From Candidatus Aminicenantota bacterium (GTDB lineage: Bacteria; Acidobacteriota; Aminicenantia; Aminicenantales; Saccharicenantaceae): a DNA stretch of 64,000 bases. The stretch lies in assembly GCA_026393975.1 (NCBI GenBank), contig JAPKZD010000009.1:124001-188000 (forward strand), given 5' to 3'. The position numbers and the translations under genes were made by a program. The notes under the pieces were generated by a model. It was not told the DNA's origin and did no database searches. It saw nothing but the letters and a program-made list of their open reading frames with translations. Shown here one piece after another: positions 1-64,000 of the stretch (positions within the stretch are counted from its first letter, which is position 1; each line of letters starts with the position of its first letter).

Positions 1-463
1 CCTCGACTTCAGCTGGGACCGCGGCGGCTTCCTGAAAGAGGTCGGCCTCGAGACAGGATGGGAAAAACGCGGCGTCTACAACGAGGAGTTCACCGCGGTC
101 GTTCCCGGGTCACAAACCAACATCGAGGGCCAGCTGGTCCTGCGGCCGCGGAGCAACCTCGAATGGTCGGTCGAGGGCGGCTGGATCCGCCAGACGATCG
201 ACGGCACCGGGGCGGAGGCCTTCAACGGGCTGGCCTACCAGACGGCCCTCCACTACCAGCTCACCCGGAGCCTCTTCCTCAACACCCGCTTCCTCGGCGA
301 GACCAGGGAGAACCAGTACAGCCTCGATTTCCTCGTCGGGTATTACTTCGGGGCCGGCAACATCGTTCAGGTCTCGTTCAAGAAGAGCGAACGGAACGAG
401 CTCCTCGGCCGGGTGGGCGGATACTCCATCACCCTGAAGATCTCCTATCTCCTCCGCATCTGA
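1..463 (+). CDS. C-terminal part of an outer-membrane beta-barrel protein (5' end outside window)
   Basis: An open frame enters at base 2 and runs 153 codons to TGA at 461-463; the start lies left of the window. The protein shows alternating polar/hydrophobic strands with short turns, many aromatic residues, and a hydrophobic last strand (ITLKISYLLRI), typical of the end of an outer-membrane barrel. The segment with RSLFLNTRF and the following LDFLVGYYFGAGN resembles the C-terminal barrel of DUF5916 proteins (carbohydrate-binding-family-9-like N-terminus plus barrel), but that family call is tentative because the N-terminal domain is not in view. No gene follows within its own operon; the next gene is convergent. 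Confidence 0.7.
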   Translation, partial: LDFSWDRGGFLKEVGLETGWEKRGVYNEEFTAVVPGSQTNIEGQLVLRPRSNLEWSVEGGWIRQTIDGTGAEAFNGLAYQTALHYQLTRSLFLNTRFLGETRENQYSLDFLVGYYFGAGNIVQVSFKKSERNELLGRVGGYSITLKISYLLRI

Positions 464-517
464 CCGCTCCCCCTCCGGGGGAAAAGAATTTCAAGTTCGA
501 GTGAGGGGGTTCGCGTC

Positions 518-880
518 TTAGGCGATGGACGAGGGGATGCCCGTATTCTGGCCGTAGAGGTGCCTGAGCAGAGCCAGGATCGTGTGGGACTTCAGATTTC
601 TGAATCCGACCCCGAGCTCATACAGATCCTCCCCTTCTTTGGCCTTGAGCCATTTGATTTCGCCGTCGAGGGTGACGGACTCCTTCGTTCTGGCCAGGTC
701 TATCCTGATTCTGACGGCGGTTCCGACGGCATAGCATTTCGACGTGATGAGCCGCGCCCCGCCCGTGGAGACATCATAGGTGTAGGCCGGGATCCCCGTC
801 CCCTGGTACCTGTTCAAGGAAGTCCGGATAAGGGCTTCGTTGCGTCCGACGAACCGGCTTCTTTTACGTTTGTTCACCAT
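518..880 (-). CDS. PilZ-domain protein, putative cyclic-di-GMP receptor
   Basis: Encodes 120 residues. An N-terminal basic patch (KRKRSR) is followed by the DVSTGG signature (D/N-x-S-x-x-G) of PilZ beta-barrels, which bind cyclic-di-GMP; later strands (VRIRIDL, VTLDGEIKWL, YELGVGF) fit the rest of the fold. The arginine motif is not a perfect RxxxR, so ligand binding is inferred. The start at 880 is preceded by GGGAG six bases upstream; a longer in-frame extension to 949 lacks such a site. Stand-alone PilZ proteins of this size usually act as adaptors in motility, surface or secretion control. No partner gene is adjacent. Confidence 0.75.
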   Translation of the reverse strand: MVNKRKRSRFVGRNEALIRTSLNRYQGTGIPAYTYDVSTGGARLITSKCYAVGTAVRIRIDLARTKESVTLDGEIKWLKAKEGEDLYELGVGFRNLKSHTILALLRHLYGQNTGIPSSIA

Positions 881-1013
881 CGCGCGCTCCCATGGCGAGG
901 CATTCTTTGCTCTACCCGAGATTGTCCGTTGACGGCCCGCCGAAGGCAATCGCCTTCAGAGGTGATTCGGGCGGTGATTCCTCACCCTCCCGGCCTCGGC
1001 AGACGATATTCAC

Positions 1014-1043
1014 TTGATATTCCCCGGCCGCATGCATTACGAT
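1014..1043 (+). promoter_or_regulatory. Sigma70-type promoter very close to the start codon
   Basis: TTGATA at 1014-1019, an 18-bp spacer and TACGAT at 1038-1043. The chosen ATG at 1053 lies nine bases after the -10 box, so the transcript would begin at or next to the start codon. No Shine-Dalgarno sequence precedes that ATG. The -10 box is imperfect. Confidence 0.45.
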
Positions 1044-1052
1044 TCATTTGCA

Positions 1053-2189
1053 ATGGAGATCTCCCTGGAACCGGCGATAAGGGCATTCGGGATTTTCGGC
1101 CTGGTGCTCCTCCTGATCTCCCTGTGCCGGCTGGACGGCGCCGACCAGCGGGCGAAACAGGTCGACACGCTTCTCAAGGGCCTCATCGCCGAGCGCGAGC
1201 CGGGGGCGGCGGTGCTCGTAGCCAAGGACGGCCGCGCCGTTTACATCGGCGCCCGCGGCGTCGCGGACCTGCAGGCCATGCGCCCGATCGATGGCCGGAC
1301 CGACTTCCGCCTGGCCTCGGTGACGAAGCAGTTCACGGCCGCGGCGGTCATGCTTCTCGTACGCGACGGCAAGCTTCGCTATGAGGACAGCCTGACGGAT
1401 CTCTTCCCGGATTTCCCCGAATACGGCCGGGCCGTCACCGTCCGCAATCTCCTCAACCACACCTCGGGCCTGCCCGACTACGAGGAGCTCATGCCGGCCG
1501 CCGATCGTTCCGTTCCCGTGGAGGACGTCCAGATCCATGACGCCGGTGTCCTGGATCTGCTCAAACGGCAGAAGGCCGGATGGTTCGTGCCCGGCTCGCA
1601 GTGGCAGTACAGCAATTCGGGCTACGTCCTGCTGGGCCTCATCGTCGAGAAAGCCTCGGGACGCTCCTTTCCCTCGTTCCTCCAGGAGCGCATCTTCACG
1701 CCCTTGAACATGATCAACACGCTGGCCTACGTCCGCGGCAAGAACAAGGTGCCGAACCGGGCCTTCGGCCACGCCAAGGAAAACGGCCGCTGGAGCGTGA
1801 CGGACCAAAGCCCGACGTCGGCGACGTTGGGCGATGGGGGCGTCTATTCTTCCCTGGCGGACTTGCTTCAGTGGGATGAGGCTCTGCGCCGGCACAGCCT
1901 GCTGAGCGAACCGGAGATGCGCCCCGCGCTGACCCCCGTCCGCGTCCCCTCCAAGGGGCCAACCGGGCCGGATGGGACTCCGGCGGACTACGGCTTCGGC
2001 TGGTTCTTGAACGGGTGGAAGGGCCATGTTCGGATGTGGCATTACGGCGAAACGGCCGGCTTCCGCACGGCCATACAGCGCTTCGTCGACGACGGGCTGA
2101 CCGTCGTCGTCCTCTGCAACCGCGCCGACATCGACGCCCCGGACCTGTCGCTCAAAGTGGCGGGTATCTATCTGGAGGGCAAGCGATGA
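1053..2189 (+). CDS. Secreted serine hydrolase, class C beta-lactamase / S12 peptidase family
   Basis: 378 residues. A hydrophobic signal segment (about residues 10-28) is followed by the serine-hydrolase fold: SVTK (SxxK, Ser about 89), YSN (YxN, about 186-188) and HYGET in the third-motif position near residue 330. These three motifs define the penicillin-binding/class C beta-lactamase superfamily, whose members act as esterases, D-amino-acid peptidases or carboxypeptidases in the periplasm; the substrate cannot be read from sequence. The ATG at 1053 was chosen because the promoter at 1014-1043 would exclude earlier starts (TTG 1014, ATG 1032). The stop overlaps the next gene by 4 bp (ATGA), indicating coupling to the patatin gene. 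Confidence 0.88.
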   Translation: MEISLEPAIRAFGIFGLVLLLISLCRLDGADQRAKQVDTLLKGLIAEREPGAAVLVAKDGRAVYIGARGVADLQAMRPIDGRTDFRLASVTKQFTAAAVMLLVRDGKLRYEDSLTDLFPDFPEYGRAVTVRNLLNHTSGLPDYEELMPAADRSVPVEDVQIHDAGVLDLLKRQKAGWFVPGSQWQYSNSGYVLLGLIVEKASGRSFPSFLQERIFTPLNMINTLAYVRGKNKVPNRAFGHAKENGRWSVTDQSPTSATLGDGGVYSSLADLLQWDEALRRHSLLSEPEMRPALTPVRVPSKGPTGPDGTPADYGFGWFLNGWKGHVRMWHYGETAGFRTAIQRFVDDGLTVVVLCNRADIDAPDLSLKVAGIYLEGKR

Positions 2190-3061
2190 TCGCGGTCCCC
2201 GAGGAAAAAAAGAAAATCTGGGCCTTGGTCCTCATGGGCGGCGGCGCGCGCGGGCTCGCCCATATCGGCGTTCTCCGCGTTCTCGAGGAAAATGGGCTCG
2301 TCCCGGACATCATCGCCGGAACCTCTATGGGGGCGATCGTCGGGGGGTTGTTCGCGGCCGGCCTCTCCGGGGCGAGGATGACGGAGATGCTGGGCGGCCT
2401 GAGCCTGGACAACGACGTCGACAAGCCGGCGCGCCGCAACCTTTTCAAACGCCCGAAGAACCTTTTCGACTACGTCATGCTCTCGGACTACAAGAACAGG
2501 TTCTTCAGCAAGATGGGCCTGGGCAAGGAAGACGCGATCGAAACCTATTTGAAGAGATGCGTCGGCGACATCCGCATCGAAGACCTGCCCATCAAGTTCC
2601 TCTGCAATGCCGTCGACCTGGTGTCCGGCAAGGAAGTCCTGTTTGCCGAAGGCGCGCTCGCCACGGCCCTCCGGGCGACAATGTCCCTGCCGCTCGTATT
2701 CGCCCCGGTCCGGATGCAGGGAATGCTCCTTCTCGACGGCGGCTTGCTCAACAGCGCGCCGGTCGAAGCCGCCGAGAAAGCGGGGGCCGAGGTCACGGTC
2801 CTCGTGGACATCCATCGGCCCATCAAGAAGATGTCGCCGGAAAAGCTCAAGAACACGTTCCAGGTCGTCCAGAGGATGATCGATGTGGCCTGGGCCGCGT
2901 CCTTTGAAGAGAGGGCGCGCCATGCCGATTTCGTCCTTCGGGTCCCCGTCGACCTCAGGACCCTCGATTTTTCAGAGCCCCGCAGGATCGCCTTGAAGGG
3001 CGAAAAGGCTGCGGCCGCGAATCTCCAAGGCATCAAAGAGGCTATAAGAGGTCTGCCGTGA
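2186..3061 (+). CDS. Patatin-like phospholipase (RssA/NTE type)
   Basis: 291 residues. The oxyanion-hole glycine motif GGGARGLAHIG (about 18-28), the nucleophile elbow GTSMG (Ser47) and the DGG catalytic-dyad motif in LLLDGGLLNSAP (about residue 185) are all intact, so an active Ser-Asp lipid acyl hydrolase is expected. There is no signal peptide, so it probably acts on the cytoplasmic face of the membrane. The ATG overlaps the stop of the upstream serine hydrolase (ATGA), with GGAGG nine bases before it. The stop overlaps a GTG start of the next small frame (GTGA). A second phospholipase (PldA) lies just downstream on the other strand. Confidence 0.92.
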   Translation: MIAVPEEKKKIWALVLMGGGARGLAHIGVLRVLEENGLVPDIIAGTSMGAIVGGLFAAGLSGARMTEMLGGLSLDNDVDKPARRNLFKRPKNLFDYVMLSDYKNRFFSKMGLGKEDAIETYLKRCVGDIRIEDLPIKFLCNAVDLVSGKEVLFAEGALATALRATMSLPLVFAPVRMQGMLLLDGGLLNSAPVEAAEKAGAEVTVLVDIHRPIKKMSPEKLKNTFQVVQRMIDVAWAASFEERARHADFVLRVPVDLRTLDFSEPRRIALKGEKAAAANLQGIKEAIRGLP

Positions 3062-3384
3062 AACGGAAATTTTCAGCCAACGGCGGCGACATCGATAACT
3101 GGGTGAAACAGCTGGATGTCATCCTGGGCGCTCTGCCCGCGGATGCCAAGATCATCCCGGGCCACGGCCCCCTGGCCGGCATCGCCGAGCTCAAGGCCTT
3201 CCGCGGCATGCTCGTCGATTCCGCCGACCTGGTCCGAAAACAGATGAAAGCGGGAAAAACGCTGGACGAGATCAAGGCCGCGGGCGTGCCGGAAAAGCTG
3301 GCTGCCTGGACAAAAGGATTCCTCAAAGCCCCCCAGTGGCTGGAATTGGTCTACCAGAGCCTTAATTCCAATCCGACAAGATGA
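3058..3384 (+). pseudogene. C-terminal remnant of an MBL-fold metallo-hydrolase
   Basis: An open frame of 108 codons that begins with GTG overlapping the patatin stop (GTGA). The protein matches only the C-terminal third of metallo-beta-lactamase-fold hydrolases: GGDIDNWVKQLD, the KIIPGHGPLAG ligand loop, then the helical tail ending WLELVYQSL. The N-terminal HxHxDH zinc-binding motif and two thirds of the fold are absent, and the patatin gene occupies the upstream sequence, so the protein cannot be a working hydrolase. The reading frame is nevertheless intact and appears translationally coupled. It overlaps the 3' end of the convergent pldA gene by 23 bp. A recent deletion or a retained small protein are both possible. 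Confidence 0.7.
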
Positions 3385-4303
3385 AGCCGATGCCGATCCG
3401 GTTGACCCGGTGGTTGTAATCGAGAAGGCTCTCGCCGTAGCCGAGAAAATACTGGACATAGCCGCTGAACTGCTCAAGGAGCGGGAAGCTCCATTCGAGC
3501 TGGAGGGCGCCGCGGTTGGTAACAAAATTCAAGTTGTTTCGGAGCATGACCCCGAGCCGGTGTTTTTTCAGAAAATAAAAGGCCCAGACCTCGCCGTATC
3601 CGATGTACCTGTCGATCCGGCGATTGTCGTCATTCGCGGCACTCCCCGGAATGGGGTACCAGCCCGTTAAAAGAAGAGAAAACTCGCCCCGTTCCAGGCC
3701 GAGGTGGGCTACGATGCGGTTCCAGCTTCTCGACAGAGGCTCGGACTGGCCGTTGGACTGGTGATTCAAGCCGACCGTGACGAAGCGGCTCTGAAGCCCC
3801 AGAATGCGGAAACGGGTCCTGAAGTTGAGAAGGACTTCGGGCTCGTAGTTCGTTTCCCGGAACGGAGAGGAGTCGCCGAAGTTGTACAGTTGCCAGAAGG
3901 ACCTCTGCGTATAGCCGAACCACAGGTCCATCTCCCGGCCGAGAACGTCCTCCCAGAGCTTGGCCTTGAAGCTCAGTTGGAAGGTGACCTCCGGCTTCGT
4001 CAGCGTCTTGGTCGGGTCCGCTTCCTGGACGGCGGCGACATTGGGCCAGGTGTTATACGAGAACGCCAGGGCGTAGTTGGACCGGTGGTAAGTGACGCCG
4101 CGTTTTCCCTCGCGCGCTTCCTTGTCCAGCTCCCAGAGCCGGGTGAAGTAGGATAACTTTTTCTCCTTGACGTTCCCGGCGGCGGCGGTTTGACTCGGAT
4201 CCCGTGACGCGGCCGAGAGCCCGGCCGTAAGGAGGCCCCCCAAAATGACTAGGGCGAGCGCCACGCGAGTTACGCGAGTTGTCAGATTCCGTGAGTCATC
4301 CAT
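3362..4303 (-). CDS. pldA: Outer-membrane phospholipase A (PldA)
   Basis: 313 residues. A signal peptide (about 10-32) precedes a 12-strand-type barrel. The catalytic triad of outer-membrane phospholipase A is visible with exact family spacing: H181-x-S183 in NHQSNG and N195 in SRSWNR, equivalent to His142/Ser144/Asn156 of the Escherichia coli enzyme. It hydrolyses phospholipids that reach the outer leaflet and helps keep lipid asymmetry. AGGTGG lies just upstream of the ATG. Its 3' end overlaps the convergent MBL remnant. Together with the patatin gene it forms a small phospholipase cluster. Confidence 0.9.
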   Translation of the reverse strand: MDDSRNLTTRVTRVALALVILGGLLTAGLSAASRDPSQTAAAGNVKEKKLSYFTRLWELDKEAREGKRGVTYHRSNYALAFSYNTWPNVAAVQEADPTKTLTKPEVTFQLSFKAKLWEDVLGREMDLWFGYTQRSFWQLYNFGDSSPFRETNYEPEVLLNFRTRFRILGLQSRFVTVGLNHQSNGQSEPLSRSWNRIVAHLGLERGEFSLLLTGWYPIPGSAANDDNRRIDRYIGYGEVWAFYFLKKHRLGVMLRNNLNFVTNRGALQLEWSFPLLEQFSGYVQYFLGYGESLLDYNHRVNRIGIGFILSDWN

Positions 4304-4462
4304 ATGCCACCTGCCTCAAAAGCATTCGCATGCGCTGGTTCACGGTCGGCGCTTCTGGCCCTGCTTCTGGTCCACGTGCCTCCAGCGTACCACAATCGCC
4401 GACACTCAGCTCTATCGACAAGACATTGCAAGAGATTTTTTTCAGAATAAACGGGTTATCAT

Positions 4463-4495
4463 AAGTGCCCCTGGCCTCGCCCGAACAGGCGACAC
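4463..4495 (-). repeat. tRNA-Arg 3'-end fragment (att-like direct repeat, copy 1)
   Basis: Thirty-three bases that match the 3' acceptor strand and T-arm of the tRNA-Arg gene at 18625-18698, in the same orientation: about 14 identical bases of acceptor end, then GAACAGGCGAC of the T-arm. A second, more diverged copy lies at 17155-17187. After the GAC both fragments continue with AC where the tRNA has CTCC. Such tRNA 3'-end copies are what integrase-mediated insertion leaves behind. The rest of the 4304-4526 gap holds the pldA leader and an AT-rich stretch, with nothing else recognised. Confidence 0.6.
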
Positions 4496-4526
4496 GATGA
4501 GGGCTGGCATAGAACCCGTTGATGTC

Positions 4527-6404
4527 TCAGGACTTCCGGCCGTCGCCGGCGTCGTCCATGGCGGGAGGACCTCCGGTATATAGCAGATTCTCCATGCGGC
4601 TGAAGCCCTGATTCACGACGTGTCGGATCCAGCGGATGGTCCCCAGCTTGGCCGAATACTCCATGATCAGGCCGCCGGCTTCTATCGCGGCCCGCTGGAC
4701 CCGTGAGATCTCGTCAGGATCGGTCTGATCAAAAAAGTAATCGTATTCGAGGATGCATCGTTTTCCGCCGTCGAGAGGGGTGATGAATCCCAGGTCGTTC
4801 GCCAGCCCGTGGCGATCGGCGATCCGCTTGAATCCTTCGCTGATCTCCCGGATCAACTCCTGTTCCAGGGGGAGATAGATGATGTTGACGGCAAACTGTT
4901 TGTCTCGTCCCATCCTCGAGCTCAGGATCCTGAACATGTTCAGCCAGACCAGGTCCGTCATTTCCGGACGGCCGAAGACCTCTTCAAAGAACGGACGGAG
5001 GTCCGCATCGACCGCCTGCGCGAGGTTCGCCGCCGACGGCGCCAGGGCCGCTTCCACGATATCCGCGAAACCCTTGACTCGAAGATAAGAGAACGGTTCG
5101 AGGGTGGAAAGCTCGCCTAGGAGGCTCGGCCACTCAGCCGACCGGAACGAAGGCAAGCCCAGGCTGAGGGCCTTGAAGAGCCGCTCGTCGAAAACCGGCC
5201 GGCCCATGGCCAGGACGCTTTGGATCGCGTAGCGATCGCCGATCACCAGGACCAAATAAGCGATGCCGAGCTTTTCTTCAAAGACGTCCCTGACCTCCGC
5301 GGCCAGTTGCTTCGTCGGGGCCAGGAAGGACGAGATGTATCCCCCCCCGAGGACTCCGATGGCCAGGCCGATCCGCCGGATCGCGCATTCCTTGGAAAAG
5401 CCGAGGGCTTTTTCCAGCGAATCGAAGGGAACGAGAACCCCCGCCTCGTCGCCCGTCACGGGATGGAGCTTCATGCTCACGGCTGTGCAAATTCCGGGGG
5501 CCTCCTGGTCGGCCTGCTTGAAGGCGAACAGGTTGGGGGCATTCTTGTCGCTGAGCGAGAAAAATGAGCCGTCCCTGGCCACGAACTCGGCGTCGACGCA
5601 GTTGTCGGCGGCCGTCCCGTACGCGGTCAGGAAGGTCGAAAAGATCCCCGAGCAGATCATGTTGGAGCACACCAGGGCCGCCGGCTCGGCGACGTTGACG
5701 CGGTAGCCGCGCCGGGCGGCCTCGCGCTGGAGATCGAAGGCCGGGACGCCGGCCCCCACTCTGACCGCCCAATTTTTTTCGTCGAAAGCAATGTCTTTCA
5801 TCCGGTTCAGGTCGATGACGGCGCCTTCGCAGAGGCTGAGGCCCACGCCCTGAGACCCGTTGCCGCGGGCGACCCATGGGATGTGATGGTCATTGAATAG
5901 CCTCAGGAGCGCCGATATTTCCTCCCTGGTTTTGGGCAGGACGACATAGGCCGGCATCTTGGGTACCGACAAGGGGCCCGGATCGTGGGAATACGTGACG
6001 GCGACGGCCCTGTCGTTCGTCGCCCATTCCTCGCCGACGATCCGCTGGATATCGCTGAGCAGCGGATCCTCCGGGGCCTTTTCGACCGCCCCGCCCCCCT
6101 GCACATGGGCGGCAACGAGGTCCTTCAGCGCTTCCATGACCCGGGTGGGCCGCAGCTCCGTGACAAAGTAACACTGGTAATCGCACTTGCCGCAGAGGTC
6201 GCAGCTCGCGGCGATGTCGACGCATTTTTCGGTGACGGGAATCTTGTGCTCCGCCAAGGCGGCATAGAGGTCCATCCGCCCCTCCGGATAGTAGCTCACA
6301 TAATGCTTTTCCAATCCCGAAGCGCAGACGCCGCTCCCCAGAAAATCGATCTTGCACATCGCGTAGTGCCGGCAATTCTTGGCGATTTTCAGGACGTCAT
6401 CCAT
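4527..6404 (-). CDS. FAD-linked oxidase (GlcD-like) with N-terminal Fe-S cluster region
   Basis: 625 residues. The N-terminus carries two cysteine groups: C11, C17, C27 and then C61, C68, C71, C74, C78 (CDLCGKCDYQC), the latter ferredoxin-like. From about residue 150 follows a PCMH-type FAD-binding domain (AYVVLPKTREEISALL, ARGNGSQGVG, VIDLNRM, VRVGAGV) as in D-lactate, glycolate and related dehydrogenases, then a C-terminal substrate domain. In most relatives the Fe-S domain is C-terminal or on a separate subunit; here it comes first. The substrate is unknown. The start is supported by AGGAG before ATG 6404. The gene begins 4 bp after the upstream methyltransferase stop, so the two are probably co-transcribed. 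Confidence 0.8.
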   Translation of the reverse strand: MDDVLKIAKNCRHYAMCKIDFLGSGVCASGLEKHYVSYYPEGRMDLYAALAEHKIPVTEKCVDIAASCDLCGKCDYQCYFVTELRPTRVMEALKDLVAAHVQGGGAVEKAPEDPLLSDIQRIVGEEWATNDRAVAVTYSHDPGPLSVPKMPAYVVLPKTREEISALLRLFNDHHIPWVARGNGSQGVGLSLCEGAVIDLNRMKDIAFDEKNWAVRVGAGVPAFDLQREAARRGYRVNVAEPAALVCSNMICSGIFSTFLTAYGTAADNCVDAEFVARDGSFFSLSDKNAPNLFAFKQADQEAPGICTAVSMKLHPVTGDEAGVLVPFDSLEKALGFSKECAIRRIGLAIGVLGGGYISSFLAPTKQLAAEVRDVFEEKLGIAYLVLVIGDRYAIQSVLAMGRPVFDERLFKALSLGLPSFRSAEWPSLLGELSTLEPFSYLRVKGFADIVEAALAPSAANLAQAVDADLRPFFEEVFGRPEMTDLVWLNMFRILSSRMGRDKQFAVNIIYLPLEQELIREISEGFKRIADRHGLANDLGFITPLDGGKRCILEYDYFFDQTDPDEISRVQRAAIEAGGLIMEYSAKLGTIRWIRHVVNQGFSRMENLLYTGGPPAMDDAGDGRKS

Positions 6405-6408
6405 GTTC

Positions 6409-7245
6409 TCACTCCTGTTTCTTCAGATCGGCGCCGGACGGAAATCTTTTCACGGCATAACCCATATACATGACCACCGTGACGCGGCTTTCGACCATCC
6501 GGACCTTGCCGGCGAGTTCGCCGTAGGTCCATTCGCCCCTGGCCCTCTTTCGCAAATAGCCGAGGAGCCGGGGGATGGGGACGTCGGGCACTATGCCCCG
6601 GTGCCCTTTCCACTCCAGGCCGTTTCGCCGGAGGAGCGATTTCATTTCGCCGGGCTTGATGAACATCCTCCAGACATGGAGGTCCGGGGGCATGAAGGCC
6701 CACGGCTTCCAGACCTGGCCGATCTTGATGGCGCCCAGCAGGCTCGCCCAGGTGCGGTTGAGAGTATCGTAGCAAAACACGCCTCCTGGCTTCAGAACCC
6801 GGGAGATTTCGGAGATAACTTTCGGCAGGTCGCGGACATGCTCCAGGACGTCACAGCAGAAAACGGCGCCGAAGGAGCGGTCCTCGAACGGGAGAGATTC
6901 ACCCACGCCCGTCCCATAACGGATGTCCAGCCCACTCTCCCGCGCGTGGGAGGCGGCGGCCCGGACGGACCGCTCGGAGGGATCGACGCCGGTCGAGTCG
7001 AAGCCCATCCGGGCGATCTCCTCGGTCAGGAATCCGCCGCCACAGCCGACGTCCAGGGCGGCCGTGACCTGGGGATCGATCTTGAGCTCCTCGACCAGTT
7101 TTCTTTTCGCATATCCCACGCGGACGGGATTGAGGGCAACCTTCATCTGATAAAATGCGGAATCGGGCTGCCACCACTGGTCGCTCTGAACGTTGTAGAC
7201 GCCGTTGTCGATGCGGTCGTAAATCGGCTGCGAGACTTTCCGCAT
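6409..7245 (-). CDS. Class I SAM-dependent methyltransferase, UbiG-like
   Basis: 278 residues with a Rossmann methyltransferase core: motif I LDVGCGGG (64-71), an acidic end of strand 2 (STGVDPS), CDVLEHV (motif IV region) and LKPGG (post motif). The layout resembles 3-demethylubiquinol O-methyltransferase UbiG, and a C-terminal stretch with several basic and aromatic residues could bind a lipid-like acceptor. No other quinone-synthesis gene is near, so a quinone role is only a possibility. AGGAAG precedes ATG 7245. It sits 27 bp behind the M14 peptidase gene and 4 bp ahead of the FAD oxidase gene. Confidence 0.85.
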   Translation of the reverse strand: MRKVSQPIYDRIDNGVYNVQSDQWWQPDSAFYQMKVALNPVRVGYAKRKLVEELKIDPQVTAALDVGCGGGFLTEEIARMGFDSTGVDPSERSVRAAASHARESGLDIRYGTGVGESLPFEDRSFGAVFCCDVLEHVRDLPKVISEISRVLKPGGVFCYDTLNRTWASLLGAIKIGQVWKPWAFMPPDLHVWRMFIKPGEMKSLLRRNGLEWKGHRGIVPDVPIPRLLGYLRKRARGEWTYGELAGKVRMVESRVTVVMYMGYAVKRFPSGADLKKQE

Positions 7246-7272
7246 TCAACTTCCTATCGGGATCCCCGTCCC

Positions 7273-9903
7273 TTATATTCCATGCAACGCTGCGTTGAAA
7301 ACGACGCGGAACGTTCCGAACGATTGGGCTCGCCACTCGGGACGGAAACCGAGAAGGATGACGTGCCCTCGATCGAGCTCGACATCGAGCGCGGCCGCTT
7401 TTCCGTAGAGATACTTTTCACCGATCAGGTACCCCGACAGGAGGGGGGAGCCCGTTTCCGCGTACTTAGCCAGAACCCTGCCCTTGAAGCCATCGAGCAA
7501 GTCGAAGACCGGGCTGCCGTCGACAAAGACGGCCGCCTTTTCGGGCATGCCGGCCATTACCGGATGCGTCGCATCCACGCTCACTTCGACGATCGATCCG
7601 CGCAGGAAGAATTCCTCCGCCTTCAGGCCCTCCACGGCGTTCTTGACCGGCAGTTTGAACTGCTGGATGGCGAATCGGCAGGCCGCATTGAAACAGACCA
7701 CGGTGCCGCCGCCCCGGATGAACGCGTCGAATCCCTTAACATCGTCGGCCGTGAGCGCGTACGCGTATTCCGGCCGAACGGCGCGGGCCGCGCCTTCCAA
7801 CGGGATCCGCGCATCGTCGGCGAGGATGATCACGTCGACCTTGCCGCGGAGCGGGGTGTGAAAATCCTCGGGATGCAGACTGACGAACTCGAAACCGTAT
7901 TGCTCGAGCAGCCAGCGGGTCCACCCTTCGTCCATGCTGCCGCTCCACGGCTGATAGAGGCCGAGGCGCAACCTCTTCAGCGGCGTGCCGCCGGCGGCCG
8001 TGCGCTCGGCGACGAGGGCCAGCGATCCGACGAGCGCCGACTGGGCCGACTTCGAAAGTCCCCGGATCAGATAGCGACCGCCCCGGCCGGGCAAGCCCGC
8101 CGCGTATTGAACGGAAGCGCCCTCTTTCCAGGCGCGGTTGATGGCCCGGAAGGCGTTGTTCTGGGCGGGATCGACCGCGAGCGACCGTCCCCTGCCAGTG
8201 ATCCTGCCGGCCGGCGGAATGATGGCCGCCGCGGAGGGATTCGAATCGAAACCGATGCCCGGCACGCTGTCGAATGGGGCCGGGTCGGCGGACGCCGCGA
8301 TGTTATACGGTGCGAGCTCGATCTTCGGCTCCGCCGGAGGGCCCAAGAGCTTCATTTTCGCCCGGACCTCATCGTCGAGCGGCGTCGAGACGGCCGCCCA
8401 TTTGAGGCCCATCTGCAGGGGCAGGGTCCAGCCGGCCGCGTCATAGGGCCGCATCGGCGGTCCGCCCGGATATTGGCGCAGGTCGGGATATTTCTGGACA
8501 TCGAGGACTTCGCGGGCCATCGCGGCGAACTCCTGGTCGGTCGGGACAACCCAGGTTCCGGCCTGATAGGTCGCATCGTCCAGAGTGACGGGAGCCGTCA
8601 GCTGAAAGACGCGCACGCCTCCGAAAGCGAGGCGGCGAAGAAGTTCGACGGCGGCCACGGGATCGCGCTGGTCCTGCGGGAAGACGTAAGCGTACGGAGC
8701 GTCCTTTTTCCCGCGGGCGATTTGATCGCGGCCGGCCTGATAACGGTTGTACAGCAGCGACGCCTTGTACTTCGCCGCGTACTCCAGCACCGCCAGCGAG
8801 GCCGTTTCGTCGTAGGCGACGGCGTCGCCCAGCCGCCACCAGCCGGGCCGCCAAGGGCTGGAGTACAGACTCTGCGGCCGGAGGTCGCGAAAGGCCTGGG
8901 GCAGGTCCTTGACCGTGTATTCGCGGGGGGCGGCCATGTTCCCCGCCGTCTCCGTCCAGAAGGCCGGGATGTTCTTGAAGATGGGGGCGTAGTCGACATA
9001 GCCCGGATACCAGGCGTCGAAGGAAGTACCCATGTGAATGGCGCCGGTCTGCCCGCGCTCCTCGAGGCCCTTGGCGATGGCCATGCCGATCATGTTCACC
9101 TCGCGCGCGGAGAGATAGGGCGCCTCGAGCCCGACGGGTTCGGAGAACGGCGGCAGCCAGATCCGCGCCGGGAACGGCGCCGTCTGGTGATGGAAATAGA
9201 TGATGTGCGGTTCCCATTGGCGCCAAACGTGTTCCATGAGGCGCGATTCGATCATATTGATCATGTAGCCGTCGCGGTTGTTATCGTGGCCGACATACTC
9301 CTGATAAAGGCGCGGCAGCCCCGACGACTCGTACGGCGTGCCGATATTCTTCAGGAACCACTCGCCGACCATCTGCTGGCCGTCCGGGTTCGAGGTCGGC
9401 CAGAGCATAACGACGACGTTCTCGAGGATCTCCCGGATCCGGGGGTCCTCCGGGCGCGTCAGAAGATCATAGGCGAGCTGAGGGATCATCTGCGGACCGG
9501 CCACTTCGGTCGCGTGGCATCCTCCGTCGATATGGACGAAGGCCTTGCCTTCGCGCGCGAGGGCGCGGGCCTCCTCATCGGTCAGGCCCCGGGGATGGGC
9601 CAGGCGCTGGGCGATCTCCCGCAAGCGGTCGATCCCGGCCAGGTTCTCCGGACTCGAGATCAGGGCGTAGTAAGCGACGCGGCCCTGGGTCGTCTTTCCG
9701 GCTTCCATGAGCTTGAGGCCCGGGCTCGACGCGGCCAGCTTCTTGAGATAGTCGATCGTCTGGTCGTAGGTCGCCAGTTTCATGTCCGCGCCCGGCTTGA
9801 ACCCGAGGGCGGATTCGGGAGTCGGGACCTGGCTCGCGGCCAGGACCCAAAGACCGTGAACCAGAAGGAACAAGGCAAAGCTCAGCTTGAATATTCTTCG
9901 CAT
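7273..9903 (-). CDS. Secreted M14-family zinc carboxypeptidase
   Basis: 876 residues. Signal peptide at 1-23, then an M14 peptidase domain: HATE (H130 to E133) supplies two zinc ligands, the third histidine is probably in IIYFHHQTAP, and WTETAG carries the probable catalytic glutamate. The C-terminal half (about 430-876) has no clear catalytic motif and contains a glutamine-amidotransferase-like Rossmann segment (GGGTVVCFN), as in other long M14 proteins. It should remove or cleave C-terminal residues of extracellular peptides. The ATG at 9903 has GGAG eight bases upstream; an ATG 18 bases earlier lacks this. It is part of the minus-strand run S9 > M14 > methyltransferase > oxidase. Confidence 0.9.
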   Translation of the reverse strand: MRRIFKLSFALFLLVHGLWVLAASQVPTPESALGFKPGADMKLATYDQTIDYLKKLAASSPGLKLMEAGKTTQGRVAYYALISSPENLAGIDRLREIAQRLAHPRGLTDEEARALAREGKAFVHIDGGCHATEVAGPQMIPQLAYDLLTRPEDPRIREILENVVVMLWPTSNPDGQQMVGEWFLKNIGTPYESSGLPRLYQEYVGHDNNRDGYMINMIESRLMEHVWRQWEPHIIYFHHQTAPFPARIWLPPFSEPVGLEAPYLSAREVNMIGMAIAKGLEERGQTGAIHMGTSFDAWYPGYVDYAPIFKNIPAFWTETAGNMAAPREYTVKDLPQAFRDLRPQSLYSSPWRPGWWRLGDAVAYDETASLAVLEYAAKYKASLLYNRYQAGRDQIARGKKDAPYAYVFPQDQRDPVAAVELLRRLAFGGVRVFQLTAPVTLDDATYQAGTWVVPTDQEFAAMAREVLDVQKYPDLRQYPGGPPMRPYDAAGWTLPLQMGLKWAAVSTPLDDEVRAKMKLLGPPAEPKIELAPYNIAASADPAPFDSVPGIGFDSNPSAAAIIPPAGRITGRGRSLAVDPAQNNAFRAINRAWKEGASVQYAAGLPGRGGRYLIRGLSKSAQSALVGSLALVAERTAAGGTPLKRLRLGLYQPWSGSMDEGWTRWLLEQYGFEFVSLHPEDFHTPLRGKVDVIILADDARIPLEGAARAVRPEYAYALTADDVKGFDAFIRGGGTVVCFNAACRFAIQQFKLPVKNAVEGLKAEEFFLRGSIVEVSVDATHPVMAGMPEKAAVFVDGSPVFDLLDGFKGRVLAKYAETGSPLLSGYLIGEKYLYGKAAALDVELDRGHVILLGFRPEWRAQSFGTFRVVFNAALHGI

Positions 9904-9941
9904 CGAGATCGCTCCTAACAATCTTTTCGCAGAAAAAGGCC

Positions 9942-12878
9942 CTATTTTTTCGTTGTTTGCCGCTTGATCTCCGCTTCGCGGTCGAGAAAGCTCTGGCCGT
10001 TCACGATCCAGGGCTCGGCGGGCTCCCCCTTGAGGTAATGCCCGAACCAGGCCAGGATGCGGCGCTGGTAGTCGGTCTGGTTCTTCGCCTGGCGCAGGCC
10101 GTGGTCCTCGCCCATATAGGCCAGCATGACGACGTTCTTATGGGCCCTCCGGGCGACGTTGTACAGCTCGATGCTCTGATGCCAGGCCACGGTCCCGTCC
10201 TGGTCGCCGACCTCGAGGAGGAGGGGCACCGTCATTTTATAGGTGTTGAAATACGGGGAATTATCGATGTAGTCCTTCAAGTCCTCGTAGAGCGGGACTT
10301 CCATGCGCTCCTGGCCTGTTTCGATGTGATCGGTTTCGGCGATGCCCGAGCTCCAGTGATGGTCGCCGTAATAGCTGACCATGTCGATGATCGGGGCTCC
10401 GGCGACCGCGGCGGCGAAGATCCCGTGCGTGTTCGTGGCGATGAACGCGGTGTTGAATCCGCCCATCGAATGCCCGACGGCGCCGATGCGCTTGGGATCG
10501 ACAATCCCCATCTGGACGACTTGCCGAACTCCCGCCGTGATGCACTCGACCACCGACCATCCGGGCTGACGCGGCCGGAAGACGATGTCCGGTTCCAGGA
10601 CGAAGTAGCCCTGGCTGGTGAAGACGCTGAGGTTGTAATAGCTGCGATCGGACGGGGCGACATAGTTATGGACGCTTTGCGACAGCAATTCGTAACTGTA
10701 GACGATCATCGGATACTTTTTGCCCGGGACATATCCGGCAGGGTAGAGCAAAACCCCTTGCAGCCGGCGCCCTCGGTCCGTCTTGTACTCGATGAGCTCG
10801 CTCCGGCCCCAGGCATAGTCGCTTTGGAAGGGATTGGTCTTGGTCGCCGGCTTGGCCTCCTTCAGATCCGGGCCGCAGACGAAAATGTTGGGTGAAACGT
10901 CGTAGTCCTGCAAGACGTATCCGTAGATCTCGGCGTCCTTGGCCTTGGACAGCGAACCGACGCCCCTGTCGAGCCAGATGAGGCGGGTGACCTCTCCGCC
11001 CGGCTTGAGGAGGGCGTAGCCGGACCTCTTCGTCCATTCGCCGTAGAGGCTCAGGTACTGGGGTTTGCCGAGGTCGATCTCCTGGTCGGCCGCGGACGGT
11101 CCGAACCCTCCGCCTCCCCTGCCGCCGCCGCCCGCGGCGTCCAATCGGACCAGCCGGTGACGGACCTGTTCGGCCGCGCCGCTCGTCAGCTTCTGGACTT
11201 TCGAACCGTCGGCCGCGACCTTCCAGAGGTCGTACTTATCGTAGAACAAGACGGCCGCGTCGTCCTTCGTCCAGCCCGCGACTCCGAAGGGCGGTTTCTG
11301 CTCGATCGTCTCGTCCGACTCCTTGTTGATGAAGGATACCGGCGCGGACTTGGTGATGTTCGTGATCGCCCGCGTGGCCAGATCGACCGTCCAGTAGTGA
11401 TCGTTCTGCAGGAACAGGAGATATTTTCCGCCCGGGCTCGCCTGGACGTAGCGATCGTTGATATTGTCCTTGAGCTTCGTCCGTGCGCCGGTCGCGATGT
11501 CGACGAGATAGAGGTCGGCGGCCGGCCGGCCGATCGTCCGGTCGAAAGCGTATTTCGACCACTCGGCGACGGTGGCGAAATTCGTCCGGTGGACCGGCGT
11601 CACCTGTTCGTTTATCGGGTCTTTGCCGAGCGGGACGAGCTTGCCGCTCTCGAGGTGCCAAGCTGCGAGCATGTTCCGCCGCCGGTCCGAGGCGGCGTTC
11701 GTCTTCTGCCAGGGCATGACGAACACGTCCTGGAAGTGCCAGATCTCGACGGTCGAAGGCTCGTCGACGGCGGCGGAGGCGCCGCCACGGGGCGACGAGG
11801 CGGCAGGCTCCTTGGCAACGGGGGTGTCGGTCCCTTTTTCCGTTTTGGCCAGGGGCGCGGGCTTGTCGTCCCATTTGGCCATTCCGAGGAAAATCGTTTT
11901 GCCGTCGGCCGACCAGGATAACCGGCGGAAGGTCACCGTCCTCAACCCGGCCGGGAACGCGGGATCGGCCGTGGGATCATAGGTCCGCTGGCGTTCGGTC
12001 TTGGCGCCAAGCTCCGTCCAGGACAGCAGGCCCTGCGTCGGGCCGTCCTTGCGCTCGTCGGTCTTGGCCCGGAAGACGGCCAGATCGGCCGCGTCTTTCC
12101 GCCAGGCGAGGTCGGCGTAGATCGAGGACGTCGAATCGAGGACGCGCAGGGAGGTCGTCGCCGGATCAAAGACGTGCACGCCGTTTCCCGTCTTGCCCTC
12201 GGCGCTGATGATGATCGCCAGGAGGTGGGTGCGCTCGGCATCCTGCCAGACGAACTGGGAGACGTTGCCGAAGGTCGTGTCCCGGCCGTCGGCGAGCTGG
12301 CGGACGATGAGCGTCGTCCCTGGCCGTTCCTCGGCAGCGTCCGACCCCGACCCGCCCGTAGCACCAGGACCGCTCCGGGCCGCGGGGGCCGAGGCGGGAA
12401 CCGAGGGGCGAGCGGGGGCGTAGCGCTGCATGGCCAGAAAAGTGCCGTCAGAGCTGAAGGCGAACGACTCGATGCCCTCGATCGTCGAGGTCTCCCCTGT
12501 CGTGAGGTTCAGGAGGCCGAGCTTGTTCTGCACGGGCTTCTGTTCGCTCCGTAACTTTTCCTGCTCGGCTTCGGGTTGCCCGATGCTGTAGGCGAGCCAT
12601 TTCGAATCAGCCGAAAAGGCCGGCTGGGCGCCGAAGGCGGCGATTTTCGTCGTCCCGTCGGCGAGCTTGGCGACTCGCAGCTCGTTTTCGCGGTTGGAGC
12701 GATTGATGGCGTAGGCGAGCCACCGGCCGTCCGGCGAGAACCCTCCCCGCGCGCCCGCCGGGGCCAGGGACTCCCATTTGCCGAAGTCGGCAGAGGTCGC
12801 CGGCAACTTGGTCTGCGCACCGAGGACCGTAGCGAGAACGACAAAGACGATAAGCGCCGTCATAGCGATTCGTTTCAT
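9942..12878 (-). CDS. Secreted S9-family prolyl oligopeptidase / dipeptidyl aminopeptidase
   Basis: 978 residues. Signal peptide (1-20), a long WD-like beta-propeller region with repeated S-x-D-G-x-W/F turns (FSPDGRW, FSADSKW, WSADGKT), and a C-terminal alpha/beta hydrolase. The catalytic serine is in GHSMGG (about 805), the aspartate in EVGDQDGT (about 893) and the histidine in GEDHGLR (about 923). Enzymes of this family cut short peptides, often after proline, in the periplasm or outside. Low-complexity Pro/Ala/Gly stretches (PSVPASAPAA, GGGGRGGGG) interrupt the propeller. AAGGAAGGTG lies before ATG 12878. The M14 gene follows 38 bp downstream, suggesting a peptide-degradation operon. Confidence 0.92.
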   Translation of the reverse strand: MKRIAMTALIVFVVLATVLGAQTKLPATSADFGKWESLAPAGARGGFSPDGRWLAYAINRSNRENELRVAKLADGTTKIAAFGAQPAFSADSKWLAYSIGQPEAEQEKLRSEQKPVQNKLGLLNLTTGETSTIEGIESFAFSSDGTFLAMQRYAPARPSVPASAPAARSGPGATGGSGSDAAEERPGTTLIVRQLADGRDTTFGNVSQFVWQDAERTHLLAIIISAEGKTGNGVHVFDPATTSLRVLDSTSSIYADLAWRKDAADLAVFRAKTDERKDGPTQGLLSWTELGAKTERQRTYDPTADPAFPAGLRTVTFRRLSWSADGKTIFLGMAKWDDKPAPLAKTEKGTDTPVAKEPAASSPRGGASAAVDEPSTVEIWHFQDVFVMPWQKTNAASDRRRNMLAAWHLESGKLVPLGKDPINEQVTPVHRTNFATVAEWSKYAFDRTIGRPAADLYLVDIATGARTKLKDNINDRYVQASPGGKYLLFLQNDHYWTVDLATRAITNITKSAPVSFINKESDETIEQKPPFGVAGWTKDDAAVLFYDKYDLWKVAADGSKVQKLTSGAAEQVRHRLVRLDAAGGGGRGGGGFGPSAADQEIDLGKPQYLSLYGEWTKRSGYALLKPGGEVTRLIWLDRGVGSLSKAKDAEIYGYVLQDYDVSPNIFVCGPDLKEAKPATKTNPFQSDYAWGRSELIEYKTDRGRRLQGVLLYPAGYVPGKKYPMIVYSYELLSQSVHNYVAPSDRSYYNLSVFTSQGYFVLEPDIVFRPRQPGWSVVECITAGVRQVVQMGIVDPKRIGAVGHSMGGFNTAFIATNTHGIFAAAVAGAPIIDMVSYYGDHHWSSGIAETDHIETGQERMEVPLYEDLKDYIDNSPYFNTYKMTVPLLLEVGDQDGTVAWHQSIELYNVARRAHKNVVMLAYMGEDHGLRQAKNQTDYQRRILAWFGHYLKGEPAEPWIVNGQSFLDREAEIKRQTTKK

Positions 12879-13041
12879 CTTTCACCTTCCTTGCGGGTCC
12901 GGCCAGAATCATATTGGGGTGAATCGTGGATGTCAATTGTCGCCGTAAAATCGTCTTTTTTCGAGCGCGGGTGGGCATTGATCTGAAAATCTCGTGATGC
13001 CACGGTTCTAGGCTTGACCGTCTTGAACGGCCTTGCCGCCC

Positions 13042-13070
13042 TTGCCAGACTGCGAGCCTTGGCGGATAAT
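13042..13070 (+). promoter_or_regulatory. Candidate sigma70 promoter of the orphan gene
   Basis: TTGCCA at 13042-13047, 17-bp spacer, GATAAT at 13065-13070. It lies 39 bp upstream of the ATG at 13110 and would exclude a longer reading to 13014. Confidence 0.4.
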
Positions 13071-13109
13071 AGGCCAAAGTCACTATTCGCGGGACAGTCA
13101 AGTAATTCG

Positions 13110-13907
13110 ATGATACCGAACGACATGGTCCACGTTGCCGTAGCTCCCCCGAAAACGCTCGATGGAGACCTCTTAAAGAGGGTGGCTTCCCTCGTCGGCA
13201 AAGAGATCTCTGACACGCGCCTCCTGCTCGTCGGCGAGATTCCCAGAATCATCGCCTCCTACCCCAACACCGACATAGCGGACTCGATAGCTCAGAGCCT
13301 GAGGGATGCGGGACTTGTGGCCTTCGTATGCAGGGATTCCGAGCTTCGAAACCGCTCGGCCAGCTTCGTGGCGCGCACTGCGAAATCCGGAGATAGAGAA
13401 GTTATATTCTGGGACAGGCGTGGCGGGGAGGTCAGAGTTGAAGCAGGCGACGCATTCCTGATCATAAGGGGAAGGATACAGAGCACGACGCAGGAAAAGA
13501 CCTCAACCACAAAAATGAAACTCAACGTGGCGGCGACGGTGCTGACAGGTGGCATCCCTATCATGCGCCGAGTCACCCAAAAAACCACCAAAGAGTCGTT
13601 CCCAGCTGAGGACTTTGTGAGGATCTTCGACAGAAGATCCTCTGATCCACGCGTAGAGATGTCCCAGAGCCACGTTGACTACACCCTCCTAGGCCCCGAG
13701 CTGACCCCCTCCACTCCGGCGAACTTCAAGATCGTCGTCACAAAACTTCGGGAGTGGTTCCCGCTGGCAATCTTCGATGGGCGGCTGACCAAACGTTTTA
13801 AGACCGACGTGCCCGCCGCCGGACCCGGTGAGGCGCTTAAAATCAACTGCAAATTGATCTACTTATGCCATTTGGCCAGCCACGGGGCTTGCGTCCGTCA
13901 CCTATGA
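13110..13907 (+). CDS. Hypothetical protein, no recognised family
   Basis: 265 residues, no signal peptide and no convincing membrane segment. The N-terminal third (IPNDMVHVAVAPPKTLDGDLLKR-like start, then KEISDTRLLLVGEIPRIIASY and SIAQSLRDAGLVAFVCRDSEL) reads like an alternating alpha/beta domain. The middle holds a basic Thr/Lys-rich linker (about 135-150), and the end is basic. I do not recognise the family. The base composition is less GC-rich than the neighbours. Its last 10 bp overlap the convergent DUF2231 gene. The start was chosen because of the promoter candidate at 13042-13070; no good ribosome-binding site is visible. Confidence 0.6.
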   Translation: MIPNDMVHVAVAPPKTLDGDLLKRVASLVGKEISDTRLLLVGEIPRIIASYPNTDIADSIAQSLRDAGLVAFVCRDSELRNRSASFVARTAKSGDREVIFWDRRGGEVRVEAGDAFLIIRGRIQSTTQEKTSTTKMKLNVAATVLTGGIPIMRRVTQKTTKESFPAEDFVRIFDRRSSDPRVEMSQSHVDYTLLGPELTPSTPANFKIVVTKLREWFPLAIFDGRLTKRFKTDVPAAGPGEALKINCKLIYLCHLASHGACVRHL

Positions 13908-14362
13908 TTTAGGCGTCCTCCATAGTAGCCTTCTATTACAGCGCCCAGGATGAGGAGCGTATTGCCGGCCAGAAAGATCCAATGCGCCGGGCTTTCCCGG
14001 GCCTCCTCGAAGAGGCCCAAAGCCGCTATCCTCCATACGACAAGCGGCAGGCTCAGGGCCGCCATGCCGAACGCCGTCGCGATCTTTCGCTTGAAGATCA
14101 GACCTTTCGCACCGTGATAATGGGTCTTCCATTCCGACCATCCGGTTGCGGCCGTGGGCAGCAACAGGACGGCTCCTCCCATGAGCGCAACGTTCGTGGC
14201 GAGTTCGAAGCAGGCCGGCGCCAGGAAAAGATGGAGGATCTGGAAGCCAAAGGCGCCGCCGAACAGCGAGATCGGAAAATGGGTCATAAGGACGTGCCAA
14301 TGGGTTCGGCGTTTCGGCAGGGCAACGCCTGGCTGAGAGGCCGTATTGACAGGGGCGTCCAT
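13898..14362 (-). CDS. DUF2231 family membrane protein
   Basis: 154 residues with four predicted membrane helices. The start motif HWHVLMTHFPISLFGGAF matches the HPxxVHFPI opening of DUF2231 proteins, and helix 2 ends in a TGWSEW motif as in the family (usually SGW). Function is unknown; some members sit beside cytochrome or redox genes, but none are here. An A-rich GCGGAAAAAA precedes ATG 14362. Its 3' end overlaps the convergent orphan gene by 10 bp. Confidence 0.75.
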   Translation of the reverse strand: MDAPVNTASQPGVALPKRRTHWHVLMTHFPISLFGGAFGFQILHLFLAPACFELATNVALMGGAVLLLPTAATGWSEWKTHYHGAKGLIFKRKIATAFGMAALSLPLVVWRIAALGLFEEARESPAHWIFLAGNTLLILGAVIEGYYGGRLNHR

Positions 14363-14507
14363 TTTTTTCCGCGTCTGATACGTAAGTCAATATAGACTTT
14401 TCGTGACGGGCAGTCAAAGGAAGCGCGGAGCCTTGAACCTGCCCCTTCCCCGTGATATAGTCGCATCTGCCGGACGTCATCGAACCGAAACTCGGAGGGA
14501 ATCTGAC

Positions 14508-15431
14508 ATGACTATGATGCAGACGAGCAGGCGCGGGGTGTGGCCAAGGACGGCGGCGGGGCTGACGGTCCTCCTGGCCGTGGCGATCTGCGTGTCCGTA
14601 CTGGCGGCGCGGACGGACAAGCTCCAGGGCGCGGGCATCCGCAGCTCCACTTATGGCCGCCCGAACGACCCCGGCCCGGGGTATTGGGCACGCACCGGGA
14701 CCGAGATCGCTGCCAAGTTCCCCGGCGCGAAACCGGAAGCCATCTGGATCGTGAGCCGGCTGAAGGGCCGCGGCACCGAAATGTCGTTCCCGGTCCCTCC
14801 CGGCGGGGACCCGCTCATCACGGGGATGCCCGAAGATATCAGCGAGCCCGTGCTCCAGCTCTTCGACAAGCTCGGCTACCGCGTCTGGCTCCAGACCGAG
14901 CCGGGCTGGGCGCCCGTCGACAAGGCCTTTCACGTGATGCTCAACCACTACGGCCATCACAAGTGTGTCATCGGGGTCGGCGTCGACATCGAGTGGCACC
15001 GCTCCAATAACCCCGACTTTGGCGACCCGGTGACCGACGAGATGGCCAGGACTTGGCTGGCGGCGGCCCGGTCACATAACCCCTCCTACCGCATGTTCCT
15101 GAAGCACTTCCGCGAGAACGTCATGCCCCCGACCGTCCGCGACGGCATCATGTTCGTCAACGACAGCCAGATCTTCAAGTCGGCGGACGAGATGATCGAC
15201 GATTTCGCCGAGTGGGGCAAGACCTTCGCCCCGGCGCCCGTCGGGTTCCAATACGGCTACCAGACCGACAAGCCGTGGTGGGGCAAGATGAAGGACCCCG
15301 TCAAGGAGATCGGCGACCGCATTCTGGCCACGACGCCGAACACCGAGACGCTGATCTGGGTGGATTTCTCGGTCCAGGACGTCTTTCCGCCTGACCCGTC
15401 CAAGGGAGACCGTGTCCCTCCGAAGAAATAA
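14508..15431 (+). CDS. Secreted or membrane-anchored hypothetical protein, possible TIM-barrel fold
   Basis: 307 residues. After an N-terminal hydrophobic segment (about 14-30, ending VSVLAAR) come alternating strand/helix units such as EAIWIVSRLKG, GYRVWLQTEP and CVIGVGVDIEWHR, which look like a (beta/alpha)8 barrel of the glycosidase superfamily. GVDIEW and FVNDSQ contain acidic residues at strand ends, but no catalytic pair can be assigned. The ATG at 14508 has GGAGG nine bases upstream; the frame is open further up but without such a site. No neighbour suggests a pathway. Confidence 0.7.
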   Translation: MTMMQTSRRGVWPRTAAGLTVLLAVAICVSVLAARTDKLQGAGIRSSTYGRPNDPGPGYWARTGTEIAAKFPGAKPEAIWIVSRLKGRGTEMSFPVPPGGDPLITGMPEDISEPVLQLFDKLGYRVWLQTEPGWAPVDKAFHVMLNHYGHHKCVIGVGVDIEWHRSNNPDFGDPVTDEMARTWLAAARSHNPSYRMFLKHFRENVMPPTVRDGIMFVNDSQIFKSADEMIDDFAEWGKTFAPAPVGFQYGYQTDKPWWGKMKDPVKEIGDRILATTPNTETLIWVDFSVQDVFPPDPSKGDRVPPKK

Positions 15432-15497
15432 CGGGGTCTGAACTACGATTTTCTTTACGCACCTTTAGTCAGAATTAAGCGGGTTTAAGCATTTTTT

Positions 15498-15518
15498 GTG
15501 ACACGGCTGTGACACGGC
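15498..15518 (+). promoter_or_regulatory. Direct repeat upstream of the amidohydrolase promoter
   Basis: GTGACACGGC occurs at 15498-15507 and again at 15509-15518, so the copies are 11 bp apart, one helical turn. They end 56 bp before the -35 box at 15575, a usual distance for an activator site. No regulator is identified. The rest of the 15432-15674 gap is otherwise featureless. Confidence 0.35.
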
Positions 15519-15574
15519 GCGGCGGTCTGCATCCGCACCTGGAATTCTCACAGTGGATAACGGCGCGCGTCTTA

Positions 15575-15604
15575 TTGACAGCCGTTCGGTCGGGGCTATA
15601 TAGT
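15575..15604 (+). promoter_or_regulatory. Strong sigma70 promoter of the M20D amidohydrolase
   Basis: Perfect TTGACA at 15575-15580, followed after 16 bp by TATATA (15597-15602), or after 18 bp by TATAGT (15599-15604). The leader to ATG 15675 would be about 65 nt. Confidence 0.6.
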
Positions 15605-15674
15605 CTCTTCCTAAGGGGCAGGGTCACTTCGCATTCGGTTGGAATTCCGGCTTGTGACGAAAGAGAGGGTGGTT

Positions 15675-17117
15675 ATGAAAAAATGTTTTTCAAGCGCCAC
15701 GGTCTTGCTCACCGGTCTGCTGGTTATTTCGCAGCTGGCGGCCGGCGCCTCCGTCAAGAAAAAAGAGGAAGCCGTCGCCTCCATCGAAAGGCACAAAGCC
15801 GAAATCATCGATCTCAGCGACCGGATCTGGGGCTTTGCCGAAACCGCGCTGCTCGAGACTCATTCGTCGAAGGCCCTCGCGGACTATGCCGAAAAGCAGG
15901 GCTTCACGGTCGAACGAGGTGTCGCGGGAATGCCGACCGCTTTTGTGGCGAGCTTCGGTGAGGGCCGGCCCATCATCGGCGTCCTTGGCGAATACGACGC
16001 CCTGCCGGGCCTGTCGCAGAAAGCCCAGCCCGTGAAGGAAGCCCTGCAGGCCGGCGCGCCGGGCCATGGCTGTGGGCACAACCTGCTCGGCACGGCGGCC
16101 TTCGGAGCGGCCCTGGCCGTCAAAGACCTGATGACCGCGGGAAAACTCAAAGGCACGATCCGCTTCTACGGCACGCCCGCCGAGGAAGCAGTGGGCGGCA
16201 AGGTGTACATGCTCCGCGAGGGGCTGTTCAACGACCTTGACGTTTGTCTGACCTGGCACCCCGACGATAAGACCCGGGTCTCCGTCGACGGCTCGCAGGC
16301 GATCATCGACTTCATCGTCGAGTTCACCGGCAAAACCGCGCACGCGGCGGGCGACCCCTGGAACGGGCGCAGCGCGGTGGCCGGTCTGGAGTTCTTCGCC
16401 ACGGGCCTGAACCGCATGCGCGAATTCGTCAAACCCACCGTCCGCATGCACTACTCGATTCTGAACGGGGGCGACGTGCCTAACGTGGTGCCGGCCTACG
16501 CCAGGCTCTGGTGCTGGCTTCGCGATTCGAAGGGCGCCGGAGTCGATCAGCTGCTCGGCCGCGCGCGCCGGATCGCCGAGGGCGCGGCCATGATGGCCGA
16601 GGTCGGATCAAAGCTAACGGTGCAGGGGGGCGACTGGGAAACCCTCGTCAATATGACGGGGGAAAAAGTGATGTTCGCGAACCTCACGTGGCTCGGCCCG
16701 ATCCAGTTCACTCCGGAGGAACAGGAATTCGCCAAAGAGATCCAGCGCGCGGCGGGCGTGGATCCCAAGGGCCTCGACGGCACGGTTCAGCCTTGGACGG
16801 CGCCGAAGGCGGATCCCGAGGGCGGTTCGACGGATGTCGGCGACGTGAGTTGGATCGTTCCCACGCTGAGCATGAACGCCACGACCGCGCCCGTGGACGC
16901 TCCCTGGCACGCCTGGCCCGTGGTCGCCTGCGGAGGAATGTCGATCGGACATAAAGGGCTTGTCTACGCGGCCAAGGTCTTGGCGGCAACGATGGTGGAC
17001 CTGTTCGAGGACGCGAAGGCTCTCCAAGCCATTCAGGCCGAGTTCCGGGAGAAGACGAAGGGCGTGGTTTACAAACCGTTTATTCCCGATGGGCCTCCTC
17101 CCGCGCCGACGCGTTGA
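15675..17117 (+). CDS. M20D amidohydrolase, AbgB (aminobenzoyl-glutamate hydrolase) type
   Basis: 480 residues. Signal peptide 1-25. The metal-site motifs of the M20D family are present: HGCGHN (H131, C133, H135), the PAEEAVGG glutamate pair (about 168) and a late histidine in IGHKG (about 440); GEYDALPG precedes them. The closest described subgroup is AbgB, which hydrolyses p-aminobenzoyl-glutamate; secreted versions probably cleave N-acyl or N-aryl amino acids or short peptides. No AbgA or AbgT partner is next to it. AGAGGG precedes ATG 15675. An alternative TTG at 15639 would put extra charged residues before the signal peptide and is less likely. Confidence 0.9.
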   Translation: MKKCFSSATVLLTGLLVISQLAAGASVKKKEEAVASIERHKAEIIDLSDRIWGFAETALLETHSSKALADYAEKQGFTVERGVAGMPTAFVASFGEGRPIIGVLGEYDALPGLSQKAQPVKEALQAGAPGHGCGHNLLGTAAFGAALAVKDLMTAGKLKGTIRFYGTPAEEAVGGKVYMLREGLFNDLDVCLTWHPDDKTRVSVDGSQAIIDFIVEFTGKTAHAAGDPWNGRSAVAGLEFFATGLNRMREFVKPTVRMHYSILNGGDVPNVVPAYARLWCWLRDSKGAGVDQLLGRARRIAEGAAMMAEVGSKLTVQGGDWETLVNMTGEKVMFANLTWLGPIQFTPEEQEFAKEIQRAAGVDPKGLDGTVQPWTAPKADPEGGSTDVGDVSWIVPTLSMNATTAPVDAPWHAWPVVACGGMSIGHKGLVYAAKVLAATMVDLFEDAKALQAIQAEFREKTKGVVYKPFIPDGPPPAPTR

Positions 17118-17154
17118 CTCGCGCCGGGGGGTCCTCGATCGCCTCATTCGGGAG

Positions 17155-17187
17155 AAGTGTCCTAGTCCTCGCTCGAACAGGCGACAC
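17155..17187 (-). repeat. tRNA-Arg 3'-end fragment (att-like direct repeat, copy 2)
   Basis: Second partial copy of the tRNA-Arg 3' end, same orientation as the tRNA at 18625-18698 and the fragment at 4463-4495. AAGTG, TCGAACAGGCGAC and most bases between are shared; the acceptor part is diverged. It marks the left edge of an AT-richer stretch that ends at the tRNA itself, 1467 bp away. Confidence 0.55.
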
Positions 17188-17253
17188 ATATTTCACCTTT
17201 CCTTTTAAACACCATTAGTCAGAAATGGGCGAGATATGGAAATTCCACTCAGT

Positions 17254-17282
17254 TTGACAATATGCTTATTGCATGGGATATT
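17254..17282 (+). promoter_or_regulatory. Sigma70 promoter of the lipoprotein gene
   Basis: TTGACA at 17254-17259, 17-bp spacer, GATATT at 17277-17282. The ATG at 17300 follows 17 bases later, with AGAGG between. Confidence 0.5.
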
Positions 17283-17299
17283 GTTTTTCAGAGGTTGAC

Positions 17300-17896
17300 A
17301 TGTTGAAGCGATGCACTCTGTTCGTGTTACTTGGAGCCATCGCGTGCGGTCCGACGCCCAAGGCAGAAAAACGCCTGGAATCTTTCGGCACCGTGGAGAT
17401 GCCGGCCGTCGTAAGGTTCGTTGCCGCAAAGTATTTCCGGGAAGGAAACAACAACCCGGATGCGCCCGCGTTCGACTACAAGCGTCCAATGATCCTCCAA
17501 GTGGTTGATGAGTTCGAGAAGCACTTACTCGGCAAGGTCGAGACAAACGTTCCCGCAACAACGATGAGCATCCATCGAGTCGCGATGATCGGGAAAGGCG
17601 ACCTCCTCATCAAGGAGCTTGGGGATCGGGCCGAGACAAACCTGGCGTACGTGTGGGAGTTGCTCGCCCGGCAGCCGAGCCCAAGTGACCGCGAAGGCGT
17701 TCTTTACTCTGAGCGCCAATCTCTCCCGTTCATCCAGAACGTCTTCTTCATCCGCGGGACGGATGGGAACCTTTGGGCTGTCAGCGTATACTGGGCAGAG
17801 CTTCACTCGTCTGAAGAGGATAACTACGGTTGGGTTATCAATGCAGTGCCGACGAGCAACCCGTGGGACAACGACGTACGCGTCTTCTCACGATGA
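17300..17896 (+). CDS. Putative lipoprotein of unknown function
   Basis: 198 residues. A short signal sequence (MLKRCTLFVLLGAIAC) with cysteine 16 in a lipobox-like site suggests a lipoprotein, although alanine at -3 is not ideal. The mature part is mixed alpha/beta with no motif I recognise; it ends in WAVSVYWAEL and NNYGW-like strand pairs rich in aromatic residues. AGAGG precedes the ATG. It lies in the less GC-rich stretch between a tRNA fragment and the tRNA-Arg gene, 33 bp upstream of the FISUMP gene, and both may have been acquired together. Confidence 0.6.
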   Translation: MLKRCTLFVLLGAIACGPTPKAEKRLESFGTVEMPAVVRFVAAKYFREGNNNPDAPAFDYKRPMILQVVDEFEKHLLGKVETNVPATTMSIHRVAMIGKGDLLIKELGDRAETNLAYVWELLARQPSPSDREGVLYSERQSLPFIQNVFFIRGTDGNLWAVSVYWAELHSSEEDNYGWVINAVPTSNPWDNDVRVFSR

Positions 17897-17929
17897 GCCG
17901 CAGTGTGTAAGGTAAACGGAGGTGGGATT

Positions 17930-18520
17930 ATGTTAAACTTCGGAACCTTCGCAGACCTGCGCGACGGGAGAGTCTATAAAACTATAAAAATTGGCAGCCA
18001 AACTTGGTTCGCCGAGAATCTTGCCTATATCCCACACGTAAGCCCAGGCCCGGTACAGGGTGGAATATGGGTCTATGGTAACGATGGTTCCGATGTTGAA
18101 GCATCCATATCTGCTGAAAATTATAAAACGTACGGATGTTTATACGATTGGGAAACTGCTGTGAAAATTAGTCCCAATGGATGGCATCTACCTAGCGAAG
18201 AGGACTGGGTTTCACTAGCTCGATATTTCGGGGGCAGGGCTGAGGATGGAAACAAAATGAAAGAGGTAGATACCGGATATTGGAAAAATTGTCATTTTAA
18301 TGCTGATAATAGCAGTGGTTTTTCTGCCTTGCCAGGAGGTGCCCGAAGCCCGGATGGCGAGTTCTTCAGTTTGAACTCTGAAGCCAATTTCTGGTCGAGT
18401 ACGGAGTCCTACGCTGGCCACTTCTGGCACTATTACTTAGAAGACATCTCTCCATATGTGCGCTCAAATCCTAACGATAAAACATATGGGTATTCGATAC
18501 GGTACATCAAAGACGAGTAA
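17930..18520 (+). CDS. FISUMP-domain protein (Fibrobacter major paralogous domain)
   Basis: 196 residues that cover nearly the whole domain: DLRDGRVYKTIKIGSQTWFAENL, GCLYDWETA, GWHLPSEEDWVSLARYFGG, SGFSALPGGARSPDG, FWSSTES and a final YGYSIRYIKD. This domain (often TIGR02145) is usually found on exported or surface proteins of Fibrobacter and Bacteroidetes; its function is not known. Here no signal peptide is visible, so the protein may be cytoplasmic or use another route. GGAGGTG lies just before ATG 17930. Codon use is distinctly AT-richer than in the flanking genes, consistent with transfer. Confidence 0.85.
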   Translation: MLNFGTFADLRDGRVYKTIKIGSQTWFAENLAYIPHVSPGPVQGGIWVYGNDGSDVEASISAENYKTYGCLYDWETAVKISPNGWHLPSEEDWVSLARYFGGRAEDGNKMKEVDTGYWKNCHFNADNSSGFSALPGGARSPDGEFFSLNSEANFWSSTESYAGHFWHYYLEDISPYVRSNPNDKTYGYSIRYIKDE

Positions 18521-18624
18521 CCGCTAAAGAAGTATAGAAAGTATAGCGTCTTTCCTCCCTAGTCTAGCCTCAGGCTAGAACCGAAAATCAGGATAAACGA
18601 TTGAAATTACGGGAAGATGAGAAG

Positions 18625-18698
18625 TGCCCCTGGCCTGACTCGAACAGGCGACCTCCGGATTAGGAATCCGCTGCTCTATCCAACTGAGCTACAGGGGC
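18625..18698 (-). tRNA. tRNA-Arg (anticodon CCT)
   Basis: A 74-nt cloverleaf: acceptor GCCCCTG paired with CAGGGGC, D-arm AGCTCAGTTGGATAGAGC, anticodon loop TTCCTAA giving anticodon CCT (codon AGG), T-loop TTCGAGT with stem CAGGC-free pairing GCCTG/CAGGC, discriminator A. The 3' CCA is not encoded (CTT follows). The outermost anticodon-stem pair (27-43) is a G-G mismatch. The 3' end is the apparent source of the fragments at 4463 and 17155. Confidence 0.93.
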
Positions 18699-18787
18699 CC
18701 TCGGCGGAATGGACTTAACTATAGCCGAATCGACCTTGGTTTTCAATTTTACCCGCCGTGTCCGTTCGAGCGGGCCCGCTGTCTCGC

Positions 18788-19627
18788 TCAGCGCCTCCGT
18801 TTCGCCTTATTCCTCTGGCACTTGGGACAGAAATGGCTCGATCGTCCGCCGATCCGTTTCATCCGGACCGGCGTACCGCACGTAACGCACGGCTCCCCTT
18901 TCCGGTCGTAGACCTTGTGGAAGAACTGGAAGTGGCCAGCCTTGCCCTCCGCGTCGCGGTAATCCTGGAGGGTGGAGCCTTTTTCGGCGATGGCCAGCGT
19001 GAGAATCTTCTTCATGGAGTCGTAAAGCCGCTCGACCGCCTTTTTCCCGAGTAACGAGGCCGGGGCCTCCGGATGGATCCGGGCGTCGAAAAGCATCTCG
19101 TCGGCGTAGATGTTGCCGATGCCGGCGATCGCCGTCTGGTTGAGGAGGAGGCTCTTGATCCGGCCTTTTCTTCGCGCGATGAGAGCGGCGAATTCCGCGT
19201 GTCCAATGTCGAGCGGCTCAGGCCCCAGGCAGGCGAGCTCCGTGCACGCCGCCATCGGGTCGCCTTCGAGGCAGAGCAAGAACCCGAATTTTCTGACGTC
19301 GCGGAACCTGAGCTCGTTTTTCGCGTCCACGAAACGCATGACCAGCCGCGTATGCTTGTCGCGCGGCTCCGCCGCCCCCGCGAATAAGAACTGCCCGGTC
19401 ATCTTCAGATGGAAGACGAGCGTCCGGCCGCTTTCGCACGCGATAAGGAGCATCTTGCCCCGCCGCCTCACCGCGAGGACGCGCCGTCCCTTCAGGCCCT
19501 CGAGGCCCTTTCGCCCGCCTCTCCGGAGCAGGGGCCGGTAGAGAAGCTCGACCCCCGCGATGACGCGGTCGCGGACCGCCGGTTCGAGCGTCCGAGCGAT
19601 CGTTTCGACTTCGGGCAGTTCGGGCAT
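18788..19627 (-). CDS. mutM: Formamidopyrimidine-DNA glycosylase (Fpg/MutM)
   Basis: 279 residues. It starts MPELPEVE, so Pro2 (catalytic imine-forming N-terminus after Met removal) and Glu3 are present; Lys58 in RGKMLL matches catalytic Lys57 of the family. The helix-two-turn-helix region (GIGNIYADEMLF) and a C-terminal zinc finger (C247, C250, C267, C270) are complete. The enzyme excises oxidised purines such as 8-oxoguanine and nicks the DNA by beta,delta-elimination. Length is normal. It is transcribed away from the ftsE/ftsX block. Confidence 0.97.
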   Translation of the reverse strand: MPELPEVETIARTLEPAVRDRVIAGVELLYRPLLRRGGRKGLEGLKGRRVLAVRRRGKMLLIACESGRTLVFHLKMTGQFLFAGAAEPRDKHTRLVMRFVDAKNELRFRDVRKFGFLLCLEGDPMAACTELACLGPEPLDIGHAEFAALIARRKGRIKSLLLNQTAIAGIGNIYADEMLFDARIHPEAPASLLGKKAVERLYDSMKKILTLAIAEKGSTLQDYRDAEGKAGHFQFFHKVYDRKGEPCVTCGTPVRMKRIGGRSSHFCPKCQRNKAKRRR

Positions 19628-19662
19628 TCGGATATTCTACCAGAGACAAGAAGGCATTTTAC

Positions 19663-19691
19663 TTGATTTGCCCGCACGATTCGACTAATAT
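19663..19691 (+). promoter_or_regulatory. Sigma70 promoter for a probably leaderless transcript
   Basis: TTGATT at 19663-19668, 17-bp spacer, TAATAT at 19686-19691. ATG 19700 follows after only eight bases (GCTCTCTT), which contain no Shine-Dalgarno sequence, so transcription should start at about the initiation codon. Confidence 0.55.
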
Positions 19692-19699
19692 GCTCTCTT

Positions 19700-20068
19700 A
19701 TGAAAATCAAGGGCATCGTCGTCATGATCCTCGGGTGGGCCGTCCCGGGTCTGGGCCACGCGGTCCAGAAGAAATACCTCAGGGCCGCCCTCTTCTTCAT
19801 CTCCATCTTCGCCATGACCGGCCTCGGGCTGGCCATGGGCGGCCGCATATACCCATTCCAGACCGACAACCCCCTGACCATCCTGGCCTTCTTCGCCGAC
19901 CTCGGCAACGGCCTCTTCTACGGCCTCTCGCGCTTGATTGGCTTGGGCGGGGGCGAGCTCGAGCGGGCCACGTTCGAGTTCGGGACCGCCTACATCGCCG
20001 GGGCCGGGCTGCTCAATTTCCTCATCGCCCTGGACGCCTACGACATCGGTGCGGGGAAGAAGTCATGA
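19700..20068 (+). CDS. Small membrane protein, DUF6677-like
   Basis: 122 residues with three hydrophobic segments (about 5-22, 28-46 and 88-110). The start WAVPGLGHAVQKKYLRAALFF matches the PGLGH-x-K signature of a widespread group of small membrane proteins (DUF6677 by recollection). No enzymatic motif is seen. The gene begins the plus-strand block that leads to ftsE and ftsX and overlaps the next small gene by 4 bp (ATGA). Confidence 0.7.
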   Translation: MKIKGIVVMILGWAVPGLGHAVQKKYLRAALFFISIFAMTGLGLAMGGRIYPFQTDNPLTILAFFADLGNGLFYGLSRLIGLGGGELERATFEFGTAYIAGAGLLNFLIALDAYDIGAGKKS

Positions 20069-20247
20069 TCTTCGAAAGCCACCTCCTGTCGATGGTCGTC
20101 TACGCTTTTTTCGTATCGCTCGTCCTAGCCCTCATCCGCCGCCCGGACAAGAAGGCCCGCATCCGCTACGGCCTGACTCTTTTCGCCATCATGACGGCCG
20201 GCGCCCTGGCCTTCGGCTGGTTCATGTTCCTGTTCATCAAACGATAA
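20065..20247 (+). CDS. Small two-helix membrane protein
   Basis: 60 residues, two predicted membrane helices (about 8-24 and 38-57) joined by a basic loop (RRPDKKARIR). The ATG overlaps the stop of the DUF6677-like gene (ATGA), which supports translation. The family is unknown. It precedes ftsE by 40 bp and may be co-transcribed with it. Confidence 0.65.
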   Translation: MIFESHLLSMVVYAFFVSLVLALIRRPDKKARIRYGLTLFAIMTAGALAFGWFMFLFIKR

Positions 20248-20287
20248 TCGTCCGGTTCCCGGCCTCGGGAAGCGGGGGCGCCAAGAC

Positions 20288-20952
<665 letters not shown>

Positions 20953-20956
<4 letters not shown>

Positions 20957-21849
20957 TCGAGAAGGTCAAGTTCTTCCTGAGCCTGACGGGGAACAACCTC
21001 TGGCAGTTCCGGACGCGGAATATCTTCAGCGTGACCATCATCTGCCTGTCCTTCCTCACTGTCGGCATCTTCATGTCGCTTTCCAACAACCTCCGGGCCA
21101 CGGCCCGGGAGCTGTCAAGCAACATGACCGTGGCCTTCTATCTCGACAAGGGCATGCCCGCGGCCGCCGTCGACGCCCTGCACCGGGAGGTCGGCAAGCC
21201 CGCCTTCGTCGAGAGCGTCAGGATGGTGACACCGGAGGAGGCCCTGGAGAAGTTCCGCCTGAGCTTCCCGGAGCTCGCCGACATCGTGACCGGCCTCAAG
21301 GCCAACCCCTTCCCCGCTTCGATTGAACTGAGGGTGAACAGCAAGGCCTCCGCTTCGGGAGAGGTCGTCGCCTTCGTCGATTCTATGAAAACACGTCCCG
21401 GCGTCACCGACGTCCAGTTCAACCAGGACTGGGTGGAAAAGATGCAGGGCTTCAGCCGGCTGGCAGGGGCCATCGGGGCTTTCATGGGCGGGATCCTCCT
21501 CCTGACGTCCTTCTTCATCATCTCCAACGTCGTCAAGCTCAACGTCTTCGCCCGGAAGAACGAGATCGAGATCCTGCGCCTCGTCGGCTCGACCAATCTC
21601 TTCATTCGCATCCCCTTCTGGCTCGAGGGGATCGTCCTGGGACTTCTCGGGAGCCTGCTTTCACTCGGGCTCCTGTTCGTGGTCATCAATCTCTTTCCCA
21701 TTTACTTGGGCTCGTCGCTCGGCGCCCTCCAGGAGCTCTTGAGATTCCGCTACCCCGATCTGACCCAGGCCGCCGGCCTCCTTCTCGGCGGGGCGGCGAC
21801 GGGCTTCGTCGGCAGCGCCACCTCGGTATCCAAGTTCCTGAAGGTCTAA
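20953..21849 (+). CDS. ftsX: Cell-division protein FtsX (permease)
   Basis: 298 residues, GTG start overlapping the ftsE stop. Topology fits FtsX: one membrane helix near residues 24-44, an extracytoplasmic domain of about 110 residues (FYLDKGMPAAAV, ALEKFRLSFPELADI), and three C-terminal helices with the FtsX-type loop NEIEILRLVGSTNLFIRIPFWLEG shown here in part. It transmits ATP hydrolysis by FtsE to periplasmic cell-wall hydrolases. Its stop codon TAA shares one base with a perfect 27-bp palindrome. Confidence 0.94.
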
Positions 21850-21906
21850 GAAGGTACCGGGTCTACGCAATGCCAGATTTGGCATTGCGTAGACCCGGTA
21901 CCTTCT
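21849..21906. repeat. Perfect 27-bp inverted repeat (REP-like hairpin)
   Basis: Two arms of 27 bp, 21849-21875 and 21880-21906, are exact reverse complements around the loop GATT. The left arm begins at the last base of the ftsX stop and opens AGAAGGTACCGGGTCTACGC. No T-run follows, so it is not a classic intrinsic terminator, though the hairpin may still slow transcription or protect the ftsX mRNA 3' end. Sequence differs from the GGGGACAC and GGGGTCAAAC palindromes elsewhere. Confidence 0.9.
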
Positions 21907-21924
21907 GGGGTTTGTCGTCATTGG

Positions 21925-21953
21925 TTGACAGTCAGCGGGGATTACCCTAAAAT
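21925..21953 (+). promoter_or_regulatory. Consensus sigma70 promoter, leaderless rodZ-like transcript
   Basis: TTGACA at 21925-21930, exactly 17 bp, TAAAAT at 21948-21953. ATG 21962 follows after eight bases (CGGGGCAA), so the predicted transcription start lies at about the A of the start codon. Confidence 0.65.
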
Positions 21954-21961
21954 CGGGGCAA

Positions 21962-22972
21962 ATGGCGTCGTTGGGGCAGGAATTCAGGGAAGAGCGCGAA
22001 GCACGCCACATCTCCATCGGGGAGATCGCTTCGGCCACAAAGATTGTCGCCCGTTACCTCGAGGCCCTTGAGGCCGACCACCTGGATATCATGCCCGGCG
22101 AATTCTTCATCAAGGGGATCATCCGCACCTATGCCCGGGCCATCGGCCTCGACGGGGAGATCGTCCTAGCTAGGTACAAGGCGGCCGGCCTCATCGGGGA
22201 ACCCGAGCACAAGCGGCATCTCCTCTCAAGATCCGAGCCGGCGGAACCCGCGGAGCAGCCCGTTCCCAAAGCCTCGCTTGAACCTCCGCCGCCCCCGGTC
22301 CAGAAGCCGGCGCCCGAGCCGGCGCAAGGACATGTCCCGAAGCTCCCACCGGAACTGCCTATCCCGCCCGCCCCGAAGTCCGGTCCCGCCCCTGACCGGG
22401 CCGAGCGCCTCATCGTGAAATCCGCTGTGGAAGCGCCGCGGCCTTCTCGTCTGAAGCTCGCCCTGGGAACAGTGTTGCGCACCCGCACCGTCGTCTGGGC
22501 GGCGCTGGGGATTCTCGTCGTCCTGGCCGTCATCTTTCTTATCGTCCTTCCGATGCTCCGACGCCCCCCCCGGGCCTCTGCCCAGGCCACGACTCAGGCG
22601 CCCACCGTCTCCGCCCAGCCCATCTCTCCCCTCGTCCAGGAGCCCATACCCGAACCGCCGCCCGTCGTCGAAGTCGCGTGGAAGGGTGTCACGATCGAAA
22701 TCGCGTTCGAGGCCGAGACTTGGATCCAGATCTACGCCGACGGCGTCCTCAAGGTCGACGGCCTCTTCCCCCCGGGCACCACGGCCAAGGCCCAGGCGGA
22801 CCAACGGATCCTCATCCACACCGGCAACGCCGGGGGATTCGGCTTTCTCCTGAACGGGAAGCCGGCCAAGCCCCTCGGCCGTTCCGGGCAGGTCCTCACC
22901 GACATCACGATCACGCCCGATAACTTCAAGGATTTCCTCGAGGCCGAAACGGCCGGCCGGCCGGCCGGCTGA
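21962..22972 (+). CDS. rodZ: RodZ-like protein: HTH_25 domain, membrane helix, DUF4115
   Basis: 336 residues in the RodZ order: N-terminal Cro/C1-type helix-turn-helix (1-75, LGQEFREEREARHISIGEIA, then TKIVARYLEALE), a proline-rich linker (92-145), one membrane helix (176-198), a second Pro/Gln-rich linker, and a DUF4115 beta domain (about 235-325, VTIEIAFEAETWIQIYADG). RodZ links MreB to the membrane and sets rod shape; whether mreB exists in this organism cannot be seen here. The start is defined by the promoter at 21925-21953. recO follows 33 bp downstream, an arrangement that suggests a shared transcript. Confidence 0.85.
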   Translation: MASLGQEFREEREARHISIGEIASATKIVARYLEALEADHLDIMPGEFFIKGIIRTYARAIGLDGEIVLARYKAAGLIGEPEHKRHLLSRSEPAEPAEQPVPKASLEPPPPPVQKPAPEPAQGHVPKLPPELPIPPAPKSGPAPDRAERLIVKSAVEAPRPSRLKLALGTVLRTRTVVWAALGILVVLAVIFLIVLPMLRRPPRASAQATTQAPTVSAQPISPLVQEPIPEPPPVVEVAWKGVTIEIAFEAETWIQIYADGVLKVDGLFPPGTTAKAQADQRILIHTGNAGGFGFLLNGKPAKPLGRSGQVLTDITITPDNFKDFLEAETAGRPAG

Positions 22973-23005
22973 GTTTTCGCCTCATGCCCCCGAGCCCGTA
23001 AGCCC

Positions 23006-23740
23006 ATGCCCACCGACCAGGCGGAAGCGATCGTCCTACGGACGATGAACGTCGGCGACCAGGATAAGATCGCCGTCTTCTTCTCCCGGGACAAGGGCAT
23101 CCTCCGGGGTGTGGCCAAGGGGGCCCGGAAATTCGGCAACCGCTTCGGGAGCAGCCTGGAGCCCATGTCCGTCGTCCGAGTGTTCTACTACGAAAAAGAG
23201 CGGCGCGACCTGGTCACGGTTTCCGGCTGCGACCTCGTCGAGTCGTTCTTCGAGATCCAGGCGCAGCCGGAGACGGCGTTCCTGCTGACCTACTTCGCCG
23301 AGCTCGTCGAGGAATTCGCCCCGGCCCGGGCCCGAGAGGAGGTCCTTTACCGGCTCCTTCTTTCCGTCCTCCGCTGTCTCAAGGAGGGCGGCGACCGGGC
23401 CTTCGCGGCCGCCTATTTCGAAGCTTGGTTTCTCCAATGGAACGGCCTCCTCCCCGACCTCTCCGCCTGCCGGAAATGCCGAAAACCCCTCGTCCCCGGC
23501 TGGCTCGCCCCCAAAAGGGACGGGGCCTACTGCACGGATTGCGCCTCCTTAAAAAAAGAAGAGATCCCGGTCGAAACGCAGGCCTTTCTCCGCTGGACCA
23601 AAAAGAACCCGCCGCCGGGAGCGTGCGTCCAGCCGTTCGCGCCGGACGAGATCGCCAAGATCCGCAAGACCCTCCAGGCCATGATCGTCTATCACATGGA
23701 GCGGGAACCGCGGACGCTCAATTTCCTGAAGATGAAATAA
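23006..23740 (+). CDS. recO: DNA repair protein RecO
   Basis: 244 residues, normal length. N-terminal OB fold (ATG then TDQAEAIVLRTMNVGDQDKI, FFSRDKGILRGVAKGARK, FGSSLEPMS), a helical middle, and a zinc finger of the form CxxC-x17-CxxC at about 155-180 (CRKCRKPL and YCTDC). RecO anneals SSB-coated DNA and, with RecR, loads RecA at gaps. It follows rodZ closely and lacks a clear Shine-Dalgarno sequence, so translation may depend on the upstream gene. Confidence 0.95.
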   Translation: MPTDQAEAIVLRTMNVGDQDKIAVFFSRDKGILRGVAKGARKFGNRFGSSLEPMSVVRVFYYEKERRDLVTVSGCDLVESFFEIQAQPETAFLLTYFAELVEEFAPARAREEVLYRLLLSVLRCLKEGGDRAFAAAYFEAWFLQWNGLLPDLSACRKCRKPLVPGWLAPKRDGAYCTDCASLKKEEIPVETQAFLRWTKKNPPPGACVQPFAPDEIAKIRKTLQAMIVYHMEREPRTLNFLKMK

Positions 23741-23754
23741 CTTGGCTGAACGCG

Positions 23755-23783
23755 TTGAATTCCCGCAACCCTTCCTGTATCAT
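23755..23783 (+). promoter_or_regulatory. Sigma70 promoter of the TonB-dependent receptor
   Basis: TTGAAT at 23755-23760, 17-bp spacer, TATCAT at 23778-23783. The leader to TTG 23848 would be about 57 nt. Confidence 0.5.
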
Positions 23784-23847
23784 AATCGTTTGATAGAGCA
23801 TAACTTAACATCAGAGAGCATTGTCTTATCCAAATGAGGAGGCTCCA

Positions 23848-26800
23848 TTGAAAAAAGCCGCGCTGATTCTGGTTGTTCTCGTACTCGCGGTATCCTTGCC
23901 GGCTCAGCAAAGAACGGGGACGATCTACGGCAGGATCGTCGACACCCAGGGCAAGCCTCTTCCCGGCGTCGCCGTGACCCTCTCGGGCCCCCTGACCGCC
24001 AGCATGAGGACGGTCTCGAACGGATCGGGCATCTTCCGGTTCCTGGCCATCTTTCCGGGCCGGGACTACAGCGTCAAAGCCGAGCTGGTCAACTTCAAGA
24101 CCGTGAACCGGGCCAACGTCATCGTCACGATCGGCGCGAACGCCGCTATCAACCTGACCCTCGAGGCCGGCAAACTCGAGGAGCAGGTCACTTCGAAGGC
24201 GGTCACGCCCATCGTCGACGTCCGGAAGATGACGGCGGGGTTGAGCTTCGGCAGGGACGAACTTCAGACGCTGCCCACGGCCCGTAACCCCTGGGCCATC
24301 CTTCAGCTCGTCCCGGCCGTCATGCTCGACCGCGAAAACGTCGGCGGCAATGAATCCGCCCAGCAGGCCGCGTTCGTGTCCAAAGGCGACAGCGGGAACG
24401 GCGCCAACAACATCTTGACGCTCGACGGCGTCGATGTCACCGACCCGCTGGACCTGGGCAGCTCGGCCATCCCCTACGACTTCGACACGTTCGAGGAGCT
24501 GAGCATCACCACCGGCGGCGCGGCCGATGTGACCATGCAGACGGGCGGCATCGCCCTGAACATGGTCACTCGCCGGGGCGGCAACAGGGTGAGTGCGACG
24601 GCCCGGTTCTACCTGACCGACCGCTCTTTCCAAAGCAGCAACCTGACCACCGCCCTCCGGTCGCGGGGCGTCAGCAACACCAACAGGATCGAGCAGATCA
24701 AGGACTTCGGCGCCAGCGCCGGCGGCCCCATCGTCAAGGACAGGCTTTGGTGGTGGGGCGCCTACGGCGTCCAGGACATCTTCACCTACACGATCTATAA
24801 CACCCGGGACCAGTCGCTCCTCGCCAACTACAACTTCAAGCTCAACGCCCAGCCGTTCTCCGGCAACCGGTTCGAGGCTCTGGTCACCTCGGGCGCGAAG
24901 GAACAATTCGGCCGGAACGCCTCCCTGGCCAAGCCGGAAGGCGACCACCTGACCGGCAAGAATCGCTGGGGCAGCCCGATCATCAAGCTCCAGGACGAAC
25001 AGGTCATCGGCAGCAACTTCTATCTGTCCCTGAAATACTCCTTCAACGATGCCGGGTCCGCCACCCGGCCGATGGTCGACGAGAACGTGTCGAATCCCGT
25101 GACTTGGGACATCGGGAACGCGACCTACGTCCCCTTCAGCTCGGCCTACGGCAGGTCCTGGGACTGGTCCTCCGTGAGCCGGCCCAGGAAAAACTTCCAG
25201 CTCACGACCACGTATTTCCGCGATTCCCTTCTCGGCGTGTCCCACGAGTTCAAGGCCGGCCTCGAGTTTTCTGACAAGAAATCGGACACCCAATCGGGCT
25301 ACGCGCAAAATTACGAGGTTTTCCGCAACTTCGTCGACCCGCTCATCGACCTGGGCGAGGGTCTGGTCGTCCCTCCCGCAGCCTGGCAGTTAATCCGGTT
25401 CGGCCGTGAGAGCCGCGACCTCTCCCTGATCAAGCAGACCTCCGCCTACCTCCAGGATACCCTCTCTAAGGGGCGGTTCACCTTGCAGTTGGGCTTACGC
25501 TACGACCAGCAGGCTCCCTCGACGGGCGCTTACACCCTGGAAGCGGTCAAGGGGCTGAACTCCGCCTGGACGAACGTGTTCGACACCGCCGTGATGACCT
25601 CCCTAAATACGGACCTCCCGCCAATCGCGATCAGGGCCATCAACCCGAAGTACCACTGGAACACGTGGTCGCCCCGGATCGGACTGAGCTGGGACATCTC
25701 GGGCGACGGAAAGAACGTAGCCAAGCTCGCCTACTCCGAGTACGGCGACGTCATGCCCGTCGGCGCGTACACGCCCCAGCCCCTCGGCCTGGGCGGCAGC
25801 ATGGACTTCTGGTGGAATGACACGAGCGGCGACAGCAAGGTCCAGCTTGCCGAGATTTTCTGGCAGTATTCCTCCGCAAATGCCGACCATCCCTACGAGC
25901 TCTACAGCCTCTACGACAGCGACGGCATGCCCAGCGACGCGGCCAATGCCGCGCTCGTCGGGGGCTTCACGAGCGACGCCTACCTCGCGGGCAACTACCG
26001 GAATTTCGACTGGCAAAATCCCACGGCCGTCAACTACGACAACCTGACGACCTTTTTCCGCAGCGACATCGACCCCGGGGCGAAGAGCGTCAAGACCTCC
26101 CCCCGAACGCGCGAGATCATGCTCTTTCTCGAGCGGGAGATCCGCCCCGACCTAGCCCTCTCCGTCAACACCACCTACCGGCGCTACGACAACTTCGACT
26201 GGGCCAAGGCCTTCTATCCGGCCAATATCTATCCCGCGACGCCAGACCTGGTCATCGACAACACGCAGACGTGGTACACGACCGCCGGGACGATCCCCGC
26301 GACGGTGAAGATCGGCGAAGTGACCTACGACATGGGGGACGCCGCCGGCAAACCCTGGTACCTCCCCATCGCCAGCTTCCCGGGCGCGACCCCCTACCGG
26401 ATGATCGACAAGAGCAACGCTTACAGGACCTACTTCGGCCTCGACCTCGTCCTCACCAAGAGACTGTCAAACCGCTGGTTCCTGAACGCCTCGGTCACGC
26501 TCCAGGATCAGCGCGTCCACTGGAACGACTCCTACATCGACCCGACGAACAAGTGGGCCCTGGACGGCAAGCCATTTGGGAACCTGGGCGGCGGAGCGGG
26601 CGGCAAGACGTCCGTCCAGATGTACACCCGCTGGATGACCAAGGTCAGCGCCCTTTACCAGCTGCCCCTGGGCTTAGACGTCTCGGGGACGCTCATCGCG
26701 CGCGAGGGCTGGAAGATCCCGACCTATGTCACCCTCGCCTACTCCAGCAACGAGGCCTGGCCGGGTCTCTATAAATCGAACACAATCTTCCTCCAGACCG

Positions 26801-27060
26801 CGACGAAGGCCAGCCTGCCGACGTTCTACAACCTGACCTTCCGGATCGAGAAGAAAATCGCCATCGGCACCGGCAAGATGTACGTCATGGCCGACGTCTT
26901 CAACGTCCTTAATTCGGCCATCGTCAACCGGGCCTATGACGCTTATTTAGGGACGTACTACGTTGACACGGGGGAATCCTCCGCCAACCCCAGCAACCTT
27001 CTCTACAACGAGATCCTCAACCCCCGGGTCTGGCGGCTCGGCGTGCGTTTCGAGTTCTGA
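23848..27060 (+). CDS. TonB-dependent receptor with N-terminal CarboxypepD_reg domain (Oar-like)
   Basis: 1070 residues. Signal peptide 1-19 (ending SLPAQQ), then a carboxypeptidase-regulatory-like beta-sandwich (about 20-105, GTIYGRIVDTQGKPLPGVAV), a plug domain (about 130-240, LPTARNPWAILQL, NILTLDGVDVTDP, GGAADVTMQTGGIALNMVTR) and a large outer-membrane barrel ending WRLGVRFEF with the terminal phenylalanine. Receptors of this layout are the dominant outer-membrane proteins of Acidobacteriota and take up large substrates; the ligand is unknown. The TTG start at 23848 has GAGGAGG six bases upstream; the next upstream TTG at 23821 does not. No TonB gene or SusD partner is adjacent. Confidence 0.93.
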   Translation: MKKAALILVVLVLAVSLPAQQRTGTIYGRIVDTQGKPLPGVAVTLSGPLTASMRTVSNGSGIFRFLAIFPGRDYSVKAELVNFKTVNRANVIVTIGANAAINLTLEAGKLEEQVTSKAVTPIVDVRKMTAGLSFGRDELQTLPTARNPWAILQLVPAVMLDRENVGGNESAQQAAFVSKGDSGNGANNILTLDGVDVTDPLDLGSSAIPYDFDTFEELSITTGGAADVTMQTGGIALNMVTRRGGNRVSATARFYLTDRSFQSSNLTTALRSRGVSNTNRIEQIKDFGASAGGPIVKDRLWWWGAYGVQDIFTYTIYNTRDQSLLANYNFKLNAQPFSGNRFEALVTSGAKEQFGRNASLAKPEGDHLTGKNRWGSPIIKLQDEQVIGSNFYLSLKYSFNDAGSATRPMVDENVSNPVTWDIGNATYVPFSSAYGRSWDWSSVSRPRKNFQLTTTYFRDSLLGVSHEFKAGLEFSDKKSDTQSGYAQNYEVFRNFVDPLIDLGEGLVVPPAAWQLIRFGRESRDLSLIKQTSAYLQDTLSKGRFTLQLGLRYDQQAPSTGAYTLEAVKGLNSAWTNVFDTAVMTSLNTDLPPIAIRAINPKYHWNTWSPRIGLSWDISGDGKNVAKLAYSEYGDVMPVGAYTPQPLGLGGSMDFWWNDTSGDSKVQLAEIFWQYSSANADHPYELYSLYDSDGMPSDAANAALVGGFTSDAYLAGNYRNFDWQNPTAVNYDNLTTFFRSDIDPGAKSVKTSPRTREIMLFLEREIRPDLALSVNTTYRRYDNFDWAKAFYPANIYPATPDLVIDNTQTWYTTAGTIPATVKIGEVTYDMGDAAGKPWYLPIASFPGATPYRMIDKSNAYRTYFGLDLVLTKRLSNRWFLNASVTLQDQRVHWNDSYIDPTNKWALDGKPFGNLGGGAGGKTSVQMYTRWMTKVSALYQLPLGLDVSGTLIAREGWKIPTYVTLAYSSNEAWPGLYKSNTIFLQTATKASLPTFYNLTFRIEKKIAIGTGKMYVMADVFNVLNSAIVNRAYDAYLGTYYVDTGESSANPSNLLYNEILNPRVWRLGVRFEF

Positions 27061-27076
27061 GTTCGAGCGGGAGAGG

Positions 27077-28465
27077 CTACTTCTTGATGGTCGAGATGAA
27101 CGCTTCGACCTCGGGGATGCCGCCCTGCAAGATGAGGTAGCCGTTGGAGGGCTCGCGCTCCGTGATCTCGCCCGCGACCGGCGTCAGCATGATCTTGCGG
27201 ACCTCCTCGAGGTCGGTCGTCCGCCCCAGGGCCCAGGCCAGCTTGACGTAGGCCACCTCGGGCAGCATGTTCGCCGCCGGGATGACTCCGAGCTCCATCA
27301 TGTCCCGTCCCGTGTCGTAGACGTACATCTGGACGTAGCCCCAGAGGGTCTGGACGGTCATGTAGACGGCGATGCCCTTCTCCCGGCACCGCGCCAGCGC
27401 GGGGTAGAGCGGTTTGTTGACGTGACCCAGGCCCGTCCCGGCGATGACGATCCCCCGGTAGCCGTTGTCGATGAGCGCGTCGATGATGTCCGGCTTCATG
27501 TTGGGGTAGTAGTAGACGATCGATACGCGCTCCTCGAACGAGGTGTCGATCTTGACGCTCCGGTCGGCCCGGCGCCGTTTGTAATCCTGGCGGAGGGGCG
27601 TGATCTTGTCGCGGCTGACCATGGCAATCGGGATGTCGCCGATCGTCCGGAAAGTTGAGCGATAGCTCGAGTGCATCTTACGGACGCGGGTCCCCCGGTG
27701 GAGCAGGCCGTAGGTGTCCGAGGTCGGCCCAAACATGCAGATCATGACCTCGGCGATGTCGCTCTCGGCCGCGGTCTTGACGCTGTGCATGAGGTTGAGG
27801 GCGGCGTCGGAGGATGGCCGGTCGGAGGAGCGCTGGGAGCCGACCATGACGATGGGCACGGGCGAGTCCTGGACCATGAACGACAGGATGGCCGACGTGT
27901 GGTGCATGGTGTCGGTGCCGTGACCGATGACGACGCCCTGGACTCCCTTCTCGATCTCGCGGCCGATGGCCTTGGCCGTGGCGATGTACTGCTCCGGGCC
28001 CATGTTCTCGCTGAAGACGCCGAAAAGCTTCTCGGTCTCGAGGTTGCAGATGTCGGCGAGCTCGGGCACAGAGCCGTAGAGCTCTCCCGGCGAGAAAGCC
28101 GGGATGACGGCCCCCGTCCGGTAGTCGAGGCGGCTGGCGATCGTCCCGCCCGTGCCAAGGAGCTTGACCCTGGGTTTCCCAGGGTCGAAGGGGAATTCCT
28201 TTTCGGGGATCTTGTAATGCGCTTCCTTGCGGCCGGTGATGGCGACGGCTTCGATCGAGCGGGCCAGAAGGCCGATGTTGTAGCCCGAGCGGAGCTTGAT
28301 GACGACATGGTGAGGGTCGGCGGTTTCCGAGCGCGGCAGGATGATGCCCGTATAGGCGCCCCGGGAGGTCTTGATCTCGACGTCGCTCCAGACCATGGCC
28401 CCGAAGCTCTTAAGCACGGCCAGGGCCTCGCCCCGGTAGCCCTTGTAAGAGTCGTCGCCGGCCAT
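27077..28465 (-). CDS. gatD: Glutamyl-tRNA(Gln) amidotransferase subunit D (GatD)
   Basis: 462 residues: an N-terminal beta-barrel domain (about 1-80, YKGYRGEALAVLKSFG) followed by an L-asparaginase-like domain with KLLGTGGTIAS (first catalytic threonine), GHGTDTMHHT (second threonine-aspartate pair) and GSQRSSDRPSSDAALN. The extra N-terminal domain and the gatE neighbour distinguish it from plain L-asparaginase. GatD releases ammonia from Gln or Asn for the GatE kinase. The ATG at 28465 forms TGATG with the gatE stop and has AGGAG eight bases upstream; an ATG two codons earlier is worse placed. GatDE is described as an archaeal system, so its presence here is unusual. Confidence 0.9.
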   Translation of the reverse strand: MAGDDSYKGYRGEALAVLKSFGAMVWSDVEIKTSRGAYTGIILPRSETADPHHVVIKLRSGYNIGLLARSIEAVAITGRKEAHYKIPEKEFPFDPGKPRVKLLGTGGTIASRLDYRTGAVIPAFSPGELYGSVPELADICNLETEKLFGVFSENMGPEQYIATAKAIGREIEKGVQGVVIGHGTDTMHHTSAILSFMVQDSPVPIVMVGSQRSSDRPSSDAALNLMHSVKTAAESDIAEVMICMFGPTSDTYGLLHRGTRVRKMHSSYRSTFRTIGDIPIAMVSRDKITPLRQDYKRRRADRSVKIDTSFEERVSIVYYYPNMKPDIIDALIDNGYRGIVIAGTGLGHVNKPLYPALARCREKGIAVYMTVQTLWGYVQMYVYDTGRDMMELGVIPAANMLPEVAYVKLAWALGRTTDLEEVRKIMLTPVAGEITEREPSNGYLILQGGIPEVEAFISTIKK

Positions 28466-30393
28466 CAGCATTTCTCCTCGGCGGCCGCCCGGACACGCTC
28501 GACGATCGAGGCGCCCTCGACGCGGCCGCGCAGGGCGGTCATGACCAAACCCATCAGGGCGTGGACTTTCTTGTCAGGGTTGTGGATCTTAATAGATCGC
28601 AGGGCGGCGGACGACGCCTGGACCTGCGCATAGACCTCGACCTCGGAGGCCGGTCGGATCTCGCCCGCCTGGGGCAGGGTCCCGCCGCGGGAGACCGTCT
28701 CCATGAACGCCAGGACGCCGTCCCTGGATATTTTCCTGTCCCTGAAAAGGGCGAAAATCCAACGAAGGCTGTCCTCGTCCAAGCGCCTCACGTCCATCCC
28801 CTTCTTCTTCAACCGTTTGCGGAACTGCACGAGGGCCACAGAAGCGGCGACCGGACTGATCTTCCAATCCTTGACCAGGACTTCGAACAGGCCCGCCAGA
28901 CGCGACGCGGCCAGCGGCTCGACGACATCCGCCGGGACGCCGATCTCCCTGTACCACGATTCCCGCGTCCAAATCGGCACCGGGAGGCGCCGCCGGATCG
29001 TTTCGAGGCGCTCCTCGGTGACTTGCTTCGGCGGCAGGTCCGTGTCCGGGTACATCCGGTCCGGGCCGGGAAGGATGCGCTCGAAGCCGTTCGTCCCGTC
29101 CCGGAGGGCCTGGCGCGTCTCGGAGGGGATCCCGGTCGCGGCCTCCCGCGCCCGGATGGCGATCTCCTGAGCGCCCGTCTTGACGTCCTCGCGGCCGCCC
29201 CAGACGAGGACGAGCGTGTCGTCCTCGGTCGCCTTGACGGCTTTCCGCACGGCCAGCCACTCGGCGCTCGAGAGGGTCTCGGAGGAGCTGTCGGAATGGA
29301 CGATGTTGGGCAGTTTCGTCAGGCAGGCGACGACCCGGACGCGGTCGGAGATCTCGCGCGAGAACCGGGTGTTCGGCTGCGTCTGCCAATTGAGGAGGTC
29401 GCGGAAGCCGTGGAGGACGACACAGCCGGCCACGAGGCCCGCGTCGAGGGCGTCGCGGATGGGCTGGTAGCTCGTCTTCTGGAGGAGGCGGGTGACGTCC
29501 TCGGTCTCCGCCTTGAACGTCTCCGGCGTGACGCCGCGGCCGTGGAGCTCGTCGCGGAGCCGGAGGAGGTTCCACTGCCTCATGGCCTCGTGGTAGGTGA
29601 GCAGCGGGATGCGGGGGATGCGCGGCACGCCCTTGATCTCGACGCGCGTGCCGCCGCGGACACTGACGTTGACGTCCTCGCGGGCGGCGCCGATGCCGGT
29701 GCGGACGTCGCCCGTGCTCCGGACGAGGCGGCGACAGATCTGGGCGACCTCGGCGACCTCCTGGGGCGTCCGCATGTCGGGCCCGGTCACGGTCTCGATG
29801 AGGGGCATGCCCAAGCGGTCCGTGAGATAGGTCCGGCGATGGCCGACGTCGCTGACCTCGCGGCAGGCGTCCTCTTCAAGGCCGAGCTGGATGATCGTAA
29901 TGCGGCGGTCCTTATAAGGGATCCAACCGTTGACCCCGACGATCGTCGTCCGCTGGAAACCCGTCGGGATGCTGCCGTCGAGATACTGCTTACGGGCGAT
30001 GTGAAGCTCGTCGACGAGGTAGAGGCTGTAGAGCATGGCCACACCCAGGGCGATGTCGAGGGCACGCTCGTCGATCATGAACGGCGGCGTGTCGTCCATC
30101 TCGTAGGTGCAGACCGTCTCCCGGTTGATCCGGTAGATGATCTCCTTCTTCGTTTTGAACTCCATGAGGGCCGTGCCGTCGTACTCGCCGAGCTCGGACA
30201 GGGTCGGGCGCATGTGGCGGAGGATCTCGGCGTCGTATTTATCGCTGTAGCGTCCGGCCGGACAGCGGCAGAAAAGCTTCTTTTCGGTCAGGAGCTGTTG
30301 GTGGATCTCGAGGCCGGAGCGGAATCCGACCTCCGCGTAGTCGGCGTCGGTCATTTCGGCGAACGGCTTGAAATTGAACTGATATTCGCTCAT
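28465..30393 (-). CDS. gatE: Glutamyl-tRNA(Gln) amidotransferase subunit E (GatE)
   Basis: 642 residues, close to archaeal GatE and much longer than bacterial GatB (about 480). It has the GatB/GatE kinase core (VGFRSGLEIHQQLLTEKKLFCRCPAG, MDDTPPFMIDE, ETVTGPDM, VRGGTRVEIKGVPRI), an AspRS-like insertion (about 270-420), and a C-terminal YqeY-like tail. The protein phosphorylates Glu-tRNA(Gln) and amidates it with ammonia from GatD. The start at 30393 was chosen because homology begins there (MSEYQFNFKPFAEM); an upstream extension to 30531 would cross the promoter region. Stop and gatD start overlap as TGATG. Confidence 0.9.
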   Translation of the reverse strand: MSEYQFNFKPFAEMTDADYAEVGFRSGLEIHQQLLTEKKLFCRCPAGRYSDKYDAEILRHMRPTLSELGEYDGTALMEFKTKKEIIYRINRETVCTYEMDDTPPFMIDERALDIALGVAMLYSLYLVDELHIARKQYLDGSIPTGFQRTTIVGVNGWIPYKDRRITIIQLGLEEDACREVSDVGHRRTYLTDRLGMPLIETVTGPDMRTPQEVAEVAQICRRLVRSTGDVRTGIGAAREDVNVSVRGGTRVEIKGVPRIPRIPLLTYHEAMRQWNLLRLRDELHGRGVTPETFKAETEDVTRLLQKTSYQPIRDALDAGLVAGCVVLHGFRDLLNWQTQPNTRFSREISDRVRVVACLTKLPNIVHSDSSSETLSSAEWLAVRKAVKATEDDTLVLVWGGREDVKTGAQEIAIRAREAATGIPSETRQALRDGTNGFERILPGPDRMYPDTDLPPKQVTEERLETIRRRLPVPIWTRESWYREIGVPADVVEPLAASRLAGLFEVLVKDWKISPVAASVALVQFRKRLKKKGMDVRRLDEDSLRWIFALFRDRKISRDGVLAFMETVSRGGTLPQAGEIRPASEVEVYAQVQASSAALRSIKIHNPDKKVHALMGLVMTALRGRVEGASIVERVRAAAEEKC

Positions 30394-30426
30394 AGGCTTG
30401 GCCCATTCTCCAGGGACAAGAGGGGC

Positions 30427-30432
30427 ATTATA
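30427..30432 (-). promoter_or_regulatory. -10 box upstream of gatE
   Basis: TATAAT on the minus strand, 33 bases before the gatE start. No convincing -35 box is visible at the right distance. It is divergent from the hppA promoter. Confidence 0.35.
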
Positions 30433-30462
30433 ACATATTAACCGTTGAGACGTTCGCCTGGG

Positions 30463-30490
30463 TTGATTTTTGCCTGGAGTTATGTAAAAT
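30463..30490 (+). promoter_or_regulatory. Sigma70 promoter of hppA
   Basis: TTGATT at 30463-30468, 16-bp spacer, TAAAAT at 30485-30490. The leader to ATG 30534 is about 36 nt and contains AGAGGAGA. Confidence 0.55.
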
Positions 30491-30533
30491 AGGCCCCTTC
30501 TCCCCGCTTTTATTATTTTCAGAGGAGACACGC

Positions 30534-32867
30534 ATGAACATTCTGGGTCTGGCCCGCCATGGGTTGAATTCGTTCGAGCAGATCGCCATCATGGGCGTCA
30601 TGCTGACGGCCTTCATCAGCCTCTTATATGCCTGGATGCTGCGCAAGGTCGTTCTCAAGAAAGACAAGGGCACGCCGAAGATGCAGGAGATCTGGAACGC
30701 CATCCGCATCGGCGCCGACAGCTACCTGAAGACGCAGCTCCGCAAGATCCTGCCCATCATCGGCGGACTGACGGTGGCCTTGTTCCTCAGCGTCTACGTC
30801 GTCCCGGCCAGCCGCGAGGCCGTGGCCGAATTCGGCGCCAGGAACGCCCAGATCATCGTCGCCATCGGCCGGACGATCGCCTTCATCATGGGCGCCGGCT
30901 TCTCGCTCCTCGTCGGCCAGCTCGGCATGCGCATGGCCATCCAGGCCAACGTCCGGGCCGCGTCGGCCGCCCGGCGGGGCTTCAACGAGGCTCTGTCCAT
31001 CGCCTACTACGCCGGGACGATCACCGGGATGCTGACCGACGGCCTGGGCCTCTTCGGCGGCACCCTGATCTTCATCGTCTTCGGCACAGCCGCCCCCGAC
31101 GCCCTGCTCGGGTTCGGCTTCGGCGGCACCCTGCTCGCCCTGTTCATGCGCGTCGGCGGCGGCATCTTCACCAAAGCGGCCGACATCGGCGCCGACCTCG
31201 TCGGCAAGGTCGAGAAGGACATCCCCGAGGACGACCCGAGGAACGCGGCCGTCGTGGCCGACCTCGTCGGCGACAACGTCGGCGACTGCGCCGGCATGGC
31301 CGCGGACATCTTCGAGTCCTACGAGGTGACCATCGTCTCCGGGCTGATCCTGGGGTTGGCCCTGGTGGCCCTCGACCCGGCCCACGCCCTGAAGTGGATC
31401 GTCTATCCCCTGATCATCCGGGCTATCGGCGTCATCTCCTCGATCCTGGGGACGTTCACCGTCCCGATCTGGGAGCGCTTCCCGATCAAGTTCCTCCGGG
31501 CCAAGGACGCCGAGGAGGCCATGTTCCGCTCCTACGAAGTCTCGAGCGTCAACACCATCCTCTGGTCCTTCGTCGTGGCCGTCAATTACGCCCACGACTG
31601 GCGGCTGGCCATGCTGACCTCGGTCGGGGTCGGGCTGGCCGTAGCTTTCAACCCGCTGACGTCCTACTTCACCTCGACGCGCAAGGGACCGGTCAAGGAG
31701 ATCGTCAGGTCGACCAAGACTGGGCCGGCGACGACCATCCTCTCCGGCCTGGCCGTGGGGATGGAGTCGAGCGTTTGGGCCGTCGTCATGATCGCTGTCA
31801 GCTTCATCATCGCCCTGGCCCTCTACAGCTCGGCCGGAGCGATCTACGTCCTCTACGGCGTGGCCATGGTCGGCATCGGCATGCTCAGCCATACGGGCAA
31901 CAACGTGGCCATGGACTCCTACGGCCCGATCTCCGACAACGCCAACGGCATCGCCGAGATGGCCTGGCACGACCAGTGCGACGAGGAGACCGTCAAGGCC
32001 CGCCAGATCATGGCCGACCTCGACGCCGTCGGGAACACGACCAAGGCCATCACCAAGGGGGTGGCCATCGCCTCGGCGGTCATAGCGGCGGTCAGCCTCT
32101 TCGCCTCGTACATCACGGACGTCGGACGCGTCCAGCTCCAGCTCGGCGTCAAGGAGATCATGACCTCCATTCGCCTTTCGGATACCAAGGTCTTCGTCGG
32201 CCTGCTCCTCGGGGGCGCCCTGCCCTGGCTCTTCAGCTCGCTCTCGCTCCGGGCCGTCACCCGGGCGGCCGGCCTCATCGTCGAGGAAGTCCGGCGGCAG
32301 TTCAAGATCCCCGGGCTGATGGAAGGCAAGGTCAAGCCGGACTACGCCCGGGTCGTCGGGATTTCGACGGCCGCGGCCCAGAAGGAGCTCGTCCCGCTGG
32401 CCATGATCTCGGTCCTCATGCCGATCATCGTCGGCCTGGTGCTCCAGGTCGAGGCCCTGGGCGGCTTCCTCGCGGGGATCATCCTGAGCGGCCAGCTCCT
32501 GGCCGTCTTCATGGCCAACGCGGGCGGCGCCTGGGACAACGCCAAGAAAACGATCGAGGACGAGCCCAAGGACGCGATCGCCTGCACCGGCAAGGGCTCG
32601 GACCGGCACCAGGCCGGCGTCGTCGGCGACACGGTCGGCGACCCGCTCAAGGATACGGCCGGCCCGGCCCTAAATCCCATGATCAAGGTCACGAACCTGG
32701 TCAGCCTCATCGCTGCGCCCATCATGGTCAAGTACAGCAAGATGAGCATCGGCCTGGCGGCGGTCGTGGCCGTCCTGCTCGCCGGAGTCATCTGGGCCAT
32801 CTGGAAGAGCAAGCGGGAGGCCCCGTCGCTGTTTACGGAAATCGAGGGCAAGCTGGCTAAGAAGTAA
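30534..32867 (+). CDS. hppA: Membrane pyrophosphatase, K+-independent H+-translocating type
   Basis: 777 residues with about 16 membrane helices. The pyrophosphate site motifs are intact: DIGADLVGKVE and EDDPRNAAVVADLVGDNVGDCAGMAADIFES (shown in part) near 218-260, and GVVGDTVGDPLKDTAGPALNP near 700. In GNTTKAIT (about 499-506) lysine and threonine occupy the two positions that define the K+-independent class, where K+-dependent enzymes have Ala and Gly. The enzyme pumps protons out of the cytoplasm using PPi, saving ATP during biosynthesis. AGAGGAGA precedes the ATG. It is divergent from gatE. Confidence 0.95.
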   Translation: MNILGLARHGLNSFEQIAIMGVMLTAFISLLYAWMLRKVVLKKDKGTPKMQEIWNAIRIGADSYLKTQLRKILPIIGGLTVALFLSVYVVPASREAVAEFGARNAQIIVAIGRTIAFIMGAGFSLLVGQLGMRMAIQANVRAASAARRGFNEALSIAYYAGTITGMLTDGLGLFGGTLIFIVFGTAAPDALLGFGFGGTLLALFMRVGGGIFTKAADIGADLVGKVEKDIPEDDPRNAAVVADLVGDNVGDCAGMAADIFESYEVTIVSGLILGLALVALDPAHALKWIVYPLIIRAIGVISSILGTFTVPIWERFPIKFLRAKDAEEAMFRSYEVSSVNTILWSFVVAVNYAHDWRLAMLTSVGVGLAVAFNPLTSYFTSTRKGPVKEIVRSTKTGPATTILSGLAVGMESSVWAVVMIAVSFIIALALYSSAGAIYVLYGVAMVGIGMLSHTGNNVAMDSYGPISDNANGIAEMAWHDQCDEETVKARQIMADLDAVGNTTKAITKGVAIASAVIAAVSLFASYITDVGRVQLQLGVKEIMTSIRLSDTKVFVGLLLGGALPWLFSSLSLRAVTRAAGLIVEEVRRQFKIPGLMEGKVKPDYARVVGISTAAAQKELVPLAMISVLMPIIVGLVLQVEALGGFLAGIILSGQLLAVFMANAGGAWDNAKKTIEDEPKDAIACTGKGSDRHQAGVVGDTVGDPLKDTAGPALNPMIKVTNLVSLIAAPIMVKYSKMSIGLAAVVAVLLAGVIWAIWKSKREAPSLFTEIEGKLAKK

Positions 32868-32890
32868 TCGCCCCTTCGGACGGACAATTA

Positions 32891-32927
32891 AAAGGGGACA
32901 CGTACCGCGGCGGTACGTGTCCCCTTT
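32891..32927. repeat. GGGGACACGTACC palindrome (REP-like) between convergent genes
   Basis: Arms of 18 bp (32891-32908 and 32910-32927) are perfect reverse complements around one G; the arm begins AAAGGGGACACGTACC. A pyrimidine-rich CTTTCTTT follows, so it may double as a terminator for hppA. It carries the same core as the cluster at 60767-60994. Confidence 0.85.
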
Positions 32928-32933
32928 CTTTCT

Positions 32934-33617
32934 TTATTGGGCGGGCGCCGGGGCGGGTGCCCGCTTCCGCCAATTCCGGATCTTTTCGAACAGAAAGCGG
33001 AAGACGAAGCGGACGCCTCTCAACATCCTCGTTCCCAGCCAGAGCAGACCGAAACCCAGCGCCGCGATCAGGAGCGCTCCGAAGATATAGATGACCGTGT
33101 TCAGGGTGGGGTCGGGAACCAGGGGATAAATGTCGATCCAAGGGTCGAGAAATCCCGGGCTGAAGATGCGGACGATCATGACCAAGGCGCTCAGCCAGCC
33201 GGTCAGGATGAGACTGAAGGCCACGATGTAGAAGGCCAAAACGAGGGCCAGGACGCCGATGATGAGGCCGACGGCGAGGCCCAGCCCGCTCATGCCGAGC
33301 GGGACGCCGAAGAAGGCGATGAGAACTCCGGCCAGGATGTAGAATGGGAGTTTTTTCTTCTTCCCCATCGTGACCATGGCTTCCGGCATGCGGGCCGAAA
33401 CGACGCTCGCCGGCTCGCCCAGCTTGTCGAGGACCTTGAGGATCCTGTCGACTTCGTTCTCGGTCGAGTCGTTCCGGAAGGACTCGTAGATGTGCGAGTG
33501 GATCTCCCTGACGAGTTCCTCCTGATCTTTGGATGGGAACCCCTTCAGGCCTTTTCTCAATCGTGCCAGGTAATTATCGACGATCTGGGCGACGGGCCCG
33601 CTGAAACCGTTAGCCAT
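32934..33617 (-). CDS. DUF1700 (HAAS-type) membrane protein partner of PadR
   Basis: 227 residues. A cytoplasmic N-terminal helical domain (1-85, VDNYLARLRKGLKGFPSKDQ, EELVREIHSHIYES, VLDKLGEPASVVSA) is the HAAS/DUF1700 module; four hydrophobic segments follow (about 92-112, 115-150, 150-170, 180-205), and the tail is basic with Pro/Ala repeats. Genes of this type typically follow a PadR regulator and form a membrane-linked stress or sensory pair. Here the ATG overlaps the padR stop by 8 bp, so the two are coupled. A REP palindrome lies just behind the stop. Confidence 0.8.
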   Translation of the reverse strand: MANGFSGPVAQIVDNYLARLRKGLKGFPSKDQEELVREIHSHIYESFRNDSTENEVDRILKVLDKLGEPASVVSARMPEAMVTMGKKKKLPFYILAGVLIAFFGVPLGMSGLGLAVGLIIGVLALVLAFYIVAFSLILTGWLSALVMIVRIFSPGFLDPWIDIYPLVPDPTLNTVIYIFGALLIAALGFGLLWLGTRMLRGVRFVFRFLFEKIRNWRKRAPAPAPAQ

Positions 33618-33945
33618 TGTTCGTCTCCTTCTTCACGGAAAGGACATGGTGATCTTCGTCCGTGTTTCCCGGCACCGGCCCGCTCTGGACGTTGACGACG
33701 ATCGCGGAGAGCTTCCTGAATTCCCCTTCGAGCACTCGGAACGCCTCCTCCCCCTTGAGCGTCAACGTGTAGTATTTTCGGGGAGGTCCCTGGCTGGATT
33801 CGACCCACTCGGATTGGACGACGATCTCCTTGTCGCCGGAGATCGTCTTGACGAGGGAGTATCCGTAGTGGCGTCCCCGAGAGAGAGAGGCTAGGATGGC
33901 CAGCTCCAAGATCCCTTTTCTCAACTGGGTTATTTTGTTTTCCAT
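33610..33945 (-). CDS. PadR-family regulator lacking the recognition-helix segment
   Basis: 111 residues. It opens LRKGILELAILASLSRGRHYGYSLVKTIS, the usual first two helices of the PadR winged helix, and continues directly to QSEWVESSQGPPRKYYTLTLKGEE, the wing. The stretch that normally lies between (about 20-24 residues, with the ...GTLYPLLxRLExxGL recognition helix) is missing without a frame change. A C-terminal helix (FRVLEGEFRKLSAIV) remains. DNA binding may be lost or altered. The start at 33945 follows the promoter at 33961-33989 by 15 bases and has no Shine-Dalgarno sequence. An 8-bp overlap couples it to the DUF1700 gene. Confidence 0.78.
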   Translation of the reverse strand: MENKITQLRKGILELAILASLSRGRHYGYSLVKTISGDKEIVVQSEWVESSQGPPRKYYTLTLKGEEAFRVLEGEFRKLSAIVVNVQSGPVPGNTDEDHHVLSVKKETNNG

Positions 33946-33960
33946 GTTATAACCAAATAC

Positions 33961-33989
33961 AATGTAATACACAGTAGCAGGCTTGTCAA
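33961..33989 (-). promoter_or_regulatory. Sigma70 promoter of the padR operon with a TGTAtTACA palindrome
   Basis: On the minus strand TTGACA (33984-33989), 17-bp spacer, TACATT (33961-33966). TGTATTACA overlaps the -10 box and could be an autoregulatory operator, since PadR proteins bind ATGT/ACAT-type palindromes. The transcript start would lie about 8 nt before the ATG. Confidence 0.55.
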
Positions 33990-34092
33990 GCTGTTTTTTA
34001 ACTGTTTGATAGCGCCTTGACAACCTCCGTCTCCCCCGTTATCGTCCCCTCGTGGCTAAATCGGGGAATGTCCCCAATTCAAGGTGGTTCTG

Positions 34093-37000
34093 ATGATAAA
34101 GCTGGAGACATCAAGAAAATGCACCACGGCAGGAGCGCGGTTCGCGCTCGGCCTTTTCGCTCTGCTCGTTATCGCATTCACGGCGAGCGCCGTCCCAACT
34201 CAGGAGATTAAGCACGGCATCGGGAAATGGGACCCGGAATCCGGGCTCGGGAATCACCGGGCCGTCGTCCGGGTCTCGACACTTCCCACACCGAAAGTAA
34301 TTCCGGTAAAGAAGGGCGCAAGAAAGGCCGCTGCGGCCCCGACGCTGACGAAGCCCGCGGCCGTGCGCGTCATCATCCCCTGGCGCCGCCGCGACCTCGA
34401 GCCGGAAAAGAAAAACATCGTCGTCGTCGACGCCGCGTCGGGCGAACGGGTCATTAACGTGCTCGCGCTCGCGGTCAACCGGGAATACGGCGACTTCCTC
34501 TTCGAGCCCCGAGCCGTTCCGGGCGACTATTTCGTCTACTACATGCCCTACAAATCCGAGGGACGGAAAAACTACCCGAACGTGAAATACGACCCGCCGC
34601 AGGCAACGGCCGACCCGGCCTGGCTGGCCGCGAACGGCCTCACGCCGGATAGACTCCCGGCTCTCCGCCCCGACGCCTTCCCCCGCGCCGAGGTCGTCGA
34701 GCTCCAATCCGCGGACGAATTCAGCGCCTTCACGCCGATGGAGAGAATCGCCACGGCCGCGGAAACGAAGGCGCTTCTCGAGGCCCATCCCCGCGCCGCG
34801 TATCTCCTCTTCCCCGAAGACCGCGCGCTATCCATCCGCATGGGGGACGACCTCCCCTTCCGTTGGGCCGTCGACGGACCGAGCGGAGCGTTCCAAGGTG
34901 AGGCGGGGCGCGGCGAGTATTTCGCGTTCCAGATCGGGCTCTGGGCGGCCCGGGAGCCTATCGCCGACGTCGAACTCAGATTCTCGGACCTCGTCCAGGC
35001 CGTGCCGCGGATCGAGGACGGCTCTCCCGCCCCGCGGACGCTCATCGCCGCCTCGGCCATGACTTGTTTCAACAAGGGTGGTATCGACTGGGACGGCACA
35101 TCATTCCGGAAGGCGATTCCCGTCGAGCATGGAAAGATCCAGGCCCTCTGGTGCGGCATCCAGGTGCCTCGCGACGCCCGGCCGGGCGTTTTCAGCGGCA
35201 CGGTGACGGTCGCACCCAAAGGACTGCCGGAAACGATCCTGGGAATCGAGCTCCGAGTGACGGCCGACGTCCTCGAGGACGCCGGCGACGGCAACCCATC
35301 CCGCATGACCCGCCTCCGTTGGCTCGACTCGACCCTGGCCCAGGACGACGGCATCGTTCCCCCCTATACCCCCCTTGGAATCGACGGTCTCACCGTCTCT
35401 TGCCTCGGCCGTTCGCTGACTGTCGGCCGTGACGGATTCCCGGCCCGCATCCAGAGCTTTTTCGCGCCCGAAATGACGCGTTTCCAGACAAAGCCAGCCC
35501 CGCTGACCGTCGCTCCCATGAAGCTCCTGGTCACCGACGGCGGCGGCCGAGAGCTCGCCTGGGTCCCTGGCGCAAACGCCCCCGGCCCCGGCCCGATCCA
35601 GAAAGGCTCGGGCACCGTCGTTTGGGAGACGGAAAACCGCGCCGGGGACCTCGTCATGAAAGTCGCCGCGCGGATGGAATTCGACGGCTTCGTCGATTAC
35701 AAAGTCGCCGTCACGGCCCGGCGCGACACGGCCGTCTCGGACATCCGGCTCGAGGTCCCCTTCAGCGAGGACTGCGCCCGTTACATGATGGGCCTCGGCT
35801 TCAAGGGCGGGCTGCGGCCGGAGACATTCGATTGGGCCTGGGACCAGAAGAAAAACCAGGACGCCCTCTGGCTGGGCGCCGTGAACGCCGGGATGCAGGT
35901 GTCCCTGCGCGCCGAAAACTACTCCCGGCCGCTCAATACGAACTTCTATCTCTCGAAGCCCCTCAACCTGCCGCCTTCCTGGTGGAACGACGGCAAGGGC
36001 ACAATCGAGGTCCGGACGGTCGGCGCAGAGGGAGTCAAGGGGGTAAAAAGCGATCCCGGGCCCCGGCCCGTAATTTTGTCCGCCCGTTCCGGCTCGCGCA
36101 CCATGCGGGCCGGCGAGACGCTCCACTTCGATTTCACTCTTCTCATCACGCCGTTCAAACCCCTCGACCCGGCATCCCAATTCCGCGAGCGCTACTTCCA
36201 CGCCTTCAAGCCCCTCGACGAGGTCGCGGCGACCGGGGCCAACGTCATCAACGTCCACCACGCCAACGACATCAACCCCTTCATCAATTATCCTTTCCTC
36301 CGGACGCGGGAGATGAAGGCCTACATCGACGACGCCCACGGCCGCGGCTTCAAGGTCAAGATCTACGACACCGTGCGCGAGCTTTCCAACCACGCCCCCG
36401 AGCTCTTCGCCCTGCGCAGCTTAGGCCACGAGATCTTCTCGCCCGGCCCCGGCGGCGGGTATTCCTGGCTCCAGGAGCATCTGGCGAGTGATTACATCGC
36501 CGCCTGGTTCGTCCCCGAGCTCAAGGACTCCGCGGTCATCAACAGCGGCATGTCGCGCTGGCACAATTACTATATCGAAGGCCTCGACTGGATCGCCCGC
36601 AACGTCGGCATCGACGGGCTCTACCTCGACGACGTCGCCTTCGACCGGACGACGATGAAACGCGCCCGCAAGGTCCTCGACCGCAGCCGTCCGGGCGCTC
36701 TCATCGACCTCCACAGCGCCAACCAGTACAATGTGCGCGACGGCTTCGCCTCGAGCGCCAACCTCTACCTCGAGCACTTCCCCTTCCTCAACCGCCTCTG
36801 GTTCGGAGAGTACTTCGATTACAACGGGGGCGGCTCCGACTACTGGCTGGTCGAGATGTCGGGCATCCCCTTCGGGCTCATGGGCGAGATGCTCCAGGAC
36901 GGCGGCAACCCCTGGCGGGGCATGGTCTTCGGCATGACCAGCCGCCTGCCCTGGGCCGGCGACCCGCGGCCGCTGTGGAAAGTTTGGGACGAGTTCGGGA

Positions 37001-37326
37001 TAACGGCGAGCGAAATGGTCGGCTGGTGGGTGGAGAAGAATCCGGTGAAGACAGGGAACGCGAAGGTTCTGGCGACGGCCTACATCAAGCGGGGCGACGG
37101 GAAAGCGGCGCGGACGTCGGTTCTCGTCGCGCTGGCCAGCTGGGCCAAAGAGCCCGTCGACGCCCGGCTCGCGATCGATTGGAAGACACTCGGCCTCGAC
37201 CCGAAGAAGGTCATTTTGCGCGCGCCCGCGATCGAGAATTTCCAGCCGGCCGCGGAGCTCAGGCCGGGCGACGCCATCCGCGTCGAACCGGGCAAGGGCT
37301 TGCTGCTCGTCCTCACGGAGCGGTAG
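34093..37326 (+). CDS. Giant secreted glycoside-hydrolase-like protein (DUF6067/GH123_N-like)
   Basis: 1077 residues. Signal peptide (about 14-37, ending TASAVPTQE). The first part (about 100-190: VRVIIPWRRRDLEPEKKNIVVVDA, EYGDFLFEPRAVPGDYFVYYMPY in part) resembles the DUF6067/GH123 N-terminal family; a beta-sandwich follows, then a C-terminal barrel (about 690-990) with strand ends INVHHAND, GLYLDDVAFDR and IDLHSANQYN that look like a glycosidase active site. Acidic pair D-D in YLDDV is the best catalytic candidate, but no family with known chemistry can be assigned. The ATG at 34093 is preceded by AAGGTGG; a GTG three codons earlier is possible. It stands alone, divergent from padR. Confidence 0.72.
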   Translation: MIKLETSRKCTTAGARFALGLFALLVIAFTASAVPTQEIKHGIGKWDPESGLGNHRAVVRVSTLPTPKVIPVKKGARKAAAAPTLTKPAAVRVIIPWRRRDLEPEKKNIVVVDAASGERVINVLALAVNREYGDFLFEPRAVPGDYFVYYMPYKSEGRKNYPNVKYDPPQATADPAWLAANGLTPDRLPALRPDAFPRAEVVELQSADEFSAFTPMERIATAAETKALLEAHPRAAYLLFPEDRALSIRMGDDLPFRWAVDGPSGAFQGEAGRGEYFAFQIGLWAAREPIADVELRFSDLVQAVPRIEDGSPAPRTLIAASAMTCFNKGGIDWDGTSFRKAIPVEHGKIQALWCGIQVPRDARPGVFSGTVTVAPKGLPETILGIELRVTADVLEDAGDGNPSRMTRLRWLDSTLAQDDGIVPPYTPLGIDGLTVSCLGRSLTVGRDGFPARIQSFFAPEMTRFQTKPAPLTVAPMKLLVTDGGGRELAWVPGANAPGPGPIQKGSGTVVWETENRAGDLVMKVAARMEFDGFVDYKVAVTARRDTAVSDIRLEVPFSEDCARYMMGLGFKGGLRPETFDWAWDQKKNQDALWLGAVNAGMQVSLRAENYSRPLNTNFYLSKPLNLPPSWWNDGKGTIEVRTVGAEGVKGVKSDPGPRPVILSARSGSRTMRAGETLHFDFTLLITPFKPLDPASQFRERYFHAFKPLDEVAATGANVINVHHANDINPFINYPFLRTREMKAYIDDAHGRGFKVKIYDTVRELSNHAPELFALRSLGHEIFSPGPGGGYSWLQEHLASDYIAAWFVPELKDSAVINSGMSRWHNYYIEGLDWIARNVGIDGLYLDDVAFDRTTMKRARKVLDRSRPGALIDLHSANQYNVRDGFASSANLYLEHFPFLNRLWFGEYFDYNGGGSDYWLVEMSGIPFGLMGEMLQDGGNPWRGMVFGMTSRLPWAGDPRPLWKVWDEFGITASEMVGWWVEKNPVKTGNAKVLATAYIKRGDGKAARTSVLVALASWAKEPVDARLAIDWKTLGLDPKKVILRAPAIENFQPAAELRPGDAIRVEPGKGLLLVLTER

Positions 37327-37383
37327 GTCGCACAGGCGAGAATTCCGAGGGCCGACACGCGTCTTTATGGGTAGTAAAAAAAC

Positions 37384-37426
37384 TTGACTTATTGAAAGGA
37401 TAAGTATATATGTATAGTATATACTT
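37384..37426 (+). promoter_or_regulatory. vapBC promoter with overlapping operator palindrome
   Basis: TTGACT (37384-37389), 17-bp spacer, TATATG (37407-37412). The inverted repeat AAGTATATA (37402-37410) / TATATACTT (37418-37426), spacer 7 bp, covers the -10 box and start site, as expected for autoregulation by the VapBC complex. Confidence 0.6.
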
Positions 37427-37439
37427 TTGGAGCGAATCG

Positions 37440-37667
37440 ATGAAGATGGCTCGGCTCTTTCGCAACGGACAAAGCCAGGCGGTGCGCCTGCCCAAGGAGT
37501 TCCGTTTCGAGGGCGATTTCGTCTATGTCAAGAAATCCGGCGATGCCGTCGTTCTGCTTCCTGCAAAGGGAATCTGGAATTCGCTCGTCGAAAGCCTTGA
37601 TAAGTTCTCGGACGATTTCATGACCAGCCGGAATCAGCCCGATCCGCAGGAGCGCGAGGCCCTCTAA
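37440..37667 (+). CDS. vapB: VapB-type antitoxin (AbrB/SpoVT swapped-hairpin fold)
   Basis: 75 residues. The N-terminal half (MARLFRNGQSQAVRLPKEFRF, shown in full length 21 less one) is the typical VapB DNA-binding swapped hairpin with NGxSQAVRLPKEF; the C-terminal half (WNSLVESLDKFSDDFM) is the acidic toxin-wrapping tail. GGAG lies eight bases before ATG 37440. The stop overlaps the vapC start (TAATG). It neutralises VapC and represses the operon. Confidence 0.92.
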   Translation: MKMARLFRNGQSQAVRLPKEFRFEGDFVYVKKSGDAVVLLPAKGIWNSLVESLDKFSDDFMTSRNQPDPQEREAL

Positions 37668-38068
37668 TGCGCTTCATGCTCGACACGGACTCCTGCATCG
37701 CCCTGATCAAACGGAAACCCAACTCGATATTGCGCCGGCTGACCTCCCTCTCCCCCGGAGAGGCAGGCATCTCTGCGATCTCCCTGGCCGAGCTCCGCTA
37801 CGGGGTCGCAAAAAGCGCGCAACAGGAAAAAAACGGCCTGGCCCTGGACGAATTCCTGCTTCCCTTGGAGGTGGCAGATTTCGATGAGCCAACCGCGGAA
37901 AGTTATGGGATGGTCCGCGCCGCGCTCGAAAAAGCCGGAACGCCGATCGGCCCGCTCGACACCCAGATAGGAGCCCATGCCCTCAGCTTGGGTGCCACTT
38001 TGATAACACACAATTCGCGCGAATTCCGCAGGATCCCCGGCCTCGCCGTCGAGGACTGGCTCTCCTGA
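37667..38068 (+). CDS. vapC: VapC-type PIN-domain ribonuclease toxin
   Basis: 133 residues. PIN-domain acidic residues are all visible: D6 in FMLDTDSC, the glutamate in SLAELRYG (about 45), the aspartate in GPLDTQIGAHAL (about 101) and the THNSREF end motif, where asparagine takes the last position. The tail FRRIPGLAVEDW is typical of VapC. It cleaves RNA (often initiator tRNA or rRNA) when free of VapB. TAATG overlap with vapB couples translation. Confidence 0.93.
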   Translation: MRFMLDTDSCIALIKRKPNSILRRLTSLSPGEAGISAISLAELRYGVAKSAQQEKNGLALDEFLLPLEVADFDEPTAESYGMVRAALEKAGTPIGPLDTQIGAHALSLGATLITHNSREFRRIPGLAVEDWLS

Positions 38069-38111
38069 CAAGGGCTCGTCCTCTCAATTCAAGGACATGA
38101 AAGGATTTTTT

Positions 38112-38807
38112 TCATCCGAAGAGCTTCATCAGCCAGCGATGGAGCGGCGCCAAGGGCTCGAAGCGCTCAAAGCAGTAGTCGACGAGACGAGCCGAGAAAA
38201 ACTCAGCCGGGATCTTCGCTTCGAAACTGGCGTAGAGGCCCTTGTGCTTGAGAAGCGCGGCGTTCGAGTGGGCGGGGTCGAAACCGGCCGGAACGCGCTT
38301 GTAGTGCTCGCCGCCGAGGGAGAAGCCCGGGATCGCCCGGATCGCGGTCACGATCTTCCGGATCTCGGCGCCGCTCTTAGCATCGAACACCGCCTTCCTG
38401 AAGCGGCCGAGAAGGTTGTCGGGGATGATGTACATGCCCCCGCCGACCATCAGGTCGGGCGGCTCGAGGTGGAAATAGAAACCCGAAGATTCCAGCCGCG
38501 AACGGACGCCGTCCCAAAAATAGATACCCAGGTTCGTCTTGTAGGGCGTTGGGTCCAGGCTGAAACGCGTGTCGCGGTTGATGCGGAAGATGGACTTGTT
38601 GACCTTGGGCACGGCGACGATGTGCGGGGCGATCTTTTTCAGCCTCTTCCCCATGGCCGTGACAAACAGCTTGGCCGGGCCCATGACGTGCCGGTCGTAG
38701 GTCTCCCGGTTCCTGTCGAACCATTCTTTATTGTTGTTCTTGCGGAGGGCCGTGAAAAAACGGACGGTCTCTTTTGTGAATCCGGAAAATACGGCGTCGT
38801 CGGCCAT
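38112..38807 (-). CDS. DUF2461 family protein
   Basis: 231 residues covering the whole DUF2461 (TIGR02453) family: FTKETVRFFTALRKNNNKEWFDRNRE (shown in part), FRINRDTRFSLDPTPYKTN, FYFHLEPPDLMVGGGMY and the final FERFEPLAPLHRWL. The function is not established. No signal peptide is present. GGGAGG lies before ATG 38807. Its 3' end faces vapC; no operon partner is visible. Confidence 0.9.
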   Translation of the reverse strand: MADDAVFSGFTKETVRFFTALRKNNNKEWFDRNRETYDRHVMGPAKLFVTAMGKRLKKIAPHIVAVPKVNKSIFRINRDTRFSLDPTPYKTNLGIYFWDGVRSRLESSGFYFHLEPPDLMVGGGMYIIPDNLLGRFRKAVFDAKSGAEIRKIVTAIRAIPGFSLGGEHYKRVPAGFDPAHSNAALLKHKGLYASFEAKIPAEFFSARLVDYCFERFEPLAPLHRWLMKLFG

Positions 38808-38927
38808 GGTCGCCTCCCGCCGGGTATTTTATCAGAACGGCCCGTCCCCGCCCATATCATTTGGTTCTTCTCCTGATTTCGCGGGAAAAGAACCTATCAT
38901 TTGCGGGGGACTTACAGGCAATCCGCG

Positions 38928-38957
38928 TTGCCAGGGATAGAGGCGCTGTGGTATAAC
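38928..38957 (+). promoter_or_regulatory. Candidate promoter of the PAS-domain gene
   Basis: TTGCCA (38928-38933), 18-bp spacer, TATAAC (38952-38957), about 46 bases before ATG 39004. Confidence 0.45.
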
Positions 38958-39003
38958 TCCGGGCAACACATCCGGAATTCTCGCGATCGGTATGGAGGAA
39001 TTC

Positions 39004-39345
39004 ATGAGCGAAAACGCTTGGGTCGAGGAATTTCCGGGAGCGGTGACGGTCTGCGACACCGAAGGACGGATCGTCGAGATGAACAGCCGGTCGCTCGAAG
39101 TATTCGCAGCCGACGGCGGGGGGAAGCTCATCGGGACGGACGTCCTCGACTGCCACCCCGAGCCGAGCCGAACCAAGCTCAAAAAGATGGTGGACGAGCG
39201 CCGGACGAACGTCTACACAATCCAGAAGAACGGGAAAAAGAAGCTCATCTACCAGGCGCCCTGGTTTAAGGATGGGGTCTACGCCGGCTTCCTCGAACTG
39301 TCCCTCGAAATCCCCTCGGACATGCCCCATTTCAACCGCGATTAA
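39004..39345 (+). CDS. Single PAS-domain protein
   Basis: 113 residues consisting of one PAS fold: FPGAVTVCDTEGRIVEMN (strand A-B), a helical middle (LIGTDVLDCHPEPSRTKLKKMV) and the returning strands (NVYTIQKNGKKKLIYQAP, GVYAGFLELSLEI). A conserved DCHPEP motif is typical of a small PAS family near redox and sensor genes; the bound ligand is unknown. GGAGG lies five bases before ATG 39004; an ATG four codons earlier has no such site. The last 14 bp overlap the convergent TRAP permease gene. Confidence 0.8.
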   Translation: MSENAWVEEFPGAVTVCDTEGRIVEMNSRSLEVFAADGGGKLIGTDVLDCHPEPSRTKLKKMVDERRTNVYTIQKNGKKKLIYQAPWFKDGVYAGFLELSLEIPSDMPHFNRD

Positions 39346-41197
39346 GAAAGGCGGTGGTGAGGAGGGGCACGTAGGTGATGAGCAGGACCGCCACCAGCCC
39401 CAGCAACAGGAACATCAGCACGTCCCTGTACACCCGGTGGATCGGCTCATTGAACCGGTAGGACGCCAGGTACAGGTTCAGCCCGACGGGCGGCGTGAGA
39501 TAGCCCAGCTCCAGGTTGGCCAGGAAGATGATGCCGAGATGGACGGGGTGGATGCCAAAGAGATTGCCGAGCGGGATGATGAGCGGCACGACGACGAGAA
39601 TGGCCGAGTAGATGTCCATGAAACAGCCGACGACGAGCAGGGCCAGGTTGAGGATGAGCAGGAAGACGTACTTCGAAGAGATCGTCGCCGCGACCCAGGC
39701 GCTGAGCTTCTGCGGGATCTGGGCGTCGATGATGTAATAGGAAAGCCCGTTGGCCAGGGCGAGGATGATCAGGACGCCGCCGATGATCGGAACGCAGCGG
39801 AGGAAGATCCGGGGCAGGTCGCGTAACCTCACGTCCTTTTTGATGAAGGTTTCTACGCCCCAAACATAGAGAAGGGCGGCCGCGGCACTTTCCTGCAGGC
39901 TGGTGAGGCCGCCGAAATACAGGCCGAAGACGACGAGCGGCAGGAGGAGCTCCCAGAAGGATTCTCGGAAGGCGGCCAGCGCCTCCTTCGCCCTGAAGCC
40001 ATGACGGGGGATGCCGTGCTTCCAGGAATAGACGATGCCGAGGATCATGACGGAGAATACGAGGAAGAGGCCGGGCAGCAGCCCGCCGATGAACATGTCC
40101 TTGATGCTCGTCTGGGCCGTCACGCCGTAGATGATGACGGGCAGGCTCGGCGGGAAGAGCAGGCCGATGCTTCCCGAGGCGGTCAGAAGCCCCACCGTGA
40201 ACCTTTTGGGATAACCCGCTTTCTCCAGGATGACGGACAGGAGCCCCCCGAGGGCCAGGATGGTCACGCCCGAAGCGCCGGTGAACGTCGTGAAGAAGGC
40301 GCAAACGAGGACGGCCATGACCGTCAGGCCGCCGGGGAACCAGCCGAAAACTGCCTGGAAAAACCGGACCATCCTCTCCCCCGCCTTGCTCTCGGACAGG
40401 AAAAAACCCACGGCGGCGAAGAGCGGTATGGCCGGGATGGCGCTGCCGGTAAGCACCTCGTAGGCCTGGTTGGGGATGATCTCCAGCGGCTGGCCGGCCT
40501 TGGCGAAAAGGAGGAACCCGATGCCGCCGAGGACGAGGAAGATAGGCAGGCCCAGGAAGGCCGACGCGATCAGAAGGATGATGAGCGGCGTCCCCAGTCC
40601 CGAGAGCAGGGGCCGGATGAACTCCTGGACCGACGTGAGGAACGGCAGGGAAACCGTCCCGCCGCCAGTCAGAAGTTGGGTGAGCGGGCCGAACCCGAAG
40701 AAAAGCCCCAGGAGCGCCGCCCCCGCCGCCGCCGGCAAACGCGCTTTCTTTTTCTCGAGCGTGGTGATGAACCGGGCGCTCATGACCAGGAAACCCGCGG
40801 CCATGACCATCACGATGAGGCGCTTCGGGAAGGGACCGACCCGGTCGGCGGCGGTGAAGGCGTTCCGGGCGAACGACAGGGAGCTCAGGCCGAAGGCCAG
40901 CGTCAGCGCGGCCGCCAGCACCGCCGTGGAGACCGCGGCGATGGACTTCAGCGGTTCGCGGAGCGACATCGCCGTCGCCAGCGCCAGGTGCTTCTTTTCC
41001 CGGGAGGTGATGGCCGCGGCGATGAAGGTAGCGACAAGCACGAGGTGTTGAACGTAGGCGGTCGAGTCGGGGACCCCCGTGTGGAAAACCTTGCGGGCTA
41101 CGGCCTCAAAGAGGAGGACCAGGGCCAGGCAGAAGATGGAGAGAAAAGCCAGCGATTGTTCGACGGCGTGGAAGGCGCGGACGACCCTACTTGCCAC
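39332..41197 (-). CDS. TRAP transporter fused permease DctQ-DctM
   Basis: About 621 residues. The N-terminal 150 residues are a four-helix DctQ-like small subunit (FEAVARKVF motif; AAAITSREKKHLAL), joined to a DctM large permease of about 12 helices (IALASAFLGLPIFLVLGG-like, FPGGLTVMAVLVCAFFTTFTGAS in part, GLLFPPSLPVIIYG, DIYSAILVVVPLIIPL). It moves the substrate using an ion gradient. The start is uncertain: GTG 41197 has GGAAAG upstream and overlaps the dctP stop, while TTG 41227 is also open. The gene closes the tatT-dctP-dctQM set. Confidence 0.88.
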   Translation of the reverse strand: MASRVVRAFHAVEQSLAFLSIFCLALVLLFEAVARKVFHTGVPDSTAYVQHLVLVATFIAAAITSREKKHLALATAMSLREPLKSIAAVSTAVLAAALTLAFGLSSLSFARNAFTAADRVGPFPKRLIVMVMAAGFLVMSARFITTLEKKKARLPAAAGAALLGLFFGFGPLTQLLTGGGTVSLPFLTSVQEFIRPLLSGLGTPLIILLIASAFLGLPIFLVLGGIGFLLFAKAGQPLEIIPNQAYEVLTGSAIPAIPLFAAVGFFLSESKAGERMVRFFQAVFGWFPGGLTVMAVLVCAFFTTFTGASGVTILALGGLLSVILEKAGYPKRFTVGLLTASGSIGLLFPPSLPVIIYGVTAQTSIKDMFIGGLLPGLFLVFSVMILGIVYSWKHGIPRHGFRAKEALAAFRESFWELLLPLVVFGLYFGGLTSLQESAAAALLYVWGVETFIKKDVRLRDLPRIFLRCVPIIGGVLIILALANGLSYYIIDAQIPQKLSAWVAATISSKYVFLLILNLALLVVGCFMDIYSAILVVVPLIIPLGNLFGIHPVHLGIIFLANLELGYLTPPVGLNLYLASYRFNEPIHRVYRDVLMFLLLGLVAVLLITYVPLLTTAFLNRG

Positions 41198-42206
41198 GGG
41201 CTTTCCGGAATTCCTGGATATACCCAACGATCTGGTCGTACATTTCCTTGGAGAACCTCGGCCCGATGAGGTCCTTGACGCCCTCGGCGGCGGCCTGCCG
41301 CCATTTCTCGAGCGCGGCCGGGGGGGCGTCGTGGACGATGAGGCCGTTCTCCTTCATCATTTTCACGGCGTCGGCCGCGAGGCCCTGCGCCTCTTCGAAG
41401 AGGCCGCGGGAGGCCTCGTCGATAGCCGCGATAAAAGGCTGGTGCAGGTCCGCCGGGATGCTCTCCCAGGCTTTGTCGCTAAGGATGAGACCGGCGACGA
41501 GGGGCGCCAGGGTCATGGAGAGCATATGGGGGACGACGGCGAAGTACTGCCCGGACCCTGCCAGGAGGGGCGGCAAGTAGGCGGCGGAGACCATGCCGCT
41601 CTGGAGCTGGACCATGAGGTCCTTGAAGTCGCCGGGGACAACCTGGTAGCCCATTTTTTTCCAGATCTGCTCGATCTCGGGGTCGCTGTCCGTGACGCTG
41701 ATCTTGAGCTTCTTCAGGTCCTCGGGATAGATGACCGGCTCCTTGGTAAAAAAGTTGACCCAGCCGGCGAGCGTCCAGAGGACGACCTTGAAGCCCTTCT
41801 CCTCGATCTTTTTCTCGAACGCGGGCTTCATCTTGTCGAAAACGACCCCGAACTCCTCGGCCGAATGGAAGAGGAGGGGGATGTTGAGGACCGTGACGGA
41901 CGACTCGATCTTCGACAGGCCCATGCTGGTGAAGACGCCGCCCTGGAGCACCCCCAGGCGCATCTTGCGGATCATGTCCAGCTCGCTTCCGGCGATGCCG
42001 CCGGGGAAGACCTTGACCTGGACGGTCCCGTTCGAGATCCTTTCCCAGTCCCGAGCGACCTTTTCCAAGGCCTTGTCCCAGGGCGAACGGCTGGGGGCGA
42101 TGCTGCCGATCTTGATGACGACCGCCCCGGCGGACGCCGGCGAGGCCGGCGCGTTCGAAACTGCGAACGCGAGGACGGCAAGGGCGGCGATGAGTTTTTT
42201 GATCAT
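41187..42206 (-). CDS. TRAP transporter substrate-binding protein (DctP/TatP type)
   Basis: 339 residues. Signal peptide 1-26 (ending ASAGA), then the DctP fold: IKIGSIAPSRSPWDKALEKV, the substrate-arginine region (MIRKMRLGVLQGG), and GWVNFFTKEP. It binds a small organic acid, or possibly a lipophilic ligand in TatT-linked systems, in the periplasm and delivers it to DctQM. The start at 42206 overlaps the stop of the TatT gene (ATGA). Confidence 0.9.
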   Translation of the reverse strand: MIKKLIAALAVLAFAVSNAPASPASAGAVVIKIGSIAPSRSPWDKALEKVARDWERISNGTVQVKVFPGGIAGSELDMIRKMRLGVLQGGVFTSMGLSKIESSVTVLNIPLLFHSAEEFGVVFDKMKPAFEKKIEEKGFKVVLWTLAGWVNFFTKEPVIYPEDLKKLKISVTDSDPEIEQIWKKMGYQVVPGDFKDLMVQLQSGMVSAAYLPPLLAGSGQYFAVVPHMLSMTLAPLVAGLILSDKAWESIPADLHQPFIAAIDEASRGLFEEAQGLAADAVKMMKENGLIVHDAPPAALEKWRQAAAEGVKDLIGPRFSKEMYDQIVGYIQEFRKARGK

Positions 42207-43147
42207 GGTCGTTCCAGTTCGATGAAGAAGTCGTCGATATGCGCGAGGAACCAGCGCGCCTTCCGCTGGTTGAGGATGTTGACCAGGCGGTTCTCCGGGT
42301 TCTTGTCCGGGTCGAATTCGAGGACCTGGCGGAGGAGCTTCTTGAACTCTTCTGCGTTCTGCTCGTTGACGCACACCGTCGTGGCCAAGGCCATCAGGGC
42401 CGACGTGTCCTTCGTCCCGGCGACGGCCTGCGCCTTCGCGAAATGCTCCCGGGCCTTGGCCGCGTCGCCGCCCATGTAGTCGGGCAGGGATCCGTAGTAG
42501 TTGACGTAAAATACGTGGAGGGCGCCCTGGTTGAAGCCGGGGTCGAGTTCGGAGACCCTGGCCATCAGGGCCGCGGTCTGGGGAAGCGTCTGGCCGAGGG
42601 TCATGTCGAAGGGATTGACGGCGAAGGCGGCGACCCAGCCGACCGCCGTCCAGTAGAGGAGCGAAACGTCCTCCTTCTTGAAGGGCGCCATGGCTTCCCT
42701 GTATTTCCGCTCCTTGAGCTGTTTGCGGATCAGGGGATTCCTTTTTTCGAGCCCGAGGAAGAGGATGTCGCGCCCCCGCAGGTAGAGGTTCTTGGCCCTG
42801 GCCAGAAGGTACTCTTTGGTCTCCCCTTCCCGGCGGGGCGTCATGTCGGCGGGCGTCTGGACGAAGGCATTGGCATACATGATGTACAAACTGCCGGTGC
42901 GGAGGCGGAGCCCGGCGTGCTCGGGGATCGAGCCGAGGAGAGATTCGTAGAGCTTGACGGCGAAGGGCAGGGCCTCCCCGACGAAATCGGGGTCGTTATC
43001 GGAGCTGAAGACGTCGGTCGACGAGGAGCCGGAAAGCATCCCGGCCACCTTCTTCATGGCCAACTTTTCCAGGGAGCATGAACCCAGAGAGAGCAGCGCG
43101 ACGAGTCCGATCGCGGCCGACGCCGCTCTCGCTTTTCCGGCTGTCAT
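42203..43147 (-). CDS. TRAP-associated TatT-family lipoprotein
   Basis: 314 residues. Lipoprotein signal with cysteine in LLSLGSC (C24); the mature part is helical, with TPR-like hairpins (YESLLGSIPEHAGLRLRTGSL in part, ARVSELDPGFNQGALHVFYV in part, AREHFAKAQAVAG). It matches the T component (Tp0956 family of Treponema pallidum) of TPR-protein-associated TRAP transporters, which forms a complex with the binding protein. The order tatT-dctP-dctQM and the 4-bp ATGA overlap support this. The start at 43147 was chosen because it directly opens the signal sequence. Confidence 0.87.
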   Translation of the reverse strand: MTAGKARAASAAIGLVALLSLGSCSLEKLAMKKVAGMLSGSSSTDVFSSDNDPDFVGEALPFAVKLYESLLGSIPEHAGLRLRTGSLYIMYANAFVQTPADMTPRREGETKEYLLARAKNLYLRGRDILFLGLEKRNPLIRKQLKERKYREAMAPFKKEDVSLLYWTAVGWVAAFAVNPFDMTLGQTLPQTAALMARVSELDPGFNQGALHVFYVNYYGSLPDYMGGDAAKAREHFAKAQAVAGTKDTSALMALATTVCVNEQNAEEFKKLLRQVLEFDPDKNPENRLVNILNQRKARWFLAHIDDFFIELERP

Positions 43148-43244
43148 CGAAGAGCCCCGCAAGCCTTCCTCCACAACTAAATTCCCCCTGTGCCGACCCC
43201 TGCCACCGGCATCCAGAATAGTCCCACGCTCGGTATTAGTCAAA

Positions 43245-44636
43245 TCATCCGGGCCCCGGCGATGGGCCGGATCCGGCGCTCTTCCCGGCGCTCCGCTTGA
43301 AGAAAAAATACACGGGGATGCCGGCCAGGGCCGTGGCCACGGCGACGAGCGATTCGGCCGGGCGCTCGAGGAAGGCCAGGACGAGGATCGTCGCTCCGAC
43401 GAGGATGTAGACGACCGAAGCCACGGGATAGCCGGGCAGTTTCACGGCGCTCCGGCCCGAGCGTCTCAATTTGAACACGCCCAGCACGGCCAGGAGGGGG
43501 AAGATGCCCAGGGAGAAGCCCATGTAGGTCAGGAGCTGCTCGAAGGTCCCGAACAGGGCCATGACCGAGGCGATCGCCCCCTGGAGGACGATCGACCGCG
43601 TCGGCACCGAGCATTTCGAGTCGACATAGGCGATGGATTTGAAGAAGATGCCGTCCCGGGCCATGGAGTAGTAAACCCGCGGCCCGAGGATGAGGTAGGC
43701 ACTGAGCGAGGAAAAAAGGGCAAAGGAGATGAAGACCGACAGGACCGTCTCCGCGGATTTTCCGAAGAGATTGCCCGCGGCCAGGCCCCCGACGGAGATC
43801 ACGCCCTCCATCTGGGCCGGCGGGATGGCGTAGATGTAGAACAGATTCAGGGCGGTGTAGAGGAGCATGACGATGCCCGTCCCGAGAAGGAGCGAACGCG
43901 GCAGGTTGCGCGAGGGTTCCTTGACCTCGGATCCGATATAGGCAGAGGCGTTCCAGCCGCTGTAGGCGAACATGATCCACATCAGGGACAGACCCAGGGT
44001 CTTCCAGCCGCCGAAGTCGAACCGGAACGGCGCGACGGCCGCGAAATGGCCCATGCTCCCCTTCCCGACGGCGAAGCCGGCGACGACCAGGCCGACGATG
44101 AGGAGGATCTTCAGCCCGGTCAGCGCGTTCTGGACGCGCGCCCCGGTCTCGAGGCCGCGGGTGTGGAGGAAGGTGAAGGCGGCGATGATGAGAATGGCAA
44201 AAAGCTTTTTCATGACCGCCGCTTCCGAGGCCCCTCCGATGATGCCGGGGTGAAGAAGGCCGGGGAAGGCCCGGGTCAGGTATTCGGTGAAGCCGATGGC
44301 CGAAGCGGCGATGGGCGCCGAGAAACCGACAAAGAAGGAGACCCAGCCGGAGAGAAAGCCGAGGATGGGGTGGTAGAGCCGCGACAGGAAGGCATATTCC
44401 CCGCCGGCGTGGGGAAAGGCGGCGCCGAGCTCGCCGTAGCTCAGGGCACCGCAGAGGGCGACCAGGCCGCCGACGACCCAGAGGCCCAGCATGACACCCG
44501 GATGATGGAGGTCTTTCATCAGGAGCCCCGACGTCGTGAAGATGCCGGCGCCGACCATATTGGCGATGACGATATTGGTCAAGGGGAACAGCCCGAGTTT
44601 CCGTTCGAGTCCGTTCGCGGGGGCCTCAGAGATCAT
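43245..44636 (-). CDS. APC-family amino-acid permease
   Basis: 463 residues with about 12 membrane helices. The APC opening GLFPLTNIVIANMVGAGIFTTSG (in part) with the GAGIF motif of helix 1 and the GELGAAFPHAGGEYAFLS region of helix 3 are clear, as is FAYSGWNASAYIGSEVKEP in helix 6. It should be a proton- or sodium-coupled importer or exchanger for amino acids. It ends 97 bp ahead of tatT, so it may share a transcript with the TRAP genes. Its leader contains the GGGGTCAAAC palindrome further upstream. Confidence 0.9.
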   Translation of the reverse strand: MISEAPANGLERKLGLFPLTNIVIANMVGAGIFTTSGLLMKDLHHPGVMLGLWVVGGLVALCGALSYGELGAAFPHAGGEYAFLSRLYHPILGFLSGWVSFFVGFSAPIAASAIGFTEYLTRAFPGLLHPGIIGGASEAAVMKKLFAILIIAAFTFLHTRGLETGARVQNALTGLKILLIVGLVVAGFAVGKGSMGHFAAVAPFRFDFGGWKTLGLSLMWIMFAYSGWNASAYIGSEVKEPSRNLPRSLLLGTGIVMLLYTALNLFYIYAIPPAQMEGVISVGGLAAGNLFGKSAETVLSVFISFALFSSLSAYLILGPRVYYSMARDGIFFKSIAYVDSKCSVPTRSIVLQGAIASVMALFGTFEQLLTYMGFSLGIFPLLAVLGVFKLRRSGRSAVKLPGYPVASVVYILVGATILVLAFLERPAESLVAVATALAGIPVYFFFKRSAGKSAGSGPSPGPG

Positions 44637-44750
44637 GTTTCAGCCCTTTCTTCACCGGTCTCGCTTATTCTAACGTCGCGGTGGCCGCTCCGGTTCCTTG
44701 CCGTCGCGGGCGGCACTATTATATATGCCACGGGGGAACCGCCTGTCAAT

Positions 44751-44857
44751 TCAGGAAGGGGTCAAACCTTAAATCCTATACTCTTTTCTTATGAATGGGC
44801 TCCCGGGAGGCGCCCGCGGGGGAAAAGTGTAGGATTTAAGGTTTGACCCCTTCCTGA
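44751..44857. repeat. GGGGTCAAACC palindromic element (REP/BIME-like, 107 bp)
   Basis: The ends are a perfect 28-bp inverted repeat (44751-44778 and 44830-44857) that opens TCAGGAAGGGGTCAAACC and continues imperfectly inward; the centre holds a second GC-rich hairpin (GGGCTCCCGGGAGGCGCCC). No coding sequence is inside. It lies between the APC permease start and the SecA-like gene stop. The whole gap 44637-44869 shows nothing else. Confidence 0.88.
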
Positions 44858-44869
44858 TTAAGCCCTCCT

Positions 44870-47323
44870 TCAGCTCGCCTTCTTCCGCCTGAAGCGGTTG
44901 GCGAGGAGCGCGAACACGAAGAGCGGGCCGGCGAAAGCCGCCGCCCCGGCCGCGAAGCCGATGTTCGTTCCCTTGATGAGCTCGACGCCCCAGCCGAACT
45001 GATCGTCGTTGACGAGGTAGGTCCAGGTCGAGGACGGGCCTTTCAGGCCTTCGGCGTCGAGGTCGACGGGGCCTTCCCGTCCGACGAAGGACTCCAGCGT
45101 TTTCCTCGCGGCGTATCCGATTTTTTCCTGGAGGCCGAGGAAGGCCTCGGTCGCGGCTTTCTGGAACTCCCGGAGAGGTTCATTGCGCCCGATCGAGACG
45201 AGGTGGATGCCCTCGCGGAGGTCGGCCAGCCAAGCCAGGTGATCGGCCCACGCGCTGTCGATATGGAAGAGCGCGGCCCGGCGGGCCATGCGGTCGAACA
45301 CCTCACGTCCAAAGCGGGCCGATCCGGCCGCGAGGAGCTCCGGAGAAGGATAGAATGGCGCGTCCGACTGAGCTGTCCGGTCGAAGACGCCGTCCCGCCA
45401 CCCGGCGACGATCCGCCTCTGCGTCTCGACCAGCGTTGAATAATCCCAAAGAGCCCGGCGGATGTCCAGGTTCCGGCCCTCGATGACGCGCTGGCCGTGG
45501 AGAATATCCTTGCGCAGCAGTTCGTCGTCAACGGCGCCGGCCCGGCGGTCGAGCCGGTGGCGCTTGAAAAGCCTGCGGCTGAGCCCGTATCTTTCGAAAA
45601 TATCGTCCTCCAGGCTGATAAAAAATCGGGACGACCCGGGGTCGCCCTGACGGCCGGACCGGCCGCGGAGCTGACTGTCGATGCGCAGGCTCTCGTGGCG
45701 GTTGGTGCCAATGACGTAGAGGCCGCCCAGGGCCGCCACCCGATCGCGCTCTTCTTCACCCGCACCGCCGAGCTTGATGTCCGTGCCCCGGCCGGCCATG
45801 TTGGTCGAGATCGTCACCGCACCGGGGGCGCCGGCCCGGACGATGACCGCGGCCTCGATCTCGTCGTTCTTGGCATTAAGAACCTCGCAGGCGACCCGCG
45901 CGTCTTTCAGGGCCGCCGCGAGCTGCTCCGATTCCCTGACGCTCGACGTCCCAACGAGAATGGGGCGGCCCTTCCCGTGAACGCCGGCGATCTCATCGAC
46001 CAGAGCCGTGAGCTTGGGCACCTTGTGGGTAAAGACAACGTCGGGGAGGTCGCGGCGGACGCAGGGCTCGTGGGGCGGAACGACCACGACGCCCAACCCG
46101 TAGAATTCCTTGAGCTCACGGAACGACGTCCGGGCCGTGGCCGTCATCCCGCAGAGCGCCGGGTAGAGGCGGAAAAAATGCTGGAGCGCGATGGAGCCGA
46201 GGATGCGGCCCTCGGAGCCGCGGCGGACTCCCTCCTTGGCTTCGACGGCCGCCTGGAGGCCGTCGGGCCAATGGCGCTTGTCCATGACCCGGCCGGTGAA
46301 CTCGTCGACGATCTCGACGCGGCCGGCGCGGATGATGTAGTCGACGTCCCGCTCGAGGAGGGTCTCGGCGTGGAGGGCGCAGTGGGCGGCGGCCAGGAGC
46401 ATTTCGTTTTCCGGGTCAAAGAGGTTGCCGCAGCCGAGAAGGCTTTCGATCCTGCGGATGCCGGCGTCCGTGGGGAAGACGTTGGCGTTCTCCGCGTCGG
46501 TTTCGTAGTCCTTCCCCCGTTCGAGGTCGCGGACGACCTCGGCCAGGCGGCCGGCGTCGGCGCCGGGCGCTCCGGCGTTCCCCGAGATGACGAGCGGGAT
46601 GCGGGCTTCGTCGATGAGGATGGAATCGGCCTCGTCGACGAGGGCCGCGTCGAACGGCCGATGGACGAGCTCCGCGGGCTCGTAGGCGAGGCGGTCACGG
46701 AGGTAGTCGAAGCCGGCTTCCTTGGCCGTGGCGTAGACGACGTCGCAGGCGTAGGCCGTCCTCTTCGCCGGCTTGTCCATGCCCTCCTGGACGACACCGA
46801 CGGAAAGCCCCAGGAGGCGGTAGACGGGCCCCATCCAGGCCGCGTCGCGGCGGGCCAGGTAATCGTTGAAAGTCAGGATGTGGACGGCCCGGCCGGAGAG
46901 GGCGAAGAAAGAGGCCGGAAAGACGGCGGCCAGGGTTTTGCCCTCCCCCGTCGGCAGCTCGGCGACCTTGCCGTCGGCCATGGCCAGACCGGCGATCATC
47001 TGGACGTCGTGAGCGGCAAGGCCCGTCGCGCGGCGGGCGGCCTCATCGGCAAGGGCGAAGGCCTCGATCCTCGCCAGAACCCCGTCCTCAGTCGATAACT
47101 CTCCCTCGAGACGCCGGCGCAGGGACGCGGCCAGGCGCCCGAGCGCTTCGTCGGCTTTCCGGACGAAGCCTTCCGTTTCATGGAAAGCGCGGATTTTTCG
47201 GACTGTCCGCGCGTACCCCGCCAGGTCGGTTTCGACGGGTACGCCGCGGAACCGGTTGAAGGCAGTCTTGAGTTTGGCGGAAAAGATTACCGTGCGGGCA
47301 GCAGGCATGTCATCGCTCATCAT
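44870..47323 (-). CDS. Divergent SecA-like ATPase with C-terminal membrane anchor
   Basis: 817 residues against about 900 for housekeeping SecA. The DEAD motor is complete: Walker A PTGEGKT (124-130), TFNDYLARRDAAWMGPVY, DEADS Walker B (about 230), NMAGRGTDIKLGG, and GRSGRQGDPG. The preprotein cross-linking and scaffold helix regions are recognisable. Differences: in the two-helix finger the position of the conserved tyrosine (LRGYxQ) is isoleucine (LVSIGR); the C-terminal CxCxSG zinc tail is absent and replaced by a hydrophobic segment (about 787-808) and a basic end (RFRRKK). AGGAGG precedes ATG 47323. It may be an accessory SecA2-like translocase; whether a canonical SecA exists elsewhere is not visible here. 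Confidence 0.85.
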   Translation of the reverse strand: MMSDDMPAARTVIFSAKLKTAFNRFRGVPVETDLAGYARTVRKIRAFHETEGFVRKADEALGRLAASLRRRLEGELSTEDGVLARIEAFALADEAARRATGLAAHDVQMIAGLAMADGKVAELPTGEGKTLAAVFPASFFALSGRAVHILTFNDYLARRDAAWMGPVYRLLGLSVGVVQEGMDKPAKRTAYACDVVYATAKEAGFDYLRDRLAYEPAELVHRPFDAALVDEADSILIDEARIPLVISGNAGAPGADAGRLAEVVRDLERGKDYETDAENANVFPTDAGIRRIESLLGCGNLFDPENEMLLAAAHCALHAETLLERDVDYIIRAGRVEIVDEFTGRVMDKRHWPDGLQAAVEAKEGVRRGSEGRILGSIALQHFFRLYPALCGMTATARTSFRELKEFYGLGVVVVPPHEPCVRRDLPDVVFTHKVPKLTALVDEIAGVHGKGRPILVGTSSVRESEQLAAALKDARVACEVLNAKNDEIEAAVIVRAGAPGAVTISTNMAGRGTDIKLGGAGEEERDRVAALGGLYVIGTNRHESLRIDSQLRGRSGRQGDPGSSRFFISLEDDIFERYGLSRRLFKRHRLDRRAGAVDDELLRKDILHGQRVIEGRNLDIRRALWDYSTLVETQRRIVAGWRDGVFDRTAQSDAPFYPSPELLAAGSARFGREVFDRMARRAALFHIDSAWADHLAWLADLREGIHLVSIGRNEPLREFQKAATEAFLGLQEKIGYAARKTLESFVGREGPVDLDAEGLKGPSSTWTYLVNDDQFGWGVELIKGTNIGFAAGAAAFAGPLFVFALLANRFRRKKAS

Positions 47324-47381
47324 GGTCCTCCTCAGTTCAAAAAACGGGTTTCTCTGCGGGACGCCGAGAAAATAGAGGAGG

Positions 47382-47567
47382 TTAACGAGGCGGACTTCTG
47401 AGGAGGGTCGGCCCGGCGAAGCGGGAGATGACGGCGCAGGCGCCGTCGGGCTCCCCGCGCGGCCCGACAGCCAGTAGAACGCCGAAAAAGAAGAAGCTGA
47501 GGATAAAGGGCAGAGGCAGGAACAGGACGGCCAGTATCAGGAATGGGATCGCGCTTCGGAATATCAT
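47382..47567 (-). CDS. Small hydrophobic protein, hypothetical
   Basis: 61 residues: one or two membrane helices (IFRSAIPFLILAVLFL, FILSFFFFGVLLAV) and a polar Pro/Arg-rich tail. The ATG at 47567 is preceded by GAGAG. It lies directly upstream of the SecA-like gene on the same strand (58 bp). There is no recognised family, and a chance frame is possible. Confidence 0.4.
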   Translation of the reverse strand: MIFRSAIPFLILAVLFLPLPFILSFFFFGVLLAVGPRGEPDGACAVISRFAGPTLLRSPPR

Positions 47568-47620
47568 TGTCTCTCGCCCTGTATCACCTATTCTAGGCCG
47601 CGACCGTCCATCCGTCAAAA

Positions 47621-49738
47621 TCACCCCTTCGTCCGCTTATATTCGAAAACTCCGCCCGGCTGGCTGACCTCGAGGCCGGTCACCTGCCCTTTGGCGTCCT
47701 CCAGGAACCTGACCCGGACGACCTTGGCCACTTTCATGGAAAACTCGCCGCCGACCTCGGGCACGAGGTCGTAGACGGGCTGTCCGGGAATGAAAAGGGT
47801 CAGCATGTCGCCCTTCAAACTGACCGTTACGGTTTGGGAAGCCAGCGTATACGCACCGACCAGGCTCTTGAGATAGGCCGGATCGGACAGGCGGGCATCC
47901 GGCTTTTTGACGAAATAGATATCGTCGAGCGACGGCTCGAACGGTATGGCTATGCCGACCACGTTCCCGTTGACGTCGGTCCGGAAAGTCAGCTTCATGT
48001 CCTCGAAGGTCGGGTCCTCGGCCTTGCCGCCGTTGAACGTCTCGTAGTGCCAGTGGCTGAGAGGGGTCGCGATGCCGTTGTAGACGAAACCGAGCTGACC
48101 GCCCTTGAGCGTGACCTTGAGGTCTCCGTATCCGGGATGGGTGTAATCACCGCCATATTCGTCGAGCTTGTGGGCCGGGGCCGTTCCGGGCCGCCGGCGG
48201 GTGGTCTTCTTCTCTTCGGCCTTCTTGCCGACAGCTTCGCCCTCGGCCAGCTTTTTCGCGGCGTCGCCGATCCAATCCACGGCCTCGAGGCCCAGGATGC
48301 GGTCGATGGCCGTCCGGATGAGGAGCTCCGGCAGGCCGGTCCCGTTCTTGTTCGTCAGGATGACGAAACCGAGCCCGTCGTTGGGCAGGAAGCTGACCAT
48401 GGCCGAGAAGCCGTCGATGTTGCCGCCGTGGTGGACGCGCCCGTGGCCCCGGTAGTTGTCGACCATCCAGCCCAGGGCGTAGTCGGGCGCCGTGATGTCC
48501 GGCCGGGTCGAGACGCCGCCCATGGTCATGTACGGCGTATGGAGGTCGGCCAGGGTGTTGGCGCCGATGACCTGTTTGTCGCCGTATTTGCCGCCGTTGA
48601 TATGCACGGTGACCCAGCGGCTCATCTCGTTCGCGCTCGAGTTGATGGATCCGGCCGGTCCGATGATGGAGATGTCGCGGAAGGGGATCTTCACGACCTT
48701 TCCCTCCCGCTCGTCGTAGGGCAGGGCGAAATCCTTGTCCTTTTGGGATTCGACGACGGAGAAATTGCTGCGGCTCATGCCCAGGGGGTCGAAGACGAGC
48801 GTCCGTACGGCCTCCTCCCAGCTCTTGCCCGTCAGGGTCTCGACCAGAAAGCCCGCCGTGACGAACATCATGTTGTTGTACTGCCACTTCTCCCGGAGGT
48901 CGGCCGTCGGCGGCAGGTAAGCCAGGCTGCGGACGAGCTGTTCCCGGGTCGAGGTGCGGTTGTTGTACCAGACGAGGTCGTGCCGCGGCAGCCCCGAGCG
49001 ATGAGTGACGAGGTCGCGCGGCGTCAGGCGCTCGCCGGCTTGGGCGTCGTAGAGGCGGAACCACGGGATATAATTGCGCACGGGTTTGTCCCACTCGACC
49101 TGGCCCCGGTCGACGAGCGTCCCCAGGGTGAAGGCCGTGAAGGCTTTGGTGGACGAGCCGATGGCCACGATCGTGTCGGCCGTCATCGGGAGCTTCGTCT
49201 CGACGTCGCGGAAGCCGAATCCCTTGGAGAAGATGACGTCCTTGTCCTTGACAATGGCGATGGCAACGCCGGGGACTTTGAGCTGGGCCAGGCCCTTGGC
49301 GACGATCTCATCGAAGCCTTCGAGGGCCTTTTTCGCCTTGGCCGCGGGGTCGGCGGCCCGGGCGAGCTCGAAGGGGAAAATGCCGCCGCTCTGGCTGAAC
49401 TTGCCCGTGATCCTGGCTCCGTCGGCGCTCATCTGCCCCTTGAACGTCGGGTTGCCCGGAATGCCGGAGATGGCGAAGGCGACGTCCGCCCCCTCGGCCT
49501 TGATGCCGGCGAGGGGCAGGTCCTTGGAGCCCTGGACCGGAATGGAAATGTCGCCTTTCCAGGTGCCGTCGGCCTGCTTGACGAAATCGAGGTTAATTTC
49601 GAGCTTGGCGCCGGGGACTTCGATCGCCCCTTCCCAGTGACCGGCGAGGTCCTGCGGGGCGGCGGCGACGGCCGGACCGGAAACGGCTATGAGGAAAATG
49701 ACGAGGAGGACGAGAGTTACTCTTGCGGGGTTCTTCAT
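47621..49738 (-). CDS. Secreted serine hydrolase (class C beta-lactamase fold) with extra N- and C-domains
   Basis: 705 residues. Signal peptide 1-26. An N-terminal beta domain (30-125, LAGHWEGAIEVPGAKLEI, GSKDLPLAGIKAEGADVAFA) precedes the serine-hydrolase domain with S195-STK198 (SSTK), YNN (about 281) and HHGGN (about 438). The last 200 residues form two DUF3471-like beta domains (LDEYGGDYTHPGYGDLKVTL, LKSLVGAYTLASQTVTVSL). Such proteins act as periplasmic esterases or D-amino-acid peptidases. AAGGAG lies before ATG 49738. The frame is open to 51205 but homology and signal peptide fix the start. It is a distant paralogue of the gene at 1053. Confidence 0.92.
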   Translation of the reverse strand: MKNPARVTLVLLVIFLIAVSGPAVAAAPQDLAGHWEGAIEVPGAKLEINLDFVKQADGTWKGDISIPVQGSKDLPLAGIKAEGADVAFAISGIPGNPTFKGQMSADGARITGKFSQSGGIFPFELARAADPAAKAKKALEGFDEIVAKGLAQLKVPGVAIAIVKDKDVIFSKGFGFRDVETKLPMTADTIVAIGSSTKAFTAFTLGTLVDRGQVEWDKPVRNYIPWFRLYDAQAGERLTPRDLVTHRSGLPRHDLVWYNNRTSTREQLVRSLAYLPPTADLREKWQYNNMMFVTAGFLVETLTGKSWEEAVRTLVFDPLGMSRSNFSVVESQKDKDFALPYDEREGKVVKIPFRDISIIGPAGSINSSANEMSRWVTVHINGGKYGDKQVIGANTLADLHTPYMTMGGVSTRPDITAPDYALGWMVDNYRGHGRVHHGGNIDGFSAMVSFLPNDGLGFVILTNKNGTGLPELLIRTAIDRILGLEAVDWIGDAAKKLAEGEAVGKKAEEKKTTRRRPGTAPAHKLDEYGGDYTHPGYGDLKVTLKGGQLGFVYNGIATPLSHWHYETFNGGKAEDPTFEDMKLTFRTDVNGNVVGIAIPFEPSLDDIYFVKKPDARLSDPAYLKSLVGAYTLASQTVTVSLKGDMLTLFIPGQPVYDLVPEVGGEFSMKVAKVVRVRFLEDAKGQVTGLEVSQPGGVFEYKRTKG

Positions 49739-49900
49739 GGCGACTCCTTTCTCACGGGTCAGCGAATATCTAGCATATCGCGGGGAGGGGCGCAATCCTC
49801 GGCCTTGAATTCTCCGGCCGTTTTTTCCATAATAGGGCGGCATTGAACACGCCGGCCCTCTTCCGCCCCGCATCCCGCCCGCCGAAGGAGCGCCCCTGCG

Positions 49901-51079
49901 TTGGCTGAGTTCCTCGAATTCCGCGGCGTATCCAAGCGTTTCGGGACCGTCCAGGCCGTCGACAACGTCTCCCTCGACATCAAGAAGGGCGAATTCTTCT
50001 CCCTGCTCGGGCCGAGCGGCTGCGGCAAGACGACCATGCTGCGCCTCGCCGCGGGCTTCGAGGATCCGGACGCCGGCCGCGTCTTTCTCGACGGCCGGGA
50101 CATCACCGGGCTCCCCCCGAACAAGCGCAAGGTCAACACGATCTTCCAGAGCTACGCCCTCTTCCCCCACCTGACCGTCCGCGACAACATCGCCTTCGGC
50201 CTGACCATCGCCAAGCGCCCCAAGGCGGAGATCCGGGACGAGGTCGACAGGATGCTCGAGCTCATCCGCATGGCCGACCAGGCGGCGAAAAAACCCGACC
50301 AACTCTCCGGCGGCCAAAGACAGCGCGTCGCCGTGGCCCGGGCCCTGGTCAACAAGCCCGATGTCCTCCTCCTCGACGAGCCCCTGGCCGCGCTCGACCT
50401 CAAGCTCCGGCAGAAGATGCTTATCGAGCTCGACCTCATCCACGACGAGGTCGGGATCACCTTCCTCTACGTCACCCACGACCAGGCCGAGGCCATGAGC
50501 CTGAGCGACCGGATCGCGGTCATGGACGGCGGCCGCATCGAGCAGGTCGGCGCGCCGGCGGAGATCTACGAATCGCCACGGACGAGCTTCGTCGCGGCCT
50601 TCATCGGCGACACCAACTTCCTCGAAGGCCGGGTCGAGGCCTGCCCGGACCGCGAGTACTGCCGCCTGACCATCGCCGGGCTCCCGGGGATCCTCTGCTT
50701 CAACGACAAGTCCCTCCAGCCTGGACAGCCCATCTATCTCAGCATCCGGCCGGAGAAGATCCACATCTCCCGGGAGCGGCCCGAGGAAAAGCCGCAGCGG
50801 AATTACCTCCCGGCCGTCATCGAGGACGTCATCTACCTCGGCTCTAACACGAAATACTGGGTCCGGGCTGGCGGCTACAGGATCCAGGTTTTCCGCCAGC
50901 ATGCCCGCTATTTCCTCGACGAGCAGCCCCTCCGCTGGAAGGACGAAGCCTGGATCTGGTGGCACGCCGACGACGGCTTCATGCTCGACCACTTCCGGAA
51001 ATCGGACGAGGGTCTGCTCGCCGTGCCGCCGCAGAGCGTCGGCGAACCCCTTAACGGCGGGCGCGAGAATGAGAAATAG
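49901..51079 (+). CDS. potA: Spermidine/putrescine ABC transporter ATP-binding protein PotA
   Basis: 392 residues. TTG start with GAAGGAG upstream. Walker A GPSGCGKTT (37-45), signature LSGGQRQRVAVARAL, Walker B LLLDEPLAALD, switch histidine in VTHDQAEA, and a C-terminal TOBE domain (about 240-380, ending in WHADD region). The order potA-B-C-D is complete. It powers polyamine (or another small cation) import. The stop overlaps potB by 11 bp. Confidence 0.93.
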   Translation: MAEFLEFRGVSKRFGTVQAVDNVSLDIKKGEFFSLLGPSGCGKTTMLRLAAGFEDPDAGRVFLDGRDITGLPPNKRKVNTIFQSYALFPHLTVRDNIAFGLTIAKRPKAEIRDEVDRMLELIRMADQAAKKPDQLSGGQRQRVAVARALVNKPDVLLLDEPLAALDLKLRQKMLIELDLIHDEVGITFLYVTHDQAEAMSLSDRIAVMDGGRIEQVGAPAEIYESPRTSFVAAFIGDTNFLEGRVEACPDREYCRLTIAGLPGILCFNDKSLQPGQPIYLSIRPEKIHISRERPEEKPQRNYLPAVIEDVIYLGSNTKYWVRAGGYRIQVFRQHARYFLDEQPLRWKDEAWIWWHADDGFMLDHFRKSDEGLLAVPPQSVGEPLNGGRENEK

Positions 51080-51959
51080 CGTGACGGGGGCCAAGCGGGC
51101 GCGCCGGACCGAGTGGCTGGTCTCCCTGCCCACCCTGGCCTGGCTCGGTCTGTTCATCGTCGTCCCGACCGTCCTCGTCTTCGTCATCGCCTTCCGGCCG
51201 GCCAATCCCTACGGCGGGATCGGCGGCGGCTGGACCCTGGACACCGTCCGCTCCCTGTGGACGCCGAGCTATCTGGCGATTGCCTGGCGGACGCTCTGGA
51301 TAAGCCTCCTGACGACCGCCATCTGCCTCGTCCTGGCCGTGCCCACCGGATACTCCATCGCCCGGGCCTCCGCCAAGTGGCGGAACCGGCTGCTCATGCT
51401 GGTCATCATCCCCTTCTGGACGAGCTTTCTCGTCCGCGTCTTCGCCTGGAAGTCCCTCCTCCATCCCGAAGGGTTGATCAAGAAAGCCCTTGAAGCGCTG
51501 GGGCTCGTCGGGACGACGTCGACGCTTCTCTATAACCCGACGGCCGTCGTCCTGGTCATGGTCTACACGTTCCTGCCGTTCACCATCCTGCCTATCTACG
51601 CGGCCGCGGAAAAGTTCGACTTCCGGCTGGTCGAGGCCGCCCGCGACCTCGGCGCCCGGCCCTTCCAGGCCTTCCGCCGGGTTTTCCTCCCGGGGATTCG
51701 CCGCGGACTCCTGACCGCGTTCCTCGTCGTCTTCATCCCCGCTCTGGGGTCCTACATCATCCCCGACCTCGTCGGCGGCCCGGACGGCGAGATGCTGGGG
51801 AACAAGATCGCCCAGCGGGTCTTCACCGACCGCAACCTGCCGCACGCGAGCGCCCTGTCGGCCGTCCTCGTCCTGGCCGTGCTCGCGCCCCTCATCGCCG
51901 TCCTCGCCCTCCAGCGCAAGAACAAGAAGTCCGACATCATCATGGGGGAAGCACCGTGA
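51069..51959 (+). CDS. potB: Spermidine/putrescine ABC transporter permease PotB
   Basis: 296 residues with six membrane helices. The coupling loop EAARDLGARPFQAFRRVFLPGI (EAA motif, shown in part) is clear. N-terminal helix WLVSLPTLAWLGLFIVVPT. The ATG at 51069 lies inside the end of potA, 11-bp overlap; the stop overlaps the potC start (GTGA). It pairs with PotC to form the channel. Confidence 0.93.
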   Translation: MRNSVTGAKRARRTEWLVSLPTLAWLGLFIVVPTVLVFVIAFRPANPYGGIGGGWTLDTVRSLWTPSYLAIAWRTLWISLLTTAICLVLAVPTGYSIARASAKWRNRLLMLVIIPFWTSFLVRVFAWKSLLHPEGLIKKALEALGLVGTTSTLLYNPTAVVLVMVYTFLPFTILPIYAAAEKFDFRLVEAARDLGARPFQAFRRVFLPGIRRGLLTAFLVVFIPALGSYIIPDLVGGPDGEMLGNKIAQRVFTDRNLPHASALSAVLVLAVLAPLIAVLALQRKNKKSDIIMGEAP

Positions 51960-52741
51960 GGAGGAGCCGCTTTCCGCTCGTCGTCACCGCCCTCGTCCTG
52001 GCCTTTTTCTATTTGCCCATCCTCATCCTCGTCGTCAACTCCTTCAACCCGGCCCGCTTCTCCAGCCGCTGGCAGGGTTTCTCGCTCGTCTGGTACGCCC
52101 GGCTCTTCGAGTCCCCCGAGGTCTGGCAAGCGCTGAGGAACACGCTCATCATCGCCGTTTCGGTCACGGCCGTGTCGGTCGTCCTGGGGACGGCCGCGGC
52201 CTTCGCCCTCCATCGCTACGCCGCGAGCCGGCTTCAGCGGATCCACTACACCCTGATCTACACGCCTCTCGTTGTCCCCGAGATCCTGATGGGCATCAGC
52301 CTCCTGATGTTTTTCGTCGCGGCCGGCGTCCCGCTGGGGTTGTTCACGATCTTCCTGGCCCACGTCACGTTCTGCGTCAGCTACGTGGCCATGACCGTCC
52401 TCGGCCGGCTCCAGGATTTCGACTTCTCGGTGATCGAGGCGGCCCAGGACCTCGGCGCGAGCCCGTGGCAGAGCGCCCGGAAGGTTCTCATCCCCATGCT
52501 CATGCCGGGGATCGTCGCCGGCGCCCTGCTCGCCTTCACCCTGTCGGTCGACGACTTCGTCATCACCTTCTTCGTCGCCGGGCCCGGCTCGACGACCCTG
52601 CCCCTCCGCATCTACAGCATGATCAAGTACGGCGCGCCGCCGATGATCAACGCCCTGTCGACGCTCCTCCTCACCGTCACGCTGACGACCGTCCTCCTGA
52701 GCCAGCGGCTCATCCGGTTGAAAAGCGGGAAAAACGGATGA
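51956..52741 (+). CDS. potC: Spermidine/putrescine ABC transporter permease PotC
   Basis: 261 residues, GTG start overlapping the potB stop. Six helices with the opening FYLPILILVVNSFNPARFS and the EAAQDLGASPWQSARKVLIP coupling loop. DDFVITFFVAGPG near 205 is typical for PotC-type permeases. The stop overlaps potD as ATGA. Confidence 0.94.
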   Translation: MRRSRFPLVVTALVLAFFYLPILILVVNSFNPARFSSRWQGFSLVWYARLFESPEVWQALRNTLIIAVSVTAVSVVLGTAAAFALHRYAASRLQRIHYTLIYTPLVVPEILMGISLLMFFVAAGVPLGLFTIFLAHVTFCVSYVAMTVLGRLQDFDFSVIEAAQDLGASPWQSARKVLIPMLMPGIVAGALLAFTLSVDDFVITFFVAGPGSTTLPLRIYSMIKYGAPPMINALSTLLLTVTLTTVLLSQRLIRLKSGKNG

Positions 52742-53793
52742 GAAAGAAAGGCGGAGTCTTGCGCGCGGCGACGGGCGCCATCCTGCTCGTCCCCATCCTC
52801 CTCGCGCCGGCCGGCTGCGGCAAGGCCAAGCCCGTCCTCAGCGTCTACACCTGGTCCGACTACATCAAGCCCGAGCTCGTCCGGCGCTTCGAGCGCGAAC
52901 ACGCCTGCCGGGTCGTCCTGGACACGTTCGAGTCGAACGAGGCCATGTACGCCAAACTCAAGGCCGGCGCGTCGGGCTACGACCTGCTGACGCCCTCGAG
53001 CTACATGGTCAGCCTCATGCAGAGCCAGGGCCTGCTGCGCCGTCTCGACCGGAGCCTTCTCCCCAACCTCGTCCACGTCGACCCGGACTACCTCAAGATC
53101 GCCGCGGACGCGGAGATGGACCATTCCGTCCCCTACATGATCACCAATACCGGCATCGCCTATCTCGAGGGGCGGGTCAAGGACGTTGTCCCCTCGTGGC
53201 GGATGTTCGGCCGGACCGACCTCCGCGGCCGGATGACGATGTTCAACGACATGCGCGAGACGATCGGCGCGGCGCTCAAGTGCTTGGGCCACAGCATCAA
53301 CACGACGAACGAAGCCGAGCTGGCCGAGGCAGAGACGCTCCTCCTCGAGTGGAAGAAGAACCTGGCCAAGTTCGAGAACGAGCAGTACAAGATCGGCCTG
53401 GCTTCGGGCGAGTTCCTCCTCGTCCACGCCTATAACGGGGACATTTTCCAGGTCCGCAAGGAAAACCCGGACGTCCGCTTCTTCATCCCCGAGGAAGGGA
53501 CGATCATCTCCTGCGACGACCTGGCCATCCCGGCCGACGCCCGGGAAGTCGCGTTGGCCCACGCGTTCATCAACTTCCTCCACGACCCGGCGGTCGCCGC
53601 CGAGAACACGGAGTTCATCTACTATCTTTGCCCGAACAAGGATTCCTACCCCCTGCTTCCCGCGGAGATCCGCGACAACCCGGGGATTTTTTTAAAGCCG
53701 GAGATCCGGGCCCGGAGCGAGATGATCGCCGATATCGGGGCGGCCAACGCCCTCTACGTCAAGGTCTGGGACCGCCTCAAATCCAGCCGCTGA
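52738..53793 (+). CDS. potD: Polyamine-binding lipoprotein PotD
   Basis: 351 residues. Lipoprotein signal with C27 in APAGC. The PotD/PotF fold is clear: LSVYTWSDYIKPELVRRFER, GASGYDLLTPSSYMV, SVPYMITNTGIAY, FFIPEEGTIISCDDLAIP. Aromatic and acidic residues of the polyamine pocket (W, D in TWSDY; E in PEEGT) are present. ATGA overlap with potC. It is the ligand-binding part of the complete potABCD importer. Confidence 0.93.
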   Translation: MRKKGGVLRAATGAILLVPILLAPAGCGKAKPVLSVYTWSDYIKPELVRRFEREHACRVVLDTFESNEAMYAKLKAGASGYDLLTPSSYMVSLMQSQGLLRRLDRSLLPNLVHVDPDYLKIAADAEMDHSVPYMITNTGIAYLEGRVKDVVPSWRMFGRTDLRGRMTMFNDMRETIGAALKCLGHSINTTNEAELAEAETLLLEWKKNLAKFENEQYKIGLASGEFLLVHAYNGDIFQVRKENPDVRFFIPEEGTIISCDDLAIPADAREVALAHAFINFLHDPAVAAENTEFIYYLCPNKDSYPLLPAEIRDNPGIFLKPEIRARSEMIADIGAANALYVKVWDRLKSSR

Positions 53794-53800
53794 GAAGGGG

Positions 53801-55411
53801 CTAACGCGACTCGATCCGGGCGCTCCGGATGACGACGGGCTGGAGCGGCTTGTGCATGGCCATCTTGTTGTCCGGCCCCTCCCACCTCTCCTCGACCGGG
53901 ACGACGGCGATCCTCTCGAGAACGTCGACCCCCTCGACGAGCTGGCCGAAGACCGTGTACCGGCCGTCGAGATGGGGCCGGGGCGCGACGCAGACATAGA
54001 TTTCCGAGTCGCCGCTCCATTCGTTCCCCGTCCGGCCCAGGCCCAACGTACCAAGGACATGCGGTCGGGTGTTGAATTCGGGCGGCAGCGCCGGCGCGTC
54101 GCCGCCTCCGGCCTGGATGACGTGCCCGCGGACGACACGGTAGAAGTCCTTACCGTCATAGAATCCCTTCCGGACGAGGCTCTTGAATTGGGCGACGGTC
54201 TTGGGCGCGTCGGCCTCGAAGAAGCCGAACACCATCGTCCCCATGTTTGTTTCCATAACGCAGACTTCGGACGTCCCGGGAACGGAGGCCAGGGACTGAC
54301 CTTGACGCGAAGCGCTCCCGGGGATGGTCGCGACGTAATTCCCGACCCCGACGACGATCGTCGACAGGATGAGGACGACGATCCCGGCCACGACGAGGCG
54401 GCGCGTCGGCTTCCCTGTGGCCTTCCATTCGTGGAAATAGATCCCCCACAGGCTGCTGAAGGTGATGATGAAGGCCATGTGGATCGTCCAGCTCGAGAAG
54501 TCGTACTTCCCCATCTTCGTCGTGCCCATGCCGTAGAAGAAGAACTGGAAATACCAAGTCGTCCCGGCCAGGGCCGAGAAGAGGTAGTTCGAGAGAAGAG
54601 ACGGCATCGGCGAAGCCGGGCTCGCCGGGGCCGGGGCCAGATCTGCCGGTCTGACGCGGTGATAATCCCGCCCCGACTTGTTGCGAACGCTCAGGGCCGT
54701 GCACCAGATGAAATTGGTCGTGAACCCGCCGAGCAGGGCGACGATCATGACCGGGAAATTCTGGAAAAGCGGCTTGGCCCCGCTCTGGATGGCGGCCTCG
54801 GCGATGGGCTTGCCGGCGGCGAAGGCGAAGGCCATGCAGGAGCTCATGATCCCGGCGAAAACGGCGACCCAGGCGCCCTTGGCAAAGTTGAACTCGGCGA
54901 TGGAGGCCTTCTTCTCGGCGTCGGAGAGTTCCCGTTCTTTCCTCATCCCGGCCCTGCCGCACATGGCGATACCGGTGAGGCAGACGAGGATGCCGAGGAC
55001 GACGATCCGGCCGGACGTGGTCGCGACGAGCCCGGCGATGCGGCCCTCGAAGACGGGCGGGACAAGGGTGCCGAAGACGGCGCAGAAGCCGAGGGAGAGG
55101 GCCATGCCCAGGGAGAGGCCGAGATAGCGCATGCTGAGGCCGAAAGTCAGGCCGCCGATGCCCCACATCACGCCGAAGAGATAGGTCCAAAGGAGCGTCT
55201 TGGAAGACGCGGACGTCAGGACCTTGAGAAGGTCGGGGCAGGTCAGGAAGCCCACGACCCAGGGCGCGATGATCCAGCTGAAGAACCCGCCCGTCAGCCA
55301 GTAGGTCTCCCAGGCCCAGCCGCGGACTTTTTTATACGGAATGTAAAAGCTCCCGGCGGCGAAACCGCCCAGGGCGTGAAGAAAAACCCCGAGAAAAGGA
55401 CTGGGATTCAT
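53801..55411 (-). CDS. RhaT-type sugar transporter fused to a cyclophilin peptidyl-prolyl isomerase
   Basis: 536 residues. Residues 1-370 are a ten-helix L-rhamnose/H+ symporter-like domain (GVFLHALGGFAAGSFYIPYKKV in part, GVMWGIGGLTFGLSMRYLG, FYGMGTTKMGKYDFSSWTIH). After a short Ser/Gly linker (GSASRQGQSLASVPG) residues 384-536 are a complete cyclophilin: METNMGTMVFGFFEADAPKTV, FYRVVRGHVIQAGGGD with the catalytic arginine R425 and Q433, LGLGRTGNEWSGDSEIYV and YTVFGQLVEG. One uninterrupted frame; GGAGGAGCG lies before ATG 55411. The PPIase would sit on one face of the membrane attached to the carrier. The sugar specificity is not certain. Confidence 0.9.
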   Translation of the reverse strand: MNPSPFLGVFLHALGGFAAGSFYIPYKKVRGWAWETYWLTGGFFSWIIAPWVVGFLTCPDLLKVLTSASSKTLLWTYLFGVMWGIGGLTFGLSMRYLGLSLGMALSLGFCAVFGTLVPPVFEGRIAGLVATTSGRIVVLGILVCLTGIAMCGRAGMRKERELSDAEKKASIAEFNFAKGAWVAVFAGIMSSCMAFAFAAGKPIAEAAIQSGAKPLFQNFPVMIVALLGGFTTNFIWCTALSVRNKSGRDYHRVRPADLAPAPASPASPMPSLLSNYLFSALAGTTWYFQFFFYGMGTTKMGKYDFSSWTIHMAFIITFSSLWGIYFHEWKATGKPTRRLVVAGIVVLILSTIVVGVGNYVATIPGSASRQGQSLASVPGTSEVCVMETNMGTMVFGFFEADAPKTVAQFKSLVRKGFYDGKDFYRVVRGHVIQAGGGDAPALPPEFNTRPHVLGTLGLGRTGNEWSGDSEIYVCVAPRPHLDGRYTVFGQLVEGVDVLERIAVVPVEERWEGPDNKMAMHKPLQPVVIRSARIESR

Positions 55412-55470
55412 CGCTCCTCCATGAGTCCCGGAATATATCTTGGGCGTTGGGCGAAGTCAATCACAGGAAA

Positions 55471-55483
55471 GTTTGACCCCTTC
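55471..55483. repeat. Solo half of the GGGGTCAAAC repeat
   Basis: GTTTGACCCCTTC, identical over 13 bp to the right arm of the element at 44751-44857, with similar flanking bases (AA before, T-rich after). There is no partner arm within the gap. Confidence 0.5.
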
Positions 55484-55540
55484 TTCGTTTTTTATTAGGA
55501 TACCTCCCGTATCTATGATCGCTACGGGAAAGGCGGCCTC

Positions 55541-56845
55541 ATGCTGAAGAAACACCCCCGCGCCCTGGCCTTCATCTTCTTCACCGAGATGTGGGAACGC
55601 GTGGGCTTCTACACGCTCATGGCCATCCTCGTCCTCTACATGGACAAGGTCCTGGGGTGGCCCGACGCCCGCAAGGGTGATTATTTTGGGCTCTTCCTAG
55701 GCCTCTGCTATTTCGTCCCGCTCCTCGGCGGCTGGCTCGGCGACAAGGTCTTCGGACAGATCAGGACCGTCCGGGCCGGCGTGTTCCTCATGGCCTTCGG
55801 CTACGTCGGCCTGGCCGTGTCCGGACCCGGCCGGGTGACCACGTTCTACGTCGGGCTCCTCCTCATCGCCTTGGGCACGGGCATCTTTAAGGTCAACATG
55901 GCCGTCCTCGTCGGCAACCTCTACGCCGACAAGGCCCAGCTCAAGGACGCCGGGTACAACATTTTCTACATGGGCGTCAACTTGGGGGCCATGGTCGCGC
56001 CTATCATCGCCACGGTCAACAATGCCGTCTTCCACAGCTACAACCTGTCCTTCTGGATTGCCGCCGGGGGAATGGTCTTCGCCCTGATTATCTTCCGCGC
56101 CGGCGAGCCGCACCTCCGGCCCATGGACAGCCGCTTGGGGACAGGCGGAACGGCCGCGCTGAAAACCGCCGAAGGGGCCGCCCCCGCTGCCGTCCGCGCG
56201 ACCATGGAAAAGCAGGAGGAACGCCAGCGCATCGCCACCCTGGTCATCCTCTTTCTCATCGTCATCTTTTTCTGGGTCGCCTTCTACCAGAACTTCTTCG
56301 GCCTGACCCTTTTCGCCGAGCGCTCGACCATCGTCCTGAGCTGGCTCCGGCCCGAGACCTACCAGTTCTTTGAGCCGTTCTTCATCCTCGCCCTGACCCC
56401 GCTCCTCCTCTCCCTCTTCGGCCGGTTGAGCCTTAAGGGAAAGGAGCCCTCGACGCCGGTCAAGATCCTCCTGGGCATGATCATCATGAGCCTGGCCATG
56501 ATCGTCATGGTCTGCGCCTCTCTCGCCGGCGGGAACCGGGACCAGAACATCATGTCGCCGGCCTGGCTCATCGGGACCTACTTTTTCGTCACCATGGCCG
56601 AGATCCTTATCTCGCCCATGGGCCAGTCGTTCGTTTCCAAGGTCGCCCCGCCGAGGATCGCCGGGCTGATGATGGGCGGCTGGTTCGCGGCGACCGCGGC
56701 CGGGAGCTACGGCAGCGGCATGCTGGGCAAGTCTTACAGCCGGCTCGCCCACCACGAGTTCTTCCTCCTCCTCGTGGCCCTCATGGCCGTGGCCGCGGTC
56801 CTGGTCATGGTCTTTCTCAAGAAGCTCAACCGCTTCTCAACTTGA
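55541..56845 (+). CDS. POT-family proton-coupled peptide transporter
   Basis: 434 residues, about 12 helices. The POT signature FFTEMWERVGFYTLMAILVLYM (here in part; ExxER in EMWER, proton/peptide site) opens helix 1, and GGWLGDKVFGQIRTV follows helix 2; FNIFYMGVNLGA-type motif is seen as YNIFYMGVNLGAMVAP. It imports di- and tripeptides. AAAGGCGG precedes the ATG. The next gene, an M24 peptidase, follows 16 bp on, so import and hydrolysis of peptides appear linked. Confidence 0.93.
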   Translation: MLKKHPRALAFIFFTEMWERVGFYTLMAILVLYMDKVLGWPDARKGDYFGLFLGLCYFVPLLGGWLGDKVFGQIRTVRAGVFLMAFGYVGLAVSGPGRVTTFYVGLLLIALGTGIFKVNMAVLVGNLYADKAQLKDAGYNIFYMGVNLGAMVAPIIATVNNAVFHSYNLSFWIAAGGMVFALIIFRAGEPHLRPMDSRLGTGGTAALKTAEGAAPAAVRATMEKQEERQRIATLVILFLIVIFFWVAFYQNFFGLTLFAERSTIVLSWLRPETYQFFEPFFILALTPLLLSLFGRLSLKGKEPSTPVKILLGMIIMSLAMIVMVCASLAGGNRDQNIMSPAWLIGTYFFVTMAEILISPMGQSFVSKVAPPRIAGLMMGGWFAATAAGSYGSGMLGKSYSRLAHHEFFLLLVALMAVAAVLVMVFLKKLNRFST

Positions 56846-56861
56846 TCACCGGAGGACGCAC

Positions 56862-58046
56862 ATGACGCTCATCCAGGAAAAAGTCAAACAGGCCACCGAA
56901 CTCCTTCAGGAGTTCGGTGTTGACTGCTGGATCACCTTCACCCGCGAGAGCGAGATCTGCGGCGACCCGACGCTCGTCTTCCTCGCCCCGGGACACGTCA
57001 CCTGGCACTCGGCCTTCATCGTCGGCGCCGACGGCCGGACGCGGGCCATCGTCGGCCTCTACGACAAGAAGGGCGTCGAGGAAACAGGCGCCTACGACAC
57101 GGTCGTCGGCTACGTCACCGGGATCAAGGAGCCGCTCCTCGAGTACTTGAAGGAGATAAACCCGCGGACGATCGCTATAAACTACTCCAAGACGAGCGAA
57201 ATTTGCGACGGCCTGACCCACGGCATGTTCCTGACACTCCACGAGTTCCTCTCCGAAGCCGGCATGGCCGACCGTCTCCTCTCCGCCGAGAAGATCGTCT
57301 CGGCCCTCCGCGAACGGAAATCCGCAGCCGAGGTCGGATGGATGAAGCAGGCCGTGCGGGCGACCGAGGAGATCTTCGACCTTGTCGGCCGGTTCATCGC
57401 GCCGGGAAAGACGGAAAACGAGATCGCCGCCTTCATCCTGGGCGAGGCCGAACGGCGGAAGCTCCCCACGGCCTGGGGTCCGGCGACCTGCCCGGCCGTC
57501 TTCACCGGACCGGACACGGCCCAGGCCCACTACTCGCCGACGGGCCGCGTCGTCGAGCCCGGCCACGTCCTCAACATGGACTTCGGGGTCAAGGTCGAGG
57601 GCTACTGTTCGGACATGCAAAGGACGTTTTACGTTCTCAAGCCCGGCGAAACGGCGGCCCCCGAGGACGTCATGAAGGGCTTCCGGACGATCGTCCGGGC
57701 CGTCGAGGAGTCGAAGAAGGCCATGAAGCCGGGCATCGCGGGGTTCGAGATCGATGCCGTCGCCCGGTCAATCATCGTCGGGGCGGGCTATGCCGAATAC
57801 CCGCATGCGCTCGGCCACCAAGTCGGCCGTTACGCGCATGACGGAACGGCCCTGCTCGGGCCCAAATGGGAAAAATACGCCCAGAAGCCCTTCCAGAAGC
57901 TCGAGGAGGGCATGGTTTTCACCATCGAGCCGCGCCTGACCGTTCCCGGCAGGGGCGTCGTCACCATTGAAGAAATGGTCGTCGTCACCAAAGACGGCGC
58001 CGACTGGATGGGCCGGCCGCAGAAGGACATCTTCCTCGTCAAGTGA
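56862..58046 (+). CDS. M24-family aminopeptidase P / Xaa-Pro dipeptidase-like enzyme
   Basis: 394 residues. An N-terminal creatinase-like domain (1-150) precedes the pita-bread fold. The five metal ligands are in order: D in LNMDFG (about 239), D in YCSDMQRTF, H in ALGHQVG, E in FTIEPR and E in TIEEMVV. It cleaves an N-terminal residue before proline in the cytoplasm (no signal peptide). CGGAGGACGCAC precedes the ATG. It is likely co-transcribed with the peptide transporter and the following membrane protein. Confidence 0.93.
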   Translation: MTLIQEKVKQATELLQEFGVDCWITFTRESEICGDPTLVFLAPGHVTWHSAFIVGADGRTRAIVGLYDKKGVEETGAYDTVVGYVTGIKEPLLEYLKEINPRTIAINYSKTSEICDGLTHGMFLTLHEFLSEAGMADRLLSAEKIVSALRERKSAAEVGWMKQAVRATEEIFDLVGRFIAPGKTENEIAAFILGEAERRKLPTAWGPATCPAVFTGPDTAQAHYSPTGRVVEPGHVLNMDFGVKVEGYCSDMQRTFYVLKPGETAAPEDVMKGFRTIVRAVEESKKAMKPGIAGFEIDAVARSIIVGAGYAEYPHALGHQVGRYAHDGTALLGPKWEKYAQKPFQKLEEGMVFTIEPRLTVPGRGVVTIEEMVVVTKDGADWMGRPQKDIFLVK

Positions 58047-58053
58047 GGTCGTC

Positions 58054-58797
58054 TTGCAGAGAGAGAAAGCGCTGAGACTTCGGCGGCTGGCGAAGGTCAT
58101 CCTCCCGATCGCGGCCATCGCCTTCGCCGCCTCCTTTTTCATGCGCAACCGGCTGCCGGACAAAAGCCTGATCCACGAATCGCTCCTCCAGAACCCCATC
58201 CAAACGAAAGACGATGTTCCCGAGCCGTTCGAGGTCACGCGCAAGGACGTCACCTACACGGTCACGCCCCTTTTCAGCTACGAACTCTGGGGGATGGTCG
58301 TCTCCTATCATCACTCCGGGTCCTTCGTCGACCTCTCCCACAAACTGTGGAACGATTACATCAACGTCAAGGACGTCTGTGTCATTTGGGGGAAAAACGT
58401 CGAGACCGGCGTCTACAAGCGGATGACGTTCCTGAACCGCGATTTCACCTGCTTCTACCGCTACCCCGACCGGGAGACGGGCGAGCTCTTCACCGAGGAC
58501 TGCCTGTCCAACAACCACCTGCTCCCGGCCGACCCGCTCGTCGCCGATGCCGTCCTGAAGGCGCGCAAGGGCGACCAAGTCCGCTTCAAGGGCTGGCTCG
58601 TGTCCTACGGCCAGAAGGGCACGCCTTACTCGCGCGGTTCGAGCACGGTCCGCGATGACCGGGGCAACGGCGCCTGCGAGGTCGTCTACGTCACGGAATT
58701 CGAGATCCTCCGGGAGGCCAACGCCGCATGGCGCAAGCTCTACAAGCTCTCCCTGGTCCTCATCGGGCTTTCTCTCGCGGCACTTTTCTTGTTGTGA
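58054..58797 (+). CDS. Conserved hypothetical membrane-anchored protein
   Basis: 247 residues with one N-terminal and one C-terminal membrane helix (about 15-30 and 232-247) and a 190-residue soluble domain between. Well-defined motifs: YELWGMVVSYHHSGSF, LSHKLWNDYINVKDVCVIWG, and CLSNNHLLP. I recall similar unnamed proteins in deltaproteobacteria, but know of no function. TTG start with GAGG upstream, only 7 bp after the M24 gene stop. A cysteine in DFTCFYRY and one in DVCVIW are present. Confidence 0.72.
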   Translation: MQREKALRLRRLAKVILPIAAIAFAASFFMRNRLPDKSLIHESLLQNPIQTKDDVPEPFEVTRKDVTYTVTPLFSYELWGMVVSYHHSGSFVDLSHKLWNDYINVKDVCVIWGKNVETGVYKRMTFLNRDFTCFYRYPDRETGELFTEDCLSNNHLLPADPLVADAVLKARKGDQVRFKGWLVSYGQKGTPYSRGSSTVRDDRGNGACEVVYVTEFEILREANAAWRKLYKLSLVLIGLSLAALFLL

Positions 58798-58867
58798 AGG
58801 GCACGGCCACGTTTCCCTGTGACGCTATACTGGATGGTATAAAGGACCGAAACCTCAAGGAAGGTTG

Positions 58868-59446
58868 ATGGAAGAAAGAGACCGGATGACGAATGCTCCC
58901 ACGCTGGCGAGCCGGCGGCGGTTCCTTGGCTTAGGCGCGGCCGCGCTGTCCTTTCCGTTCCTATCGCGGCTTTCCGCCTTTGCCGCTCCCGAGACGCTTC
59001 CTCCCGACCGCGGCCTGTCCTTTTACAATACCCACACCGGAGAATCCGCGACCGTCGAGTATTGCCATTCGGGCTGTCTCATCCCCCTTTCCCTCGAGAA
59101 GATCAACCACATCCTGAGGGACCACTTAACCGGGGAAACAAAGGACATCGACGTCCGCCTCCTCGACCTCCTTTACGCCCTCTCCCGCAAGATCTCGACG
59201 GACGAGCCCTTCCATGTCATCTCCGGCTACCGGTCGCCCCGGACCAACGCCGCCCTGCGGGCGGGCGGCGGTGGCGTCGCCGCGAATAGCCTCCACCTTC
59301 TCGGGCAGGCTATCGACATCCGCGTCCCCGGCCTCAAGCTCCGGGACCTCTATCGGGCGGCGGTGGCCCTTCACGGCGGTGGTGTGGGCATCTATCCCGC
59401 TTCGGATTTCGTTCACGTCGACGTCGGCCGCGTCCGGACCTGGTGA
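58868..59446 (+). CDS. Tat-exported DUF882 / MepK-like peptidase (M15 superfamily)
   Basis: 192 residues. Tat signal with twin arginine in SRRRFLGLG (about 15-23). The M15-type metal residues are visible: H143 and D150 in SLHLLGQAIDI and H183 in FVHVDVG; ISGYRSPRTNAAL is the usual preceding motif. Relatives such as Escherichia coli MepK (YcbK) cut peptidoglycan cross-links. AAGGAAGG precedes ATG 58868. Length is normal. Confidence 0.88.
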   Translation: MEERDRMTNAPTLASRRRFLGLGAAALSFPFLSRLSAFAAPETLPPDRGLSFYNTHTGESATVEYCHSGCLIPLSLEKINHILRDHLTGETKDIDVRLLDLLYALSRKISTDEPFHVISGYRSPRTNAALRAGGGGVAANSLHLLGQAIDIRVPGLKLRDLYRAAVALHGGGVGIYPASDFVHVDVGRVRTW

Positions 59447-59460
59447 ACCGACCTGCATAG

Positions 59461-60729
59461 TTAGACCAAAAATGGGATCGTCTGCGGGCCTTCGGGCATG
59501 ACGCAGATGGATGCGCCGCGGCCGCATTTTGCGAGAAGCTCGGCCACCGTGTCTTCTATGCGACGGCACGGCAGAAGGAGGGCCGAGCGGATCTCATCGT
59601 CCGTCAAGCCGTCCGACTTCACGTAGATATCCGCCTTGAGTTGGATGAGGGCTTGGATGTGGGCCTGCCATTGGTCCTGCTCGAGGAATCCGGGGGCGCA
59701 GATCTTATCAAGGAGCTCCCGCGGACTTCGTGATTCCCGCAGGATCTTCCCGTAAAGCCCGTGCTCGGGAATTCCATCCCAACAGCTGGTGGCGATGATG
59801 ATCGCGCCGCCCGGCCTGACGATCTGGTCGGCAGCCCTCATCCCCTTGACCGACTGGTAGAGATTGATGTCGAGCGGGTATCCGGAATTGGTCGTGACGA
59901 CGATATCGAACGGCCGCGGCACGGCGACCATGGCCGAGCGCTTGACGAAGGCGCAGCCGGCCGCATGGGCCTGGTCCAGGTCACCGGCGAAAACCCCGGT
60001 GACGGCTTTGTCGCGGTTCAGGGTGACGTTCAACAGGAAGAGCCGTCCGGCCTGGCCCGCGACCTCGCGCACTTCCTCCCAGATAGGATTCCCTTGGGTA
60101 ACGCCCCAGATGGCCTTCGGGTGGCCGATCATTTCGGCGTCGTGGTTGCCGAGGACGGTTCGCTGGCCGGCCATTCCGGGCATGATCGCTTTGCCTCCCC
60201 CGGAAAAGCCGGCGAAAAGGTGGGGCTCGATGAAGCCGGTCAGGACCTTCAGGTCGCAGGCCATGAGCTCGGCGTTGAGCCAGGTCTCGTGACCCTTCGA
60301 GGTCACGCCGACCCTGACCTGGGTGGCCGGGTCGAAGGTATTGTTCTGGACGATGCGGCGGCGGTCGAAGATGGCGTTTCCGAACATGCCCCTGAGTTCG
60401 GCCTCGGTGTTGGGCCGGTGGGTGCCGAGGGCGTTGAAAAGCGTGATTTCAACACCGGGAATCGCGTCCAGGACTTCGAGAACGGCCGTGAGGAGCAACG
60501 GATTGGGCGCGGGCCGGGTGATGTCGCTGAAAACGACGCCGACACGCATGCCGGGGCGGACGATGTCGCCGAGGGGCGGCGAGCCGATGGGCTTGCGCAA
60601 GGCGGCCCGGACAGCGGCCTCGAGGTCGGCCAGGGCCGGGACGAAGGTCGGCTCGACGACGGTGACGTTGAGCGAATCGTCGAGCTCGATCGGCAGCCCC
60701 GTTTTTCCGTAGGCTAAATGAACTCTCAT
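59461..60729 (-). CDS. larA: LarA-family (lactate racemase) protein
   Basis: 422 residues. Nickel-pincer enzyme residues are conserved with constant offset from Lactobacillus plantarum LarA: H104 (GTHR), H170 and K180 in EPHLFAGFSGGGKAIMPG, H196 in GNHDAEM, plus D69/R72 (SDITRP). Lys180 is the residue that holds the pincer cofactor. It interconverts L- and D-lactate or epimerises another 2-hydroxy acid. The cofactor genes larB, larC and larE are not in the window. A TAAAAT box lies nine bases before the ATG. Confidence 0.9.
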   Translation of the reverse strand: MRVHLAYGKTGLPIELDDSLNVTVVEPTFVPALADLEAAVRAALRKPIGSPPLGDIVRPGMRVGVVFSDITRPAPNPLLLTAVLEVLDAIPGVEITLFNALGTHRPNTEAELRGMFGNAIFDRRRIVQNNTFDPATQVRVGVTSKGHETWLNAELMACDLKVLTGFIEPHLFAGFSGGGKAIMPGMAGQRTVLGNHDAEMIGHPKAIWGVTQGNPIWEEVREVAGQAGRLFLLNVTLNRDKAVTGVFAGDLDQAHAAGCAFVKRSAMVAVPRPFDIVVTTNSGYPLDINLYQSVKGMRAADQIVRPGGAIIIATSCWDGIPEHGLYGKILRESRSPRELLDKICAPGFLEQDQWQAHIQALIQLKADIYVKSDGLTDDEIRSALLLPCRRIEDTVAELLAKCGRGASICVMPEGPQTIPFLV

Positions 60730-60738
60730 TCTAGCTCT

Positions 60739-60744
60739 ATTTTA
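60739..60744 (-). promoter_or_regulatory. -10 box nine bases upstream of larA
   Basis: TAAAAT on the minus strand. The -35 region is poor (T-rich). The distance to the start codon fits a leaderless mRNA. Confidence 0.35.
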
Positions 60745-60766
60745 CCTCAAACCGGCTTTAAAAAAA

Positions 60767-60994
60767 TGGGGACACGTACGGCAGGCGCAGGAAAGAACGG
60801 GGACACGTACCGGAAGTACATGTCCCTTCTTAGCGGCGATCTCGTGCGGACGGACAAGAATGGGGATATGTACTCTTTGTACGTGTCCCCATTCTTGGCG
60901 CCTTCGTCAGGGCCCATGCAGATTAACGCTAAGAAAACGGGGACACGCCCTAAAGGGCCTTTACCGGGCCCTTTAGGACATGTTCCCCGTTCTT
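60767..60994. repeat. Cluster of GGGGACAC hairpins (REP-like)
   Basis: Four GGGGAYAY-headed units in 228 bp: a half unit GGGGACACGTACG at 60768-60780; a hairpin 60793-60831 (stem GGGACACGTAC with GTACATGTCCC); a hairpin 60856-60896 (18-bp arms with two wobble pairs, loop TCTTT); and a hairpin 60931-60994 with arms opening AAGAA and ACGGGGACACGCCC. Most arms end in AAGAA/TTCTT. The core matches the palindrome at 32891-32927. The 60730-61027 gap holds only this cluster and the larA leader. Confidence 0.88.
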
Positions 60995-61027
60995 CCCCCC
61001 GTTCCTCCTCGCCGGAACGTAACCGTT

Positions 61028-63517
61028 CTAACGAGCGTCCACCACCGTCAGGCGGTAGAGCCCCGCTCCGTGATACGGGACAACCGGGGCGAACTCGCCG
61101 GTGAAGACGCCGACCTCTTTTCCGCTCCAGACGTCCTTGACGGCGACGGGTCTGTCGAAGCCCACCTCGGAAAGCCGGACCGGGACGGCCGTCCCGGCTT
61201 CGGGACCGTGCTCTCCCCTGTCGCCCGTATTGAAGAGGGCGACATATTTCGCCCCACCGTCCGCGTCATCCGCCGTCCAGGCGACCAGGCCGTTCGCGCG
61301 GAAAAGCTGGCGGTTGTTGCGGCTGCTCTGGTTGACCGTCAGGACCTCGGCGTTGGTGATGAGCGCGAGCGTCCAATCATCGCTCGCAGGGAGATGCCCG
61401 CCGAACATCAACGGGCAACGGGCGACGGCCCAAAGCGTCATGACCGTCCTCTGTTCGTCACGGCTGAGGAAATTGGGCACGTCCTCGCGGCCGCCGTGCG
61501 AGGTCATCTCGAAATAGCCTTGATTCATGGTCCGGTTCTTGGACCAGCCCGCCGGGAGGAACCGCAGATGCCCGAGGGGCAGCATATCCGGGTCGAGCCA
61601 ATGTCCAGGCCCCGCGTGCGGAGACCAGTCGTGGAGCTCGCGGAAAGCAGGCAGGACTTGGTCCCAATAATCCCAGAGGTCCCCGAGCAGACGCCACATG
61701 TTGGCGTTCTTGACGAGCTCGTCGGCGCGGTCGAGCGGCATCGGCCCATAGGATAAGCTGAGGACGATGGGCCGGCCCGTCCGGCCGATGGCCCGGCGCA
61801 GCATGGCGATCTCCTCGCCCCGGAAGCAAAGGTCGTCGGCCTTGACGAAATCGACGCCCCAGGAAGCGAGCTGGCGGAAGAGCGAATCGTACCACTCCTG
61901 CGCGCCAAGCTTCTTGACGTCGACGCCCCACTGGTCCTCGTTCCAGTCGCAGAAATCGACCTTGTCGGCGATATCGGCGGCCCGATAAGGAGTGCCTTCG
62001 ATGGGCGTGTTCCGTTCGACGGCCAGCCGCGGGATGCCGCGGACGATGTGGACGCCGAACTTGAGCCCCTTCCGATGGACATCATCGGCAAGAGGCTTGA
62101 AGCCGCGCCCGCCGGCCGCCGACGGGAACCTCGACTCGGCCGGGACGAAGCGTCCGAACGCGTCGACCTCCGATTTCGAATGGACGGGATAGTCCGGCCC
62201 GAGTCTCTGCGGATCGGACCACTCGATGTCGACGACGACGTAGCGCCAGCCGAGCTTGGCCAGCTTCGCGGCCATGAAGTCGGCGTTGGCCTTGACTTCG
62301 TCCTCGGTCACGGCCTGGCCGAACGAATCCCAGCTGTTCCAGCCCAGGGGCGGGGTAAGGGCCCAGGCGTGGAAAGGTTCCGTGACGGCGCGTGTTTTCT
62401 CGTTATCGGCCGGACGGACTTTCCCGGCCAGCTTGCGGATGAGCTCGACTTCAGCCGCAATGTAGGGCTTCCCGTTCGCCCGGAAGATATCGTGGAACCA
62501 GACCGCGGGCTCCGGGCTCCCTTCCTTCGACCCCCAGGGAAAGATCGTCTGGGTCTTGCCGTTCACGAAGCCCCAGTTCATGGCCCCGACGTCCTCGGAC
62601 TTGAAGAGAGGCAGGATGTCTTCGAACCGGCTGCCGGCCGTCCGGGCCATGTATTCCGTGCACACGAGCGGGCGCCCGTGGACCTTGAGCGCGTCGATCT
62701 TGCTCTTCGTCCCGGCCCTGTCCGTGTAGGCATGGAAGGAGATGATGTCGGAATTTTCGACCTGGAACCGGTTGAGCGCGGCGAACTCTTTCGATTCGTC
62801 CCAGATCCCCGCGGTCAGCGGTTGGGCGGGCGCGGCCGTCCGGGCCCAGGCGAAGGCCTTCTCGAGGAGCGGCAGGGACCTCGAGCCGTAGCCCGAATTC
62901 CCCGGCTCGTTGTAGAGGTCCCAGGCCAGGACGCGCCGGTCCTCCCGGAAAAAGCCGACGACCCCTCGGGTGTAGACCTCGAGGACGCCCCAACGCGCCG
63001 GATTCTCGGCGAGGTCCGGGCCGGGGCACTGCACCCAGCCCGAATTGTGGACGCCCGGCCGCGGCTTAGGCTGGGGACCCAGCCGGAATTTGGCGTTCCA
63101 GCAGTCGTCGAAGAGGACGAACATGGTCCCGATGTGGTGCTTGTCGGCAATCGCGAGAAACCGCTCCAGCCGTTTCAGGAACCCGCCGGGGTCCTGCTCC
63201 CAAAGGAGATAATGGAGGAAGACCCGGACCGAATCAAAGCCCAGGTCTTCGGCCCAGCCGAGTTCCTCGTCGATCGTCGCCGGGTCGAAGGTCTCCGCCT
63301 GCCACATTTCCAGGGTGTTGACGGCCGTCCGGGGGATGTAGTTGCAGCCGAGAGCCCACGGTTGCGACCCAGCCCAGGCCCGGGCTTTGATTTCGCTCCA
63401 GCGGCGGGTCGGATCTTTCGCTCCCTGTTGCTGGGCATGGGCGAATGAAAGGGCGAATACGACCAGGAATGAAAACACGCCCATCCGCATGAACGCGCAG
63501 TTCTCTTGAATGGCCAT
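61028..63517 (-). CDS. Two-domain glycosidase: GH5-like plus GH27-like (alpha-galactosidase type)
   Basis: 829 residues. Signal peptide (about 8-28). Domain 1 (45-370) is a GH5-like barrel with the acid/base E204 in DLYNEPGN and nucleophile E288 in VCTEYM. Domain 2 (385-829) begins PPLGWNSWDSFG, the GH27 opening, and has D561 in FVKADD (nucleophile position), D613 in RLLGDLWD (acid/base candidate) and WLDPDMLPLG, followed by a C-terminal beta-sandwich. It would act on beta-linked chains bearing alpha-galactosyl side groups, such as galactomannan; the substrate is inference. GGAGG precedes ATG 63517; the frame is open upstream but begins with the signal peptide here. Confidence 0.88.
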   Translation of the reverse strand: MAIQENCAFMRMGVFSFLVVFALSFAHAQQQGAKDPTRRWSEIKARAWAGSQPWALGCNYIPRTAVNTLEMWQAETFDPATIDEELGWAEDLGFDSVRVFLHYLLWEQDPGGFLKRLERFLAIADKHHIGTMFVLFDDCWNAKFRLGPQPKPRPGVHNSGWVQCPGPDLAENPARWGVLEVYTRGVVGFFREDRRVLAWDLYNEPGNSGYGSRSLPLLEKAFAWARTAAPAQPLTAGIWDESKEFAALNRFQVENSDIISFHAYTDRAGTKSKIDALKVHGRPLVCTEYMARTAGSRFEDILPLFKSEDVGAMNWGFVNGKTQTIFPWGSKEGSPEPAVWFHDIFRANGKPYIAAEVELIRKLAGKVRPADNEKTRAVTEPFHAWALTPPLGWNSWDSFGQAVTEDEVKANADFMAAKLAKLGWRYVVVDIEWSDPQRLGPDYPVHSKSEVDAFGRFVPAESRFPSAAGGRGFKPLADDVHRKGLKFGVHIVRGIPRLAVERNTPIEGTPYRAADIADKVDFCDWNEDQWGVDVKKLGAQEWYDSLFRQLASWGVDFVKADDLCFRGEEIAMLRRAIGRTGRPIVLSLSYGPMPLDRADELVKNANMWRLLGDLWDYWDQVLPAFRELHDWSPHAGPGHWLDPDMLPLGHLRFLPAGWSKNRTMNQGYFEMTSHGGREDVPNFLSRDEQRTVMTLWAVARCPLMFGGHLPASDDWTLALITNAEVLTVNQSSRNNRQLFRANGLVAWTADDADGGAKYVALFNTGDRGEHGPEAGTAVPVRLSEVGFDRPVAVKDVWSGKEVGVFTGEFAPVVPYHGAGLYRLTVVDAR

Positions 63518-63530
63518 CGACCTGCCTCCT

Positions 63531-64000
63531 CTAGCGCCGCGCTTGTTTATCGTCCGGCCGGCGGTTCGGCACGACGACGGCCTTCTCTCCCGCCGCCAGG
63601 TTGACCATGACCCAGGAGATAGGCCGCCCGGCCTTGTCTCCTCCCTGCAGGGCTTTCCGGGCGATGCCGTTGACCCGCAGCTCTTGCCAACGGCCTTCGA
63701 TGACGGCCTTCCAGACGACGTTCCCGCCGGCGCGGACGGCGAAGGACGTCCCCCGCCTTCCATCATGGCGGACATCCACGACGCTGTCGAAGACCGGCAC
63801 ATTCCGGAGCTCGGCCCATTCCGTCTTCCCGGTGAGCCGAGACCGCGTCGTGACCGTCCGGGCGCGGGCGTCCGGCTCGACGCCCATGAGCCCCGTCGCG
63901 ACCGCCCCGATCACGGCGAATGGAACCGCGGGGTATTCGCGCCGCTTCTTGGCCGGGTCGGAAAGCCTTAGGATCTCGGCATAAGCCGCGTCGTCCGCGC
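63531..64000 (-). CDS. C-terminal part of a probable glycosidase (start beyond the window)
   Basis: The frame is open from the right edge to the stop at 63531, giving 156 residues. The opening (AAYAEILRLSDPAKKRREYPAVP in part, then AVIGAVATGLMGVEPDA) and the rest (LTGKTEWAELRNVPVF, VRHDGRRGTSFAVRAGG, ELRVNG) look like the last helices plus the small C-terminal beta domain of (alpha/alpha)6-barrel glycosidases. The family is not determined. It lies 13 bp upstream of the two-domain glycosidase, on the same strand, so the two are probably one operon. Confidence 0.6.
   Translation of the reverse strand, partial: ADDAAYAEILRLSDPAKKRREYPAVPFAVIGAVATGLMGVEPDARARTVTTRSRLTGKTEWAELRNVPVFDSVVDVRHDGRRGTSFAVRAGGNVVWKAVIEGRWQELRVNGIARKALQGGDKAGRPISWVMVNLAAGEKAVVVPNRRPDDKQARR

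Follow-up and report, generated by a model that had tools for sequence, protein, structure and literature searches.

A GatDE-type amidotransferase gene pair that co-occurs with glutaminyl-tRNA synthetase in the bacterial class Aminicenantia

The gatE-gatD locus and its products

The window analyzed here, a 64,000-nucleotide stretch of a Candidatus Aminicenantota chromosome (contig JAPKZD010000009.1, positions 124,001 to 188,000), carries on its minus strand, at 27077-30393, an intact gatE-gatD pair with no internal stops. The features of the locus, in window coordinates, are as follows:

28465..30393, minus strand: gatE, opening the operon, 642 aa, the kinase/transamidase subunit (subunit E) of Glu-tRNA(Gln) amidotransferase
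27077..28471, minus strand: gatD, 464 aa, glutaminase subunit resembling type I asparaginase
28463..28471, minus strand: overlap of gatE stop and gatD start (ATGCTGATG), translational coupling as read from the sequence
28253..28387, minus strand: N-terminal barrel domain of GatD, residues 29-73 (PF18195, 47.3 bits against a threshold of 25.7)
29134..29538, minus strand: AspRS-like (GAD-type) insert of GatE, about residues 286-420, interrupting PF02934; boundaries approximate
28489..28890, minus strand: YqeY-type tail domain of GatE, residues 502-635 (PF02637, 31.1 bits against 27)
30394..30533, no strand: divergent intergenic region of 140 bp between gatE and a membrane pyrophosphatase gene, defined by position only

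An earlier note on this DNA had described the two genes as an intact operon joined by a TGATG junction. This description is borne out by scores above the NCBIfam cut-offs, retained catalytic residues and the overlapping stop and start; the TGATG junction arises with the second in-frame gatD ATG, whereas the first ATG yields a 7-nt reading-frame overlap (gatE ending in AAATGCTGA, gatD beginning with ATGCTGATGGCC). The order gatE then gatD on the same strand is seen in 62 of the 66 other loci with both genes, and the 140-bp spacer, judging from its position only, presumably houses the operon promoter. Beyond the pair itself, conservation of the neighborhood breaks down: among 93 flanking ORFs of GatDE loci, every Pfam family occurs in four or fewer, and gene context therefore offers no functional hint.

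The host genome (2.95 Mb in 25 contigs) is 95% complete, with 0.33% contamination. Three congeneric genomes (G162, G209, and G264) share the divergent arrangement of gatE-gatD beside the same membrane pyrophosphatase gene, one of them on a 1.3 Mb contig. This shared context and the low contamination rule out contamination or mis-assembly and uphold the earlier judgment that the pair sits in a bacterial chromosome. In comparisons among the congeneric genomes, dN/dS of gatE lies at 0.14-0.25 and that of gatD at 0.03-0.13; both genes are under purifying selection, and the shared synteny together with these values means that the pair is no product of chance or mis-assembly.

Both products are recognized by family-specific models, GatD reaching 518 bits against a cut-off of 310 (NF003217) and 517 against 324 (TIGR02153), and GatE 527 against 456 (NF003107) and 448 against 320 (TIGR00134). 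GatE reaches only 110-133 bits on the GatB models, whose cut-offs are 315-338, and GatD scores 390 bits on TIGR00519. The GatD_N, asparaginase, GatB_N, and YqeY domains each exceed the Pfam gathering score, the PF02934 match covering GatE residues 27-463; the N-terminal barrel of GatD and the AspRS-like insert in a GatE of about 642 residues, to which the earlier note had drawn attention, are both present. The nearest solved structures for both subunits are the archaeal GatDE complexes 1zq1 and 2d6f, and the best PDB sequence match of GatE is 1zq1_C (9.7e-100). An AlphaFold (AF2) model of GatE (pLDDT 87.6, pTM 0.86), built with 44 sequences from the window and the loci, likewise retrieves 1zq1_C first in Foldseek (2e-43), followed by GatB chains and, weakly, by AspRS chains, the last of which presumably stem from the insert domain.

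At the residue level, H31, E173, E174, D175, and E200 of GatE are invariant in an alignment of 19 GatEs that includes two archaeal ones; from general knowledge of GatB and GatE, we take them to be putative Mg/ATP-site residues. The GTGGT, HGTDTM, and RKMH motifs are kept in the aligned bacterial and archaeal GatDs and, by general knowledge of type I asparaginases, presumably line the active site. The YqeY-type tail, which in archaea binds the D-arm of the tRNA, is the least conserved portion of the bacterial GatEs. Taken together, the pair is best explained as encoding a complete heterodimeric amidotransferase that would belong to a distinct bacterial branch of GatDE.

Associated components and distribution

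The earlier note had cast GatDE as a substitute route, on the premise that bacteria use GatCAB or GlnRS, and had proposed that gatCAB and glnS be sought in the rest of the genome. That search recovered an intact GlnRS at C17:51021-52604, scoring 712 bits where the cut-off is 425.8, whose gene lies directly behind gltX with overlapping ends; this intact gltX-glnS pair shares a contig with gatE-gatD at a distance of about 100 kb, with no physical linkage between gatED and glnS. In the 95%-complete assembly, neither GatB nor GatA was found over its cut-off, the top GatB match (85 bits) being GatE itself and the only GatA-like match a sub-cut-off amidase (179 against 481). A hidden GatCAB is thus ruled out within that assembly, and the relatives concur. 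The genome also encodes an AsnRS and a single detected GluRS of 433 aa. Its tRNA-Gln (UUG), present in one copy, has U1-A72 and G73 together with a D-loop of the usual bacterial form; neither an archaeal-like nor a second tRNA(Gln) was seen in the assembly, although the missing CUG isoacceptor is weak evidence because tRNA-Asp and tRNA-Ile are missing from it too. U1-A72, rather than the archaeal determinant A1-U72, is likewise found in all 29 other tRNA-Gln of the class that were read. Given the intact GlnRS, the absence of GatCAB, and the bacterial tRNA-Gln, the notion of GatDE as a stand-in fails as stated, and replacement of a missing GlnRS is ruled out.

Across the phylum, GatE is present in 42 of 297 genomes, one of them (G090) with a fragment. 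GlnRS accompanies it in 38 of these 42, whereas 144 of the 255 that lack GatE have GlnRS (Fisher p 1e-5, uncorrected for kinship), and the four exceptions (G012, G090, G239, and G276) are all fragmented or incomplete. Several genomes of the phylum (e.g., G002, G078, and G081) have GlnRS and neither GatDE nor GatCAB. Within the class, the association is strict: all 15 GatE-bearing genomes have GlnRS and none has GatB, whereas all 18 genomes without GatE have GatB and none has GlnRS, GatB presence in the phylum sample being read off additional, lower-scoring hits to the GatE profile. Hence, GatDE co-occurs with GlnRS in the class and shows the opposite pattern to GatCAB. On the class rpoB tree this distribution needs at least four state changes, three of them forced by supported branches; the set of GatDE and GlnRS, or of GatCAB, has therefore switched at least three times in repeated concerted change, three or four contrasts being a number at which significance is out of reach for a sign test. 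The GlnRS tree, in which class members fall into at least two supported groups plus G272, parallels the GatE tree, and each protein enters the class from several places in its own tree.

GluRS follows the same divide. The aligned GluRS sequences are of two kinds, split at the site equivalent to Arg358 of Thermus thermophilus GluRS, which marks discrimination against tRNA(Gln). Class genomes with GatCAB usually have two GluRS, and where both copies were read, one enzyme is of the Arg type and the other of the Gly/Asn type; those with GatDE have the Arg type only, including both copies in G154. The host enzyme has Arg320 at this position, as is typical of discriminating enzymes, with fragment residue 167 set against residue 358 of 1j09 by counting backward from the match end, a mapping that presumes the last 18 residues to be gap-free. 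Judged by this site, the GluRS that charges tRNA(Gln) appears to be absent along with GatCAB wherever GlnRS and GatDE occur.

Beyond the phylum, a profile scan of one-per-species genomes returned at least 573 relatives, the best 80 of which come from the host phylum and about 15 others. Going by record titles, these best 80 include Aminicenantes, other Acidobacteriota, Ignavibacteriota, Bacteroidota, Planctomycetota, Cloacimonadota, Calditrichota, Krumholzibacteriota, Fermentibacterota, Myxococcota, Gemmatimonadota, Zixibacteria, Eisenbacteria, WOR-3, KSB1, Coatesbacteria, and Caldisericota. In a sample of 50 genomes from across these phyla, chosen as GatDE-positive only, GlnRS was found in 41 and GatB in 17. 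The nine in which GlnRS was not found, such as a complete Phycisphaerales chromosome with GatCAB, indicate that GlnRS is no strict requirement; four of them, MAGs of unknown completeness, also have no GatB. A search for archaeal copies found none in viral contigs and one, frameshifted and from Natrinema, among plasmids.

In a GatE tree rooted with GatB, the bacterial sequences group as a single clade (SH-aLRT 96), and three euryarchaeal GatEs stand apart from it (SH-aLRT 99); these three make up the entire archaeal part of the tree and come from outside TACK, Asgard, and DPANN. GatE of the host genus groups with Ignavibacteria, Bacteroidota, and Caldithrix (23 rows, SH-aLRT 99), and other families of Aminicenantes fall elsewhere, which indicates that gatE has moved horizontally among bacteria. 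The label "archaeal-type" in the earlier note is thus apt in that these are true GatDE orthologs, but the isolated acquisition from archaea that the label may suggest does not fit, the nearest relatives being bacterial. The same note had held that the pair would lose its novelty if GatDE proved widespread and vertically inherited in the phylum; it is indeed widespread, yet its patchy occurrence and the horizontal movement seen in the tree speak against vertical inheritance. The bacterial branch may be ancient or may go back to an early acquisition from archaea outside this sample, since the root is distant and the archaeal sequences number only three.

Possible roles of GatDE beside GlnRS

The chemistry is almost certainly that of the family, with GatD acting as a glutaminase, transfer of ammonia, and activation and amidation of a carboxylate by GatE. 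In the canonical version, GatD would hydrolyze Gln (or Asn) to ammonia, which would be channeled to GatE; there, mis-charged Glu-tRNA(Gln) would be phosphorylated at the gamma-carboxyl of its Glu and then amidated. Without a tRNA(Gln)-charging GluRS, however, GatDE would have no obvious bulk supply of Glu-tRNA(Gln), and its retention under these circumstances is, at face value, the central puzzle.

We infer, with a probability of roughly 0.55, that GatDE actively amidates Glu-tRNA(Gln) and so backs up or corrects the charging of tRNA(Gln) by GlnRS. Such a role suggests itself because GlnRS already charges tRNA(Gln) and the GluRS looks tRNA(Gln)-discriminating. Residual Glu-tRNA(Gln), from leakage of GluRS or misactivation of Glu by GlnRS, would be converted to Gln-tRNA(Gln) as a backup and/or by way of clean-up, and GatDE would thereby inherit a protective role that was lost when GlnRS replaced GatCAB and the tRNA(Gln)-type GluRS.

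Several observations count against this role. A truly discriminating GluRS may leave little Glu-tRNA(Gln), and many bacteria with GlnRS manage without any amidotransferase. The tRNA-binding tail is poorly conserved, and the archaeal A1-U72 is absent from the tRNA(Gln). There are also the GatDE genomes devoid of GlnRS, and no conserved neighbor backs a role.

An unlikely alternative is that, as in archaea, GatDE and a leaky GluRS make up a full route to Gln-tRNA(Gln), either the principal one or one used under certain conditions, with GlnRS as an accessory, such that the cell would have two complete routes. Every part of the indirect route is present bar a demonstrated non-discriminating GluRS, and the Arg358 rule is not universal, the residue having no effect in GluRS1 of Helicobacter pylori (PMC3927822). 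Moreover, the GatDE genomes with neither GlnRS nor GatB hint that GatDE may suffice in some lineages, but these are the four MAGs of unknown completeness. In the class, just those genomes that have GatDE have lost the Gly/Asn-type GluRS, contrary to the needs of a main indirect route; in addition, GlnRS is intact and the tRNA bears the G73 and U1-A72 that GlnRS prefers.

Equally doubtful is a repurposed bacterial GatDE, which would apply the same chemistry to another carrier, be it a tRNA, a tRNA-like RNA, or a protein or peptide carboxylate. Co-occurrence with GlnRS can be seen as a release of GatDE from its old job. GatDE occurs where the textbook job is already covered and the predicted discriminating GluRS takes away its substrate; the poorly conserved tail, loop changes, and a C-terminal stretch of GatD provisionally specific to bacteria would fit a new target. 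Yet the catalytic residues are shared with archaeal GatDE, no conserved neighboring gene points to another pathway, and the pairing with GlnRS in the class, being perfect and not random, implies a connection with tRNA(Gln). That GatDE came in with GlnRS and has persisted by chance, as a neutral hitch-hiker or relic, is highly improbable: its patchy distribution, its horizontal spread, and the sufficiency of GlnRS alone in many relatives are outweighed by the intactness of both subunits across widely differing lineages, a dN/dS far below 1, adjacency of the two genes in nearly all loci, repeated joint change, and the lack of physical linkage to glnS.

The preferred reading, a backup or corrective amidotransferase, bears on established views. 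Reviews hold that GatDE is now confined to archaea and attribute the archaeal lack of GlnRS to co-evolution of GatDE with tRNA(Gln), which would bar GlnRS from being acquired (PMC9499178; also PMC8007984); a survey knew of no bacterium with both routes to Gln-tRNA(Gln) (PMC4206432), and in the published view an organism uses either GlnRS or the amidotransferase route. No report of a bacterial GatDE was found in the open-licence literature. The kind of enzyme is itself already known and recognized by public family models; what is new is the bacterial clade and the genomic pairing. It is conceivable, though we put it at somewhat below even odds, that GatDE is long-standing in bacteria and not in archaea alone, and that the bacterial branch works with GlnRS, in clean-up or on a new substrate. 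If true, three published tenets would fall: GatDE as a hallmark of archaea, its incompatibility with GlnRS, and the lack of any bacterium with both routes. GatDE occurs in hundreds of bacterial genomes across many phyla, and most of those checked have GlnRS as well. Thus, the role of GatDE in GlnRS-bearing bacteria is a testable question, and cultivable bacteria allow direct tests both of how amide aminoacyl-tRNA synthesis arose and of whether an amidotransferase beside GlnRS may serve translational fidelity.

Comparison with known systems

Relative to the direct route of GlnRS (glnS), GatDE would reach the same product, Gln-tRNA(Gln), by a different chemistry. With bacterial GatCAB it shares the logic of transamidation, GatB and GatE having a common catalytic core and YqeY tail; however, the host has no GatA or GatB over the cut-offs, and its GatE falls far below those of GatB. 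Type I asparaginases share with GatD the glutaminase fold and the catalytic Thr/Asp/Lys motifs, and GatD differs from them in having the barrel, pairing with GatE, and passing the GatD equivalog models. The closest counterparts are the archaeal GatDE of Pyrococcus abyssi (1ZQ1) and Methanothermobacter thermautotrophicus (2D6F), with which both subunits, the domain order, the catalytic residues, the GatD barrel, and the AspRS-like insert and tail of GatE are held in common, at about 35% identity for GatE and 50% (P. abyssi) and 47% (M. thermautotrophicus) for GatD. Against this shared framework, the bacterial GatEs form a separate clade with a diverged tail, and the bacterial GatDs have a C-terminal stretch, EPxNGYLIxQGGxPEVExF, unseen in the two archaeal GatDs, a provisional difference since the latter are locally aligned pieces. 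The host tRNA(Gln) has U1-A72 in place of the archaeal A1-U72, and, unlike the archaeal system, the host genome also encodes GlnRS and a GluRS of the predicted bacterial discriminating type, and it lacks GatCAB.

Genes beside gatED and elsewhere in the window's genome

window 30534-32867, divergent from gatED: membrane-bound pyrophosphatase gene (777 aa)
L064:6679-7980, contig C17 of the window's genome (G000): short GluRS gene (433 aa)
L076, G000:C5:240450-240539, at a contig end of the same genome: selenocysteine tRNA gene

The divergent arrangement of gatED and the pyrophosphatase gene is kept within the window's genus and absent from all loci examined outside it. The GluRS of this genus lacks about 40 residues, a deletion located where the zinc-binding/CP1 part would lie; on C17 glnS is placed directly behind its gene, with overlapping gene ends.

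GluRS and GlnRS variants in the phylum

G154, a genome of the phylum with both GatDE and GlnRS, retains a second GluRS (L192, G154:C32), whose local motif is like that of the Gly/Asn-type copies, yet which has Arg at the discriminating site. This second copy may have arisen by conversion of a tRNA(Gln)-type GluRS.

In some GlnRS-containing genomes of the phylum that lack GatDE, GlnRS bears a C-terminal extension that resembles the YqeY/GatB-GatE tail:

L326 (genome G001) and L328 (genome G031), in other genomes of the phylum: GlnRS with tail-like extension

The C-terminal end of this extension reads GQQGLIGFFMGQVM... Such a tail is absent from the GlnRS of the window's genome, where the YqeY-type tail sits on GatE. 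The tail-like extension finds a likeness in Deinococcus, a known case of GlnRS with a C-terminal extension of the YqeY/GatB-GatE type.

GatDE genes beyond the phylum

L187:3001-4838, Natrinema thermotolerans plasmid CP031304.1, a haloarchaeal megaplasmid: gatE copy, frameshifted and unannotated
CP070718.1 (L123, genome G320), single-contig Phycisphaerales chromosome: GatDE and GatCAB

GlnRS was not detected at 1e-60 in the Phycisphaerales chromosome; with GatDE and GatCAB present, this bacterium shows an archaea-like set.
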